Below are positions 1 to 64,000 of a stretch of 64,000 nt of DNA, one piece after another. Where the stretch lies: NCBI RefSeq assembly GCF_003247215.1, contig NZ_QKAP01000073.1:1-64000 (forward strand). Reading direction: 5' to 3'. Origin of the DNA: Malonomonas rubra. Lineage in GTDB: Bacteria; Desulfobacterota; Desulfuromonadia; Desulfuromonadales; Geopsychrobacteraceae. Position 1 is the first letter of the stretch, and the number at the start of each line of letters is the position of its first letter. The notes below the pieces were generated by a model. That model had not been told where the DNA came from. It was given only the letters and a program-made list of their open reading frames with translations, and made no database searches. The position numbers and the translations under genes were made by a program.

Positions 1-783
1 GCTGCGCAAAGCGAAGCGTGTGTGTTGGTCTGTGGCGAAACAGGAACCGGCAAGGAACTTTTCGCGCGAGCTATTCATCAGAACAGCAGCAGGAACGGAA
101 AGAATTTCGTTGTAGTTGACTGTCGTTCGATTCCGGAATCTATTGCCGAAAAATTGCTCCTTGGCCACACAGGAGAGAATCGTTTCGGGCATAGTGGGCT
201 TTTGTCACAAGCGAACCGAGGGACCTTGTTTCTCGATGAAGTTGCCGATCTCCCTTCTTCAACGCAAAAGATATTCTGTCAACTGCTGCAAGACGGTAAG
301 TATAGGCCGGTCGGCCAAAACTCCCATGTTCGTGTCGAATTTCGCCTGGTATCCGCGACAAACCGCAACTTGCGACGGATGGTTGCCCAAGGAAAATTCA
401 ATCCAGAGCTGTATACCTTGATACAGCCTTTGCTAGTTGAAGTTCCTCCCCTCAGGGATAGGTTCGGGGACATCGAGCAGTTAACTGAATATTTTCTGAA
501 GCGTTTTTATCAATCCGGAAACTTTATCCCGAAAGACCTTTCCCCTGAATTCAAGGAATTGTTGAAGAAGTATCCTTGGCCTGGGAATGTCCGTGAACTG
601 GAAAACAGCCTCAGCCAGGCACTACTGGCGGCTAAAAACAAAAAAACCCTGTTCCCGAAGGATTTACCCGCTCATATCCGGGTTCAGGTAAAGAAGCTTG
701 CCATCGATCAAAAGAAATCAGCTGTGGAGGAATGGAAAGGTTCCTTGTATGGAGGCCTGACTGTGGCTGACACCCCCCTTTAG
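1..783 (+). CDS. AAA+ sigma54-activator-like regulator, 5' truncated by window edge; GAFTGA loop degenerate, no recognisable C-terminal HTH
   Basis: Frame open from base 1; Walker A GETGTGKE, Walker B TLFLDEVADL, RLVSATNRNL, YPWPGNVRELEN; expected GAFTGA replaced by ENRFGH. Confidence 0.85.
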   Translation, partial: AAQSEACVLVCGETGTGKELFARAIHQNSSRNGKNFVVVDCRSIPESIAEKLLLGHTGENRFGHSGLLSQANRGTLFLDEVADLPSSTQKIFCQLLQDGKYRPVGQNSHVRVEFRLVSATNRNLRRMVAQGKFNPELYTLIQPLLVEVPPLRDRFGDIEQLTEYFLKRFYQSGNFIPKDLSPEFKELLKKYPWPGNVRELENSLSQALLAAKNKKTLFPKDLPAHIRVQVKKLAIDQKKSAVEEWKGSLYGGLTVADTPL

Positions 784-1001
784 GAGCCGGTCATGTGGTC
801 AGTTTGGAAATCAATGCTGCGAAGAAGACGATCCTCGGTTTCTGTCCTGAGTGACGATTCTTGCGCGGCGGGAAGTTTCCTGCTTGGCAAGAAAATTCCT
901 GCGAAGCAGGAGGTGGGTCAAGGCCCGAAAGAATGCCGCAAATGTCAATTAAGTAGCTGAAATTATTTATAAAAAATAGAGTTAAAAATAATGGTCAAGG
1001 T

Positions 1002-1017
1002 TGGTACGCAGGTTGCT
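1002..1017 (+). promoter_or_regulatory. Putative sigma54 -24/-12 promoter TGGTACG-CAGG-TTGCT
   Basis: Matches TGGCACG-N4-TTGCW with one mismatch; GG and GC spaced by 10 bp; 49 bp upstream of the ATG at 1066. Confidence 0.75.
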
Positions 1018-1065
1018 CTTAGGAAGAAGCACAGACAACACTTCATGGAAGGAAAGGAGATCAAT

Positions 1066-1320
1066 ATGAAAAAGAAAGTCGTTTATAGCCTGGTCGCGAG
1101 TTTGATAGCAGCAGGTACGGCAACAGCGATAATGGCGTGGGAGCTCGGCCCGGAAACGACGCCGATGGCAAAATTCTTCCTAATCTTTTTTGGCGCCATT
1201 ATTGTTCTCCAGTGCATCCCGGCCCTGTTGTTGTTCGGCTGTATCGTGAAGGAAGTTGCCTTTGGTGCCAGAAAGACAGCTCTGGTGGAAAACCAAAGTA
1301 AAACCAGTGCATCCTCATAA
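1066..1320 (+). CDS. Small membrane protein (paralog of 1777..2019)
   Basis: Start at 1066 preferred over 991: GGAAAGGAG upstream and the promoter match lies between 991 and 1066; hydrophobic segments, IIVLQCIP motif. Confidence 0.75.
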   Translation: MKKKVVYSLVASLIAAGTATAIMAWELGPETTPMAKFFLIFFGAIIVLQCIPALLLFGCIVKEVAFGARKTALVENQSKTSASS

Positions 1321-1339
1321 ACAGAAGAGGTTCCAAATT

Positions 1340-1735
1340 ATGCAGGCACGGAAAATACTCATCGTTGATAAAGACCCCAAAGCCCGGCAGCGTTTGGCTG
1401 ATTTTTTCCAGAAATCGAATTATCAGGTCGACACCACTGGGTCCGCAGCCTTTTTGGTGGCTCACATCATCAAGAAGAATCAGCCGATCGTTTTATTGGG
1501 TAGCAGCTTTGAGGAAAAGATCAGCCCGGCAGAAGTTGTTACTCTGCTGCGGGAATGCAACAAATATCTGCACATCATTCTGATCTCCGATGCCAACTCG
1601 CCAAAAATGTTGCGTAAGGTCCGAGAGAAGGGGATTTTCTATCATGCTCTAAAACCTCAGTGCCGTGAGGATGAAGAAGAGTTGCGTTCGGTTGTCGAGT
1701 GCGCTCTGAACGATCTGGGCGCTGCATTGATTTAA
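1340..1735 (+). CDS. Stand-alone receiver-domain protein, probable pseudo-receiver
   Basis: KILIVDKDPKARQRL start and ALKP end typical of REC; beta3 reads IVLLGSSF, with Gly where the phospho-Asp is expected. Confidence 0.75.
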   Translation: MQARKILIVDKDPKARQRLADFFQKSNYQVDTTGSAAFLVAHIIKKNQPIVLLGSSFEEKISPAEVVTLLRECNKYLHIILISDANSPKMLRKVREKGIFYHALKPQCREDEEELRSVVECALNDLGAALI

Positions 1736-1776
1736 CGGCGGAAGTCAAAACAAACTAAATACCGAAGGAGACGAAA

Positions 1777-2019
1777 ATGAAAACTGCAAAGAGACTGATG
1801 ATGGCTGTAACAATTTTACTGGCATCGAGCTTGCCGGTGCTGGCGGAAGCTGGCGCACGGGAAGATAGCAGCAACGTGCTGGTTTGGGCATTTCTAGGAA
1901 TTTGCGGGCTGATTATCTTCCTGCAGATGGTGCCGATTCTTTCCATGGCTTACGGGCTGATCAAAGGGATCTTCGGCAAGAAGGAAGAACTGGAAGCGGC
2001 AACCAGTAAGTATCGTTGA
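1777..2019 (+). CDS. Small membrane protein with signal peptide (paralog of 1066..1320)
   Basis: FLGICGLIIFLQMVPILSMAYGLIKGIFGKK aligns with FLIFFGAIIVLQCIPALLLFGCIVKEVAFGARK; RBS GGAG. Confidence 0.75.
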   Translation: MKTAKRLMMAVTILLASSLPVLAEAGAREDSSNVLVWAFLGICGLIIFLQMVPILSMAYGLIKGIFGKKEELEAATSKYR

Positions 2020-2058
2020 ATAATCTGCACAGAACCGGTTGTGCCGGAGGAGTAAAGC

Positions 2059-2259
2059 ATGAAACGGCTCTTGCTCAAGACCCTGATTTTGTTGTCATAC
2101 CTGGGCACGGTGAACTTTGTTTGGATGTTGAGGGACAGCCTAGACGGATTCGTGTTTCTACTGGTTTCTTTCTCTTTGACATATTGCGGCATCATCGTTC
2201 TATCCCATTTGGTTACAATATTGGTTGCTTTATTTCCTTGGCGAGTGGCGGCAAGTTAG
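2059..2259 (+). CDS. Small two-helix membrane protein
   Basis: Hydrophobic 66-aa ORF co-directional in the cluster, GGAGG upstream. Confidence 0.6.
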   Translation: MKRLLLKTLILLSYLGTVNFVWMLRDSLDGFVFLLVSFSLTYCGIIVLSHLVTILVALFPWRVAAS

Positions 2260-2348
2260 GAAGAACAGAGAGCGTTTCACCGCACCTTCGGTTGTCCTTG
2301 AAACAGAAACTGAAGCCACCTGAGCCTCTTTAAGCAAAGGAAGGAAAA

Positions 2349-3389
2349 ATGAAAAATGTACTTCGATCACTGTTGATGTGGCTCTGTACACTACTGGTCT
2401 TCCTGTTCCCACTCGGAGCAATTGCGATAGTTTCCGAAGAGTGCCAGGACTGCCACGGTGATATGGATACGGTTGGCGAAGAGCTGTTTATCAATGTCGG
2501 CGTTTATGATAATACGGCGCACGCGGAAATGGGTTGTCTCTCTTGCCATGAATCCGTTGGGGAAGAGCATCCGGACGACGGCGTAGAAGTTTCCAAGGCC
2601 AACTGCCTCGATTGTCACGCAGAGATAGAGGAAGAACATCAGGCCAGTGCGCATGGCGGAAATGCGACCTGTGGCGATTGCCATAACCCGCACCGGGTTC
2701 ACGGACTGACCGAGGTGTCCGGCTACGATTTGAATCAGCAGTGCGCCAACTGCCATCAAAACAGCAGCGTCGTTGAAAGTCACAGCGAATGGTTGCCGCA
2801 GGCCGATCTGCACGTTGCCAAGCTACCCTGCATCTCTTGCCATACGGCATCGGAAGATTACGTAATCATCCTCTACATTATCCAGCAGGAGAGTGAGGCT
2901 GTGGAGGGCGACTTCGAGCTGTCCGATCATGCTGACCTGCAGACGCTGGCTGGCGACAGAAACATTCAAAGCCTGATCGATTTGAACCAGGACAATTTTG
3001 TATCTCTGGCGGAACTGCGCACCTTCAACCGAAACCCGGGCTATGAAAAGATGCGGCTGGAAGCCACCTTGACGCCGAAAATCGTCAGCCACTCGGTACA
3101 AACGCTCGATAATCGCTGGGACTGCAGCTTCTGCCACACGTCCGGAACGGAAAAGATGCAGACCAGTTTTATCGCGCTACCGAACGCCGAAGGAACTTTC
3201 TCCAGGATCGAAGTCGAGCGGGGAGCGATTCTCAAGGCTCTGAACGGCACCCCCGACTTCTATATGATGGGAACCACCCGCAGCGCTTCGTTGAACATCA
3301 TCGGCCTGATGATTATCATCGGCGGCCTGTTGATGCCGATCGGGCACGGTACCCTGCGCTTCTTGACCCGTAAAAATAGACAACACTAA
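2349..3389 (+). CDS. Seven-heme c-type cytochrome with C-terminal TM anchor (CbcA-like)
   Basis: Signal peptide; seven CXXCH motifs (CQDCH, CLSCH, CLDCH, CGDCH, CANCH, CISCH, CSFCH); C-terminal hydrophobic helix. Confidence 0.9.
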   Translation: MKNVLRSLLMWLCTLLVFLFPLGAIAIVSEECQDCHGDMDTVGEELFINVGVYDNTAHAEMGCLSCHESVGEEHPDDGVEVSKANCLDCHAEIEEEHQASAHGGNATCGDCHNPHRVHGLTEVSGYDLNQQCANCHQNSSVVESHSEWLPQADLHVAKLPCISCHTASEDYVIILYIIQQESEAVEGDFELSDHADLQTLAGDRNIQSLIDLNQDNFVSLAELRTFNRNPGYEKMRLEATLTPKIVSHSVQTLDNRWDCSFCHTSGTEKMQTSFIALPNAEGTFSRIEVERGAILKALNGTPDFYMMGTTRSASLNIIGLMIIIGGLLMPIGHGTLRFLTRKNRQH

Positions 3390-4084
3390 TGGGGGATATC
3401 GTCATGGCTGAAAAGAAAATGATTTATCTGCAACCGACCCCGGTTCGCATCTGGCATTGGCTGAACGCTTTGGGAATCGTAACGCTCTGCGCAACCGGCG
3501 CTCAGATCCGTTTTCCCGAATACGTTACCTTGTTCAGTGAGTATAAGTCAGCGATTATCCTGCACAACACAGCAGGATTCGTGGTCGCGATCTCTTTTTC
3601 GATCTGGTTCTTCTACTATGCCTTTGTTGCCCGGAGTATGGGCAAGATTTATGTGCCGAAAGCAGACGACATCAAGGTGGGGATTTTCCGACAGGCAAAA
3701 TTTTACTTCTTGACCTACTTCCTTGGCTGGGACAACCCGCACCATCCGACTCCAGAAGACAAGTTCAACCCACTGCAGAAATCAGCTTATCTGGCGATCA
3801 TGTTTGTGCTGGTTCCGCTGGTTAGCTTGACGGGAATTCTGCTGACCAACGTCGATCCACTGCGTGGTTTGATCATTATGATGGGTGGGCTGAAAATCTT
3901 GATGGGCTTGCACTTCTTGCTCGCCTGCTCTCTCTGCGCGTTTCTCTTTACCCATATTTATCTGGCAACCCTGGGGCACACCCCCTTTGCCCATTTCAAG
4001 CCAATGTGGACCGGCTGGGAAGAGGATTTGGAAGAGCATTTGGAAGAGCATTTGGAAGAGCATCATTCCCCGGTGGCTCATTAG
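3389..4084 (+). CDS. b-type cytochrome of the Ni/Fe-hydrogenase cytochrome b family (CbcB-like)
   Basis: PVRIWHWLNALGIVTLCATG motif, His-bearing TM helices, overlaps upstream stop. Confidence 0.85.
   Translation: MGDIVMAEKKMIYLQPTPVRIWHWLNALGIVTLCATGAQIRFPEYVTLFSEYKSAIILHNTAGFVVAISFSIWFFYYAFVARSMGKIYVPKADDIKVGIFRQAKFYFLTYFLGWDNPHHPTPEDKFNPLQKSAYLAIMFVLVPLVSLTGILLTNVDPLRGLIIMMGGLKILMGLHFLLACSLCAFLFTHIYLATLGHTPFAHFKPMWTGWEEDLEEHLEEHLEEHHSPVAH
4019..4066 (+). repeat. Four-unit 12-bp tandem repeat GAAGAG(C/G)ATTTG encoding (EE[HD]L)n at the C-terminus of the cytochrome b
   Basis: gaagaggatttg gaagagcatttg gaagagcatttg gaagagcatcat. Confidence 0.95.
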
Positions 4085-4138
4085 GCTGGTAACAATAAAC
4101 CAGGGAAGCCTATTACCTTAAGCAGAGTAGTGGAGAAG

Positions 4139-4630
4139 ATGACGGATTTGAAAAAACAGGAGCTGACAGGCCAACTGGGCGAATCAGGTTGCGCAGCGCA
4201 TACCAAAAATTGGCAGTCGCTGTCGCAGCGTGGCCTATGGCAGGTCCTCCTGTTTTTTCTGATCAGCATCGGGGCGTTGCAGTTCCGTGAAATTTATCTG
4301 CTTGATCTTGTCCCGGCCGACTTCCGGGAGCTGCGTAATTTTGTGCCACCGATATATCAGATCACGTTTGTTTTGGCTATCTACGGTTTTTGGGTAACGC
4401 TGAGTACTTTGGCCAAAATGACTAACTATGCTGTGCCGGTAGTCAAATGGAGTCAGCTCGGATATCGGAGTTCCTTCTACCTTTTTTATGCCTTTTCCGG
4501 GGGGTTGGACAACCATTTTATGGTGGTGTTTTATCTCGTCATCTTTCTTTATGGTGTCGAGCAGGGTCATGTCTGGTTTTATGGTAGTTGGCTGGAACAT
4601 CGCGAAAAGGAGCTTTGGGGTGAACAATAG
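4139..4630 (+). CDS. Multi-pass membrane protein, last gene of the cytochrome cluster
   Basis: Long ORF with several hydrophobic helices; start 4139 (ATG) or 4130 (GTG). Confidence 0.65.
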   Translation: MTDLKKQELTGQLGESGCAAHTKNWQSLSQRGLWQVLLFFLISIGALQFREIYLLDLVPADFRELRNFVPPIYQITFVLAIYGFWVTLSTLAKMTNYAVPVVKWSQLGYRSSFYLFYAFSGGLDNHFMVVFYLVIFLYGVEQGHVWFYGSWLEHREKELWGEQ

Positions 4631-4703
4631 GTTTTCTGGCTTCTGGAAATTTTTGGGACAAGGGTATATCCAAGGGAAAACTGGATAGGCCCTTTGTTTT
4701 TGG

Positions 4704-5492
4704 TTATTTCAGATATGGCTGAATCTGTTGCAGGGAAAGTTCCAGGTCGGGTAAGTTATGTGCTTCAAGTGTCATGCTTGGCGGCGCGGGCAACTTCTGC
4801 ACCTGCTGGAAAAGAGCGGTAAAATCTATATCGCCTGAGCCGATCGACAAGTGTTGATCGGTTTCCCCCAAGTTGTCATGCAGGTGCAGGTGTTTCATGT
4901 GTTTGCCCAATTTCAGGAACCAATTATCAAGAGGTTGATCGGCAAAAATGTTCCAATGGCCGATATCAAAACAGTGGCCGAAATGGTTGCAACCCAGATC
5001 AGCGAAAAGCTGCTCGAAAATCACAGACTGTCGTTCGTAGATGTTTTCCACCGTGATAATGGTTCCTTGTTGCTTGGCTTGCTCAATATACTCAGGCCAG
5101 AACTCCAGGGCATATTTCAGCCAACTCTCCTGCGTCTTAGGGGGGGCCTGATACGGAATCCCCGGGTGAAAGACGATAAGGCCGGCACCGAGTGCAGCCG
5201 CCAGTTGCAGTGATTGTTGGCAGATAGAGTGAGCGGTTATGCGTAAGCGTTTTTTCGGGTTTCCCGGATTGAAGTCGCTAAACGGGGCATGAACCGTGGT
5301 TTTTAACTGTTTTTCCGCAAGTTGCGACGCGCAGTCGGCCATTGCTGCTAAGTCAAGTTTTTCAATTCTGACTTCCTGGCAAGCAACTTCCGGTTGCAGT
5401 TTGCGATTGAGCAAAAAAGGCATCCGGGCCGGCAGCAGTTGTGCCGGCGTGTGGGCAAAAAGTAATGATTGCATGTCTTTTTTATATGGCAC
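4704..5492 (-). CDS. Sugar phosphate isomerase/epimerase (AP endonuclease 2-like TIM barrel)
   Basis: IVFHPGIP, VENIYERQ, HCFDIGHWNIF, HLHDNLGETDQHLSIGSGDIDF motifs. Confidence 0.8.
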   Translation of the reverse strand: MPYKKDMQSLLFAHTPAQLLPARMPFLLNRKLQPEVACQEVRIEKLDLAAMADCASQLAEKQLKTTVHAPFSDFNPGNPKKRLRITAHSICQQSLQLAAALGAGLIVFHPGIPYQAPPKTQESWLKYALEFWPEYIEQAKQQGTIITVENIYERQSVIFEQLFADLGCNHFGHCFDIGHWNIFADQPLDNWFLKLGKHMKHLHLHDNLGETDQHLSIGSGDIDFTALFQQVQKLPAPPSMTLEAHNLPDLELSLQQIQPYLK

Positions 5493-6483
5493 CGTAAGCG
5501 ATGTGTTCCATGTTCTTAATCGCCCCGGGCTCGCCCAGGGTAATCAGGATATCTCCCACTTCAATTTCGGTGGTCGGATCAGGGTTGAAGGTCATCTTCT
5601 GATGCCGCTTGATACCGACAATTATCAGCCCCAGATCTTTGCGCAATCCCGAATTCACCAACGTCTTTCCAGCTAGGGTCGATTTCTCTGCGATGCGGAT
5701 CTCTTCCAGCTGCAGCTCTATGTTTTCGGTGCCGGTCGCGATATCGATAAAATCGACCACCGACGGGCGCAGGATCGCCTGGGCTATCCGGGTTGCGCCA
5801 ATGGTGTAAGGTGAGACCACCTTGTTGGCTCCGGCACGCATCAGTTTGATGTCCGCACCATCCTCGCTGGCGCGGGCTAGGATAAACAGGTTCGGGTTGA
5901 TGCCGCGGGCGGTCAGGGTGATAAAAACGTTTGCGGAGTCGGAGGTGACCACGGTGATCAGCCCGTTGGCCCTGTCGATGCCGGCTCGTTCAAGCACCGC
6001 GTCATTTGTTGCATCCCCCTGGACGAACAGATATCCCGCATCTTCAAGATTCTGGCAGCGTTCCGCATCCTGTTCCACAACGATGAAGGGAATCGGCTTG
6101 GAAGCGAACTCCCGGCTGACCAGTCGTCCGATCCTGCCGAAACCGCAAACGATATAGTGGTTTTTTAGACTTCCGATCTGTTTTTGCAATTTTTTCCTCC
6201 CCATCAGCTTGCGTAACTGGCCTTCCACCATGAACTGAATCATCGAACCGATGGCATAGGCTATATTACCTGCGCCGAAAATAATCAACACGATGGTAAA
6301 GACTTGTCCTTCGTGGGAAAGATCGTGTACTTCCCTGTAGCCGACCGTGGCCAAGGTAATGACCGTCATGTATAGAGCCTCGAACGTGGACCAGTCTTCG
6401 ATTATGACATAGCCGATTGTCCCGCCGCCGATCAGGATAACCAGAATTAAAAGCGATAGCAGAACTTTGCGTAGAGGATCCAT
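5482..6483 (-). CDS. Two-TM potassium channel protein with TrkA-N/TrkA-C (RCK) domains
   Basis: Pore TLATVGYREV; GFGRIGRLVSREF Rossmann motif; TrkA-C-like C-terminus. Start 6483 chosen because the 6654 start overlaps the divergent promoter. Confidence 0.85.
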   Translation of the reverse strand: MDPLRKVLLSLLILVILIGGGTIGYVIIEDWSTFEALYMTVITLATVGYREVHDLSHEGQVFTIVLIIFGAGNIAYAIGSMIQFMVEGQLRKLMGRKKLQKQIGSLKNHYIVCGFGRIGRLVSREFASKPIPFIVVEQDAERCQNLEDAGYLFVQGDATNDAVLERAGIDRANGLITVVTSDSANVFITLTARGINPNLFILARASEDGADIKLMRAGANKVVSPYTIGATRIAQAILRPSVVDFIDIATGTENIELQLEEIRIAEKSTLAGKTLVNSGLRKDLGLIIVGIKRHQKMTFNPDPTTEIEVGDILITLGEPGAIKNMEHIAYGAI

Positions 6484-6568
6484 TGGTGCTCCAGAGGTTT
6501 TAGTGAAGACATGATAGCTATCCGGTGAGAAAAAAACAAGAAATCGAAGTAAGCGGAACAATTGTCTA

Positions 6569-6613
6569 CTGTATACAGAAAAGGATTGACTTGCGCTGTA
6601 TACTGTATACAAT
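6569..6613. promoter_or_regulatory. Promoter TTGACT-N16-TACAAT with three TGTATAC operator-like repeats (6570-6576, 6597-6603, 6604-6610)
   Basis: Direct sequence: perfect palindrome CTGTATACAG (6569-6578) plus tandem TGTATAC copies covering the -35/-10 spacer of the regulator's own promoter. Confidence 0.7.
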
Positions 6614-6643
6614 TTAGCAAATTTAAAATGGGGAGAAGCGACC

Positions 6644-7354
6644 GTGAAGAGCAAACCGATTGAAAGACATCAGACGCTGCGGGAGAAGATCCTCGAAACA
6701 ATCCGCGAAGCGATCCTCAAGGGAAACCTGAAACCGGGGGAGAAAGTCGCTGAGCCGGAGTTGGCGGAACGTTTCGGGATCAGTCGAACGCCAATCCGGG
6801 AAGCATTCCGGCAGTTGGAATCGGAAGGCTACCTGACAGTCATTCCGCGCAAAGGAGCTGTGGTTGCGGCGCTATCCGAACAGGACGTGCAGGAATATTA
6901 CGCGATTAAAAGCATCCTTGAAGGTTACGCGGCGGAACTTGCTGCTGACAAACTGTCGGAGAAGGAGCTGGAAAAGCTTGAAGCGATCAACGAACGCTTG
7001 AGGCAATTGGCAGAGGAAGGGGACGTTAAGACTTTTTATCGTGTTCATAATGAATTTCATGAACTGTTCCTGAAAGCATGTGGGAACAGCAAGCTGGTTG
7101 AATTAATTCAGCAGCTCGGCATGAAGTTCAATCGCTTGCGGATGGCCTCGCTTTCAGTCAATGGGAGGATGGACATTTCGGTGACGGAACACGATAAGTT
7201 GCTCGAAGCGTTCCGTAAACATGATGGGGCAACAGCCGAGAACTTAGTTAAAAAGACCGCGGCAATCGGCGGCAAGGTGTTACTCGAAAGCTTGACTCAA
7301 GCCGAAGGAGGTAAAGGAAAGAAATCGATTTTGGAAGAACGCATAGATGTTTAA
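6644..7354 (+). CDS. GntR/FadR-family transcriptional regulator
   Basis: N-terminal wHTH LKPGEKVAEPELAERFGISRTPIREAFRQLESEGYL, FCD-type C-terminal domain. Confidence 0.9.
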   Translation: MKSKPIERHQTLREKILETIREAILKGNLKPGEKVAEPELAERFGISRTPIREAFRQLESEGYLTVIPRKGAVVAALSEQDVQEYYAIKSILEGYAAELAADKLSEKELEKLEAINERLRQLAEEGDVKTFYRVHNEFHELFLKACGNSKLVELIQQLGMKFNRLRMASLSVNGRMDISVTEHDKLLEAFRKHDGATAENLVKKTAAIGGKVLLESLTQAEGGKGKKSILEERIDV

Positions 7355-7401
7355 CCCGATTTAGAAAACTCGCGATCTGGTCGCTTTTTGATAGATGTAC
7401 G

Positions 7402-7426
7402 AAGGCCCCTGATTTTCAGGGGCCTT
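7402..7426 (+). terminator. Hairpin AAGGCCCCTG-atttt-CAGGGGCCTT, possible terminator
   Basis: 10-bp perfect stem between convergent genes; weak T tract. Confidence 0.55.
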
Positions 7427-7443
7427 TGCTGTTGCTCCTAACC

Positions 7444-8331
7444 CTAATTCACATATTCACTAATCCCCTCGGGCAGTTTCTGAAGCTTTATAGCAAACGT
7501 TTTTTCCCAATCACCCTGTTCACAGATATTCTCTTCAAGCAGCATCTGCAGTTGGTCGCTGGTCATCGGGAATTGGGGAATCGACTGCAGTAGGGCGACA
7601 ACCGGTTTCATCATCGCTAGTGGTTGATGCAGTTTGTAGACCTTTTTTTTCCCCATTGCCACCCCGACCAGATCGAGCAGTTCATCGTAACTGTAAACTT
7701 GAGGTCCCCCGCAGTGGTAAGCCTGGCCGATACTTTCCGGACAATCGAGGGCCCTGACAAAACCGGTGGCAACGTCTTTGACGCTGACCGGTTGTAGCCG
7801 GTATTTGCCATCACCGATTACCGGGACAACCGGTAGCTTGCGGATCAGGGCCGCTAGCATGTTGATGAATTGGTCGCTCGGGCCGTAAATCAGCGAAGGT
7901 CGGAAAATCGTCCAGTCGAGACCGGACTGGCGCACCAGTTGTTCTGCCGCCCATTTGGTTTTGTGGTAGTTAGTTACCGCATCAGCCCGGGTGCCATTTG
8001 CGCTCATGTGGAGAAAGCGGGTAACCCCCTGATCTTTAGCAGTCTCCAGCATGTTGCGGGTCGATTCGGTGTGCAACTTCTGGAAGGTGATCCCGCGGTG
8101 AGGATATTCGCGGATGATTCCGACCAGATGGATAACCGCATCACATCCTGCTAATGCCTCGGTTAGGCTTTCAGGGCGTGTGGTATCTCCAATGTGGACT
8201 TCGGCACCAGTAACTTGTTTGATCTTAGATTGATTATGAATCAAAGCTCGAACCTCGTGGTTTACTTTTAGCAAAGTTCGTAGCACCTCTTGGCCGACAA
8301 AGCCGGTTGCACCTGTTAACAAAATTTTCAT
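7444..8331 (-). CDS. NAD(P)-binding epimerase/NmrA-like (NDUFA9-type) protein
   Basis: MKILLTGATGFVGQEV and NAD-epimerase fold motifs. Confidence 0.85.
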   Translation of the reverse strand: MKILLTGATGFVGQEVLRTLLKVNHEVRALIHNQSKIKQVTGAEVHIGDTTRPESLTEALAGCDAVIHLVGIIREYPHRGITFQKLHTESTRNMLETAKDQGVTRFLHMSANGTRADAVTNYHKTKWAAEQLVRQSGLDWTIFRPSLIYGPSDQFINMLAALIRKLPVVPVIGDGKYRLQPVSVKDVATGFVRALDCPESIGQAYHCGGPQVYSYDELLDLVGVAMGKKKVYKLHQPLAMMKPVVALLQSIPQFPMTSDQLQMLLEENICEQGDWEKTFAIKLQKLPEGISEYVN

Positions 8332-8619
8332 CTCGGCCTCTTAAAGCAAGAGTAGTTTGTCTTGTAATAGGCAAAAAAACAGTACTTCTGTTGTGTTTTG
8401 CCGCAATAGTTGTCTCATGTCACCGGACAAGAAAAAGTTTTTAATCCCAATGAGAAGCTCCTACCTGCCTAAAGGTTCCCGACTTTTCTCCTTGGTAAAT
8501 GTTTGTAACGCTGTTATATTTCTTAGCTGCTGGTTATTGTGAATCTCTACTCCCTTTGTTTTAATTATATCAGTTGTTGTGGCGATTTTATCTGGGGGGT
8601 TACGAAAGGAGGATGGTGT

Positions 8620-9744
8620 ATGCAGGAGCAGCAATCGGTTTTTAACGAGGAGATTGTCTCCGAAAAGATTTTAGAGAAATGGGAATCGCGCGGCGTTAGC
8701 CGGCGGAGTTTTTTAAAGTTCTGTTCAGTTTTGACTGCCAGTCTGGCCTTGCCAGCCAGCATGATGGGGCAGATTGCCGAGGCGATGGAGGCAGATAATA
8801 GGCCTCCAGTTATTTGGGTTGAGTTCCAGGGTTGCACCGGCGATTCAGAAGCTTTCCTGCGGGCCAATCAGCCGACTGCAGCCGATGTAATCCTCGACTA
8901 TCTGTCGATCGATTACCATGAAACCATCATGGCTGCAGCCGGGCATCAGGCGGAAGAGGCCAAGCATCAGACCCTCGAAAAATACAAAGGCAAATATATT
9001 GCCGTGGTCGAAGGTTCGATCCCTATGGCTGACAATGGCGTTTACTGCACGATCGGCGGTGACTCGGCAGTGAATATCGCGCGTCAGGTTTGCGGCAACG
9101 CCGCCGCGACCATTGCGGTCGGCTCCTGTTCTTCTTTCGGCGGCATCCCGGCGGCCAATCCGAACCCGACTGGCGCTGTATCGGTATCGGAAGCGGTGCC
9201 GGGAGCGACGGTGCTGAACATGCCCGGTTGCCCGCTGAATGCGGAAAACCTGACCGCTGCCATCGTCCATTTCCTGACTTTCAACCGCTTGCCGGCTACC
9301 GATCAGTTCGGGCGGCCGAAGTTCGCCTACGGCAAGCGGATTCATGACAACTGCGAGCGTCGGGGACATTTCGATGCCGGGCAGTATGCGGAAAGCTTCG
9401 GTGATCCCGGCCATCGCCAAGGCTGGTGCCTGTATAAACTGGGCTGTAAGGGGCCAGAAACCTTCCATAACTGTCCGACGGTTCGTTACAACGAGGGAAC
9501 CAGCTGGCCGATTCAGTCCGGACACGGCTGTCTCGGCTGTAGCGAACCATATTTCTGGGACAGCATGACTCCATTCTACAAGCGACTGCCGCAGGTGGCT
9601 GGCTTCGGCATTGAATCGACGGTCGACAAGATCGGTCTTGGTCTGGTTGCGGCGACAGGGGTTGCCTTTGCGGCCCATGGTGTTGCCAGTGCTTTGCGCA
9701 GGGGTGACAAGCTGGAAGCCGATCAAGTGGTCAAGGAGGACTAA
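8620..9744 (+). CDS. hyaS: [NiFe] hydrogenase small subunit (group 1, HyaS-like)
   Basis: Tat motif SRRSFLKF; GCTGDSEA, GSCSSFGG, MPGCPLN, CLGCSEP motifs; start 8620 preceded by AAAGGAGG. Confidence 0.9.
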   Translation: MQEQQSVFNEEIVSEKILEKWESRGVSRRSFLKFCSVLTASLALPASMMGQIAEAMEADNRPPVIWVEFQGCTGDSEAFLRANQPTAADVILDYLSIDYHETIMAAAGHQAEEAKHQTLEKYKGKYIAVVEGSIPMADNGVYCTIGGDSAVNIARQVCGNAAATIAVGSCSSFGGIPAANPNPTGAVSVSEAVPGATVLNMPGCPLNAENLTAAIVHFLTFNRLPATDQFGRPKFAYGKRIHDNCERRGHFDAGQYAESFGDPGHRQGWCLYKLGCKGPETFHNCPTVRYNEGTSWPIQSGHGCLGCSEPYFWDSMTPFYKRLPQVAGFGIESTVDKIGLGLVAATGVAFAAHGVASALRRGDKLEADQVVKED

Positions 9745-9747
9745 GCC

Positions 9748-11460
9748 ATGGCAAAAAAAATCGTTGTCGATCCGATCACACGCATCGAAGGGCACTTGCG
9801 GATTGAAGCGCAGGTCGAAGGGGGGAAGATCACCAATGCCTGGAGTTCCTCAACCGCTTTTCGCGGCATCGAAACCATCCTCAAAGGGCGCGACCCGCGC
9901 GACGCCCATCATTTCACGCAGCGATTCTGCGGGGTCTGTACCACCGTGCATTCGTTGGCCAGTATCCGTGCCGTGGAAGATGCGCTGCAGATCCAGATCC
10001 CGGACAATGCCCGTTTGATCCGCAATCTGATCATGGCGGTTCAGAATATCCAAGATCATGTCATTCACTTTTATCACTTGCATGCTCTTGACTGGGTCGA
10101 TGTGGTTAGCGCCCTCTCGGCCGATCCGAAGAAGACCGCCAGCCTGGCACAGTCGATTTCTGACTGGCCGCTGTCGAGCGCGAACTATTTCCAGGGAATA
10201 CAGCAGCGGGTAAAGGCATTTGTCGGCACCGGGCGGCTCGGCCCTTTCGCCAATGCTTACTGGGGGCATAGCGCCTATAAGTTGCCAGCTGAGGCGAATC
10301 TGATGGGGGTGGCCCATTACCTAGAAGCGCTCGAGTGGCAGAAGGATATTATCCGGATTCATGCGATCCTCGGTTCGAAAAATCCGCACCCGCAAACGTT
10401 CCTGGTCGGTGGTATGTCGATGCCGGTCGATCCGGACAGCCAGAACGCCATCAACGCGGACAAGATAGCTCTGATTGGCAAGCTGCTGAAAAAGGCGCGA
10501 ACCTTTGTCGAGCAGGTCTATATCCCCGATCTGCTGGCGGTCGCTTCTTTTTATAAAGACTGGGCCGCGATCGGCGCTGGCGTCGGCAACTATCTGAGCT
10601 ACGGTGATTTTCCGATGGATAACGGCGGCGGAACCGACAATCTGTATTTTCCGCGCGGCATCATTATGGGCAAGGATCTAGCCAACTTGATGCCGCTGGA
10701 CGAAGCAAAAATCAGCGAATATGTTACCCACAGCTGGTACAGCTACAGCGATGGGGATGATAAAGGGAAACATCCTTATCTTGGCGAAACCAACCACAAC
10801 TATACCGGGCCGCAGCCACCGTATGAGTATCTGGATACTGACAACAAATACAGCTGGGTCAAGGCGCCTCGTTACATGGATCAGCCGATGGAAGTCGGCC
10901 CGTTGGCGCGGGTGCTGGTCGCTTATGCCAGCGGCAATACCGACGCCAAGGGAGCGGTAGATTTTGTCCTCAAGCAGTTGGGGATTGGTCCGGCGGCACT
11001 CTTTTCGACCCTCGGACGGACCGCCGCGCGCGGGATCGATTGCTTGATGCTGGCGCAAAAGAGCGAACTCTGGCTGCAGCAGCTGGCGGACAATATGGGG
11101 CGCGGGGTGCTCGAAGTGCACAACAGTGAAAAGTGGGATCCGGCAACCTGGCCGAAAGAGGCCCAAGGGTTCGGATATCACGAAGCTCCGCGCGGTGGCC
11201 TGGGGCACTGGATCCGAATTGAAAACGGGGCGATCAAAAACTATCAGGCGGTGGTTCCCTCAACCTGGAACGCAGGGCCGCGCGACCCGCGCGGCCAGCT
11301 GGGGCCGTACGAAGCCGCTTTGATCGATACCCCGATTGCTGATGAGAGGCAGCCGTTGGAAATTTTGCGCACCATCCATTCCTTCGACCCTTGTTTGGCC
11401 TGCGCGGTCCATCTGCTCGATGGCCAGGGGAGCGAGATCATCCGGGTGAGAGCACTATAA
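9748..11460 (+). CDS. hyaL: [NiFe] hydrogenase large subunit
   Basis: RFCGVCTTVHS N-terminal and DPCLACAVH C-terminal active-site motifs with a cleavable tail. Confidence 0.95.
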   Translation: MAKKIVVDPITRIEGHLRIEAQVEGGKITNAWSSSTAFRGIETILKGRDPRDAHHFTQRFCGVCTTVHSLASIRAVEDALQIQIPDNARLIRNLIMAVQNIQDHVIHFYHLHALDWVDVVSALSADPKKTASLAQSISDWPLSSANYFQGIQQRVKAFVGTGRLGPFANAYWGHSAYKLPAEANLMGVAHYLEALEWQKDIIRIHAILGSKNPHPQTFLVGGMSMPVDPDSQNAINADKIALIGKLLKKARTFVEQVYIPDLLAVASFYKDWAAIGAGVGNYLSYGDFPMDNGGGTDNLYFPRGIIMGKDLANLMPLDEAKISEYVTHSWYSYSDGDDKGKHPYLGETNHNYTGPQPPYEYLDTDNKYSWVKAPRYMDQPMEVGPLARVLVAYASGNTDAKGAVDFVLKQLGIGPAALFSTLGRTAARGIDCLMLAQKSELWLQQLADNMGRGVLEVHNSEKWDPATWPKEAQGFGYHEAPRGGLGHWIRIENGAIKNYQAVVPSTWNAGPRDPRGQLGPYEAALIDTPIADERQPLEILRTIHSFDPCLACAVHLLDGQGSEIIRVRAL

Positions 11461-11475
11461 GCGAGGAGGCGGAGC

Positions 11476-12129
11476 ATGCTACAGATACGTTATGTCTGGG
11501 AACTGCCGGTCCGATTCACCCACTGGATCAATGCCATTTGCGTCTTGGTCCTCTCCCTGACTGGTTTTTATATCGGCCACCCCTTTTACACCGCGAGCAG
11601 TACGGCGGAATATATTATGGGCTGGAACCGGTTCATCCATTTCCTGTTTGGCTACCTCTTTCTGGTGTCGATGCTGGTTCGGATTTACTGGTTTATCGTT
11701 GGGAACCATCATTCCTCCTGGCGGATGTTTTTCCCCTGGGCGACCGAGAAAGGGCGTAAGAGCGCCTTGACCTTTTTTCGATACTATACCTTCAGTGGTC
11801 CGAAGCTACCCTACGAGGTCGGTCATAATCCGTTGGCCTGCATGGCGTATGCCGCTGTTTTTTCACTTTTTATCATTCAGATTGTCAGCGGGTTCACGCT
11901 ATATGCCCAGTCACAACCGGCTGGCTTCTGGTTTGCCTCGCTCGGTTGGCTGACCTCCCTGATCGATTTGCAGACCTTGCGACTGGTGCATCATGCTGTG
12001 ATGTGGTTGCTGGTCGGGTTTTTTATCAATCACCTCTACAGTGCCTGGTTGATGGATGTCAAAGAGATGAACGGGGTGATGAGCAGTATCTTCAGCGGCT
12101 ATAAGTTTGTCGAGAAAGAAGATCTCTGA
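11476..12129 (+). CDS. hyaB: Ni/Fe-hydrogenase b-type cytochrome subunit
   Basis: PVRFTHWINAICVLVLSLTGFYIG; position in operon. Confidence 0.9.
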   Translation: MLQIRYVWELPVRFTHWINAICVLVLSLTGFYIGHPFYTASSTAEYIMGWNRFIHFLFGYLFLVSMLVRIYWFIVGNHHSSWRMFFPWATEKGRKSALTFFRYYTFSGPKLPYEVGHNPLACMAYAAVFSLFIIQIVSGFTLYAQSQPAGFWFASLGWLTSLIDLQTLRLVHHAVMWLLVGFFINHLYSAWLMDVKEMNGVMSSIFSGYKFVEKEDL

Positions 12130-12608
12130 TGACGGTTTTGGTGCTTGGGTTAGGAAACCTGCTGATGACCGACGATGCCCTCGGTGGTCGTATGATCGCC
12201 GAACTAGAAAAGAGCTACCGGTTTCCGCAGGAGGTTCAATTGTTGGATGGAGGCACCCTGGGGCTTGACCTGCTTCCCTATCTTGAAGGGGTCGACAAGC
12301 TGCTGGTGATCGACGCCCTGCGGATGGGGGCTCAAGCAGGGGAACTGTTCCGCCTGGAAGGAGAAGAGGTACCGCGTGCCTTTGCCAACAAACTGTCTGT
12401 GCACCAGATGGGGTTGCAGGACTTGCTGGCAGTCGCTGAACTGCAGGGGCATTTGCCAGAGCAGTTGGTTGTCTGGGGAATCCAGGCGGAGTCGGTGGAG
12501 GTCGGGATGGAGTTGAGTCCGGCTGTTTCCGGCAGCGTTGCTGAACTTATGCTTTCTGTTGTCAGAGAGCTGCAAGGCTGGGGAGTCGTTTTAAAGCAGG
12601 CGGCTTAA
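12129..12608 (+). CDS. hyaP: Hydrogenase maturation endopeptidase (HyaD/HybD family)
   Basis: VLGLGNLLMTDDALGGRMI, LLDGGTLGLDLL. Confidence 0.9.
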   Translation: MTVLVLGLGNLLMTDDALGGRMIAELEKSYRFPQEVQLLDGGTLGLDLLPYLEGVDKLLVIDALRMGAQAGELFRLEGEEVPRAFANKLSVHQMGLQDLLAVAELQGHLPEQLVVWGIQAESVEVGMELSPAVSGSVAELMLSVVRELQGWGVVLKQAA

Positions 12609-12636
12609 TCGAATAAAATAGAATACATACGAATAA

Positions 12637-12673
12637 CGACCGGTGATTTTAGCGTAACTAAAATCACCGGTCG
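12637..12673 (+). terminator. Perfect 16-bp stem hairpin after the hydrogenase operon
   Basis: CGACCGGTGATTTTAG-cgtaa-CTAAAATCACCGGTCG. Confidence 0.7.
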
Positions 12674-12759
12674 CTGTTTAAGGAAGTTTTCTCTGTGCTG
12701 AAAAACTGTCTACTGTGACAAAAAAACAGCTTTTGATGCCATAAAATGCGCTTGTGGTC

Positions 12760-12788
12760 TTGTCAGGAAAGCTTCTTTGGGCTATAGT
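12760..12788 (+). promoter_or_regulatory. Putative sigma70 promoter TTGTCA-N17-TATAGT for pckA
   Basis: Near-consensus boxes with 17-bp spacer. Confidence 0.6.
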
Positions 12789-12898
12789 CCGGCCGGTTGC
12801 TCGGCCGGTTTATACAAATAAAAACTTAAGTGTTTTATTAGCGGCTGACTAAAATTTTTCAACCCTCAAGTGAAGACGCATCACCCATGGAGGAATTG

Positions 12899-14485
12899 AT
12901 GAGCGAACTGACGGCAGACGTTCTGGGACTCAAAAGTGTGGGAAAGGTTTATCGTAACCTCAGCTACGAAGAACTCTTTACCCATGAGACTGACAACAAA
13001 GAAGGTAGAGTTTCTGCCAACGGGACCATGATGGTCGATACCGGTAAATTTACCGGCCGTTCGCCGAAAGACAAGTACTTTGTCAAGCAGACCCCTTCCC
13101 AGGACAACATCGCTTGGGGCAGCATCAATAAGCCGGTTTCTGCTGAAATTTTTGACGAGCTTTACGCCGACGTCATCGATTACCTCTCCGGAAAAGATGT
13201 TTATGTAACTGACGGTTACTGCGGATCAAACGAAAGCACTCGCCGCAGTGTTCGTTTCATCACCGAGATTGCCTGGCAGTCCCACTTTGTCAAGAATATG
13301 TTCATTCGTCCGGATGAAGCCGACCTGCCGAATTTCAAGCCAGGGTTCCGGGTTTACAATGCTGCCGGCATGACAAATCCCAAGTGGGCAGAGCACGGCC
13401 TAAACTCCGAGGTGTTCGTCATCTTCAACATCGAAAAGAATGTCGCCATCATCGGTGGCACTTGGTACGGCGGCGAGATGAAGAAGGGCATCTTCACCAT
13501 GATGAACTACTGGCTGCCGCTGGAGAACATCCTCTCCATGCACTGCAGCGCCAACGTCGGCAAAGACGGAGACGTCTGCCTGTTCTTCGGCCTCTCGGGA
13601 ACCGGCAAAACCACCCTGTCGACCGACGCCGCCCGCAAGCTGATCGGTGACGACGAGCACGGCTGGGATGCAGACGGTATCTTCAACTTTGAAGGCGGTT
13701 GCTACGCCAAGTGTATCGATCTCTCCGCCGAGAGCGAGCCTGAGATCTATGGCGCCATCAAGCGCAACGCACTGCTCGAGAACGTTGTCTATAACGAGGA
13801 TAATGGCGAAATCGATTTCGCCGATGGCTCCAAAACCGAGAATACCCGGGTTTCCTACCCGATCGAGCATATCGACAACCATGAGTCGACCCTCAAGGCC
13901 GGGCATCCGCAGAACATCATCTTCCTGACCTGCGATGCGTTCGGTGTGTTGCCGCCGGTCTCCAAGCTGACCAAAGAGCAGGCAATGTACTACTTCCTCT
14001 CCGGTTACACCGCTAAGGTTGCCGGGACCGAGCGTGGAGTCACCGAGCCTCAGGCCACCTTCTCGGCTTGCTTCGGCGAGGCCTTTCTGCCGCTGCACCC
14101 GACCGCATATGCCAAACTGCTCGGCGAGAAAATGGAGCAATATGGGGTTAACGCTTACCTGGTCAACACCGGTTGGGCTGGTGGCGGTTACGGCGTCGGC
14201 AAGCGGATGAGCATCAAGGCGACCCGAGCCTGCGTCAACGCAATTCTTGACGGTAGCATCAACAATGTCGATTTTGAGCAGACCCGCTTCTTCAACCTGA
14301 ACATTCCGAAGGAATTGCAGGGCGTCGATACCGACCTGCTCAACCCGCGCAATGCTTGGACGGACAAAGATGTTTTTGATCAGACCGCTAACAAGCTGGC
14401 CGGGATGTTTGTCGAGAACTTCAAGAAATACATCACCGACAACGATGATTTCGATTTCACCCAGGCAGGGCCGCAAGCGCAGTAA
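12899..14485 (+). CDS. pckA: Phosphoenolpyruvate carboxykinase (ATP)
   Basis: [32 protein letters not shown]. Confidence 0.95.
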
Positions 14486-14507
14486 TCAAGGCGGTTTATA
14501 GTCCCGA

Positions 14508-14538
14508 GGCGACCAGCGAGAGCTGGTCGCCTTTTTTT
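14508..14538 (+). terminator. Rho-independent terminator of pckA
   Basis: GGCGACCAGC-gaga-GCTGGTCGCC-TTTTTTT. Confidence 0.9.
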
Positions 14539-14612
14539 GTGTCGTGTGCTTGACAGATCGTGAAAGAAAAATAATAATTAAGAGCTAAAAATTAAACGCA
14601 AACGATACTGAA

Positions 14613-15593
14613 ATGAAAATAAAAGACTTAAAAAAATTGGGGGAGTTCGGCCTGATCCGCGAAATTCAGCAGCGGGTAGGAACTGCAGCACATCTGGTCA
14701 AAGGGATCGGTGACGATTGTGCAATCCAGTTTCAGCGCGAAGGCTGGGAACTCCTCACCAGTACTGATTTATTGGTCGAGGGGGTACATTTCAACCGCCA
14801 GTGGATCAGCATGGAGGAATTGGGGCGTAAATCGGCGGCGGTCAACATCAGTGATATCGCCGCCATGGGGGGGCAGCCGAAAAGCCTGTTCCTCGCTGTG
14901 GCCTGCCCGATAGAGATTCCGGTGACGGAGTTGGAGCAGTTCATTACCGGTTTTCTTGCTGTTGCCGAGGAACACGGTGCTATTTTGGCCGGGGGGGATA
15001 CCTGCCGTTCTTTGGGGCCGCTGCTGATTTCGGTGACCGTGCAGGGAGAAGTGGAAACTGGCTGTGCAATTTGTCGTGACGGTGCGAAGGTGGGGGATGC
15101 CATCTACGTGTCGGGGACATTGGGTGACAGTGCCGTGGCTTTGACCGATTTTCTGGCAGGGCGAAACCCGGAAGAGGCTCTGTTACAACGGCACAACAGA
15201 CCGGAGGCAAAAGTGGTTTTGGGCCGCCAGTTGGCGAACGGAAAGTTGGCATCGGCGATGCTCGATGTCTCTGATGGCCTGCTTTCCGATCTGGGGCACA
15301 TTCTCGAAGAGAGCGGAGTCGGTGCCGAAGTGGAATTGTCCTCTTTGCCGTTGTCGGAGCCGTTTCGCAGACGGTTGCAGGAAGCCCCGGAATTGATCGA
15401 TCTGGCTTTGACCGGTGGTGAAGATTATGAGCTGTTATTGACTTCACCCCACCAAGGGTTGTCTGAAATGGCCTTTGAGGGCGGGAAACTGACGAAGGTT
15501 GGCGCGATCTGTCGTCAGCCTGGGCTGAATATCAGGCAAGCGGATGGCAGTCTCTATCGATGTTCACGAGGTGGTTTTGACCATTTCTCCTGA
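14613..15593 (+). CDS. thiL: Thiamine-monophosphate kinase
   Basis: GEFGLI, GIGDDCA, STDLLVEGVHF, ISDIAAMGG, ALTGGEDYELL. Confidence 0.95.
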   Translation: MKIKDLKKLGEFGLIREIQQRVGTAAHLVKGIGDDCAIQFQREGWELLTSTDLLVEGVHFNRQWISMEELGRKSAAVNISDIAAMGGQPKSLFLAVACPIEIPVTELEQFITGFLAVAEEHGAILAGGDTCRSLGPLLISVTVQGEVETGCAICRDGAKVGDAIYVSGTLGDSAVALTDFLAGRNPEEALLQRHNRPEAKVVLGRQLANGKLASAMLDVSDGLLSDLGHILEESGVGAEVELSSLPLSEPFRRRLQEAPELIDLALTGGEDYELLLTSPHQGLSEMAFEGGKLTKVGAICRQPGLNIRQADGSLYRCSRGGFDHFS

Positions 15594-16509
15594 TGAGCAG
15601 AATTTGGGGGGAAAGTTGTTGTTCGGGCATGAGGTGCCTTTTGTCGGCAGTGATATCTCCGAGGTCGAATATTGGCAGATCGGAGAAATTCTTCGCCAGC
15701 AACAGAATTTTAGTCTAAGCGGCTATAAAGATCTTTGCATCAAGAGGCGGATCGCCACGCGAATCAGAACTTTGGGGATGAGCAACCCGGCTGCCTACGT
15801 AACGCATTTGGCCGCAGAAGTGAGCGAGCAGGAACAACTTCTGAAGGCGTTAAGTGTTCATGTATCGCACTTTTTTCGTAATCCCAGTACTTACAAAGTG
15901 CTGGAAAAAAAGATCCTGCCGGAGTTGCTTGAGCAATCCCTCCGGCAACGGAACAAGTTGAGGATCTGGAGTGTTGGTTGCTCCGATGGTGAAGAGCCCT
16001 ATTCAATCGCTCTGTTGGGACAGAAGCTTTCGATCGAAGCAGGATTACTGAAGATTATCGGAACCGACCTGAGTTCGGAGGCCTTGTCGCGGGCCAAGCG
16101 AGGCAGTTACGAGCAGAGTCGTTTGCACGAGGTTCCAGAGAGTCTGTTGCAGAAATATTTTGAACACATAGACAATCGCTATTCCTTGACTGCTAGCATT
16201 CGGAACAGCGTGCAATTTTTCCGGCATGACATTTTGAGTGATCAGCCGTTTTACCGGGCAGACCTGATCCTCTGTCGCAATGTGCTGATCTATTTTTCCC
16301 GAGAACAACAGCAGCGCGTGCTACAGATTCTGACAGCAGCCTTGTCGGCCGGCGGGTATCTGGTTCTCGGACGGGCGGAAAACCTTGTTGCTTCCTGCCG
16401 AGAACTTTTTCAGTGCATCGATCCGGCAGAACGGATCTATCAGCGGCTGGAGGAGGGAGAACAGTTATTGCCGACAGTGGTGGTCGGAAAATCACAGGAT
16501 TTTAGCTAA
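15544..16509 (+). CDS. cheR: CheR-type MCP protein-glutamate methyltransferase (start uncertain, overlaps thiL)
   Basis: ALSVHVSHFFRNPSTY, IWSVGCSDGEEPYSIA, ILCRNVLIYF. Confidence 0.9.
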   Translation: MAVSIDVHEVVLTISPDEQNLGGKLLFGHEVPFVGSDISEVEYWQIGEILRQQQNFSLSGYKDLCIKRRIATRIRTLGMSNPAAYVTHLAAEVSEQEQLLKALSVHVSHFFRNPSTYKVLEKKILPELLEQSLRQRNKLRIWSVGCSDGEEPYSIALLGQKLSIEAGLLKIIGTDLSSEALSRAKRGSYEQSRLHEVPESLLQKYFEHIDNRYSLTASIRNSVQFFRHDILSDQPFYRADLILCRNVLIYFSREQQQRVLQILTAALSAGGYLVLGRAENLVASCRELFQCIDPAERIYQRLEEGEQLLPTVVVGKSQDFS

Positions 16510-16576
16510 ACTTAGTAGTATTTGAATAATTAAGCATTTTAAATGAATCAGGCGAACGCCCTGAAGGAGATGAAAA

Positions 16577-17860
16577 ATGCGTGTTGAAATCACCTACAAG
16601 TTTGTCATCGGGTTTATTTTCGTCGTGGCGTCAGTGGTGCTGCTAAATCTGACGGTACCCAGTCTGGCGATACCGGAATGGCTTTATCAGCCGTTGGCGA
16701 TTGGCGGTGCACTGCTGGTTGGCTTGGTGTTCGGTTGGCTCTTTTCCAAGGCGTTTACGGCCAACATCAGCATCCTTACCGAAGGCGCAGAGCGTCTGAG
16801 CAGTGGCGATTTAAGCCGCAAGGTGCGGCTACGGCAGGGACTGTTCAGTGATGAAACAGAAGATCTGTCCAACTCCCTGAATCTGGTGGTTGACAGTTTG
16901 CGCAATCTGGTCGGCCAGATTCGCAACAGTTCGGTCAATGTCAACGAAGCCTCAATTTCCCTGGCGGCAACCGCTGAAGAGATGACTGTCACCTCGCATG
17001 AAGTAGCCGGATCGATCGAACAGATCAGCCGCGGCGCCGAGACCCAGGCGGAAATGGTGGAGCGTGTCTCCAAGGTTACCAAGGAGATGGCCAACGAGAT
17101 CGAACTAATCGCTTCATCGGCGACCAAACTTTCTCAATCGGCTGAAGAGACAACCATGACCGCCCGGCAGGGGGAGAATATGGCGACGACCGCCATTGCC
17201 AGTATGAAACAGGTACTGGAACAGGTCGAAGAGAACAGCCAGTTGATTGTGGCTTTCAGCGAACAGGTGCAAAAGATCGGCACCATTATCGATGTCATCA
17301 CCAACATTGCTCAGAAAACCAACCTCCTTGCGTTAAACGCCACCATCGAGGCGGCCCGTGCCGGGGAATATGGTCACGGTTTTGCCGTGGTTGCCGAGGA
17401 GGTCAGCAAGCTCGCCGACAGCACCGGCGAATCAGCCGCCGAAATAACCCGATTGATCGAGGCGACCCGCGAGCAGAGCCAGAAAGTTCATCTGTCGATG
17501 ACCGAGAGCGTTAAGTCGATCGACTCCGGCCGTGAGGCGGTCGATGTGGCCGGCAATACCTTTAGTGCGATTATCGATAAAGCGGAAACCGCACAGGAAA
17601 AAGCGGCAAAAATTATGGAGTTGACGGCCAACCAACAGCTTGGTTCGAGCGCGATTGTCGAAGCGATCGAAGAGATCGCCCGGGTCACCGAAGATAATGC
17701 GGCCTCTACGGAGCAGGTTTCTGCGGCGACGGAAGAGCAGTCAGCGTCGATGGAGGAGATGACCTTCGCTTCACAGCGGTTGTCGAAGTTGGCCGATGAG
17801 CTGCTGACCTCGGTCAGTCGCTTCAATCTGGGCGCAGATCTGGAAAGCGGCCAGGCATGA
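16577..17860 (+). CDS. Methyl-accepting chemotaxis protein without a periplasmic ligand domain
   Basis: Two TM helices separated by a few residues, HAMP-like linker, signalling tip [33 protein letters not shown]. Confidence 0.95.
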
Positions 17861-18294
17861 GCCAGTTATTGCCGTTCAAGTTGGGGGCAGAGGTTTATGC
17901 CTTGGAACTGATCGATGTGCAAGAGATTGTCGAGCATTGTCAGCTGCACCCAATACCCGGAGTGCCGGAGACGGTGCTGGGGGCAATCGGTTTTCACGGT
18001 CGCATCGTTCCGGCGATCGATCTACCGTTGCTGCTCGGTTTTCCGGCTGGCCTCCGTTCGGAGCGGATGATCGTCCTGACTGATGAACATGGTCCGGTCG
18101 CTTTGGTGGTCGACCAATTACTGCGGATTATTACCCTCGATTTGGTGCACAGCGTCTTGTCGCAGAGCGATTCGGAGAAAGACTGCATCCGAGGCGTGTT
18201 GAATCGCAGTGGGCAGATGATCAGTATGCTTGATCTGGCACAACTACGGTTGCTTTTGCAACAAATCTGTACCGGAAATGGAGATCGAAAATGA
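17857..18294 (+). CDS. cheW: CheW coupling protein
   Basis: [36 protein letters not shown]. Confidence 0.9.
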
Positions 18295-18653
18295 AACAGG
18301 TTCTGATCGTCGACGATGCGCTTTTCATGCGGAATTTGCTGCGCGATATTTTTGAAGGGGCCGGTTGGACGGTGGTGGCTGAGGCGGAAGACGGGTTTCA
18401 GGCGGTCGAGCAGTTTCAAGCACTTCAGCCCGATCTGGTGACCATGGATATCGTTATGCCGCGGATGGGGGGCATCGATGCGATGCGAAGAATTTTGCAG
18501 GACTTTCCGGAAGCCAGGATTGTCATGTGCAGCGCTCTGGGGCAGGAGCGCATGGTGATGGAAGCGATTAATGCCGGGGCCATGGATTTTATCGTTAAAC
18601 CGTTTCAGGACCAGCAGGTGCTGGATGTTGTCGCCCGGGTTTGCAACGCTTGA
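18291..18653 (+). CDS. cheY: CheY response regulator
   Basis: VLIVDDALFMR, LVTMDIVMPRMGGIDAM, FIVKPF. Confidence 0.9.
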   Translation: MKQVLIVDDALFMRNLLRDIFEGAGWTVVAEAEDGFQAVEQFQALQPDLVTMDIVMPRMGGIDAMRRILQDFPEARIVMCSALGQERMVMEAINAGAMDFIVKPFQDQQVLDVVARVCNA

Positions 18654-18678
18654 GTTCGCCAATTAATCAGGACCACTG

Positions 18679-20532
18679 ATGGATATTGAAAAATATCGCA
18701 AGATGTTTTTAAGCGAAGCGGCCGAGCATCTGCAGAACATGGCCAAGCAGCTGGTGGCGGTCGAAGCTGACCCGGAGGATGGCGAAGGGATCAACTCCCT
18801 GTTCCGTGAAGCTCACTCGATCAAAGGGATGGCTGCGACAATGGGGTTCGATGCGACGACTCGCCTGGCCCATCATCTGGAAGACCGATTGGCCGAGTTC
18901 CGCGGGAAGGGACAGATCTCGAGCGAGATGATCGATCGGTTGCTGGCCGGAGTTGATCTGTTGGAGGGGCTGCTGGAGGATATCGCACAAGGAGAACAGG
19001 AGCGGGATGTTGATCTCTTTATCCACGGGGAACAGCTGGCGTTGATCGAACTGGAGCCGCTGGATTCGGCTGAGGAGGATGACGCCTGTTGCGATTTGGC
19101 CAGCAATAGGATGCTGATCCGGTTGTTGCTGGATGAATCGGTCGTTGCGCCCGGTCCACGATTGCTGGTGTTGTTGAATAGGGTGGCCGAATTCGGCACT
19201 GTCCTCGAGACGACCCCGAGCGAAGAAAACTTGCTGCAAGGGGAGATCAGCCGGACTCTGCTGGTTCAACTCGAGACCGAGATCCCCCAGCAGGAGATTC
19301 TCAAGCGCTTGGAGTGTTACAGGGAACTGAGCAAAATTGAGTTCCCTGCGGCGGTTCTTGAAGAGGAAACCGCCCGCAATAAACCAGGCAGAGTTTCGGC
19401 GACGAGCACGGTTCGGGTTGATACCGACCTGCTGGATCGGTTTATCAACTTGACCGGAGAATTGATCACCAATCGTTACCAGCTGCAAAGCGCCGCCGGG
19501 GAGAAGGACTGGACAGAACTGAACGAAGGTCTCGGCCAGCTGGCCCGGTTGGTGAAAAGCCTTCACCATCAGGTTCTGCAGGTTCGGATGATGCCGCTGG
19601 AAAGTGTCACCGGCCGCTTGCCGCGCACGGTCCGTGACCTGTGCCGCAGCAGCGGCAAAGAGGTCCGGCTGGAAGTTTTGGGCGCATCGCTTGAGATCGA
19701 TCGATCGATTCTCGAAGCATTGACCGATCCGTTGACCCACATGATCCGTAACGCCATCGACCACGGGATTGCCAAGCAAGGGACTGTGCAGATCAAGGCC
19801 TGGCGCGAGCGGGACCAGATTCTAATCCAGGTCGCCGATGATGGTCGGGGGATTGATCCGGAAATGGTCCGGCAACGGGCACTGGATAGCAACTTGATCA
19901 GCCCGGGCCAGGCGCAAACCATGCGCGATTTCGAAACATACCAATTACTCTGCCTGCCCGGTTTTACAACCAAGGAACAAGTGACCGAAACCTCCGGGCG
20001 CGGGGTCGGCATGGATGTCGTGAAAAGCGTCGTCGAAAAGCTGGGTGGGGTCTTACTGATCGACTCTAACTTGGGGAAGGGCACACGCGTCACCATGAAA
20101 CTGCCGTTGTCGGTGGCGATTATCCGGGTGCTGCTGGTTCTATGTGACGGAAGTCTGCTGGGGATTCCGATTACGCGAATTTTGCAGACGGTTGAGGTGG
20201 AGCCGGGGGAGGTGCAGACCAGCGGAAAGCAGCTGGCGATCTCGTTGCATGGGGAACTGATCCCCTTGTTGTCACTGCGGAAAATCATGCAGCGTCCGAA
20301 GGGTCCAGGGAAAACCATGCTGTCTCTGGTGATCACCGAAGTTTTCGGCCGCAAGGTAGGGCTGGTTGTCGATCGCCTGCAAGGACAACAGGAAGTCTTT
20401 GTACAGAGTTTGCCGAGCCCCTTCGACCAGTTACGCGGCACCGGTGGTGGCGCGATCTTGGGAGATGGCCGCATCATGTTTTTATTCGACCTGCAGTCGA
20501 AGCTGGAAGGGCGACGGGCCAAGGGAGCCTGA
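18679..20532 (+). CDS. cheA: CheA histidine kinase
   Basis: HPt EAHSIKGMAATMGF; HMIRNAIDHGI; GRGVGMDVVKS; CheW-like C-terminus. Confidence 0.95.
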   Translation: MDIEKYRKMFLSEAAEHLQNMAKQLVAVEADPEDGEGINSLFREAHSIKGMAATMGFDATTRLAHHLEDRLAEFRGKGQISSEMIDRLLAGVDLLEGLLEDIAQGEQERDVDLFIHGEQLALIELEPLDSAEEDDACCDLASNRMLIRLLLDESVVAPGPRLLVLLNRVAEFGTVLETTPSEENLLQGEISRTLLVQLETEIPQQEILKRLECYRELSKIEFPAAVLEEETARNKPGRVSATSTVRVDTDLLDRFINLTGELITNRYQLQSAAGEKDWTELNEGLGQLARLVKSLHHQVLQVRMMPLESVTGRLPRTVRDLCRSSGKEVRLEVLGASLEIDRSILEALTDPLTHMIRNAIDHGIAKQGTVQIKAWRERDQILIQVADDGRGIDPEMVRQRALDSNLISPGQAQTMRDFETYQLLCLPGFTTKEQVTETSGRGVGMDVVKSVVEKLGGVLLIDSNLGKGTRVTMKLPLSVAIIRVLLVLCDGSLLGIPITRILQTVEVEPGEVQTSGKQLAISLHGELIPLLSLRKIMQRPKGPGKTMLSLVITEVFGRKVGLVVDRLQGQQEVFVQSLPSPFDQLRGTGGGAILGDGRIMFLFDLQSKLEGRRAKGA

Positions 20533-21114
20533 ATGACAAACAATTTGCAGCAAGAAAAACTCTGTCAAATTTCTCAACAGGGGATGCGGCAAGCTGCGCA
20601 AATGCTCTCTCGTTTGCTGCGGCAAAACATCGAAGTTGAGGTCGCGAACGTTTTGCTATCCGACTGTAAGAAGGTTCTCGATGCGGAAGCTGAGCAGCAG
20701 CTGGGGATTTACCTGCAGGTCACGGGAGAGGTTAATGGCGGCATGCTGCTGACTTTCAGCAAAGAGTGTGCGGCTTGGTTGTGCGGGCGCCTGCTTGGGA
20801 CGACGAGCGACAATTTGCTTGTCGAGCCGGCCAGCTCGACATTGCGCGAAGTAGGCAACATTATGGCATCCTCTTTTTTGGCCAGCATTGATGAGCAGCT
20901 GGGACTGCGAGCCTTACCGTCACCGCCGCAGCTGCATTGTGCTCCGCTCAAGGAACTGTTGCAGCGCTGTCAGCTGGCCAGTGGAGAAGACTGCCTGATC
21001 GTGCAGACCCGACTGTTGGGGGAGGCGGGTGCCGACGGCCGCCTGCAGGGAGCGATCTATCTTTTACCGCAGACGGTGGCGCTGGAAAAACTGCGTGAGC
21101 AGATCGATGGCTGA
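20533..21114 (+). CDS. cheC: CheC-family chemotaxis phosphatase
   Basis: LREVGNIMASSFLASI motif; operon position. Confidence 0.7.
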   Translation: MTNNLQQEKLCQISQQGMRQAAQMLSRLLRQNIEVEVANVLLSDCKKVLDAEAEQQLGIYLQVTGEVNGGMLLTFSKECAAWLCGRLLGTTSDNLLVEPASSTLREVGNIMASSFLASIDEQLGLRALPSPPQLHCAPLKELLQRCQLASGEDCLIVQTRLLGEAGADGRLQGAIYLLPQTVALEKLREQIDG

Positions 21115-21186
21115 AAAGGCCCTACTACCTCCAGGGTAAATTTGGTAAAATTGCATTTTTATATTTGATCAACGTGGAGATTACCT

Positions 21187-21969
21187 ATGTGGGCTCGCTC
21201 TCTTTTTCTGTTACTTTTTGCGCTTCTGTCGACCGTTTCTATGGCCTCGGCACTTGGGCTGAACGATGTCATCAACGCGTTGGAAATTCCTTTTAAGGCG
21301 ACGGCAACCAAAGATCGCGGGACGCCTACGTCCGGGATTTACGATTTTCAGGCCGATTTTTTTCAAGAGTCGCAGATCGATTCGATCGATCGTGTTCAGC
21401 GCGGGCGCGGCGAGGTGAGCTTCAAATTCCAGCGGTTGAACCTTGTTGATGCCCCGCTGGCCATGTTTCGCTGGGAATACCGGGAGCCGACGGACCAGGA
21501 GATCATTTCCGATGGTCGCACCCTGTGGGTTTATCAGCCTGATAACCGCCAAGTGATCGAAAGCGATATCAGTCAGGCAGCAGGCCAGCAAAGCGATAAC
21601 CCAGTGAGCTTTTTGAGCGGTCTCGGCAACTTGTCGCGTGATTTTAACATTCGCTGGGGGGCACCGAACATTGACCGCGAGGGGAACTATGTGCTCGAAC
21701 TGGAACCACGGCGGAATTCCCCGCTGATTCGCACCCTACGGATTGTCGTCGACCGGAATGCCGTTAATGATTATGTCGAAAACAACCGGACCGGAGAATA
21801 TTTTCCGATCCTTGCCACCATGGTCAATGATCCGAACGACAACCGCACCACCATCGAATTTCAAGACATTCGGGTCAATCGGGACCTCTCCGAGAGCTTT
21901 TTCGTTTTCCACCGCCCCGCCGGGGTAGAAGTGGTGCATCCCGAAGAAACCTATCCCGGTTTTCAGTAA
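21187..21969 (+). CDS. lolA: Outer-membrane lipoprotein carrier protein LolA family
   Basis: Signal peptide, FQADFFQES, MFRWEYREPTDQEIISDGRTLWVYQPDNRQV. Confidence 0.85.
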   Translation: MWARSLFLLLFALLSTVSMASALGLNDVINALEIPFKATATKDRGTPTSGIYDFQADFFQESQIDSIDRVQRGRGEVSFKFQRLNLVDAPLAMFRWEYREPTDQEIISDGRTLWVYQPDNRQVIESDISQAAGQQSDNPVSFLSGLGNLSRDFNIRWGAPNIDREGNYVLELEPRRNSPLIRTLRIVVDRNAVNDYVENNRTGEYFPILATMVNDPNDNRTTIEFQDIRVNRDLSESFFVFHRPAGVEVVHPEETYPGFQ

Positions 21970-22003
21970 AACGATTTACGAGCTTTAGCGCAAACGCAGA
22001 TTT

Positions 22004-22038
22004 AACCGCTCCGGAGCTTTCATGCCGGAGCGGTTTTG
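22004..22038 (+). terminator. Terminator after lolA
   Basis: AACCGCTCCGG...CCGGAGCGGTTTTG. Confidence 0.8.
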
Positions 22039-22103
22039 TGTTATAAGGCTCTGATTCTTTGGGGATTATTGCTCAACAGCTTGTACGATAAGGAGTTTAT
22101 AGT

Positions 22104-22589
22104 ATGCCGAGTTTCGATATCGTTTCCAAGGTCGACCTGCAAGAGGTCGATAATGCTGTCAACCAGGCGATCAAAGAGATCGGGCAACGTTACGATTTCA
22201 AGGGGACCCAGAATGAGCTGGAATTAGATGAAAGCTGCTTAAAAATTGTTGCCGCTGATGATTACAAGCTGCAGGCAATCAAGGATATTCTGATTGCCAA
22301 GTTCGTCCGACGCAACGTTTCTCCCAAGTGCCTTGACTATGGCAAGGAAGAGTCCGCATCCCACGGGCAGGTGCGGGTGCGAGCCGCGATCGTTCAGGGG
22401 ATCAGCAAGGAAAAGGGCAAGGAGATCGTCAAGCTGATCAAGGAAACCAAGCTGAAGGTTCAGGCCCAGATCATGGAGGAGCAGGTGCGGGTTTCGGGCA
22501 AGAAGATCGATGACCTGCAGGAAGTGATGCAAATGCTCAAAGGGAAGGATCTTGGCATCGAATTACAGTTTGAAAATATGAGATCGTAG
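22104..22589 (+). CDS. YajQ family nucleotide-binding protein
   Basis: [34 protein letters not shown]. Confidence 0.95.
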
Positions 22590-22708
22590 GGAGTGGCCCT
22601 TTTCCCCAAACTCTGCGTTAAGCGGCGAATCGGCATTGTGCGGCATCCCATGGATGCCTCCGCTGCCGATTCTTGCTTACCTTGACCTTGGGAAAAATTG
22701 CTCACTCC
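22590..22708 (+). other. Nested imperfect inverted-repeat structure between yajQ-like gene and rimO
   Basis: Paired arms GGAGTG/CACTCC, TTTTCCC/GGGAAAA, GAATCGGCA/TGCCGATTC, GGCATCC/GGATGCC. Confidence 0.6.
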
Positions 22709-22754
22709 TCGTTTCCGTTGTTGAAAACCGTTAAAATTAAAATCAGGACGTTCC

Positions 22755-24095
22755 GTGGATAAGTTCAAAGTCGCATTGGTCAGCCTTGGCTGCCCGAAAA
22801 ATCTTGTTGATGCCGAGGTGATGCTTGGTCATCTGCCGCCCGATCGTTATGAGATCATCACCGATGAAAGTCAGGCCGAAATTATCGTCGTCAACACTTG
22901 CTCTTTCATTAACGACGCCAAAGAAGAGTCGGTCGACACCATACTGGAAGTGGCTGACTACAAGCAGGTGGGGAACTGCAAGCTGCTGGTGGTAAGCGGG
23001 TGCCTGCCGCAGCGCTACAAGGAACAGCTGGCCAAGCAGTTGCCGGAAGTCGACCTGTTTATGGGAACCGCTGAGGCGCCGCGGATTGTCGAGTTGATCG
23101 AACGGCAGCTGCAGCTTGATGAGCCGAGTCAGGAGATCGGCATCCCCGATTATCTCTACGACCACGAAACACCGCGGGTCAATTCATCTCCCTTTTATAG
23201 CAGTTACATCAAGATCGCCGACGGTTGTGCCAATCATTGCTCCTATTGCATCATCCCACAACTGCGCGGCACCCTGCGCTCCCGTAGCATCGCGTCGGTG
23301 GTTGAGGAAGCACGCACGCTGGCCACCAAGGGGGTTAAGGAGATCAACCTGATTGCGCAGGATATTACCGCTTACGGCATGGACCGCGCTGATGGGGCAA
23401 CAATCGAATCGCTGCTGAAAGAACTGGTCAAGGTGGATGAGGTTGACTGGATCCGCCTGCTTTATGCTTATCCGGACGGAGTTTCTGACGAGTTGATTGA
23501 GCTGATCGCCAGCCAAGAGAAGATTTGCAACTACCTCGATATCCCGTTGCAGCACATTGACGACCAGATCCTCGCCGAGATGAACCGGCGGGTGGGAGAA
23601 AAAGAGATCCGTGCACTGCTAAATAAACTGCGTGATAAAATACCCGATCTGACGTTGCGCACCTCGTTCATTGTCGGCTTCCCCGGAGAAACCCCGGAAC
23701 AGTTTGACAAGCTGCTGGCGTTTGTCAAAGAGGGGCATTTCGAACGGGTCGGCGTGTTTCGTTATTCGCGGGAAGAGGGGACGGCGGCGGCTAGCCTGCC
23801 GAACCAGGTGCCGGGACAAACCAAGAAAGGGAGGCTCAATCGTTTGATGAAGGCCCAGGCCCGGGTATCCTTCAACAAGAACCGCAGCCTGATCGGGCGG
23901 ACCGAGACGGTGCTGGTGGAAGGTTTCAGCGAAGAGACCGAGCTGTTGCTCAAAGGCCGCAGCGCCCGGCAGGCTCCCGACATCGATGGGCATTTTCTGA
24001 TCACTGCCGGCCAAGCCGACGTCGGTGAGCTGGTACAATTGAAAATTACCGATTCCTCCGAGTACGACCTGATCGGCGAAATCATCGAGGAATAG
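22755..24095 (+). CDS. rimO: Ribosomal protein S12 methylthiotransferase
   Basis: [16 protein letters not shown], radical [18 protein letters not shown]-like C-terminus. Confidence 0.95.
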
Positions 24096-24098
24096 CCG

Positions 24099-24285
24099 AT
24101 GTTCGTTCGCCGCTGGGTCGCGCTGCTGTTACTGCTGATTGGCGGAGAAAAGCTGTGAGTTGCTGGCGACCTACCTGCTCAGCAAAGGGGTGGCACTGGG
24201 AAAACTGGATTTCTATCCGCACGCTGCCGAGGGGCAGCCGTTGTTTTTCACCTTATCGGAGTCGCTTGGGGCGGCGCGAGAATAA
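24099..24285 (+). pseudogene. Frameshifted short ORF remnant
   Basis: MFVRRWVALLLLLIGGEKL* continues in another frame as ELLATYLLSKGVALGKLDFYPHAAEGQPLFFTLSESLGAARE*. Confidence 0.45.
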
Positions 24286-24298
24286 CGGGAGAGAGTAG

Positions 24299-25294
24299 AT
24301 GAAGATAGTCCTGCCTGTTGCTGGAAAAGGGACGCGCTTGCGTCCGCACACCCACACCAAGGCCAAGTCGTTGGTCCATGTCGCCGGTAAGACGGTGTTG
24401 GAGCATATCATCGAGCGGTTGATGGTTGTCGATGTTGAGGAGTTTATCTTTATCACCGATGAGAATGGTCAGCAGGTGGAGGATTTCATGCAACGGAAAT
24501 TCCCCGACCTCAAGTGTTCGTACCTAGTGCAGAAGGAGCGGCTCGGGCCGGCACATGCGGTGGCTTTAGCGGCACCGCAGGTGAAAGCGGGGGATAACTT
24601 GCTGGTGGTCTTTAACGACACCATTTTTGTTACCGATCTGGGCAAAATCCCACAACTCTGTGAGGATGCCGACGGGCTGATTTATTCGAAAGAGGTGGAG
24701 GACTACCAGCGCTTCGGGGTCAACGTGATGCGCGACGGTTATATCGTCGATATGGTCGAAAAGCCGGATACGCCGATTTCCCGGCTGGCTCAGGTCGGCC
24801 TCTATTATCTGAAAGATGGCGCCGGCTTCCTGCGTTCCATTGAACAGACCATCGAAGCTGGAGAAAAAGTCAAAGGCGAGTATTATCTGCCGTCGGTGTT
24901 TATGCGCATGATCGGTGAGGGAGCTAAGTTCAAGGCCCCGGAAATAGATGCCTGGCTCGATTGCGGCAAGCCGGAAACCCTGCTCGAAACGAACCGCTTC
25001 TTGCTCAAAGGGCGCCACCATATCCACGGCGAAGTGATCGATTGCGTGATGATCGAGCCGGTGCATATCGAGCGGGGCGCGATCATCAAGAACTCGATAA
25101 TCGGCCCGAATGTATCGGTCGCTGCCGGCACCCGGATCGAAAACAGCGTGATCCGCAATTCGATTATCAATGCCGAAAACCATGTGAGTAACCTGATCCT
25201 CGACCACTCGCTGCTCGGCGATTCGGTGACCTTGGTCGGTTCGCCAAGACGGATGAATATCGGCGACCACTCTTTAATCGAAATGGACCAGTAG
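24299..25294 (+). CDS. Sugar-phosphate nucleotidyltransferase (RmlA-like, with left-handed beta-helix)
   Basis: VLPVAGKGTRLRPHTHTKAKSLVHVAGK; hexapeptide-type C-terminus. Confidence 0.9.
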   Translation: MKIVLPVAGKGTRLRPHTHTKAKSLVHVAGKTVLEHIIERLMVVDVEEFIFITDENGQQVEDFMQRKFPDLKCSYLVQKERLGPAHAVALAAPQVKAGDNLLVVFNDTIFVTDLGKIPQLCEDADGLIYSKEVEDYQRFGVNVMRDGYIVDMVEKPDTPISRLAQVGLYYLKDGAGFLRSIEQTIEAGEKVKGEYYLPSVFMRMIGEGAKFKAPEIDAWLDCGKPETLLETNRFLLKGRHHIHGEVIDCVMIEPVHIERGAIIKNSIIGPNVSVAAGTRIENSVIRNSIINAENHVSNLILDHSLLGDSVTLVGSPRRMNIGDHSLIEMDQ

Positions 25295-25301
25295 TCGCTT
25301 T

Positions 25302-26894
25302 ATGGAATACCAGCAGTACCTGCCTTATCTCATTCCTCCGTTGCTCGGGGCGCTGATCGGTTATGTGACCAACTATATCGCCATCCGTATGCTGTTCCGG
25401 CCGCTTAAGCCGTGGCGGCTGATTGGTCTTCGGGTGCCGCTTACGCCGGGGATCATTCCGGGCAAGCGGGGTGAACTGGCGCGCAAAATGGGCGAGATGG
25501 TCGGTGAACACTTGCTCACCGTTGATGATGTTGGCCGCGCCTTCAGCAAAGAATCGATTCAGCGTGAACTGCGACTGGCGGTGACCGATAAGCTGGGCCT
25601 GTTCCTTGACCGAGAGCTGGGCCCGCTGGAGACGCTGATTCCAACCCGCTTCCGAGCCCGCTTCCGAGAATTGGTTGATCTGCTGCGCGGCAAAGTGGTC
25701 AAGCTGGTGTTCGATTACCTGCAGGGTGAACCCTTTGAGGCGAAGTTGCGCGATTATCTTAACCGGCAGGGAGATCAGTTGCTGGCCCGCGATCTAGCCA
25801 GTTTTTTGACCCCGCAGCGCTATCGCGATCTGCAGCTGCATCTGGACGGCAAGTACGCCGAATTCTTCCAATCGCCGAAGGTTGCCCAAGCGGTTGGCAG
25901 TTACATTGACCAGAAAACCGAAAAGCTGCTTGCCAGCGAAAAGCCGCTACGTGAAATCCTGCCGCAGGATTTGATCGAACTGCTCTTAGCCCAGCTGGAA
26001 AAAGAGTTGCCGCCGCTGGCGGAAAAGTTCGGCGGCATGCTCTACGATCCTCAGTTCCGCGCCCGCTTGGTGAAAAAGGGGAAAAAGGCGATCGACTCGT
26101 TTCTCGATTCCCTCGGCGGGCTGGCCGGTTTGCTGAGCGGTTTTATCGATCTGAACAAGATTTACGCCAAGATCCCGGAGTTTCTTGATAAGGCTGGGGA
26201 TGAAATCGCCAACTGGTTGCGCGAGGCGGAGACCCAGGCGCAGCTGGCCAAGCTGTTGCGCGAGCGGGTTGACGGCCTGCTCGACCGTTCGCTGCCCAGC
26301 TATCTGGAAAAGCTGCCGTATGAGAAGGTTGTCGGGGTTCGTCACTTTATTCGCAACCAAGTGGTTGAGACAGTTCAGTCGCGTAAAACCATCGATACGG
26401 CGTTGATCCTGACTGAAAGCGCCATCGATCGGATCAAGGATCGCTCCTTCGATAACCTGCTGCACAACGCCATGCCGGATGGCGGTGTTGAGCGGGCGCG
26501 CGCACAGTTGGCCGATAAACTGTTGTCGGTACTCCGGTCGGCAGAGGCGCGTAGCGCGCTGGAGACCATTCTCGGCGAGCAGAGCGAAGAGTGGCTCTAC
26601 CGCAAGCCGCTCGGCTTGCTGTCGGCGAAACTGCCGGGTGATCTACGTAGCGAGCTGGAAGCGGCGATCTGCCAGCTGGTCGAAGAGATGCTGAAGAAGG
26701 AAGCGCCGCGACTGGTGGAAACCCTCAACGTGCGCAAGATGGTCGAGGAAAAGGTCAATGGGCTCGATATCCTGCAGGTCGAAGGGCTGTTGATGGGAAT
26801 CATGAAGGAGCAGTTCAAGTACATCAACCTGTTCGGGGCGCTGCTCGGTTTTCTGATCGGTTTCATCAACCTGCTGGCGATGCAAGTTATGTGA
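25302..26894 (+). CDS. DUF445 family membrane protein
   Basis: PPLLGALIGYVTNYIAIRMLFRPLKP, TPGIIPGKRGELA. Confidence 0.9.
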   Translation: MEYQQYLPYLIPPLLGALIGYVTNYIAIRMLFRPLKPWRLIGLRVPLTPGIIPGKRGELARKMGEMVGEHLLTVDDVGRAFSKESIQRELRLAVTDKLGLFLDRELGPLETLIPTRFRARFRELVDLLRGKVVKLVFDYLQGEPFEAKLRDYLNRQGDQLLARDLASFLTPQRYRDLQLHLDGKYAEFFQSPKVAQAVGSYIDQKTEKLLASEKPLREILPQDLIELLLAQLEKELPPLAEKFGGMLYDPQFRARLVKKGKKAIDSFLDSLGGLAGLLSGFIDLNKIYAKIPEFLDKAGDEIANWLREAETQAQLAKLLRERVDGLLDRSLPSYLEKLPYEKVVGVRHFIRNQVVETVQSRKTIDTALILTESAIDRIKDRSFDNLLHNAMPDGGVERARAQLADKLLSVLRSAEARSALETILGEQSEEWLYRKPLGLLSAKLPGDLRSELEAAICQLVEEMLKKEAPRLVETLNVRKMVEEKVNGLDILQVEGLLMGIMKEQFKYINLFGALLGFLIGFINLLAMQVM

Positions 26895-26920
26895 TTTGAT
26901 CTACCCAAGAGGAGAACCGG

Positions 26921-27808
26921 ATGTTCGAAAATGATGAGGACCTAAAAGGGCAACTGCGGCGGGTTCTGGCTTCGGTGGAACAGTTGCTACCGAAAGCGGT
27001 TGGCGCTGTCGATTGGAGTTCCACAATTGCTGCCAACTGGCGGCGTCATTCCTTTGCCGGCTATCTGGAACCGGTCGACGAGGTCGAACCGGTGCAGCTG
27101 GACGACCTGCTCGGCATCGACAAGCAGAAGCAGATCCTCGACGACAACACCCGCCAGTTTGTCAACGGCTATCCTGCCAACAATGTACTGCTCTGGGGAA
27201 CCCGTGGCACCGGCAAATCGACGCTGGTGCGGGCGCTGCTGAATAAATATGCCGAGCAGGGCCTGCGGGTTATTCAGGTTGACAAGGATGACCTGGTCTA
27301 TCTGCCCGATATTTTCTCCTCCATCAAGGGAGAGGAGTTCCGATTTGTCATCCTCTGTGATGACCTTTCCTTCGAGGCGGGAGAGTCGAGTTACAAGATG
27401 CTGAAAAGCGCTCTCGATGGCTCAGTCTATGCCGCGCCGCAGAATGTCCGCTTTTATGTCACCTCCAATCGCCGTTACCTGTTGCCGGAGTACGAGACCG
27501 ACAACCTCGGTTTCAAAATGGTCAACAACGAGCTGCATGCCGGCGAAGGGGTCGAGGAGAAAAGCTCGCTGGCCGACCGCTTCGGCCTCTGGGTGCCCTT
27601 CCACCTGTTCAGTCAGGATCAGTACTTTGAGCTGGTCAAACAAATCACCAGCCGACTGGCCGCCGAAAGTGGCATTCGCGTAGAATGGAATCAGGAGCTG
27701 CGCGACGCGGCCCTGAAGTGGTCGCATGACAAGAGCAAGCGCTGTGGGCGTACGGCCTTGCAGTTTTCCCGTTACTGGGTCGGGCAGCAGTTGCTGAAAC
27801 GGAGTTGA
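26921..27808 (+). CDS. DUF815 family AAA ATPase
   Basis: [44 protein letters not shown]. Confidence 0.9.
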
Positions 27809-27810
27809 AT

Positions 27811-28281
27811 ATGGAACGGGCGACCTTTGCCGCAGGCTGCTTCTGGGGAGTAGAAGAAGCGTTTCGCACTCTCGACGGCGTGGCGGAGACAGCGGTCGGC
27901 TATATGGGCGGCAACGTCGAAAATCCGACTTATCGGCTGGTTTGTACCGGTGAGACCGGGCATGCCGAGGTGGTCGATCTGCACTTCGATCCGACAGTGA
28001 TCAGTTATCAGCAGCTGCTGGAAACATTCTGGGATAAACACAATCCAACCACCCTGAATCGCCAGGGCTGGGATATCGGCAGCCAATATCGTTCGGCAAT
28101 CTTCTGCCACAGTGAACAGCAGCGGCAACTCGCCGAACAGTCAAAGGCAGAACTGGAAGCGTCCGGCAAATATTCCGATCCGATTGTGACTGAAATCACC
28201 TCTGCAGGGCCGTTTTGGCGTGCAGAAGAGTATCATCAGCAGTATGTCCTGAAAAACAAACCGGGCTGTCAACGCGGTTAA
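27811..28281 (+). CDS. msrA: Peptide-methionine (S)-S-oxide reductase
   Basis: [38 protein letters not shown]. Confidence 0.95.
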
Positions 28282-29093
28282 GGAGCTGTGCGATTTTTCC
28301 CCCGAGCCTGCCAAAATCGCTGTGTCTGAACACACTGCTGCAAATTTTCGCCTTTTTGCTGGTGTTGGGCGGGTGTTGCTGGGTTCTTGTGCAGGGGGCG
28401 GAAAATCTCGGTTACAACTGGCAGTGGAACCGGGTTCCCCGTTACCTGATCAAATCTACCGCTGACGGCTGGCAGGCTGGCCTTCTGTTGCAGGGGCTTT
28501 GGCTGACGTTGAAAATCACCGCTGGCAGCCTGCTGCTCTCCCTGCTGATCGGCTTGCTTGCGGCGTTGATGCGCTTGTCGACCAGTCCGATGGCGAAAGG
28601 GATCGCCTGGGGTTATCTGGAGACGATTCGCAACACCCCTCTACTGATTCAGATTTTCATCATCTATTTCGTTTTTGCGCCGATCCTTGATCTTGGTCGT
28701 TTCAGCTCGGCGGTGCTGGCGCTCAGCCTGTTCGAGGGGGCCTACGCCTCGGAGATTATCCGCGCCGGGATTCTGTCGATTCCGCTCGGGCAGTGGGAGT
28801 CTTCGGCGTCGCTCGGCTTGCGGATCGCGCAAACCTACCGTTTCATCATCCTGCCGCAAGCGCTCCGGCAGATGATTCCGCCCCTGACCAGCCAGGGAGT
28901 GTCGCTGATCAAGGACTCGGCGCTGGTATCGACCATCGCTATATACGACCTGACCATGCAAGGTCAGCAGATTGTTGCCGAGACCTTTCTGACCTTCGAG
29001 ATCTGGTTCACGGTGGCGGCAATCTACCTGGCGGTCACCTCTCTTCTGTCTCTTTTGGTAAGATATTTGGAACGAATTTTAGCTGTCTATTAA
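28215..29093 (+). CDS. Polar amino-acid ABC transporter permease (start probably further 3')
   Basis: [20 protein letters not shown]...[26 protein letters not shown]. Confidence 0.9.
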
Positions 29094-29118
29094 ACTGCTA
29101 TCCCACGGAGGAATGCGT

Positions 29119-29943
29119 ATGAAATTGAGAAATGCGATGGCTTTGCTGTTGCTGGGCGCGCTGATGGTTTCCCCACTTTGGGCGGGAGAGGCGCGGCATG
29201 ATCTGATTGAGCAGAGCACCCTGGAAAAAGTGATCGACAAAAATACGCTGCGGGTCGGTTTTTCCACCTTTGTTCCCTGGGCGATGAAGGATAAGCAGGG
29301 CGGCTATACCGGTTTCGAGATCGAGGTCGCCGAGCGGCTGGCGGCCGACATGGGAGTGGAGGTACAGTTCGTGCCGACCAAGTGGTCGGGGATCATCCCG
29401 GCGTTGCTGACCGGCAAGTTCGACATCATCATCGGCGGTATGGGGATTACGCCGCAACGCAACCTGAAGGTGAACTTCAGCAACCCGTACGAATTCAGCG
29501 GCATGTCGATCGTCGCCAACCGAAAACTGGCTGCCGGCAAGATGGGGCTTGATACCTATAACGATCCGGAGCTGACCATCGTCGCGCGGATCGGCACCAC
29601 CGCTGCTGCTGCTGCCAAGAAATATCTGCCACAAGCACAGCTGCGGCTGTTTGACGACGAGGGACAGGCGCTGCAGGAAGTGCTCAACAACCGCGCTGCG
29701 GCAATGGTCTCTTCGCAGCCGTTCCCGGAATTCCAGACCATCAAATATGCCGACAAGCTGTTTTTGCCGCTGGTGGGGAAAACCTTTACCAAAGAGCCGA
29801 TCGGTTTTGCCATCCGCAAAGGGGATATCGATTTCCTCAACTACCTGAACAACTGGATTCTGGTGAAGAACGCCGACGGTTGGCTGCAGGAGCGCTACGA
29901 CTACTGGTTCACCACCCAGGACTGGAAGAGTCGGGTCGAGTAG
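29119..29943 (+). CDS. Polar amino-acid ABC transporter substrate-binding protein
   Basis: Signal peptide; LRVGFSTFVPWAMKDKQGGYTGFEIEVAERLAADMGVEVQFV; RBS GGAGG fits start 29119. Confidence 0.9.
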   Translation: MKLRNAMALLLLGALMVSPLWAGEARHDLIEQSTLEKVIDKNTLRVGFSTFVPWAMKDKQGGYTGFEIEVAERLAADMGVEVQFVPTKWSGIIPALLTGKFDIIIGGMGITPQRNLKVNFSNPYEFSGMSIVANRKLAAGKMGLDTYNDPELTIVARIGTTAAAAAKKYLPQAQLRLFDDEGQALQEVLNNRAAAMVSSQPFPEFQTIKYADKLFLPLVGKTFTKEPIGFAIRKGDIDFLNYLNNWILVKNADGWLQERYDYWFTTQDWKSRVE

Positions 29944-29953
29944 GAGCTAGGGT

Positions 29954-30841
29954 TTGATGATGCAACGGCGGCTCCGCTGGGGCCGCCTCGATACCTTTCT
30001 GCTGTTGTTACTGCTTGGCGTGCTGGTCCTGTTCGGCTATCGGGTCGAGGCGGGGCTTGAGTATCGCTGGAACTGGGCGGTAATCCCCCAGTACTTGCTC
30101 CGTTTCGACGAGACCAACGGCTGGACAGCCAACCTGCTGCTGCAGGGCTTGTTGACCACCATCCGCCTCAGCTTCTGGAGCCTGCTGCTGGCCCTGTCGA
30201 TCGGCCTGCTGGCCGGACTGCTGCGCACCAGTACGCTTCTATTCAACCGCCTGCTCGGGGGCACCTTTGTTACCCTGCTGCGCAACCTGCCGCCGCTGGT
30301 GCAGGTACTGATCTTCTACTTCTTCCTCAGCGACCAGATCCTGCCACTGTTGCGGGTCGGTGAGCGCCTGGCAGATGCGCCGCAGTGGTTGCAAACCGCT
30401 TCTGCGCTGCTGCTGGCTCCGGCCGATCAGGTCGAAGCTTTCATTGCCGCGGTGATGACTCTGGCCCTGTTCGAGGGGGCTTATATCGGCGAGATCGTGC
30501 GCGCCGGAATCAACGCCGTTGAGATCGGGCAATGGGATGCGGCGCGGGCGCTGGGGATGCGCCGCTGGCAGCTGCTGCGGCATGTTGTTCTGCCACAGGC
30601 ATTTCAGAAAATGATTCCACCGTTGGCCGGGCAGGCGATCTCGACGATCAAGGATTCGGCCATCGTCTCGGTAATTTCGATCCAGGAACTGACCTTCCAG
30701 GGGATGGAGCTGATGGCGGCGACCTATCTGACCTTCGAGGTATGGATCAGCGTAACCTTGCTTTATTTTATGCTGACCTTCATCTGCTCCCGGTTGGCGG
30801 GGCGGCTGGAATTGCGGCTGCGGCGCAGCTATCTTTACTGA
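29954..30841 (+). CDS. Second polar amino-acid ABC transporter permease
   Basis: EIVRAGINAVEIGQWDAARALGMRRWQLLRHVVLPQAFQKMIPPLAGQ. Confidence 0.9.
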   Translation: MMMQRRLRWGRLDTFLLLLLLGVLVLFGYRVEAGLEYRWNWAVIPQYLLRFDETNGWTANLLLQGLLTTIRLSFWSLLLALSIGLLAGLLRTSTLLFNRLLGGTFVTLLRNLPPLVQVLIFYFFLSDQILPLLRVGERLADAPQWLQTASALLLAPADQVEAFIAAVMTLALFEGAYIGEIVRAGINAVEIGQWDAARALGMRRWQLLRHVVLPQAFQKMIPPLAGQAISTIKDSAIVSVISIQELTFQGMELMAATYLTFEVWISVTLLYFMLTFICSRLAGRLELRLRRSYLY

Positions 30842-32127
30842 TAGAGGGAGAGCTGGCTCAGGCGCTGGTCGATTAGTTCAACAACTTCCTGATAGCGGAT
30901 GCTGTCGATATTGCCGTAGCGATCGATAAAGTTCTTTTCGCTCAAGCCTTCCTCAAGGTCCCGGAAATCGGGAAAAAATTCACGTTCTCCGGTAAGTGAA
31001 ACTAGCTGGCGCTGAAATTTTCGCGCGCCCTGTTCCGAGGCGGTTGCCCGTTCCGCAAACCACAAGCCGCTCCGATCGGCGGCCAAATCGATAAAGCTGA
31101 AGCCGCTACCGCCCGGATTGGCATCGAGCAGCTCCTTGAATTCGCCGACGGCGAAGCCAATCCGTACATCGGAGAGGAGTTTGATGCCGGCGGAAACCAG
31201 GAAGTGCTGGCGTAAATCGTTTCTGCCTGCCAACAGAAATCTGGATTTGCTGTTGCGGGGAAAAGGGGTCGGCGGATTGAGCAGATATCTGGACAGCCGG
31301 TGAAACTCCCAGCCCCCAAGGTAGATGGACAGGGCAGTCAGTGCGGCGCGGTTTTCCTCCTGTGGCGATCTGTTCTGCGACTCCTTTTCGACCTTGCGGA
31401 ACAGGGGGGGAATAATCTGGCCGAGGGAAGGCTGCAGTTTGGTCGGTTGTCGGTTCAGCTTGTCGAGCAGCTGCAGGTAGTAGCCGGTTCTTTGCAGTTC
31501 GTAATCGCTGCTTTGCTGGCGTAAAAAACCTTTCAGCACCGCCAGCAGGCGATTTTTCAAACGCCCGAACTCGGCCCCGGAGCGGAAGGTCACATGCAGT
31601 CGGTCATCGCCGAAGGTCAGGTTTTCCACGGTGGCCAGCAGGCGGCTGCCGAGCTGCTCATCACCGAGTAGGTTGAGAACTGTCTCCGCCGACCAGAGGG
31701 CGACGGAGCCGGGGATTTTCAGCTGGCCAATGCTGCAGCTGGCCAGTTTCAGACCCTGTTCGCTCGGCAGGATCGTGACGCCAAGATTCAGATATTCGCC
31801 GAAGGGAGTTGACGGAATTTTCAGCGACACGTTGCTGTGCAGAGTCTGGTTTTCCAAGGCAAACTGGCCGGCTAGAAAAGCAGCTCCTCGACCGACGAAC
31901 GCTGCTGCTGCATTCAGTTCTTCGATCCTCACCGTCAGCTCAGCTTGTCGGTCCTGCTTCAACACCTTCCAGGAATCTTTCAGCAACAGTTTGGTTTGTT
32001 GGGCTGCGGCGCTGTCAGGTGTTCGACTTTGGGTCACCAGTGGCGAGGGGGCGAGTGCCAACTTCAGCAGAATCAGCGGGAGAAGGATTGCGGTCAACAG
32101 GCAAAAGATGATAATTTTTCGTAACAT
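30835..32127 (-). CDS. Hypothetical membrane-anchored protein
   Basis: Long ORF with N-terminal TM; no family recognised. Confidence 0.7.
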   Translation of the reverse strand: MLRKIIIFCLLTAILLPLILLKLALAPSPLVTQSRTPDSAAAQQTKLLLKDSWKVLKQDRQAELTVRIEELNAAAAFVGRGAAFLAGQFALENQTLHSNVSLKIPSTPFGEYLNLGVTILPSEQGLKLASCSIGQLKIPGSVALWSAETVLNLLGDEQLGSRLLATVENLTFGDDRLHVTFRSGAEFGRLKNRLLAVLKGFLRQQSSDYELQRTGYYLQLLDKLNRQPTKLQPSLGQIIPPLFRKVEKESQNRSPQEENRAALTALSIYLGGWEFHRLSRYLLNPPTPFPRNSKSRFLLAGRNDLRQHFLVSAGIKLLSDVRIGFAVGEFKELLDANPGGSGFSFIDLAADRSGLWFAERATASEQGARKFQRQLVSLTGEREFFPDFRDLEEGLSEKNFIDRYGNIDSIRYQEVVELIDQRLSQLSLYQ

Positions 32128-32249
32128 TTAGATATCCACTTGGAACCAGGGGGATCTTTTCCTCTCCTGCTGTTGTAGCGAAAACAGAAAATATGCTGGA
32201 TTTAACTACTGCGGTCAACCGAAAGCGATTTTATAAAAGGGTACAATAA

Positions 32250-32708
32250 ATGAAATTACGTTATCTACTCCTGCTGTTATTATTTCTCGCCGGCTGCGCG
32301 ACTTTAAGCCCTATTTTCGAACAGCCAAGAGTCAGTGTCAGCAGTTTCCAGATGTTGCCGTCGAATAACATTGTGCCGAAATTCGAAATTGGCTTGCACG
32401 TTCTCAACCCTAACCGTATCCCCTTGAAACTGTTCGGCATGACCTACGAGGTGGAGCTGGAAGGGCACCGGGTGTTGAGCGGGGTGGCCAGTGAACTGCC
32501 GCTGATAGCCGCTTATGGCGAAGGGGACGTGCTGCTGCAGGCAACGCCTGATCTGTTCAGCACCATCAGCTTGTTCACTGATCTGATGAATCAGCCACGG
32601 GAAAAGTTCAACTTCAATTTTTCCGCCCAGTTGGATGTTGGCAAGTTGCTGCCGAAAATTCGGGTGGAAAAGTCGGGGCAGATTTCTCTTCCGAGCAATC
32701 AGCGGTAA
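32250..32708 (+). CDS. LEA14-like (LEA type 2) lipoprotein
   Basis: Lipobox FLAGC; LNPNRIPLKLFGMTYEVELEG. Confidence 0.75.
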   Translation: MKLRYLLLLLLFLAGCATLSPIFEQPRVSVSSFQMLPSNNIVPKFEIGLHVLNPNRIPLKLFGMTYEVELEGHRVLSGVASELPLIAAYGEGDVLLQATPDLFSTISLFTDLMNQPREKFNFNFSAQLDVGKLLPKIRVEKSGQISLPSNQR

Positions 32709-32712
32709 CGCG

Positions 32713-33117
32713 ATGTTGAGAGCAAACCAAGACTGCCCATGCTGTAGCGGGAAAATCTATCAGCAGTGCTGCGGACCGCTGCATACCGGTCAGCAGGTAG
32801 CGAAAACGGCGGAGCAGCTGATGCGCTCCCGCTTTTCTGCCTATGCGCTGAAACTGATCAATTATCTCTACGAGACCACCCATCCAGACAAGCGGGATGC
32901 GCAGTTCCATGACGAAATGGAAGCCTGGGCCAATCGAGCCGAATTTACCGCTCTGGAAATTCTGGGCAAGAAACAGGGCCGCTTCCTCGACAAGTTCGGC
33001 AAAGTAGAGTTTATCGCCTACTACCGGCAGTTTGGTGAGGAGAAGCAGATGCACGAGCTGTCCCGCTTCCGGCGCTATCGGGGCAAATGGCATTATTATG
33101 ATGGCGTGGTTGAATAG
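32713..33117 (+). CDS. YchJ family SEC-C motif protein
   Basis: CPCCSGKIYQQCCGPLH; QLMRSRFSAYAL. Confidence 0.9.
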   Translation: MLRANQDCPCCSGKIYQQCCGPLHTGQQVAKTAEQLMRSRFSAYALKLINYLYETTHPDKRDAQFHDEMEAWANRAEFTALEILGKKQGRFLDKFGKVEFIAYYRQFGEEKQMHELSRFRRYRGKWHYYDGVVE

Positions 33118-33128
33118 GGTTGACGTTG

Positions 33129-33593
33129 ATGGCCATTGAGATCGAACGCAAATTTCTGGTGGCAGATGACAGCTGGCGGGACAATACTACGGGAATTCTC
33201 TTCCGGCAGGGCTATCTATCGGCCGAGCCGGAACGCACCGTGCGGGTGCGGCTGGAAGGGGATGCCGGCAAGTTGACCATCAAGGGAAAATCGCAGGGGA
33301 TCAGTCGCAGCGAGTACGAATATGAAATTCCGCAGCAGGACGCCATGGAGATGCTCGATCATCTTTGCCTGCTGCCGTTGATCGAAAAGACCCGCTATCG
33401 GATCAAGTATGCCGGTCTGGTTTGGGAAGTCGACGAGTTCTACGGTGCCAACGAAGGCTTGATTCTGGCCGAGGTCGAACTTGATTCGGAAGAGGCGGTG
33501 TTTGAACGGCCGGACTGGGTCGGGGAGGAAGTCTCCGGTAACCCGCGTTTTTTCAATTCCAACCTGGTGAAAAATCCTTTTACCGAGTGGTGA
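33129..33593 (+). CDS. CYTH domain protein
   Basis: MAIEIERKFLVADDSW, RVRLEGDAGKLTIKGKS. Confidence 0.9.
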   Translation: MAIEIERKFLVADDSWRDNTTGILFRQGYLSAEPERTVRVRLEGDAGKLTIKGKSQGISRSEYEYEIPQQDAMEMLDHLCLLPLIEKTRYRIKYAGLVWEVDEFYGANEGLILAEVELDSEEAVFERPDWVGEEVSGNPRFFNSNLVKNPFTEW

Positions 33594-33689
33594 TTAGGGT
33601 CCCATCAGCATATCGTACTGGGTGAACGCCATGACGGCGCCGAGCAGGATGCAGATGATGATCACTAGTATGATTTGTCCCTGAGTCAT
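33594..33689 (-). CDS. 31-aa single-TM small protein (not in ORF track)
   Basis: MTQGQIILVIIICILLGAVMAFTQYDMLMGP*; AAAGGGG 5' of ATG. Confidence 0.55.
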   Translation of the reverse strand: MTQGQIILVIIICILLGAVMAFTQYDMLMGP

Positions 33690-33738
33690 TTCAATCCCCT
33701 TTAATTTTATCCGAAACACGGCGGACATCCGGCAGGCA

Positions 33739-33894
33739 TCACCTGGTTTCGGGATGCATCGTCGTGCAGCGGCAGCTTCCTAGCTGCTTAGTGGCAATAA
33801 TGCTTTCCAGCAGCAGGGAGTGGCCTTTCTTCTCAACATCTCTGCGGATGTCTGATTCAGTATGGTTGAAGCAATAGCAGATCAGTTTGTCCAT
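33739..33894 (-). CDS. 51-aa BFD-like [2Fe-2S]-binding protein
   Basis: MDKLICYCFNHTESDIRRDVEKKGHSLLLESIIATKQLGSCRCTTMHPETR; CxC near N-terminus and CxC near C-terminus; internal start within the longer ORF 33739..34167. Confidence 0.7.
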   Translation of the reverse strand: MDKLICYCFNHTESDIRRDVEKKGHSLLLESIIATKQLGSCRCTTMHPETR

Positions 33895-34033
33895 TTGCCA
33901 AGCGTAACCCAAGAGTGACAGATAACAGAATAAAAAAGATTCTGTGCTATTCTCTGAACAGCCGGTTCGGAATGCTATGAACCAGCGGTTGGCTTGTTGA
34001 TATCGGTACAAAAGATGAAAGAAAGGACTGCTG

Positions 34034-34717
34034 ATGAACAAATTGACTTGGTTTGGGCATGCAACTCTCGGCTTGGAAACGGGTGGTTTCAAATTGCTGA
34101 TAGATCCCTTTTTTTCGGGGAATCCTGCGGCCTCGGCCACGGCGGAACAGGTCGAAGCGGATTTCATCCTGGTTAGTCATGGCCACGGGGATCATGTCGG
34201 TGACGCATTGGAGATTGCCAAACGTACCGGTGCCCAGGTTATAAGCAATCACGAAATTGTTACCTGGTGTGCTAAGCAGGGCTTGGAGAAAGTGCATGGG
34301 CAGCATCTCGGTGGTGGCTTCAAGCACCCTTTCGGTTACCTCAAGCTTACCTTGGCCTTGCATGGCTCGCAGCTGCCGGACGGCTCTTATGGTGGCAACC
34401 CCTGTGGCTTCCTTTTAACCACCAATGACGGCAAGAAGATTTATCTGGCTCAGGACACCGGTCTTTTTGGAGACATGAAGCTGATTGGCGATGAAGGGCT
34501 CGATCTGGCGGTCATCCCGATTGGTGATAATTACACCATGGGACCGGAGGATGCTTTGCGGGCCGTGAAAATGCTCCGTGCAAAGCAAGTGGTGCCGATC
34601 CATTACAACACGTTTCCATTGCTGCAGCAGGATGCCACAGGCTGGGCTGAACGGGTCGCGCGTGAGACAGACTGTCGGGCTGTGATTCTCCAGCCAGGGG
34701 AAAGTTTGACCCTGTAA
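34034..34717 (+). CDS. Metal-dependent hydrolase, UPF0173/MBL fold
   Basis: WFGHATLGLETGG, VSHGHGDHVGDA, VPIHYNTFP. Confidence 0.9.
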   Translation: MNKLTWFGHATLGLETGGFKLLIDPFFSGNPAASATAEQVEADFILVSHGHGDHVGDALEIAKRTGAQVISNHEIVTWCAKQGLEKVHGQHLGGGFKHPFGYLKLTLALHGSQLPDGSYGGNPCGFLLTTNDGKKIYLAQDTGLFGDMKLIGDEGLDLAVIPIGDNYTMGPEDALRAVKMLRAKQVVPIHYNTFPLLQQDATGWAERVARETDCRAVILQPGESLTL

Positions 34718-34722
34718 AACAA

Positions 34723-34752
34723 AAAAAGCCTCCCTTAACGGGGAGGCTTTTT
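34723..34752. terminator. Bidirectional terminator between convergent genes
   Basis: AAAAAGCCTCCC-ttaacg-GGGAGGCTTTTT. Confidence 0.9.
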
Positions 34753-34777
34753 GATTTTGTCTATGGGTAAAGACAAG

Positions 34778-35929
34778 TTACTCAGCCATTACAAACTTGC
34801 CGTCTTTTACCTGCACGATAACCATCGAATCTACGCCGAGGCCATTGTGGTCTTCGGGGGTGATGTTGTAGGTTCCGGAGATGCCAACATAGTCTTTGGT
34901 GTTCTCGATCTCCTTGCGCAGCACTTCAGAATCGGTTCCGATCTTCTTAATTGCATCTGCGACGATCATGATCGCATCCCAGGCGTAGCCGGAGTGGGTG
35001 TTGATCGGGAACTGCTTGTCGTAACCTTTCTCCTGGTACAGCTTGATAAACTCCTTGATCACCGGTTTCTGTGGGTCGCTGTCGGGCAGAGCGTCGGCAA
35101 CCATCAACTTGGTCGAAGGCATCCGGTCCCCTTCGCTCGCCTTGCCGGCCAGTTCGATGTACTTCGGATCGGGCAGGCCGTGGCACTGGAACAGTGGCAA
35201 CTCGAGACCGAGCTGGGCCTTGTTCTTGGCGACGATCGAGCCTGCCGGGCCGATCGTCCAGGTGATCAGCGCCTGCGGCTTTAGGTTTTTCGCCTTGGTT
35301 AGCTGAGCAGTCATGTCTGTGTCGCGGGTGCCGAACGACTCTTCGCCGAGAATTTCGATCCCGTACTTCGGAGCGAACTCCTTCATCCAGCGGGAACCAT
35401 CTTTACCGAAGCCGTCAGCAGCGGTCAGCAGCGCTACCTTGGTCAGGCCTTTCTCTTTCAGGTACATGAACAGTCTCTCTACGGCGATGCTGGAGCGTTG
35501 CGGCGATTTGAAAACCCATTCGAAAGCGCCGAACTTGCCGCCCATGATTACCGGGTCGCCGCCGACGGTCATAAAGATTGGTGTTTTTCCCTGATCGGCA
35601 ACCTTTTTCACGTTCATGCCGGTATCGGTCAGGGTGGGGCCGATGATGGCGGCAACCTTGTCTTTGTAGATGAACTTTTTGGCGATAGAGGCCGCTTTGG
35701 CTGGGTTTGCCTCGGTGTCACCGACAATCAGTTCAATCATTTTGCCGTTAATACCACCCTCGCTATTGATCTTTTCCACCACCATCTCGGCGACCAGTTT
35801 GGTCGGAGTGCCGATGAAGGCGGCCCGGCCGGAAAGGTCGAAGAAGGCACCCAGCTTAATGGTGTCAGCAGCCAGCAGCGGGCTAGCGGTCAACAGCAGG
35901 CAGGTCAACAGTACCAGAATCCTCCGCAT
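34778..35929 (-). CDS. Branched-chain-type ABC transporter substrate-binding protein
   Basis: Signal peptide; IKLGAFFDLSGRAAFIGTPTK; VAAIIGPTLT. Confidence 0.9.
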   Translation of the reverse strand: MRRILVLLTCLLLTASPLLAADTIKLGAFFDLSGRAAFIGTPTKLVAEMVVEKINSEGGINGKMIELIVGDTEANPAKAASIAKKFIYKDKVAAIIGPTLTDTGMNVKKVADQGKTPIFMTVGGDPVIMGGKFGAFEWVFKSPQRSSIAVERLFMYLKEKGLTKVALLTAADGFGKDGSRWMKEFAPKYGIEILGEESFGTRDTDMTAQLTKAKNLKPQALITWTIGPAGSIVAKNKAQLGLELPLFQCHGLPDPKYIELAGKASEGDRMPSTKLMVADALPDSDPQKPVIKEFIKLYQEKGYDKQFPINTHSGYAWDAIMIVADAIKKIGTDSEVLRKEIENTKDYVGISGTYNITPEDHNGLGVDSMVIVQVKDGKFVMAE

Positions 35930-36007
35930 AACATCCTCCTTGAAAAGTAAAAGAATCCAGAAAACCTAAGAGAAGTCAACAGACTTTAAAAGTTTTATCT
36001 TTCCCGA

Positions 36008-38095
36008 TCAGACAATTTCATCCTGAATCCGGTTGTCGAAAATCCGCTGACTCTTTTTCTCGGAGCGAGGCAGGCTGGCGTAATCGACCAGTTCGACCTC
36101 TACAGACACCAGCAGCTGTTTCTTGATTTGATATTTCACCTCGTGGATCAGTTCCGGGCTGCGCTTGGCATCGACCCCATCGGCCCGCTCCACCAGTAGG
36201 TGCATCTGGCCGCGTTCCGATTCGTCGCGAGTCAAGTGGATTTGGTACTCGGAACCGAGTCCCGGTATCGCCGACAGGATAGTGTCGATGCTGCTTGGGT
36301 AGATATTGACGCCGCGGAACTTGATGGTGTCGTCGGAGCGCCCCTTGATCCGGGAGTGGCGGGGCAAGGGGTTGCCGCAACTGCAGGTGCCGGGGATGAT
36401 GCGGGTAATGTCGCGGGTGCGGTAGCGGATCAGCGGTGCGCCTTCTTTGCAGAGACTGGTGACGACCATTTCACCCCATTCCCCTTCCGGTACCGGTTGC
36501 AAGGTCTCCGGATCGAGGATTTCCAAGATGTAGTAATCCCCCCAGTAGTGGATGCAGTCATGATCGGAACATTCGATCCCGGTGCCTGGGCCGTATAGTT
36601 CGGTCAACCCGGTGATGTCGAACAGTTCGGCGCCGCCGAACAGCGCAGAGATTTTTTGCCGCATCGAACGACTGGAGCGTTCCGAGCCGTATATAATCTT
36701 GTTGACGGCGATCTTATCGACGATCCCCCGCTTGTGGATCTCCTCTGCCATCAACAATGCCATCGAGGCGGTGGAACAGAAAACGGTCGACTGGAAGTCG
36801 AGCAAAAACTGGATCTGCATGTCGATGTTGCCGGGACCGACCGGCACAGCCATGGCACCTATTTTCTCACAGCCAAGCTGGAATCCCATGCCAGCTGTCC
36901 AGACCCCGTAACCGACGGCAATCTGGATTCTGTCGAGCGGGGTTACGCCAGCCATCTGGTAGCAGCGGGCAAAGAAATCGGTCCAGTCGTCCAGATCCTT
37001 CTGGGTGTAGCAGAGGACTTTACGCTTGCCGGTGGTACCCGATGACGCATGCACCCGCACGATCTGCTCAAACGGCACGGCGCGCAGCGGGAACGGGTAG
37101 CCTTGGCGCAGGTCATCGGCGGTGGTGAACGGCAGCTTCAGCAGGTCATCGAGAGACAGAATCATCTCGGGGGTGATGTCTGCCGCATCAAACCGTTCCC
37201 GGTATTCGCTCGAACCTTCGTAGGCGTGGCGGACGGTCCATTGCAACCCTTTGAGCTGATGAGCTTTGAGTTCTGCCTCAGAGGTAAAGTCGGGCATAAA
37301 TTTCTGTTGACGCATATCAGGTTTCTCCAAACGGATATTGGTCAGGCCGGCAGCTCCGAGTCGACTTGCAGCCGGGTTTTCCTGGCTGGCGGCACCGAGA
37401 AAGGCGGAGCGCAGAATCGGGTCGTTCAGCAACTCTTCGCTTTTACCCTGCTCGACAATCTTGCCGTTGGCTAGCAGATAGGCTCGGTCAGAGCCGGACA
37501 GTGCGCGGGCAGCGTTCTGCTCTACCAGCAGGATGGTGGTGCCGGCGCGGTTCAGTTGCCGAATGATAGCAAATATTTCGTCGGTGATTAGGGGGGCGAT
37601 GCCGAGACTCGGTTCGTCGAGCAGCAGCAGATGAGGTTTGGCCATCAGCGCGCGGCCGATTGCCATCATCTGCTGCTCGCCGCCGGAAAGGGTGCCGGCC
37701 AGCTGCTGGTGGCGCTCCTTGAGCTTCGGGAAGCGGGAAAAAACCTCTTCGATCCGGCTGGCTTCCTCTGCTTTCGAAAGTTTCAGCGGAATGGCGCCAA
37801 GTTGCAGGTTCTCCCGTACTGACAGTTCGGGGAACACTTCCCTCCCTTCCGGGGAGAGGGCCAGCCCCAGACGCACCATTTTGGCCGGACTGCTGCCGGT
37901 AACCGGCTGGCCGTCGAGCAGGATCTCGCCACCGGTTGGTTTGACCAGTCCCATCAGGCACTTGAGCAGTGTGCTTTTGCCCGCGCCGTTGGCCCCGACC
38001 AGCGCCACCGTTTCGCCGGCCGCAACTTCGAGATCGACGCCGAACAGGGCCTGGGCTGGGCCGTAGTGGGCGGATAAGCTGCTGATTTTCAGCAT
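36008..38095 (-). CDS. LivF-type ABC ATPase fused in frame to phenylacetate-CoA ligase (PaaK-like)
   Basis: N-part: GANGAGKSTLLK, LSGGEQQM, LLLLDEPS; C-part: VHASSGTTGKRK, TELYGPGTGIEC, YRTRDIT, IKGRSDDTIKFRGVNIYPSSID; single 695-codon ORF. Confidence 0.85.
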   Translation of the reverse strand: MLKISSLSAHYGPAQALFGVDLEVAAGETVALVGANGAGKSTLLKCLMGLVKPTGGEILLDGQPVTGSSPAKMVRLGLALSPEGREVFPELSVRENLQLGAIPLKLSKAEEASRIEEVFSRFPKLKERHQQLAGTLSGGEQQMMAIGRALMAKPHLLLLDEPSLGIAPLITDEIFAIIRQLNRAGTTILLVEQNAARALSGSDRAYLLANGKIVEQGKSEELLNDPILRSAFLGAASQENPAASRLGAAGLTNIRLEKPDMRQQKFMPDFTSEAELKAHQLKGLQWTVRHAYEGSSEYRERFDAADITPEMILSLDDLLKLPFTTADDLRQGYPFPLRAVPFEQIVRVHASSGTTGKRKVLCYTQKDLDDWTDFFARCYQMAGVTPLDRIQIAVGYGVWTAGMGFQLGCEKIGAMAVPVGPGNIDMQIQFLLDFQSTVFCSTASMALLMAEEIHKRGIVDKIAVNKIIYGSERSSRSMRQKISALFGGAELFDITGLTELYGPGTGIECSDHDCIHYWGDYYILEILDPETLQPVPEGEWGEMVVTSLCKEGAPLIRYRTRDITRIIPGTCSCGNPLPRHSRIKGRSDDTIKFRGVNIYPSSIDTILSAIPGLGSEYQIHLTRDESERGQMHLLVERADGVDAKRSPELIHEVKYQIKKQLLVSVEVELVDYASLPRSEKKSQRIFDNRIQDEIV

Positions 38096-38859
38096 CAGGC
38101 CATTGCCTCCATCCGTCCCAGGTAGGCTTCCAATACCAACGGATTTTTCCGCACCTCATCCGGCGTGCCAGTGGCGATACACTTGCCGCTGTCGAGCACC
38201 ACCACCTGGTCAGCGATTTCCATCACCAGATCCATATCGTGCTCGACCAGCAACATGGTGTGTCCAGTGCTGCGCAGCAGCTTTAGCTGGTCGCCAACTT
38301 CGGCGGTTTCCTCAGCGTTAAGGCCGGCGACCGGCTCGTCGAGCAGCAGCAGTTCCGATCTGCCGACGGTAGCGCGCGCCAGTTCCACCCGTTTTTTGTC
38401 GCCATAAGCCAGCGACCCGGCCTGCCAGGCGGCTTTATCGGCGAGGCCGAAGCGGTCGAGGGCTTCCATGGCGCGTAGTTTTAGTTGCCGCTCGCGGTGA
38501 CGCAGGTAGGGCAGGCGCAGCATCGCCATCAGCATTGATCTGCCCCCTACGCAGGTCAGTCCGGTCAGGACATTGTCGAGAACCGTCAATCGTGGAAACA
38601 GCTTAAGGTTCTGGAAGGTGCGGGCGATGCCGAGCCGGGCGATCTGATGGGCGGGCAAAGCAGTGATCTCCTGCTGCAGAAAACGCACCGCGCCGCTACT
38701 CGGTTGCAGCACCCCGGTGGTACAGTTGATCAGGGTGCTCTTTCCTGCACCGTTCGGTCCGATTAGGGCTGTGACCAGCCCCTGCGGCACTTCGAAACTG
38801 ACGTTGCTCAAGGCCGGAAGACCGCCGAAATTTTTGCCGACCTGATCAAGCCTGAGCAT
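38095..38859 (-). CDS. livG: Branched-chain-type ABC transporter ATPase LivG
   Basis: GPNGAGKSTLINCTTG; operon context. Confidence 0.9.
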   Translation of the reverse strand: MLRLDQVGKNFGGLPALSNVSFEVPQGLVTALIGPNGAGKSTLINCTTGVLQPSSGAVRFLQQEITALPAHQIARLGIARTFQNLKLFPRLTVLDNVLTGLTCVGGRSMLMAMLRLPYLRHRERQLKLRAMEALDRFGLADKAAWQAGSLAYGDKKRVELARATVGRSELLLLDEPVAGLNAEETAEVGDQLKLLRSTGHTMLLVEHDMDLVMEIADQVVVLDSGKCIATGTPDEVRKNPLVLEAYLGRMEAMA

Positions 38860-39844
38860 TTTTCTGCCTCCGAAGCGTCATTCTGGTTTTGAAAATATCG
38901 AGCAGGCCACTGACCAGCCCCTGTGGCAGGAATATCAGCACCAACACCAGAATCCCACCGTGAACGAAGTCTTTATAGGTCTCGAACAGGTCCATCCACT
39001 CCGGAAGCAGGGTGATCAGACCGGCACCGAACAGCGAGCCCCAGATCGAGCCCATGCCACCGATTACCACCATGATGACAAAATCGGTTGCGACGAAAAT
39101 ATTGAACGAATCGGGGCTGATAAAGCTGTAGGTGTGGGCGAACAGGCTGCCGGCCAGCGAAGCGAGGATCGCCGAGAGGATGAACACCTTTACTTTGGCG
39201 TTGCGGGTATTGACGCCCAGCGCCGCTGCCGCCGTTTCGTCGCCGGCCAGCGCTGCCAGTCCCCGGCCGACTCCACTGCGCACCAAGTTGAGGCAGAGCA
39301 ACAGCGAAAGCAGAGCAAAAGCCCAGAGCAGGTAGTGCAGGCGTATTTCATCAAAAAAGACTAAATCGCCTATTTCCAGCGATGGTATACCGTAAAAGCC
39401 ACTCGGCCCGCCGGTGACATCATCCCACTGCAACAGGATGGTGTGAAAAACAAAGTTCAATCCCAAGGTCGCCATCGCCAGATAGTGGCCAGAGAGGCGT
39501 AAGATAGGGACGCCGATAACCAGTGCAACCAGCGCGACGATCAAGGCTACCAGCATCATCGCTAGCCAGGGGTTGAGTTCGAAATTTACTGTGGCGATCG
39601 CAGAACCATACGCGCCAAGGCCGAAGAAGGCCGCGTGACCGAGGGATATCTGCCCAGCATAGCCGATAAACAGGTTGAGTCCCAGCACGACGATAGCGTT
39701 TATGGCGATCAGGTTGGTGATACCGAGGGTATAGGGGTTGTTCTCGACCAGTGGAAACAGCAGCAGCGCCAGCGACAGGGCAGTAACCCATAGGCCGGTG
39801 CGGTGCAGGGTAATAAAGTAGAATATTTTCTGTTTTCTGGTCAT
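38846..39844 (-). CDS. livM: Branched-chain-type ABC transporter permease LivM
   Basis: LNLFIGYAGQISLGHAAFFGLGAY, MVVIGGMGSIWGSLFGA. Confidence 0.9.
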   Translation of the reverse strand: MTRKQKIFYFITLHRTGLWVTALSLALLLFPLVENNPYTLGITNLIAINAIVVLGLNLFIGYAGQISLGHAAFFGLGAYGSAIATVNFELNPWLAMMLVALIVALVALVIGVPILRLSGHYLAMATLGLNFVFHTILLQWDDVTGGPSGFYGIPSLEIGDLVFFDEIRLHYLLWAFALLSLLLCLNLVRSGVGRGLAALAGDETAAAALGVNTRNAKVKVFILSAILASLAGSLFAHTYSFISPDSFNIFVATDFVIMVVIGGMGSIWGSLFGAGLITLLPEWMDLFETYKDFVHGGILVLVLIFLPQGLVSGLLDIFKTRMTLRRQKNAQA

Positions 39845-39851
39845 CTATTAT

Positions 39852-40352
39852 TTACCCGTTCAGCCCCTGCTTAAAGGCTTCCAGGTTCTGTTCGACGAAC
39901 TTCTGTGGTGCCAACTGTCTTATCGCCTTTTCACACTCCTCTGATGTACAGAACAGTGCTTGCCGCTTCACCGCAAATCCGAGCAGCACCAGATTGGAGA
40001 GAACCGGATTTCCGATCAAGCGGGCAATGCCGGCGGCATCAATCCGTTCACCTTCGCCGGTTTGTTCAGCGCTGATAAATAGTTTTCCATTCTCTTTCAG
40101 CAACCCTTTGTGCACCGGCAGGTTGGCATCCCACAGTAACAGACCGATATCAGCCTGTCCGGCGCGGATCAAAGGGCTGGCGAAGTTACCTATTTTAATC
40201 GTTGAGAGAACTGTTCCTCCCCGCTGGGCCATACCGTGGGTCTCCGAGGTCAGCACGGGGATGCCGCGGTTTACTGCCACCTGAGCAATGACCCGGGTGA
40301 GAAACAGCACGCCCTGACCACCTATTCCGCTGACGATGATCTGCTGTTTCAT
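39852..40352 (-). CDS. iorB: Indolepyruvate:ferredoxin oxidoreductase subunit beta
   Basis: MKQQIIVSGIGGQGVLFLTRVIAQ; ETHGMAQRGG; start 40352. Confidence 0.9.
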   Translation of the reverse strand: MKQQIIVSGIGGQGVLFLTRVIAQVAVNRGIPVLTSETHGMAQRGGTVLSTIKIGNFASPLIRAGQADIGLLLWDANLPVHKGLLKENGKLFISAEQTGEGERIDAAGIARLIGNPVLSNLVLLGFAVKRQALFCTSEECEKAIRQLAPQKFVEQNLEAFKQGLNG

Positions 40353-42172
40353 CCGTTTTTCTCCTTGATTATGGCATCGACCGGGCAGACTGGGATGCAG
40401 GTGCCGCAGCCGATACAGCGGTCCTGATCGATCAGCGCAACCTTGTTCTGTTCGTCGAAGATCAGTGCTGGACATTCGAAGGCATTGGTGCACTTGCGGC
40501 AGCCGATGCACTTGTCATTGATCTGGATCAGCGTCGCCTCTTGGGATTTACGCACGCTTGGGTCCATAATGCAGCCGTGGCGTGAAATCAACACTGCAAC
40601 GCCCCCTTCCGGGCTGCGGATATAGTCGTCTGCCTGCTGCAATAACTTTTCGAACTGCTCGTTGTCGTACGGATCGCAGGTTTCGAGGAACTCGACCCCA
40701 CTCGCCTTGACCAGCTGTTCTATGGCGATCGACTTGGTCGGTTTGCCGCCAGCAGCGATGCCCATGTGCGGCACCGGCTGACCGCCGGTCATGGCAGTGG
40801 TGGCGTTGTCGAGGATCACCACAATGATGCGGGCCTGCTGCACCACGGCGTTCACCAGCGCCGGAATGCCGGCGTGGAAGAAGGTCGAGTCGCCGATGGT
40901 GACAACAACGGTCGGGAAGTCACCATCTTGGGCGTATGCTTGGTAAAAGCCTGCCCCTTGGCTAATGCAGGCTCCCATGCAGTGGACGGTGTTGACTGCG
41001 CCGAGGTTCATCCCCAAAGTGTAGCAGCCGATATCGGACGGGAAGATCCCTTGCGGGAAGCACTTCTTGATGCTGTAGAAAGCGGCACGATGCGGACAGC
41101 CGGGGCAGAGCGAAGGACGTTGCCCGCGCCGCTCATCTGGCAGTGCCACAGGTTGGTCAAGGTTGAGAAAATCAGCCAGCACCTGGTGGAGGATATCAGG
41201 CAGCAATTCCCCTTCCCGCGGGACATGGCCGGTCTGCTTGCCGACCGCGCCTGGATGAGCCAGCTGCAGCTCAATCACCGGGTAGGTCTCTTCCAGCACC
41301 AGCACCCGGTCGTAATCGCGTTTGAGTGTTTCGCTGAAGGAGGGATTCAAGGGGTAGGGCATCAGCACCTGGTAAAGGTCAATTTTTCCGGTTAGTCCCA
41401 ATTCGTCGAGCAGGTCGACCAGATTGCTGAAGACGATGCCGGAAGCGACCAGCGCGGTGCGGGGCTGGCTGTTATCGCTGGGGGTCAGCCGCGGTTGCCA
41501 GTCCGGTTCCTGAGCGATCTTTTCCAGGTTTGCGTTCAGTTTGCGGTGCAGCGCAGGCAGAAACGCCGGGGTTGCGGCCCAGCGGGTTGGGTCGCGCTGA
41601 AAATCAGCGCTACGGCCCAGCTTGAGCGGCTCCCCCAAGGTGACGTTCTGCCGCGAGTGGCAGATTCGGGTGGTCGGGCGCAGCACGATGTTCAGTTCAT
41701 ATTTTTCCGACAATTCGAAAGCGGCCGGGATCAAGACCTTTGCTTCCGCGGGGCTGGCCGGATCGATGACCGGTACCCGCCCCTGCAGGCAGAACAGGCG
41801 AGTATCCTGCTCATTCTGGGAGCTGTGCGGTCCCGGATCGTCAGCGACGATGGTCAGCATGCCGCCTTTAACGCCGATATAAGCGGTGCGCATGAACGGG
41901 TCGGCGGCGACGTTGAGGCCAACCTGCTTCATTACTGCGACCGAACGCTTACCGCTGTAACTACCAGCCAACGCAACTTCAAAGGCAATCTTCTCGTTGA
42001 TCGACCACTCGACATGCAATGGTTCGATGGCCCGGTCCCGAGAATCGATAACCGTCTGCAGGATCTCGGTCGACGGGGTGCCGGGGTATGCCGCGGCGAT
42101 CTGGCAGCCGGCTTCAATCAGTCCTTGGCCGACCGCTTCGTTCCCCATCAATAGTTTGACTTTTTCACTCAT
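40349..42172 (-). CDS. iorA: Indolepyruvate:ferredoxin oxidoreductase subunit alpha
   Basis: GNEAVGQGLIEAG; TPP domain GDSTFFHAGIPALVNAV; two ferredoxin motifs at C-terminus. Confidence 0.95.
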   Translation of the reverse strand: MSEKVKLLMGNEAVGQGLIEAGCQIAAAYPGTPSTEILQTVIDSRDRAIEPLHVEWSINEKIAFEVALAGSYSGKRSVAVMKQVGLNVAADPFMRTAYIGVKGGMLTIVADDPGPHSSQNEQDTRLFCLQGRVPVIDPASPAEAKVLIPAAFELSEKYELNIVLRPTTRICHSRQNVTLGEPLKLGRSADFQRDPTRWAATPAFLPALHRKLNANLEKIAQEPDWQPRLTPSDNSQPRTALVASGIVFSNLVDLLDELGLTGKIDLYQVLMPYPLNPSFSETLKRDYDRVLVLEETYPVIELQLAHPGAVGKQTGHVPREGELLPDILHQVLADFLNLDQPVALPDERRGQRPSLCPGCPHRAAFYSIKKCFPQGIFPSDIGCYTLGMNLGAVNTVHCMGACISQGAGFYQAYAQDGDFPTVVVTIGDSTFFHAGIPALVNAVVQQARIIVVILDNATTAMTGGQPVPHMGIAAGGKPTKSIAIEQLVKASGVEFLETCDPYDNEQFEKLLQQADDYIRSPEGGVAVLISRHGCIMDPSVRKSQEATLIQINDKCIGCRKCTNAFECPALIFDEQNKVALIDQDRCIGCGTCIPVCPVDAIIKEKNG

Positions 42173-42182
42173 TCTCCAACCC

Positions 42183-43049
42183 TTATTTTCCTAACAACCC
42201 CTTCGGGCGAACAAACAGCACCAGCAACAGAACAACAAAGGCGACCACGTCCTTATAGGCGCTTGAGAGATAACCGGCGGAAAGCGATTCGAGCAAGCCC
42301 AGCCCGACGCCGCCAAGAATCGCGCCAGGGAAGGAGCCAAAGCCGCCGAGGATGGCTGCGGCAAAACCTTTTAAGCCGAGCAGCACGCCGACGTCGTAAT
42401 TGAGGGTAGTGATCGGGGTGACCAGCACCCCGGCCAAACCACCTAGCGCTCCGGCAATGGCGTAACTGGTCAATCGAACCCGCCCGGCCGGGATGCCGAC
42501 TACAGCCGCTGCGGTCGGATTACTGGCGACGGCGCGCATCGATAGGCCAAGCGGGGTGCGGTAAAAGAACCAGGTAAGCAGGCCGATGGCGACAATGGTC
42601 AGCAGCAAAATCCACAAGGCTTGCGGCAGAACCGTGGCTCCGAACAGACTGATTGGCTCATCCGGGGTCAACGGCGGCAGCGCCATCCGGTTTTTTCCCC
42701 AGATCAGCTTGATGATGCCGCGCAGGATGATCGACAGGCCCACGGTGAGAAAAATCAGCACTAGGTGATTGTCGGAGCGGGCCGGGCGCAGGCCGAACCG
42801 TTCCACTAGCATGGCGACAACCCCCACTCCGGCGACGGCGAGCAGCAGCCCCGGCATCATCGGCAGGCCGAGGGTGAACAGGGCCGTGAACATCAACATG
42901 CCGCCTAAGGAGACGAAATCGACCTGAACAAAGTTGACGATTCCCATGGTGTTGTTGACCACGCAGAAGCCGAGGGCGATCAGGGCGTAGATGGCGCCAC
43001 TGGTTAAGCCGGCAAAGCTAAATTGAAGAAAGTCGGTCAGGTTAAACAA
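42183..43049 (-). CDS. livH: Branched-chain-type ABC transporter permease LivH (TTG start)
   Basis: FAGLTSGAIYALIALGFCVVNNTMGIVNFVQVDF; TTG at 43049 preceded by CAGGAG. Confidence 0.85.
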   Translation of the reverse strand: MFNLTDFLQFSFAGLTSGAIYALIALGFCVVNNTMGIVNFVQVDFVSLGGMLMFTALFTLGLPMMPGLLLAVAGVGVVAMLVERFGLRPARSDNHLVLIFLTVGLSIILRGIIKLIWGKNRMALPPLTPDEPISLFGATVLPQALWILLLTIVAIGLLTWFFYRTPLGLSMRAVASNPTAAAVVGIPAGRVRLTSYAIAGALGGLAGVLVTPITTLNYDVGVLLGLKGFAAAILGGFGSFPGAILGGVGLGLLESLSAGYLSSAYKDVVAFVVLLLVLFVRPKGLLGK

Positions 43050-43169
43050 AATTGGCTCCTGCGTTTGACGAAATGAAACTTTGACAGGGTAGGGCAGAGG
43101 CCCTTGCAGGTCAAGAGAGCAGGTGTTATTAAAAGAGGGTTTGAATGTTTTTGCAGAGAGAAAAAGGTG

Positions 43170-43910
43170 ATGTCGGAACAGCTGGAGATTCTCTATCAGG
43201 ATAAACTGCTGGTGGCGGTCAATAAGCCCTCTGGGTTGCTGGTGCATCGGACCAACATCGATCGCCATGAAACTCGCTTTGCGTTGCAGATCTTGCGGCG
43301 CCAGCTGAAACAGAAGATCTACCCCGTTCACCGGCTGGATAAGCCGACTTCCGGGGTGTTGCTCTTCGCATTAACCCCGGAAACCGCGCGGCAAATGAAC
43401 GATCAATTCCGGCATCGCCTAGTCGAGAAGAGTTACCTGGCTGTGGTGCGCGGTTGGACCGATGAAATTGGAGAGATCGATTACCCCTTGGTAGACGGGC
43501 CGATTAAAGCGGCCTACGCCGAGCAATTGAATTCAAACAAGCCGCGACCGGCGGTGACTCGCTACACGACTCTGCAAAAGGTCGAATTGCCGATCGCCAC
43601 CGGGCGCTATACGAGCAGCCGTTATGCTCTGCTCGAAGCCCGACCGAAAACTGGACGGCGGCATCAGTTGCGGCGCCATTTCAAACATATCTTCCACCCG
43701 CTTATAGGTGACACGACCTATGGCGACAGTCAGCATAACAGGATGTTTCGTCAACAGTTCAGTTGCAACCGGTTGCTTCTGCACGCCTGGAAACAAGGCT
43801 TTGAACATCCGCAAACGGGGCGGCAGGTTGCATTGGTTGCCCCACTTTCCCCCGAATTCCGGCAATTGCTCGATCGGCTTGGGATCACTCTTGAATTAGG
43901 GAAAAACTGA
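43170..43910 (+). CDS. truC: RluA-family pseudouridine synthase, TruC-like
   Basis: VNKPSGLLVHRT, VHRLDKPTSGVLLFA, ARPKTGRRHQLRRHFKHIFHPLIGDTTYGD. Confidence 0.8.
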   Translation: MSEQLEILYQDKLLVAVNKPSGLLVHRTNIDRHETRFALQILRRQLKQKIYPVHRLDKPTSGVLLFALTPETARQMNDQFRHRLVEKSYLAVVRGWTDEIGEIDYPLVDGPIKAAYAEQLNSNKPRPAVTRYTTLQKVELPIATGRYTSSRYALLEARPKTGRRHQLRRHFKHIFHPLIGDTTYGDSQHNRMFRQQFSCNRLLLHAWKQGFEHPQTGRQVALVAPLSPEFRQLLDRLGITLELGKN

Positions 43911-45017
43911 TGCAAACAGAGGCGGTGAACGTTCTGGAAAAACATATCCTCAAAGATGTCCCCAGCCGGTTTTGAGGCTGGCCGACGGTTGCCTGCACTT
44001 CGAAGGGAGAGCTGCTGGTGCTCTTTTCCGGTGACCGCAAATATCATGTCGGTCCTTTCGGGAAAACCCTGCTGGTGTGCAGCAGGGATTTGGGGCGGGT
44101 TGGGCGGAGCCTCAGGTTACCAATGATTCCCCACATGATGATCGGGTTGCGGGGCCATCATTTGTCCTGATGGAAGTTGGGTTGTCAGCTTGTTCACCTC
44201 CAGTATATTCGCCGATTGGCAGGAGGCGACAAAATATTATGGCGAAACGGAGGGTGCCCGCTGGAAGCCATATCTAGAGCAGACAACTACTTAAATTCGC
44301 CGTCAGTATCTTGTCAATTTCACCCTGATTTCTCGGGATCGGGGCAAAACATGGAGTGGCTTGCGCCCTGCTCCGGGGACTGCTCCCTACGGACCTGTTA
44401 TCGGTAGAAGGGGAGTTGCTGCTTCTCGGCAATTGCAGCGGGGAAGGACGGATTAACATCGCCTGTTATGCCTCGACGGATCAGGGGGAGACCTGTCAGG
44501 AGCGCGGGGTTTTGTCAGTTGCAAATGCCCATAAGGGAATTTATCTTTGCGAACCGCATCTGGTGCAGTTACCAAATGGTCGCCTGTTGGGACAGATGCG
44601 GGTCAATGGGAGGGACGTAGAGAATCGTCAGTTGATGCAGAGTATCAGCGCCGATGGCGGGCGCACTTGGAGTTCGGTTGTTTCGACCGGCATCTGGGGG
44701 GTCCGCACCTGTTGCAACATTCTTCGGGAGTGTGGCTAAGCAGCTACGGACATTGACGCGAGCCGTTCGGTCAGCGGGTGGCGCTGACCTACGGTAGCGG
44801 GCAGAGCTGGAAAACTATTTTGACGCTTGATACGGTTGGCTATCAGGATCAGAAGGAAGCTGAAGATGTATGTGAAATCTACTATCAGATTCCCGATCTC
44901 GGCTATCCGGCGACAGTTGAACTGGCTGATGGGGCTCTCCATAGCGTCTGGTATAAATCCCGTCCCGATGGCAGCGATAGTATGATTTGCGGTTATCGCT
45001 GGAAACTGTCGCCCTGA
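43910..45017 (+). pseudogene. Sialidase/BNR-repeat-like gene, multiply disrupted
   Basis: Fragments in changing frames: GWPTVACTSKGELLVLFSGDRKYHVGPFGKTLL / AEPQVTNDSPHDDRVAG / SIFADWQEATKYYGETEGARWKPYLEQ / LCEPHLVQLPNGRLLGQMRV..QSISADGGRTWSS / YPATVELADGALHSVWY. Confidence 0.75.
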
Positions 45018-45184
45018 AAAAAACCGATTGCTGAGAATGCTTTTATTGAAAAAATCCATTTGTCAGGCTCTCAAAAATCGCTAAAAATTCTCTGTAAATT
45101 ATGTTTTCCAGGGGCGATCTATTGTTACAGTTCTTCCGTACCTATTTTCAATATTTTCAAAGTAAACCGACTGCAACAGTTACT

Positions 45185-46015
45185 ATGTTCGGTCGTCGCT
45201 TGTTGGCGGGAGCGGCTCTGTTGCTGCTGTTTTTGCTGCCACAGGGCAGCATGGCCGCATTAGTGGATCTGCTTTCTGTCCAGCAGCTGAGTCAGATGTC
45301 CGGTGACCTGATCATCATTGATGCCCGACCGATCGAAGCATAGCGAAAAGGGCATATCTTTGGGGCTTTGTCGCTCGATTGGCAGCAATACACGAAAACG
45401 GACGAACAGGGTATCGCCTATCGTAAACTGCCCAATCGAGAGATCGCGCAGCTGCTCGGTCGGCTGGGAATCCATGAGAACAGCCCGGTGTTGATCTATG
45501 GGGATGCCGACAGCAGCTGGGGCGGGGAAGGCTGGGTCTGCTGGTTGCTTCGGACGATAGGACATGTTGGAGAGATCTATCTGCTCGACGGAGGAATACA
45601 GGCGTGGCGCAGCCAGCACGGGGAACTGACAGGCGAGGAGCCGACGAGTCGGCCGCCGGTTGACTATACGGTTCGCGAACACCCGGAATTCAACATCGAA
45701 ACTGCCGAACTGGTGAAGCAAAAAGATCTTCAGCTGGTAGATACCCGGTTTTTTTTCGAATGGCTGGCTGGAGCGATCCCAGGGGCTGTTCGGATCAGTT
45801 GGAGCGATTTTTACCGGGGGGAAGAGCGGCGGCCGATCGATCGGCAACAGCTGGTTGCTTTGCTTCGGGAACATGGCGTCGATCCACAAAAGCCAATTGT
45901 CTACTACTGTTCCGGTGGCATCCGTTCCGCTTATGTCTGGACCGTGCATGAATTGGCGGGGCTCCCGTCGGCAAAAAATTATGAAGGTGGGAAGGAAGCG
46001 TGGGGTCGCCGGTGA
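45185..46015 (+). pseudogene. Tandem rhodanese (sulfurtransferase) gene with in-frame TAG at 45341-45343
   Basis: Same frame on both sides: LIIIDARPIEA*RKGHIFGALSLDWQQY...YYCSGGIRSAYVW. Confidence 0.75.
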
Positions 46016-46024
46016 ACCTGGAAA

Positions 46025-46906
46025 TTAAGTCTTTTTCGCCTCGGCATTGGCCAAATAAGAACCGCTGATTACCAGAAACCCACCTGTGAGCAGGGCCATA
46101 GTGAGCGGCTCCCCCAGAATCAGTGTGGCAAGCAGGACGGCGTTGACCGGGACAAAGTTGATAAAGACTGCAGCCCGCGCCGGACCGATTGCCTTAATCC
46201 CCTGAAAATACCAGATAAAACCGATCACGGTGCCGAACATTCCAAGGTAGAACAGCGAGATGTGGGCAGTGAGCGGGTAGCTGACAACTGCAGCCAGATT
46301 CCCCTGCGACAACGCTAAGAAGAAAAGCAAAATCGTTCCGGCAAGCGAGGAATAACAGACGGAAACCAGTGGGGAGAGGCCTCGCATAGCGGTTTTGCCA
46401 ATCACCGTATAGATGGTCCAGGAAATGACGCAGCCAAAGATCAGCAGCTCTCCGCGGCCGATGCCGGAATCGAACATGCTTAGCGGATAACCCTGGGTAA
46501 TGACGATGATTGCGCCGGAAACCGACAGCAGGATGCCGAGAATTCGACTTTTCGGCAGCGGTTCTCGGTGGATCAGCGCTGCAGCGAGAGTGATGAAGAC
46601 TGGGTTGAGGGCGATGATCAATGAGGCCCGACTGGCTTTAATCAGTGTCAGGCCGTTGAAGAAGCACAGGTTGTAAGACAGGATTCCGCTGGCGCCGAGA
46701 GAGATGATCACCAGCAGTTGCTGGAACGAAATGCGTGGCAAAGATTCCCGCTTGATTGTGATCGCCAGCAGGAACAGTGACGCAATGAAAAAACGGTAGA
46801 ACGCCGCCGAAACAGGGTCGACTTCGCCGGACAGGCTGCGTCCGGCGACGAAGGTGCCGCCCCAGAAAAAGGCGACTAGGTAAAGCTTGAGGTATGTGCC
46901 GATCAC
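46025..46906 (-). CDS. EamA/DMT family transporter
   Basis: Ten hydrophobic helices; EamA-like motifs. Confidence 0.85.
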   Translation of the reverse strand: MIGTYLKLYLVAFFWGGTFVAGRSLSGEVDPVSAAFYRFFIASLFLLAITIKRESLPRISFQQLLVIISLGASGILSYNLCFFNGLTLIKASRASLIIALNPVFITLAAALIHREPLPKSRILGILLSVSGAIIVITQGYPLSMFDSGIGRGELLIFGCVISWTIYTVIGKTAMRGLSPLVSVCYSSLAGTILLFFLALSQGNLAAVVSYPLTAHISLFYLGMFGTVIGFIWYFQGIKAIGPARAAVFINFVPVNAVLLATLILGEPLTMALLTGGFLVISGSYLANAEAKKT

Positions 46907-47478
46907 AGCAGCTCTGCTTGGCGGAAACAGTCGACAGTGTGGTCGTTGACCAGCCCGGTTGCCTGCATGTGGGCGTAGATGATTGTGGAGCCGACAAATT
47001 TAAAGCCGCGCTGTTTCAGGTCTTTACTCAAGGCATCTGATTCCTTTGAGGTGGCCGGGATCTCTTTTGCATTACGTGGCGCGTTGACGATCGGTTTGCC
47101 CTCGACAAAACGCCAGATGTAAGCACAGAAACTGCCGAACTCTTCCTGAACTTGCAAGAATTGACGGGCGTTGCTGACTGCGGCGTTCAGCTTCAAACGG
47201 TTGCGGATCAGGCCCTGATTTTTCAGCATTTGTGCAAGTTCTTTCTCCCCGAATTTGGCAACAATCTGCGGATCGAACCCGGTGAATGCCCGCCGGTAGT
47301 TCTCCCGTTTTCGCAGCACCGTGTACCAGGATAGGCCCGCCTGCGCCGACTCGAGAAGCAGGAATTCAAACTGGGTCCGATCGTCGTAGACCGGCACTCC
47401 CCATTCTTCATCGTGGTAGCAGATGTAGTCCGGTTTTTTCAAATCGACCCAGGGGCAGCGGCAGAGTGTATTCATCAA
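46903..47478 (-). CDS. tag: DNA-3-methyladenine glycosylase I
   Basis: RCPWV, YHDEEWGVPVYDD, LLESAQAGLSW. Confidence 0.95.
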   Translation of the reverse strand: MMNTLCRCPWVDLKKPDYICYHDEEWGVPVYDDRTQFEFLLLESAQAGLSWYTVLRKRENYRRAFTGFDPQIVAKFGEKELAQMLKNQGLIRNRLKLNAAVSNARQFLQVQEEFGSFCAYIWRFVEGKPIVNAPRNAKEIPATSKESDALSKDLKQRGFKFVGSTIIYAHMQATGLVNDHTVDCFRQAELL

Positions 47479-47573
47479 GGTATCCTTTTTATGATCAGTG
47501 ATTCGTCGGAGAATAGCAGTTTAACTGATAGAATAACTGAAAATCATTGTCGATGTGGAAGTAGGAGGAGTTT

Positions 47574-48338
47574 ATGGATAAGGAGCGACTTTATCATATC
47601 GGTTTCGGGACCGAAGATCTGGACGGTTGTGTTGAAGGAGCGCTGCTGTGCGGAGATCCGCAGCGAGCCAGAAGGATCGCCCAGGAAACCGAGGGGTTGG
47701 AGTGCTTGCGGGTTTTGTCGGAGAATCGTGGCCTGAACAGCTACCTGTGCGCGAAGGAAGATGGCTCGAGCTTGGTCATTTCGACTTCGGGAATGGGGGC
47801 ACCGTCGCTCTCGATCGTGGTCAATGAGCTGGTCCAGATTGGTTTGCGCAAAATTATCCGGGTCGGCACCTGTGGAGGCATCGCGGAGCGGGTCAAGGTC
47901 GGCAGTTTGGTGATTTCGCAGGCAGCTCTTTGTCGTCAGGGGGCGGCCAACGACATTGCGCCACGCGATTATCCGGCTGCCGCTGATTCCTTTTTGACGG
48001 TTGCGCTCGCCGAAGCGGCAGGTCGTCTGGGGTTCGATTATCACCTCGGGTTGACCGCCAGCGTCGATACCTTTTACGAAGGACAGGAGCGGGGCGATTC
48101 CGCCAACCCACACCTGCTGCGTGAATTTCAAGGGATCACCGAGGAGTATCGACGGTTGAATATTCTCAATTATGAAATGGAGTCGGGAACCTTGTTCAAG
48201 ATGGGGCTGGTGTACCGATTTGCTGCTGGTTGTGTTTGTGCGGTTCTGTCCGAGCGGGGGAATAGCGAAAAGGTTGTGGTTGAGCTGAAACAGCAGGCTG
48301 AGGAGGCCGCCGCCCAGGTAGCTCTGGCGGTGTTATAG
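47574..48338 (+). CDS. Uridine phosphorylase-like nucleoside phosphorylase
   Basis: GDPQRARRIAQ, TSGMGAPSLSIVVNELVQIG, RVGTCGGI, NYEMESGTLFKMG. Confidence 0.85.
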   Translation: MDKERLYHIGFGTEDLDGCVEGALLCGDPQRARRIAQETEGLECLRVLSENRGLNSYLCAKEDGSSLVISTSGMGAPSLSIVVNELVQIGLRKIIRVGTCGGIAERVKVGSLVISQAALCRQGAANDIAPRDYPAAADSFLTVALAEAAGRLGFDYHLGLTASVDTFYEGQERGDSANPHLLREFQGITEEYRRLNILNYEMESGTLFKMGLVYRFAAGCVCAVLSERGNSEKVVVELKQQAEEAAAQVALAVL

Positions 48339-48488
48339 CGAGCGGGAAGCTTGTCGCTAGTGATATTTTTAATGCTGAAAAAGACGAATTTTAGAGCAGC
48401 TAATTTCTTCTGCCGGTTTTAATTTACCGGTTGAGCAATGCCAAATTTGTGTCTATAATCGCACTAATTTAGCCAAAAGGGTGTGATT

Positions 48489-49466
48489 TTGCTCAAAATT
48501 GCCATGATTGCCTACGATAATTGCTTGCTCTCCGGAATTGCCAGTCAGCTCGATCTGTTTACGATTGCCAACTGGGAAAAACGTCGCCAGCAGCCACAAC
48601 TGAAAGAGCCGTTCTGTCGACACGAAATAGTTACAGCCGGTGGCCTCCCGGTAACCAGCTTTAACCGGATGCCGGTGATGCCGAAACGGGCGTTAAAAGA
48701 GTGTCAGGATGCCGACCTGATCTTGGTGCCAGGGATGATGGGGCGGCCGGATCAACTGCTGCAGCAGGAAGAGTTGCTCGATTGGCTGCGACAGCAATCG
48801 CGGCGTGATGCGGTCATTGCCAGCGCTTGCTCAGGGGCTTTTCTACTGGCGGAAGCCGGGCTGCTGGATGGCTGTCCGGCAACCACTCATTGGCAGTTGG
48901 CAGAGCGCTTCAAGCAGCGTTACCCGAAGGTCGATCTGCAAATCGATCGTTTGCTGGTCGATGGCGAGCACTACCTCTGTGCCGGGGGAACCAGCGCACA
49001 TCAGGATCTGGCCCTCTATTTGATTGAAAAGTTCGGTTCCGCACAACTGGCGAAGGCCTGTGCTCGGATGATGTTGATCGACTATAGCCGCCGTGAACAG
49101 GCACCCTTCATTAACTTTCGCGGCCGTAAAAATCATGGTGACGAGCCGGTCCTTAAGGTGCAGCAGTGGCTCGATAAAAATTACCGCGGCAAGGTAGTGG
49201 TCAAGGAGTTGGCCCGATATTCCGGATTGAACGAGCGAACCTTCCTGCGGCGATTCCGCAAAGCCACCGGCGAGACCCCACTCGAATATGTGCAGCGGAT
49301 GCGGATTGAACAGGCCAAGCGTCTGTTGGCCGGCAGCGAGTGGTTGCTGGAAGAGATCACCAAAACAGTCGGCTATGAAGATGTCAGTTCGTTCCGCCGC
49401 TTGTTTAAACAGATTGTCGGGGTTTCGCCGACCGTTTACCGGCAGCGTTTTTCAACTCTTAGATAG
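48489..49466 (+). CDS. GlxA-like AraC-family regulator (DJ-1/PfpI domain plus HTH)
   Basis: ASACSGAFLLAEAGLLDG; RTFLRRFRKATGETPLEYVQRMRIEQAKRLL. Confidence 0.9.
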   Translation: MLKIAMIAYDNCLLSGIASQLDLFTIANWEKRRQQPQLKEPFCRHEIVTAGGLPVTSFNRMPVMPKRALKECQDADLILVPGMMGRPDQLLQQEELLDWLRQQSRRDAVIASACSGAFLLAEAGLLDGCPATTHWQLAERFKQRYPKVDLQIDRLLVDGEHYLCAGGTSAHQDLALYLIEKFGSAQLAKACARMMLIDYSRREQAPFINFRGRKNHGDEPVLKVQQWLDKNYRGKVVVKELARYSGLNERTFLRRFRKATGETPLEYVQRMRIEQAKRLLAGSEWLLEEITKTVGYEDVSSFRRLFKQIVGVSPTVYRQRFSTLR

Positions 49467-50354
49467 CGACACCCGCTCTGTGCGCATGCTCAGCAGGGTA
49501 TGACAGATCAGGGCTCCCAGAATCAGCAGACCGGCAATCAGGGTTTGTGTATGCGGAACCTCATGCAGAACCAACCAGACCCAGATCGGGCCGAGGACCG
49601 TTTCAACCAGCAGGATCAGGCTGACTTCCGGAGCTGACAGGTAGCGCGGCCCTAGGGTGATCATGGCGAAGGAAACCGGCAGCAATAGGCCACCGAGCAG
49701 CAGCAGGTAGCCGGTGTCTGTGGCAGTGAGTTGCAGCAGATTACCGTCGCTGAAGAACAGGGCGATTGGGACCACCGCTAAATTTCCAAGGACGTTGGCC
49801 GGAATCATATTGATGCCTCTGCCGCAGCGCAGAATGACGATATTGGTCGCCCACATGCAGGTAGCTCCAAAGGCGAGGAGATCCCCCAGCAGTAAGCCGC
49901 TTGTCAAGCTGCCGGAAAAAATCAGGAGTATTCCGCAGAAACAGATACTAATGGCTGCCCAGGTGTGGCGGGCAATTTTTTCCCGCAGGAAAAGATAGCT
50001 GAGCAGGCTGCTGATTACCGGCGTGGCTGCCAGGATGATCAAGGTATTGGCGGCGGCGGTCTGCTTGAGCGAGTTTACGAACATGATTGAACCGAAGAGG
50101 ATGGTTGCTGATGAATAGAGCCCGGCACGGCCGATCTTGGGAAAACTTTTCCAGAGCTGATTTCGGTAGCGTAGAAAGAGCAGAATCGTGGTGGTTACAG
50201 AGGTCAGCAAGCAGCGCCAGAACAGCAAAACCCAGATATCGCATTTGATAAGGCGTACCAGTAGTGAATCGGGGCTGAGAATCAGCACCGCAGTGAACAT
50301 CATTAGCAAGCCTTTGAGATGTTCCGAACGCTCCATGGCGGCGATTGATGACAC
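49452..50354 (-). CDS. EamA/DMT family transporter
   Basis: Multiple TM helices, EamA-type. Confidence 0.85.
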   Translation of the reverse strand: MSSIAAMERSEHLKGLLMMFTAVLILSPDSLLVRLIKCDIWVLLFWRCLLTSVTTTILLFLRYRNQLWKSFPKIGRAGLYSSATILFGSIMFVNSLKQTAAANTLIILAATPVISSLLSYLFLREKIARHTWAAISICFCGILLIFSGSLTSGLLLGDLLAFGATCMWATNIVILRCGRGINMIPANVLGNLAVVPIALFFSDGNLLQLTATDTGYLLLLGGLLLPVSFAMITLGPRYLSAPEVSLILLVETVLGPIWVWLVLHEVPHTQTLIAGLLILGALICHTLLSMRTERVSLSKS

Positions 50355-50416
50355 ACAGGGGCAGGAAAAGCAAGGTCATTTCTAGATAGATTTATCATGC
50401 AAAAAATGGGGAAACG

Positions 50417-50686
50417 ATGGCGATAGGTGGCAGTCCGAAAAAGATGGCACAGGATATCGCCCGTGGTTACATGAGTTTATCTCCACCAATGTTGCACAAA
50501 TATTCTCCAGCAGATCTAAAGGTGATTTTGGCCAATCTGGGGATTGTTCAGCGCGAAGTGAGGCAGCTTCCAGTTCCACTTGACGATGTTGTTTTACTCA
50601 AAGCGAAGAACATGAAGTTGTCACGCCTGAACCAGGCCGAGATAGTTTTGAGAAACTACTGCAAAAAGAAAAGAATTCCTGTTTAA
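50417..50686 (+). CDS. Hypothetical 89-aa protein
   Basis: ORF filling the gap before a convergent gene; no family recognised. Confidence 0.5.
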   Translation: MAIGGSPKKMAQDIARGYMSLSPPMLHKYSPADLKVILANLGIVQREVRQLPVPLDDVVLLKAKNMKLSRLNQAEIVLRNYCKKKRIPV

Positions 50687-51048
50687 TCGCTTCTTTTCAA
50701 CCAGTGAAAGAATTCTTGGTCTACTTGGTCGCCGTCTCCGAAGTTCAGTTCCAGTAGACGGCGTAAATGACCCATGGTTACGACATCCTCGGAAACGAAA
50801 ATAAACCCGTAGAACTGGCCACGCTGATGAATCAGTTCGCCGACAAACTCCAACGTCAGATCTGATGAGGGTAGAACAATGGTCAGTTGGCACTGATCAT
50901 TGATTTTCAGTGGCAGGTCTTGCTCGGTTTTGAAGAGCGCGCCCTGGAGAGCCAGATCAACAAGATCGCATTTATAGGGGGCGTCGGCAATATTGAGTTC
51001 CGCTTCCGTATGGAAAGGGATGCGGCGATAATTTCTTTGTTCATTCAT
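50683..51048 (-). CDS. PilZ domain protein
   Basis: NYRRIPFHTEAEL, DLALQGALF. Confidence 0.75.
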   Translation of the reverse strand: MNEQRNYRRIPFHTEAELNIADAPYKCDLVDLALQGALFKTEQDLPLKINDQCQLTIVLPSSDLTLEFVGELIHQRGQFYGFIFVSEDVVTMGHLRRLLELNFGDGDQVDQEFFHWLKRSD

Positions 51049-51293
51049 GGTATCTGTCTCCTTCGACAGGCGGTTGCATGTTGCGCTCTAGGCTGTCGTT
51101 CGGCGAAGTCCAAGCTCTTTATATGATTGCTGTTTACGGAAAATTCAGGCTACCAAATGGCTAGTAACAGTTTAGCAGGATTTCTGCCAATTGCTGGAAT
51201 GCACAGACCCGGGTGCGGAATTCCCCCTTGCAGCAGGAAGCACGCAGGAGTACATTTGCCTTAAGGATTTTAAATATTACTTCTGGAAAAACA

Positions 51294-52046
51294 ATGTTTC
51301 TGGGAAAAATTATAATTATTGCAATAGCTTGTGCAAGTTTATCGGGGTGTTTGAAACCCCCAAGACAGGCGGCAATCGATTTTGAAGTACCGGAAACCGG
51401 TGTTTATGGGCAGGTTACTGGAGCGGTCACCGAAAGCTCCTGGGTCTATGCCTATCAAAGCGAGGAGCGAGGGTTTCGTGGCCCTGCCGATTTTGCCGTT
51501 CGAGTCGAAAACGACGGACATTATATTCTTGATCTGTTGCCGGGCCGTTGGTTTTTGCTGGCCCGTTCAAGGCAGCAGGGTCCGTTGAGCGGACGGCCGC
51601 AGGCGGGCGACGCTTGGGCGATCTTCCCCGATAATCCACTGGTTTTGCAGTCCGAACAGGCGAAACGGATCGATTTCAATTTACGGCAGACCGCCCCGAG
51701 GCCGTTGTTGAGGAGTATGAATCAGGGCGAAACTGGTTTTGCCGGCAGGGTGCTAGGTCCAGACCGTCTCCCGGCTGCAGGTGCGTTTGCTCTAGCCTAC
51801 CGGGATCGTAATTTCCGCAGGATGCCCGATTTCAGTTCAGCTGCGGCAGACGCTGATGGGCGCTTTTTGTTATTTGTCGATGGGCCGGGTCGCTATTGTC
51901 TACTCGCGCGGCAGGGAATCCGTGGTCAGCCGCGTCAGGGGGAGCTTTACGGGCAACTGGGCGAGGAAGAGGCTGCCTGCCGAGAAGTTGAAAAAGGACA
52001 GTTGCTGGAGATTGGGGAGTTTCATTTGCAGCCCTACATGCGTTAA
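51294..52046 (+). CDS. Hypothetical lipoprotein
   Basis: Lipobox SLSGC following a signal helix; start 51294. Confidence 0.7.
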   Translation: MFLGKIIIIAIACASLSGCLKPPRQAAIDFEVPETGVYGQVTGAVTESSWVYAYQSEERGFRGPADFAVRVENDGHYILDLLPGRWFLLARSRQQGPLSGRPQAGDAWAIFPDNPLVLQSEQAKRIDFNLRQTAPRPLLRSMNQGETGFAGRVLGPDRLPAAGAFALAYRDRNFRRMPDFSSAAADADGRFLLFVDGPGRYCLLARQGIRGQPRQGELYGQLGEEEAACREVEKGQLLEIGEFHLQPYMR

Positions 52047-52121
52047 ACTGTGAACTTGTAGGTCAAACGACGACAAGACCTTTGGTCGTTTAAACATCAT
52101 CCCGAAATATTGGGGAGCTTT

Positions 52122-54206
52122 ATGCGTATAGCGAAAAACATATTAATTACGATTTTGCTGCTGATCTTGTTGCTTCCGGTTGTCGGCGGGGCAATGGACA
52201 ATGCGGATTTCGACACGAACCGGGCTCGTCTGCTTGGGCATATGATTCAGCAACAGTTGAGTCGAAACCATTACAGCCAGAAGCCGACCGACGACAATTT
52301 GTCGCATGCTGCCTTCGATCTCTACCTGAAGCAGCTTGATTTTCAGAAGCGCTTCCTGTTGCTTGAAGACGTTGCACAGCTCAAGGCCTATCAGGATCAA
52401 ATCGATGATTCGATCCGCCGCGGCCGCCTCGACCTGCCGAAAACCGGCCGTAATCTGCTGAATCAGCGGATTGAGCAGGTGCAGAAGATCAGCGAGGAGC
52501 TGTTGGCGGGGAAATTCGATTACCAGCGGGAAGAAACCTTCGAAACCGATCCGGAAAAGCTCACCTTCCTGGCCGACACGAAGCAGTTGCGTGAGCGATG
52601 GCGGAAAATTCTTAAATTTCAAATTTTGAGCCGGTACATCAGCCTGCGGGAAGATGAGGTCGGCGTAGATGATGATGGCGCACTGTTGCCGGTGAGTAAA
52701 GAGAAAGAGGAGGAGCTGCTGGGTTTGGCGCAGGAGAAAGTCGGCAAAGCTCATCGCAATCTGCTCTCCCGGATGGTGGAAGAGTCTGAGCAGGATCACT
52801 ACGACCGCTACCTGAATGCTATCGCGCGGGCTTTCGATCCACATACCAGTTATATGCCACCGACTTCGAAGGAGGATTTCGATATTCAGATGAGTGGTTC
52901 TCTGGAGGGGATCGGCGCTACCTTGCGGGAAGATGATGGTTACATCAAGGTAGTGAAAATTATTCCTGGAAGTGCTGCTTACAAGCAGGGGAAGCTGGCC
53001 GCTGACGACATTATCCTCAAGGTTGCCGAAGGTGCTGATGAGCCGGTCGATATCACCGATACGCGGATTCGGGATGCGGTTTCTTTGATTCGTGGCAAAA
53101 AGGGAACCGAGGTTCGCCTGACGGTGAAGAAGCCGGATGGCCGACGCTTGGTGATCCCGATCATTCGTGATGTGGTCGAGATTGAAGAGACTTTCGTCAA
53201 AGGAACCGCCATTGAGGATAAGCAGAGCGGTCAGAACTTCGGGTATGTGAAGATCCCTTCCTTTTATCGCGATTACAGCGGCAAGACCAATCGCAATGTC
53301 ACCGATGACCTGCGCAACGAGTTGAAAACCCTGAAGGAAAAAAAGGTTTCTGGGCTGATTCTCGATCTGCGCAACAATGGCGGCGGCTCTTTGGCCGATG
53401 CTGTTAGCGTAACGGGGCTTTTTATCGATACCGGCCCAGTTGTTCAGGTGCGTAGCGGGAATGGCAGGGTTCGGGTGATGCGGGACGACGATCGGGGACT
53501 AGAATACAACGGTCCGATGATTGTGCTGGTCAATCGCTTCAGCGCATCTGCTTCGGAAATTCTCGCCGGAGCCCTTCAGGATTACGGGCGTGCTTTGATA
53601 GTCGGTGACGAGCATACCCACGGCAAAGGCACCGTTCAGGCGCTCCTCGATCTTGATCGCTACGTAAATTTGAGTGGCATGGAAAAGTACATCCCGCTTG
53701 GCGCTGTCAAGGTGACAATCCAGAAGTTCTACCGGATCAGCGGTGAATCGACCCAGGAAAAAGGGGTTACCCCTGATGTCATCCTGCCGTCGCGCCTCGA
53801 TGGCCTGGAAAGTGGTGAAAAATACCTCGACTATGCGTTGCCCTGGGATCACATCGATTCGGCCGAGTATCAGCGTTGGAAGGATTCGCCGAAAAATATC
53901 GAAAAGTTACGTCAGCTCAGCAAGGAACGGGTCGCCAAAGATAAGGATTTTAGTGAGATTATTACCGAGGCGAAAGAAGCCAGCCTGCGCCGAGAGCAGA
54001 CGAAACAGTCACTGTTGCTGAGCCAGATGCTGAAAGACCGTGAGCAGCTGAGAGGTGCGAACGACATAATGGCACCGCATGGAGCGATGACTTCCAGCGA
54101 TGACAAAGACAAGGAACCACCATCCTTGCAGGAAGAGATCGCTGAAGATCCCTATGTGGATGAAGGCAAGGTTCTGTTGCTGAACTTGCTTGCCAATCAC
54201 AGCTAA
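52122..54206 (+). CDS. prc: Carboxy-terminal processing (tail-specific) protease, S41 family
   Basis: FDPHTSYMPPTSKEDFDIQMSGSLEGIGATL; PDZ; VLVNRFSASASEILAGALQDYGRALIVGDEHTHGKGTVQ. Confidence 0.95.
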   Translation: MRIAKNILITILLLILLLPVVGGAMDNADFDTNRARLLGHMIQQQLSRNHYSQKPTDDNLSHAAFDLYLKQLDFQKRFLLLEDVAQLKAYQDQIDDSIRRGRLDLPKTGRNLLNQRIEQVQKISEELLAGKFDYQREETFETDPEKLTFLADTKQLRERWRKILKFQILSRYISLREDEVGVDDDGALLPVSKEKEEELLGLAQEKVGKAHRNLLSRMVEESEQDHYDRYLNAIARAFDPHTSYMPPTSKEDFDIQMSGSLEGIGATLREDDGYIKVVKIIPGSAAYKQGKLAADDIILKVAEGADEPVDITDTRIRDAVSLIRGKKGTEVRLTVKKPDGRRLVIPIIRDVVEIEETFVKGTAIEDKQSGQNFGYVKIPSFYRDYSGKTNRNVTDDLRNELKTLKEKKVSGLILDLRNNGGGSLADAVSVTGLFIDTGPVVQVRSGNGRVRVMRDDDRGLEYNGPMIVLVNRFSASASEILAGALQDYGRALIVGDEHTHGKGTVQALLDLDRYVNLSGMEKYIPLGAVKVTIQKFYRISGESTQEKGVTPDVILPSRLDGLESGEKYLDYALPWDHIDSAEYQRWKDSPKNIEKLRQLSKERVAKDKDFSEIITEAKEASLRREQTKQSLLLSQMLKDREQLRGANDIMAPHGAMTSSDDKDKEPPSLQEEIAEDPYVDEGKVLLLNLLANHS

Positions 54207-54218
54207 AAGCATACACCG

Positions 54219-54255
54219 AATGGGAGGCGATAGTGGATCGCCTCCCATTTTTTAT
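54219..54255 (+). terminator. Rho-independent terminator of prc
   Basis: AATGGGAGGCGAT-agtgg-ATCGCCTCCCATT-TTTT. Confidence 0.9.
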
Positions 54256-55181
54256 TCTTTTTCCTCCCCCAAGCGCAACAAGCTGTAGAGCATCTCAACC
54301 AGTGGCATTTCTGCTCCAAACTCCTTGGCTTGTTGTAGCGGAATGCCATAAATCGCCTCCAGCTCCAACGACCGACGTTCTTCCCGGTCGATCATCATGC
54401 TCGGCTTGTAGTGGTCCATTTGGTCGGTTAGATAGAGCATCCGTTCGATGAAGGCCGGTCCATCGATTTTTTCCCTCAACGGCTGGGCGTTCCCTCCAGC
54501 GACCACTTCTTTCATCAATTGTTCAGCAAGGCAGCGCCCTTCAGGGCGGGCGAGCAGCTCGCTGGTGTCCTGCTGAAGCAAAGCACAGAGGCCGTTGAAG
54601 GGGATATTCCAAATCAGCTTTTCCCAGCGAGCCCGGCGCAGGTCGGCGACCGCTTCACAGGGCACCCCGGCTTCACTAAAGATCTCCTCTAGCTGCTTGC
54701 TGCGCTCGCTCAAACCGCCGCCGAATTCTCCGAGGCGGATTTTCCCTTCGCCCAGATGGTGGACGTGCCCCGGCTCACCCCGGTTGCTGCAAAGGAATGC
54801 GACCCCTCCAAGAATCCGCTCGGTTCCGAACTCTGCGGCCAGCAGTTCTTCATTGCCGAGGCCGTTCTGCAGGGTCAGGATGCAGCTTTGTTTGTCAATA
54901 AGCGGACGAACCAGCCTAATTAGCTGTTGATTGGCAAAGGTTTTAAGGCCAACGATCACCAAGTCGACAGGGCCGATTTCTTCCGGGGAGGCAAATCCGG
55001 CAACTTTTGGTAGATGAAAATCACCGTTGACTGAATGGACCTGCAGACCGTTCTGTCGGATCGCTTCAAGATCGCGGCGCAGAAGATAGCGCACCTGTTG
55101 GCCGCTACGCTGTAGCATGGCGCCGTAGTAGAGGCCGAGTGCACCGGCGCCGATAATCCCTATCCTCATCTTTGCAACCAT
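54252..55181 (-). CDS. panE: 2-dehydropantoate 2-reductase family
   Basis: MRIGIIGAGALGLYYGAML, LTLQNGLGNEELL. Confidence 0.9.
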   Translation of the reverse strand: MVAKMRIGIIGAGALGLYYGAMLQRSGQQVRYLLRRDLEAIRQNGLQVHSVNGDFHLPKVAGFASPEEIGPVDLVIVGLKTFANQQLIRLVRPLIDKQSCILTLQNGLGNEELLAAEFGTERILGGVAFLCSNRGEPGHVHHLGEGKIRLGEFGGGLSERSKQLEEIFSEAGVPCEAVADLRRARWEKLIWNIPFNGLCALLQQDTSELLARPEGRCLAEQLMKEVVAGGNAQPLREKIDGPAFIERMLYLTDQMDHYKPSMMIDREERRSLELEAIYGIPLQQAKEFGAEMPLVEMLYSLLRLGEEKE

Positions 55182-56053
55182 CAGAAATGAAACCTCGCTT
55201 GCAGCCAGGGGGTATTCCCTGAAAAACCGAGGGAGAGTCCACCACGTTTTTGCAGCAGCTGTTTGAATTGCTCTTCCCGGGCGCGGTTGATTTTGTGGGC
55301 GTTGTTCATGGCGTTATAAATATTGCCTCCGTACCAGCCGATTTCAAACAACGAAAGAATTCCGGCAACCGCATAATTATCGTTGTTCCAAGCTTCGATA
55401 GAGCCATAGATGAAGGCCGCGTTTAACGCAAAAGCGACCCCTGCCTGTTTGGGGCGCTCGGTATAAAGCTGTCCGGTTCCTGGCAGTATGGCCGACAGAG
55501 TTCCCGCCACGGGTGGCGATTTACGCGGCAGGGAGCGGAAATCTTCGATAACGGCCTCCAGTTTTTCTGCTTCCGGGGATGGTAGCTCGGCAAAGGCCTT
55601 TTCGGCTTCCGGCAACCGGTTCTCTTCCAGATAGCTTCGGCCGATATTGTAGTTGCAGCCGGCGGCTGTTGCGGGAAAAAGCTTTTTCAGAGATTGGTAG
55701 CGCTTGCGTGCTGTGGGGTAGTCCCCGCGCTCGAAGGCTGCACGGGCGTAAAGCTCCCTTGCCAGTTTCGCTTCTGGGGAGGCTGGATTATTCCGCCAGA
55801 CCTTTTCCAGTGCTTCGTCGGCTTTAAGCCAACGCTCTCCGGCCAGCAATGATTTGGCAATGGCCAACTGCGCTTTCGGTACACGGTTGTCCTTTGGATA
55901 GTAATGCAAAAAGCGCTTATATTCGGTGATTGCCCGGTAATGGTCTTTTTCCGCCGCAAGGCTTTCGGCAAAACTGAACAGGTCCGTTTCGGCTGCAAAA
56001 AGAGGTTGCGGAATCCAAAAAAGCAACAGTAGAAGAAACAAGGTAGCTGGCAT
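55181..56053 (-). CDS. TPR-containing hypothetical exported protein
   Basis: Signal peptide; TPR-like repeats; GTLSAILPGTGQLYTERPKQAGVAF. Confidence 0.7.
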   Translation of the reverse strand: MPATLFLLLLLFWIPQPLFAAETDLFSFAESLAAEKDHYRAITEYKRFLHYYPKDNRVPKAQLAIAKSLLAGERWLKADEALEKVWRNNPASPEAKLARELYARAAFERGDYPTARKRYQSLKKLFPATAAGCNYNIGRSYLEENRLPEAEKAFAELPSPEAEKLEAVIEDFRSLPRKSPPVAGTLSAILPGTGQLYTERPKQAGVAFALNAAFIYGSIEAWNNDNYAVAGILSLFEIGWYGGNIYNAMNNAHKINRAREEQFKQLLQKRGGLSLGFSGNTPWLQARFHF

Positions 56054-56235
56054 AGAACGATAAACCTCGGCGATCGTCTGATGGGAGTTCGGTAATCGCG
56101 GATACTAACATAAGGGAAAATTTTCCTTCCATTAAAAAGCTTTTTCTTTTTTTGGATCAGCAACTTATCTTCCCTAATGGTTTGACGTCTGGGGGGAGGT
56201 TGTGGTATCTTTATAGCTTCGAGTAAAGGAACGAT

Positions 56236-56718
56236 ATTTGGTTTAAAATTGGAGATATGGCAGTCTATCCGACTCAGGGAGTCGGTATTATTGAGGATAT
56301 CGAGTCACGTGAGTTTTCCGGGCATAAGCAAAATTTTTATGTTTTGCGGATTGTTGACAGTGACATGCGGATTATGGTGCCGACCGGTAATGTTAGTAAC
56401 GTGGGGATGCGGCGCCTGATCGATCAAAAGCATATAACCAATGTTTTTGATACGTTAGCTGAACCGAACGACAGTGGGAAAATTGCTTCATGGAGTCGTC
56501 GGCAGCGTGAATATAATGACAAGCTGAAAACCGGTGACCTGTTGGAAGTCGCAGAGGTATTGCGTGAGCTGTATCAGATCAGTTCCGAAAAGGAACTTTC
56601 TTACGGTGAGAAGAAGGTTCTCGAGCAGGCCCGCAAGCTGTTGGTTACCGAGGTGGCCCTGGCTGAAGGGGAAAAAGAAGACAAAGTAGTCAAGCGCTTG
56701 GAGAAAATCTTTCACTGA
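56236..56718 (+). CDS. CarD/CdnL family transcriptional regulator, probable ATT start
   Basis: ATT-WFKIGDMAVYPTQGVGIIEDIESREFSGH; ORF track start 56257 truncates the conserved N-terminus. Confidence 0.75.
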   Translation: MWFKIGDMAVYPTQGVGIIEDIESREFSGHKQNFYVLRIVDSDMRIMVPTGNVSNVGMRRLIDQKHITNVFDTLAEPNDSGKIASWSRRQREYNDKLKTGDLLEVAEVLRELYQISSEKELSYGEKKVLEQARKLLVTEVALAEGEKEDKVVKRLEKIFH

Positions 56719-56742
56719 GCGTCTCTGACAGGTCAGAATAGT

Positions 56743-56780
56743 AGACCAGGTACTTCAGGTGCCTGGTCTTTTCTGTTTTT
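56743..56780 (+). terminator. Terminator after carD-like gene
   Basis: AGACCAGG...CCTGGTCT followed by TTTCTGTTTTT. Confidence 0.75.
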
Positions 56781-56812
56781 GGGCTGCTCCACGAGAGGTT
56801 GCGTAAGGCAAA

Positions 56813-57526
56813 ATGAAAGCGACAGTATTGATTCCTGCTGCTGGAATGGGCCGTCGAATGGAGGCTCGTGTCAACAAGCAATATCTCTATCTGGCGGGTA
56901 AGCCGATTCTGGCACATACCTTGGAACGGTTTGAGCAACATCCGCAGATTGAACATATCTATCCGATCCTGCCCGCTGATGAAATAGATTATTGCCGGGA
57001 ACAGATCATCGAGAAGTACGCTTTTCAGAAAGTTCGCGCATTGGTGGCGGGTGGGGCAGAGCGGCAGGATTCGGTGCGTAACGGCCTGTTGGCATTGCAA
57101 CGAGACGGCCTCGACCAGCCGCAGCGGATCATCTTAGTACATGACGGTGCTCGGCCGTTGTTCAGTACTGATTTATTGCCTGAACTGATTGCAACCATTG
57201 CCACGCAGGGGGCCTGCATTGTCGCTACTCCGGTCAAAGACACCATCAAGGAGGTGGACGGTGGGCTGATCAGCTGCACACCGGATCGTAAGCGGCTCTG
57301 GCAAGCACAGACTCCACAAGGCTTTAGCTATCAGTTGTTCGCCGAAGCTTTTTATAGCGCAGACGCGGCCGGGTTTCTCGGCACCGACGATGCTTCGCTC
57401 GTAGAACGCCTTGGCCGGCCGGTGGCAGTTTTGGCAGGCGATTATCGCAATATCAAAGTAACCACCCCGGAAGATTTGGTTATTGCTGCAGCTTTACTTG
57501 ACAGTACGCAGGAGGAGTCGGCATGA
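56813..57526 (+). CDS. ispD: 2-C-methyl-D-erythritol 4-phosphate cytidylyltransferase
   Basis: [33 protein letters not shown]. Confidence 0.95.
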
Positions 57527-58002
57527 TGCGCATCGGCCATGGCTACGATGTTCACCAACTTGTCAGCGATCGGGATCTGATCCTCGGCGGGGTGAAGATC
57601 GATTATCATTACGGTTTGCTCGGCCACTCTGATGCCGACGTGCTGCTGCACGCGATCTGCGATGCGATTCTTGGAGCGCTCGGGCTTGGCGATATCGGCA
57701 AGCATTTCCCCGATACCGATCCGGCTTTCAAGGGAATTGACAGCCGCAAGTTGCTGCGTTCGGTGATCAGCAAAGTGGAAATGGCTGGCTATCGGGTCGG
57801 CAATCTTGACAGCACCATCATCTGTCAGCGGCCGAAACTGGCCGGATACGTCCCGCAGATGGTGGCGCAGATTGCAGAGGATTGCCAAATTGAAATCGAG
57901 CGGATCAACGTCAAGGCGACCACCACCGAAAAGTTGGGTTTCGCCGGTCGAGGTGAAGGAATAGCGGCTGATGCGGTGGTGCTGCTGGTTAAGATCGACT
58001 GA
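57523..58002 (+). CDS. ispF: 2-C-methyl-D-erythritol 2,4-cyclodiphosphate synthase
   Basis: [31 protein letters not shown]. Confidence 0.97.
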
Positions 58003-58031
58003 AAAGTCATATCAAAATAAAAGGGCAAATG

Positions 58032-59693
58032 ATGAGCACAACTGAAACTGCAAGCAGCTCGAATTTTATCAAAACTATCATCGACGAGGACCTGGCTACC
58101 GGCAAACGTGATCAGGTGGTCACCCGTTTCCCGCCGGAACCGAACGGCTACCTACATATCGGCCACGCCAAAAGCATCTGTCTCAACTTCGGCCTTGCGA
58201 TGGAATACAATGGCAAGTGCAATCTACGTTTCGATGACACCAACCCGGTCAAGGAAGAGGACGAGTATGTCGAGGCGATTCAAGAGGATGTCGCCTGGCT
58301 CGGTTTCGACTGGGGAAAGGAGTCGTTGTTCGCTTCCAGCTACTTTGACCAGCTCTACGAGTGGGCGATTAAGCTGATCAAAAAGGGCAAGGCCTACGTC
58401 GACAGCCAGTCGGCTGAGGAAATGCGCCTCAATCGTGGCACTTTGACTGAACCGGGCAAGAACAGCCCCTATCGTGAGCGGAACGTCGAGGAGAACCTGG
58501 AGCTGTTCGAAAAGATGAAGAACGGCGAATTTCCAGATGGATCACACATCCTGAGAGCGAAAATCGACATGGCATCGCCGAATATGAACCTGCGCGACCC
58601 TGCCATGTACCGCATTCTGCATGCCAGACATCATCGCACCGGTGACAAGTGGTGTATCTATCCGATGTACGATTTCGCTCATGGCCAGGAAGATTCGATC
58701 GAGGGGGTGACCCATTCAATCTGTACTCTGGAATTTGAGGATCATCGACCGCTCTACGATTGGTTCATCAAGGAGCTGGAGATCTTCGCGCCACAGCAGA
58801 TCGAGTTCGCGCGCTTGAACCTGAGCTATACGGTGATGAGCAAGCGCAAGTTGTTGCAACTGGTCAACGAGAAGTATGTCGAGGGGTGGGACGATCCCCG
58901 GATGCCGACCGTCTCCGGGATGCGCCGGCGTGGTTACCCGGCCGCAGCTATCCGCAGCTTCTGCGACCGGATCGGTGTTGGCCGTGGCGCCAACTGGATC
59001 GACTTATCGGTGCTGGAGGATTGCGTGCGTGAAGATCTCAACGAAACCGCTTTCCGCCGTCAGGCTGTGCTTGATCCGCTTAAAGTGACCATCACCAACT
59101 ACGACCAGATCGAAATACTCGACGCGCCGAATCATCCGCAACAACCGGATGCCGGATCGCGGGAATTGCCGATGAGCAACGACCTGTGGATAGACCGGGA
59201 TGACTTCATGGAGAACCCGCCGTCGCCGAAGAAGTACTTCCGCCTCGGGCCCGATCGTGAGGTGCGGCTGCGCAACTCCTATATCATTAAGTGTGACGAG
59301 TATATAAAAGATGACAACGGCGAAGTTGTCGAGCTGAAATGCTCCGCAGACCTCAACACCCTCGGCAAAAACCCGGAAGGGCGCAAGGTCAAAGGGATCA
59401 TCCACTGGGTTTCCGCTCCGCACGCAGTCAAGGTTCCGGTGCGTGTTTACGACCGGCTGTTCAACCAGGAGAACCCGGATAAGGCGGAGAACTATTTGTC
59501 GGCACTTAACCCGGAGTCTCTGCAGGAAACCTTTGCCCTGGCCGAGCCGAGCCTGCACAAAGCAAAACCGGGTGAGACCTTCCAGTTCGAGCGGGTCGGT
59601 TATTTTACCGTCGATTCAAAGGATTCAAAGGATGGAGCGCCCGTGTTTAATAGAACCGTCACTTTGCGCGATACCTGGGCCAAAGTGAAGTAA
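58032..59693 (+). CDS. glnS: Glutaminyl-tRNA synthetase
   Basis: [33 protein letters not shown]. Confidence 0.97.
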
Positions 59694-59705
59694 TGGAGTG
59701 AATAT

Positions 59706-61151
59706 ATGAGTTTGCGCGTCTACAACACCATGAGTGGCAAGAAGGAAGAGTTCCAGCCGCTGACTCCTGGCAAGGTTGGCATGTACGTCTGCGGTGTCAC
59801 TGTTTACGATTACTGCCATATCGGCCACGCCCGTGCCAATATCGTCTTCGATATCATTTACCGCTATCTGCAGTTCGCCGGTTTTGAAACCACCTACGTG
59901 CGCAACTACACCGATGTTGACGACAAGATCATCAACCGCGCCAATGAAAGGGGGATCGGCAGTAAGGAGCTGGCAGAGGAGTTCATCAAGGCCTTCGACG
60001 AGGATATGGATGCCCTTGGACTGACCAAGCCGACCCATGAGCCGCGCGCGACCGAGTACATCGACAAGATTATCGACATCTGCCAGGTGCTGATCAACAA
60101 GGGGATGGCATATGAATCGGCCGGTGACGTCTATTACCGGGTCGACAAGTTCGACGGCTACCTCAGGCTCTCCAAACGCAACATGGAAGAGATGCAGGCC
60201 GGGGCGCGGATCGCGCCGGGTGAGCAGAAGGAGAACCCGATGGACTTCGCCCTCTGGAAGGCGGCCAAACCGGGTGAACCGAGCTGGGGATCCCCGTGGG
60301 GACCGGGCCGGCCGGGCTGGCACATCGAGTGCTCGGCGATGAGCTCCTCGCTGCTCGGGGAAAGCTTCGATATCCATGGCGGCGGCCGCGACCTGATCTT
60401 CCCGCACCATGAGAACGAGATTGCCCAGAGCGAGGCAGCCAACGGCAAGCCGTTTGCCAAATACTGGATTCACAACGGCTTCGTCAACGTTAACCAGGAG
60501 AAGATGTCAAAATCGCTCGGCAACTTCTTCACCATCCGCGATATCCTCAAGCAGTACGACCCAGAGGTGGTGCGCTTTTTTATTCTCAGCGCACACTATC
60601 GCTCACCGATCGACTTCTCCGATCAGAACCTAGCCGAAGCGCAGGCGGGCCTCAGCCGTTTTTACGAAGCGTTGCTGACCGCTGATCAGGCGATTGAGGG
60701 TGCTCCTGAGTCGGATGTCGAAAGCACACAGGGAACTGAACTGGAAGTCAAGTTCCGTGAGGCGATGGACGATGACTTCAACAGTGCACTGGCGATCGCA
60801 CATCTTTTTGAAGGCGTGCGAACCATGAACCGGCTCTGCGCGACCAAAAAGTTCAAGAAGAAGACTGATCTGGTTGCCCAGGTACGCGATCTGCGGGCAA
60901 CTGTACTCAAACTGGGTGACGTGCTCGGCATCTACAACTCCGATCCAGCGCAGTGGCTGGAGAAGGTAAAATTGGCCGGATTGGCCAAGCTCGATATCAA
61001 CCGTGAAGAAATCGAGGCGCAGATCGAAGCTCGTTTGCAGGCGCGGGCGGAGAAGGATTTCGCCAAGTCAGATGAAATACGGGATGCGCTCGCTGAGCGG
61101 GGAATTGAGCTGCTAGATTCCCGTGAGGGGACGAGCTGGAAGTTGAGATAG
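59706..61151 (+). CDS. cysS: Cysteinyl-tRNA synthetase
   Basis: [36 protein letters not shown]. Confidence 0.97.
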
Positions 61152-61201
61152 GTTGTTGGAATGGCCGCTTGTTTTGAGCGGCTTTTCTTTTTGCTCACAA
61201 C

Positions 61202-62203
61202 TCAAAGGCTGAGAGCAGGCTCTAACAGCGCCGATAGTTGCTCGCGCAATTCCAGAATATGTTCCCCCCAATACTGCAGGGTATGAAACCAGGGAAATGT
61301 CCGCGGGAAGGCTGGATCATCCCAACGCGTCGCTAGCCAGGCGGAGTAGTTCATAATACGCAATGTGCGAAGCGATTCGATCAGTTGCAGTTCACGAAAA
61401 TCGAAGTCATTGAACTCGTGGTAACCTTCAAGGATCTTTTCCAGCTGCCGTTTCTGCTGGGCTTCCTCCCCCGACAGCAGCATCCACAAATCCTGAATGG
61501 CCGGTGCCATTCGGGCATCGTCGAAATCGACAAAATTGGGGGCATCGTCGCGCCAGAGCATGTTGCCACTGTGGCAATCACCGTGGGTGCGGATATTGCG
61601 AATGTCTGAGTACAGTGCCAAACGCTCATCGATGATCTGTAGCAGGTCGCGGGTCAGGCTCTGATAGGATTCCCGGTAATCGGCCGGGATGAACTTTTCC
61701 GCGATCAGTTTCACATTTTGATGTCCGAAAGTTTGGCTGTCGAGCTTGGGACGATGGCGAAAGGGGGCTTGGGCTCCGATCAAATGGATTCGGCCGAGCA
61801 AGCGACCGAGGACTTTTAGGTGTTCCAGATTGTCCAATTCCGGCGCATGCCCACCTTTGCGCGGGTAAAGGGCAAAGCGGAAATCCTGATAATCAAATAA
61901 GCTTTCGGATGCATCGTTTGACAAAGGCGCAACCACCGGCAGCTCATGTTTGGCCAGTTCCTGGGTAAATTGATGTTCCTCTATAATTTGTTGGTCGCTC
62001 CAGCGGTCCGGGCGATAAAACTTGGCGATAAGCGGTTCGCCATCCTCGATTCCGACCTGATAGACACGGTTTTCGTAACTGTTGAGAGCTAATATCCGGC
62101 AGTCACAATAAAATCCCTGCGTTTCGATCGCATCCATGATAAAGCTGGGGGTCAAGCGGTCGAATGGATGTTGGCTGGTTGTCTGCATCGGTTCCTCGCA
62201 CAA
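61202..62203 (-). CDS. srkA: Stress-response Ser/Thr kinase YihE/SrkA-like
   Basis: YRPDRWSDQQIIEEHQFTQEL; RTHGDCHSGNMLWRDDAPNFVDFDDARMAPAIQDLWMLL. Confidence 0.9.
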   Translation of the reverse strand: MCEEPMQTTSQHPFDRLTPSFIMDAIETQGFYCDCRILALNSYENRVYQVGIEDGEPLIAKFYRPDRWSDQQIIEEHQFTQELAKHELPVVAPLSNDASESLFDYQDFRFALYPRKGGHAPELDNLEHLKVLGRLLGRIHLIGAQAPFRHRPKLDSQTFGHQNVKLIAEKFIPADYRESYQSLTRDLLQIIDERLALYSDIRNIRTHGDCHSGNMLWRDDAPNFVDFDDARMAPAIQDLWMLLSGEEAQQKRQLEKILEGYHEFNDFDFRELQLIESLRTLRIMNYSAWLATRWDDPAFPRTFPWFHTLQYWGEHILELREQLSALLEPALSL

Positions 62204-62253
62204 AAGATGAGTTCGGCAAGGAGTCTACTCCCGTGGAGGAAGAGAAGTAAAGA

Positions 62254-62568
62254 ATGTCAAGCCCCCTTTATCAACAGATTTATACTCTGGTGCGGCAAAT
62301 TCCTGCTGGAGCCGTTTCCACCTACGGACAGATCGGGAATATGATCGGTTGCAACGCTCGCACCGTCGGGTTCGCCATGGCTACCTTGCCAGCGGGAAGT
62401 GATGTTCCCTGGCAGCGGGTAATCAACAATCAGGGGAAAGTCAGCCCGCGCAGGGACGGAGAAGGGAGCCTGTTGCAACGGGAGCTGCTGATGGCGGAAG
62501 GGATCGAATTTGACCGCACCGGACGGATCGACCTGCAGCGATATGCTTATCTTTTTCCGCCCGGCTGA
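62254..62568 (+). CDS. MGMT/Atl-like alkyltransferase-like protein
   Basis: VRQIPAGAVSTYGQIGNMIGCNARTVGFAMATLP, VPWQRVINNQGKVS (no PCHR Cys). Confidence 0.85.
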   Translation: MSSPLYQQIYTLVRQIPAGAVSTYGQIGNMIGCNARTVGFAMATLPAGSDVPWQRVINNQGKVSPRRDGEGSLLQRELLMAEGIEFDRTGRIDLQRYAYLFPPG

Positions 62569-62576
62569 AGCAAGTT

Positions 62577-63194
62577 TTACAGCAAAGTTTGTAATTGAGG
62601 CCAGAGCAGCGAGCCTGCGATGATCCACATGGTCAGGCAGACCATCCCGTCGAGGCAACGCCAGGCAACCGGCCTGCGGAATAGTGGCGCAAGCAGGCCG
62701 GCACCGAAGCTTAAGCTGAAAAACCAGAGAATAGAGGCGCAGATTGCCCCGGCACCGAACAGGTAGCGTTCAGAGGTGGCCAGCTGGCCGCCGATGCTGC
62801 CGACTAGGACGATGGTGTCGAGGTAGGCATGCGGGTTGAGCAGTGTCAGTGCTAGTGTTGTCAGAAGCAGTTTGCGTCGCGACAGACTCGGCTCGGCGCT
62901 TGTTTCCAAACGGCCCCCTTGGACTGCCGAAAGGAGCGAGCGGCTGCCGTACCACAGCAGAAACGCGGCCCCTCCCCAGGTGGCGAACTGTGCCAGCTGC
63001 GGATTAGTAGTGACCAGCGCGCCGAAACCGCTGATGCCGATGAGGATCAGGATGGCATCGCACAGGCTGCAAACCACGGCGGTTTGTAGCGGGTAATTGC
63101 GCCGCACTCCCTGCGTCAGCACAAACGCGTTCTGCACGCCAATGGCGATGATCAGCCCGCCGCCAAGACCCATACCTTGAAAAAAAGCAACCAT
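62577..63194 (-). CDS. LysE/ArgO family amino-acid exporter
   Basis: GLGGGLIIAIGVQNAFVLTQGVRRNY; LTLLNPHAYLDTIVLVGSIGGQ. Confidence 0.9.
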   Translation of the reverse strand: MVAFFQGMGLGGGLIIAIGVQNAFVLTQGVRRNYPLQTAVVCSLCDAILILIGISGFGALVTTNPQLAQFATWGGAAFLLWYGSRSLLSAVQGGRLETSAEPSLSRRKLLLTTLALTLLNPHAYLDTIVLVGSIGGQLATSERYLFGAGAICASILWFFSLSFGAGLLAPLFRRPVAWRCLDGMVCLTMWIIAGSLLWPQLQTLL

Positions 63195-63275
63195 TTCTGC
63201 CTCCTGAAAAATCAATCTCTGCTAAAAAGATATGCTGCGCCAAATCAAAAGTAAAATTAATCTTTTTGTGAATAG

Positions 63276-63290
63276 ATTAGTTCTGCTAAT
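63276..63290. promoter_or_regulatory. LysR-type T-N11-A operator candidate ATTAG-N5-CTAAT
   Basis: attag ttctg ctaat just upstream of the LysR-family ATG. Confidence 0.5.
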
Positions 63291-63298
63291 GTATAAAA

Positions 63299-64000
63299 AT
63301 GCTTGATTACAAACTGATAGAAGCGTTCGCCAAAGTGGTTGCAGAAGGTGGTTTTGAACGCGCTGCCCGCGTGCTGTTTATTTCCCAGTCGGCGGTTTCG
63401 CAACGGATTCGCCAGTTGGAAGAGCAGTGCGGACAATTGCTCCTGACCCGGACGTCGCCGCCGCAGCCCACCGCAGCAGGCAAGGAGTTGCTGAAACATT
63501 ATCAGCAGGTCAAGCTGCTTGAGGATGGTTTGACGACGGAATTGATTAACGCCGAGGAGCACGGGCCGATATCCCTGGCAATCGGTATCAACGCCGACAG
63601 CCTGGCCAGTTGGTTTATTGCCTCGATTCAACCGCTGTTGCGGCAGTTCAAGTTGCTGATCGATTTGCGGGTAGAAGATCAGGAACAGACCCATTTGTTT
63701 CTGCGTGAAGGAGAGGTGGTTGGTTGTATCAGTAACGAGCCGAAACCGATGCAGGGCTGCCGGGTCGAATTTCTCGGCCTGATGAACTATAGGCTTTTGG
63801 CAACGCCCGAATTTATTGAGCGCTGGTTTCCAGAAGGGTTATCGCTTGCGACAGTGCTATGTGCGCCAGCGGTGATTTTCAACCGCAAGGATCGTTTGCA
63901 CCAACTGTTTCTTGAGCAACACCTGAAAAAAGTTTCGCCGAACCTGCCCTGTCATTACATCCCCACGCCGGAACAGTTCTTACAGGTGATCGTCGAGGGC
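63299..64000 (+). CDS. LysR-family regulator, ArgP-like (3' truncated by window edge; not in ORF track)
   Basis: MLDYKLIEAFAKVVAEGGFERAARVLFISQSAVSQRIRQLEEQCGQLLLTR; divergent from LysE/ArgO exporter. Confidence 0.85.
   Translation, partial: MLDYKLIEAFAKVVAEGGFERAARVLFISQSAVSQRIRQLEEQCGQLLLTRTSPPQPTAAGKELLKHYQQVKLLEDGLTTELINAEEHGPISLAIGINADSLASWFIASIQPLLRQFKLLIDLRVEDQEQTHLFLREGEVVGCISNEPKPMQGCRVEFLGLMNYRLLATPEFIERWFPEGLSLATVLCAPAVIFNRKDRLHQLFLEQHLKKVSPNLPCHYIPTPEQFLQVIVEG

Follow-up and report, generated by a model that had tools for sequence, protein, structure and literature searches.

In the window, i.e. the whole 64,000-nt stretch of Malonomonas rubra DNA that was analysed, four genes of the + strand form a single [NiFe] hydrogenase operon with the order S-L-B-P (small subunit, large subunit, b-type cytochrome, maturation protease). 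The first gene, hyaS (positions 8620 to 9744), begins with an ATG at 8620 preceded by a ribosome-binding-like ggagg and encodes a small subunit of 374 aa (TIGR00391, 473.6 bits; TAT_signal_seq match) that carries the twin-arginine export motif SRRSFLK (8698 to 8718; TIGR01409 match). Its C-terminal membrane anchor corresponds to a helix at residues 331-360 in an AlphaFold model whose mean pLDDT is 57.9 and which is weak past residue 237. The gene is followed by hyaL (9748 to 11460; PF00374, 787.6 bits), which encodes a large subunit with intact nickel-ligand motifs CGVC and DPCLACxxH, by hyaB (11476 to 12129; TIGR02125, 162.8 bits, above cut-off) encoding the cytochrome membrane subunit, and by the protease gene hyaP (12129 to 12608; TIGR00072 and TIGR00140, both above cut-off). 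Of the loci of 80 relatives, 61 keep this order, and several of the others stop at contig edges; the order is also that of Geobacter Hya, a likeness already pointed out in a preliminary description of this DNA and confirmed here by the operon itself and by its Geobacter-type relatives. In Deferribacter, the group 1f cluster has been described as comprising a small, a large and a third subunit plus a protease (PMC6896113). The hya loci of the relatives often share two flanking genes as well, one upstream for an epimerase-like protein and one downstream for PEP carboxykinase.

The substitution noted in hyaS lies at 8833 to 8844, where the codons TGC ACC GGC GAT specify C72, T73, G74 and D75. The first residue, C72 (8833 to 8835), is the first cysteine of the proximal cluster and is invariant wherever aligned small subunits have a residue at that position, while D75 (GAT, 8842 to 8844) occupies the position of the second Cys in the proximal-cluster motif CxGC. 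In phmmer alignments to solved small subunits (HoxK variants and E. coli Hyd-2), D75 aligned to the last Cys of a CTGC or CTCC motif, so that the Asp reported in the preliminary description in place of a proximal-cluster Cys is indeed found at these exact coordinates. All other cluster ligands are intact, as had also been proposed: the proximal C170 of the GSC motif (9127 to 9129) and C204 of the PGC motif (9229 to 9231) are both invariant in the alignment, and the distal (H242, C245, C270 and C276) and medial (C285, C304 and C307) ligands are all present between 9343 and 9540. The alignment further indicates that hyaS lacks the two additional cysteines that characterise the O2-tolerant [4Fe-3S] cluster, having G74 and G175 where HoxK has Cys at both positions; in this respect it differs from the six-Cys enzymes of group 1d. 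The same genome contains two further small-subunit genes, both with Cys at the site equivalent to D75.

Among the best 80 relatives in named genomes, 73 have Asp and seven have Asn in the D75 column, and none has Cys. These relatives belong to Desulfuromonadales, Geobacter, Geomonas, Geotalea, Geothermobacter, Deferribacteraceae, Nitrospirota and Chloroflexi, G. sulfurreducens being outside the set. Such a distribution over independent genomes rules out a sequencing error, a chance event or a private mutation as the origin of D75. In a wider set of ca. 190 distinct small subunits, drawn from genomes and plasmids and in which the window gene is counted twice, the column is occupied by Asp in 105 cases, Cys in 57 and Asn in 29, with two gaps; no residue other than these three occurs there, and the other three proximal cysteines are invariant. 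The codons used are GAT or GAC for Asp and AAC or AAT for Asn, which are one base apart. Separate occurrences of Asn were found in Sulfurimonas/Sulfurovum, in Sulfobacillus and in group 2a-like proteins.

The history of the site was addressed with a tree of 116 representative small subunits from which the D75 site itself was omitted. In this tree, hyaS groups with group 1f small subunits of the Geobacter and Deferribacter lineages, within a clade of 61 sequences (SH-aLRT 99) of which 36 have Asp, 22 Asn and three Cys. The 58 Asp/Asn sequences all fall on one side of a branch whose support is not decisive (SH-aLRT 78.9). About 10 state changes are needed at the site within the clade, with repeated switches between Asp and Asn. 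The tree was built rapidly and some of its branches are long, and the exact number of origins is uncertain. The three Cys-type small subunits (L190, L191 and L152) adjoin the Asp/Asn sequences of the group 1f clade and, having kept the Cys, would make useful natural comparators. Judging from the tree and the named relatives, the Asp/Asn clade is consistent with HydDB group 1f (Hya in Geobacter, Hyo in Deferribacter). Forcing the Asp sequences of group 1h to join the Asp/Asn sequences of this clade was rejected (AU p = 2.6e-14), which excludes common descent of the Asp with that of group 1h and indicates separate, convergent origins in groups 1f and 1h. A possible coupling of D75 with position 206, which is Pro in most Cys-type sequences and never in Asp/Asn ones, was also considered but is not claimed here because the three adjoining Cys-type sequences lack this Pro as well and only ca. 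5 independent pairs are available.

Comparison with known systems places hyaS next to Geobacter Hya, in which the D75 position is likewise Asp or Asn and from which, as from group 1f in general, no distinguishing feature was found. Relatives in Desulfuromonas, Geobacter, Geomonas, Geothermobacter, Deferribacteraceae and Nitrospirota are 59-84% identical. The substitution has already been described in the literature and is a known trait, not a new one: Yonemoto 2014 (PMC4070099) lists G. metalloreducens as having Asp for Cys at the second proximal position, and according to Mohammadi 2016 the site is Asn or Asp in group 1f enzymes from Roseiflexus, Geobacter and Frankia (PMC5364354). The former paper also shows that an engineered HynS C81D of Alteromonas macleodii, with Asp instead of Cys as the corresponding ligand, remains active in H2 production, although this is an artificial change in a Cys-type enzyme, unlike the natural Asp of hyaS.

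We thus favour, with a probability of ca. 0.82, the view that the operon encodes an ordinary membrane-bound H2-uptake enzyme of the group 1f HyaSLBP type, in which Asp is the normal residue of the subgroup and probably the ligand of the fourth iron in the proximal cluster. That Asp could be normal here had been mentioned as an option in the preliminary description, and the 80 relatives, the wider survey of the column and the tree all agree with it. Given its parts, the enzyme would be exported by the Tat system and anchored through the C-terminal helix of the small subunit and the b-type cytochrome, and electrons from periplasmic H2 would be passed to the quinone pool. The proximal cluster is most likely of the [4Fe-4S] type, with C72, C170 and C204 as its cysteine ligands and D75 bound to its fourth iron, as is the Asp of group 1h, and such ligation would be expected to shift the potential of the cluster. 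We infer this bond from sequence comparisons since no structure or spectroscopic study of any group 1f enzyme was found in the literature. When O2 appears, electrons from the enzyme may be passed on to terminal oxidases, and the cytochrome bd and two heme-copper oxidases encoded in the genome make O2 removal driven by H2 possible.

Other readings of the site were weighed against this one. A different cysteine could have taken over the fourth ligand position, a situation that the preliminary description had regarded as incompatible with its proposal; one candidate is C158 (9091 to 9093), which occurs in 46 of the 58 Asp/Asn sequences of the clade versus two of 32 Cys-type group 1 sequences. It is missing, however, from the remaining 12 Asp/Asn sequences sampled, and in the AlphaFold model, whose confidence is moderate in this area, it ends a helix (150-158) ahead of a strand (163-167), while C72, C170 and C204 follow the opposite ends of parallel strands, which puts C158 on the far edge of the sheet. 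A role of this residue as ligand is therefore very improbable. The nature of the cluster itself leaves more room, and the main alternative to an Asp-ligated [4Fe-4S] cluster is a [3Fe-4S] or 3Fe/4Fe-switching one that has a weak fourth ligand or none, with a raised potential and a bias to H2 uptake as the result. The repeated exchange of Asp for Asn within group 1f suggests just such a weak, replaceable ligand, and a labile fourth iron is known from Asp-ligated ferredoxin clusters, as reviewed in PMC4070099. Likewise, three [3Fe-4S] clusters have been assigned in Huc, a group 2a enzyme, partly on the basis of which residue stands fourth at each cluster (PMC10017518), and two 2a-like proteins of our set (L034 and L171) carry Asn in the D75 column. 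The likeness of hyaS to Huc (PDB 7UTD), all of whose clusters are [3Fe-4S], is limited to a non-Cys residue in this column, Asn in the 2a-like proteins but Asp in hyaS, which is distant from group 2a in the tree and does not belong to it. As the Asp-bearing enzyme of group 1h is reported to retain a [4Fe-4S] cluster coordinated by this Asp (PMC7174314), we consider a [3Fe-4S] or switching cluster possible but clearly the less probable option.

The preliminary description had also raised O2 tolerance by analogy with group 1h, in which the Asp would be an adaptation making the enzyme O2-tolerant or O2-insensitive. The alignment to group 1h did place the two Asp in the same column, C. necator HofK (PDB 5AA5) having CDGD where hyaS has CTGD, and this Asp is cited among the mechanisms by which group 1h enzymes cope with O2 (PMC7174314); Geobacter Hya has moreover been connected with defence against oxidative stress (Tremblay and Lovley 2012, as cited in later papers). 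A group 1h protein is, however, only ca. 27% identical to hyaS, which is not a member of that group, and besides its separate origin the Asp has repeatedly been swapped for Asn within the clade of hyaS. The nearest tested case, a Methylacidimicrobium enzyme with Asn instead of Asp at the site, contradicts a link with tolerance in that its hydrogenase activity was lost above 0.01% O2 in preliminary tests (PMC5364354). At two positions of the large subunit, which we take to be gas-channel positions, hyaL has the CGVC and HFYHL of ordinary group 1 enzymes, whereas in groups 1h and 2a the first reads CGIC and the second is different too. Since the O2-tolerant HoxG also has CGVC and HFYHL at the two positions checked, the residues of hyaL argue only against a narrowing of the group 1h type. 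In addition, members of the clade are mostly from anaerobic lineages such as Desulfuromonadales. Overall, an adaptation to O2 appears unlikely and tolerance by analogy with group 1h finds no support; as far as sequence data go, the Asp does not by itself show O2 tolerance. Asp at this proximal ligand would mark the group 1f subgroup, not oxygen tolerance, which corrects a tempting inference.

More speculatively, the second ligand of the proximal cluster in [NiFe] hydrogenases might act as an evolutionary switch among Cys, Asp and Asn. In group 1f, one change away from Cys would then have been followed by single-base Asp/Asn flips converting an Asp-bound [4Fe-4S] cluster with a labile iron into a Huc-like [3Fe-4S] cluster and back, thereby tuning the potential or the response to O2. 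We hold this idea to be doubtful, yet if true it would make group 1f a natural experiment for a proximal-ligand switch. The survey may be useful in showing a ligand confined to Cys, Asp and Asn, where Asp arose separately in groups 1f and 1h and was repeatedly exchanged with Asn; with this pattern, group 1f enzymes lend themselves readily to comparative work on the role of the fourth proximal ligand.

Finally, other features were detected in the window. Upstream of the operon, a multiheme c-type cytochrome (2349 to 4630, + strand) contains an EF-hand-like stretch, DLNQDNFVSLAEL; after it come a cytochrome b561-type protein and a membrane ORF of 166 aa with no Pfam or NCBIfam match. Further downstream, near an IorA gene (40349 to 42172), an ORF of 695 aa (36008 to 38095, - strand) combines, judging from its scores, a LivF-type ABC transporter ATPase (residues 1-245) with a phenylacetate-CoA ligase-like domain (residues 271-689). 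This fusion is real and conserved because full-length copies with 80-92% identity occur in numerous genomes within the same family.
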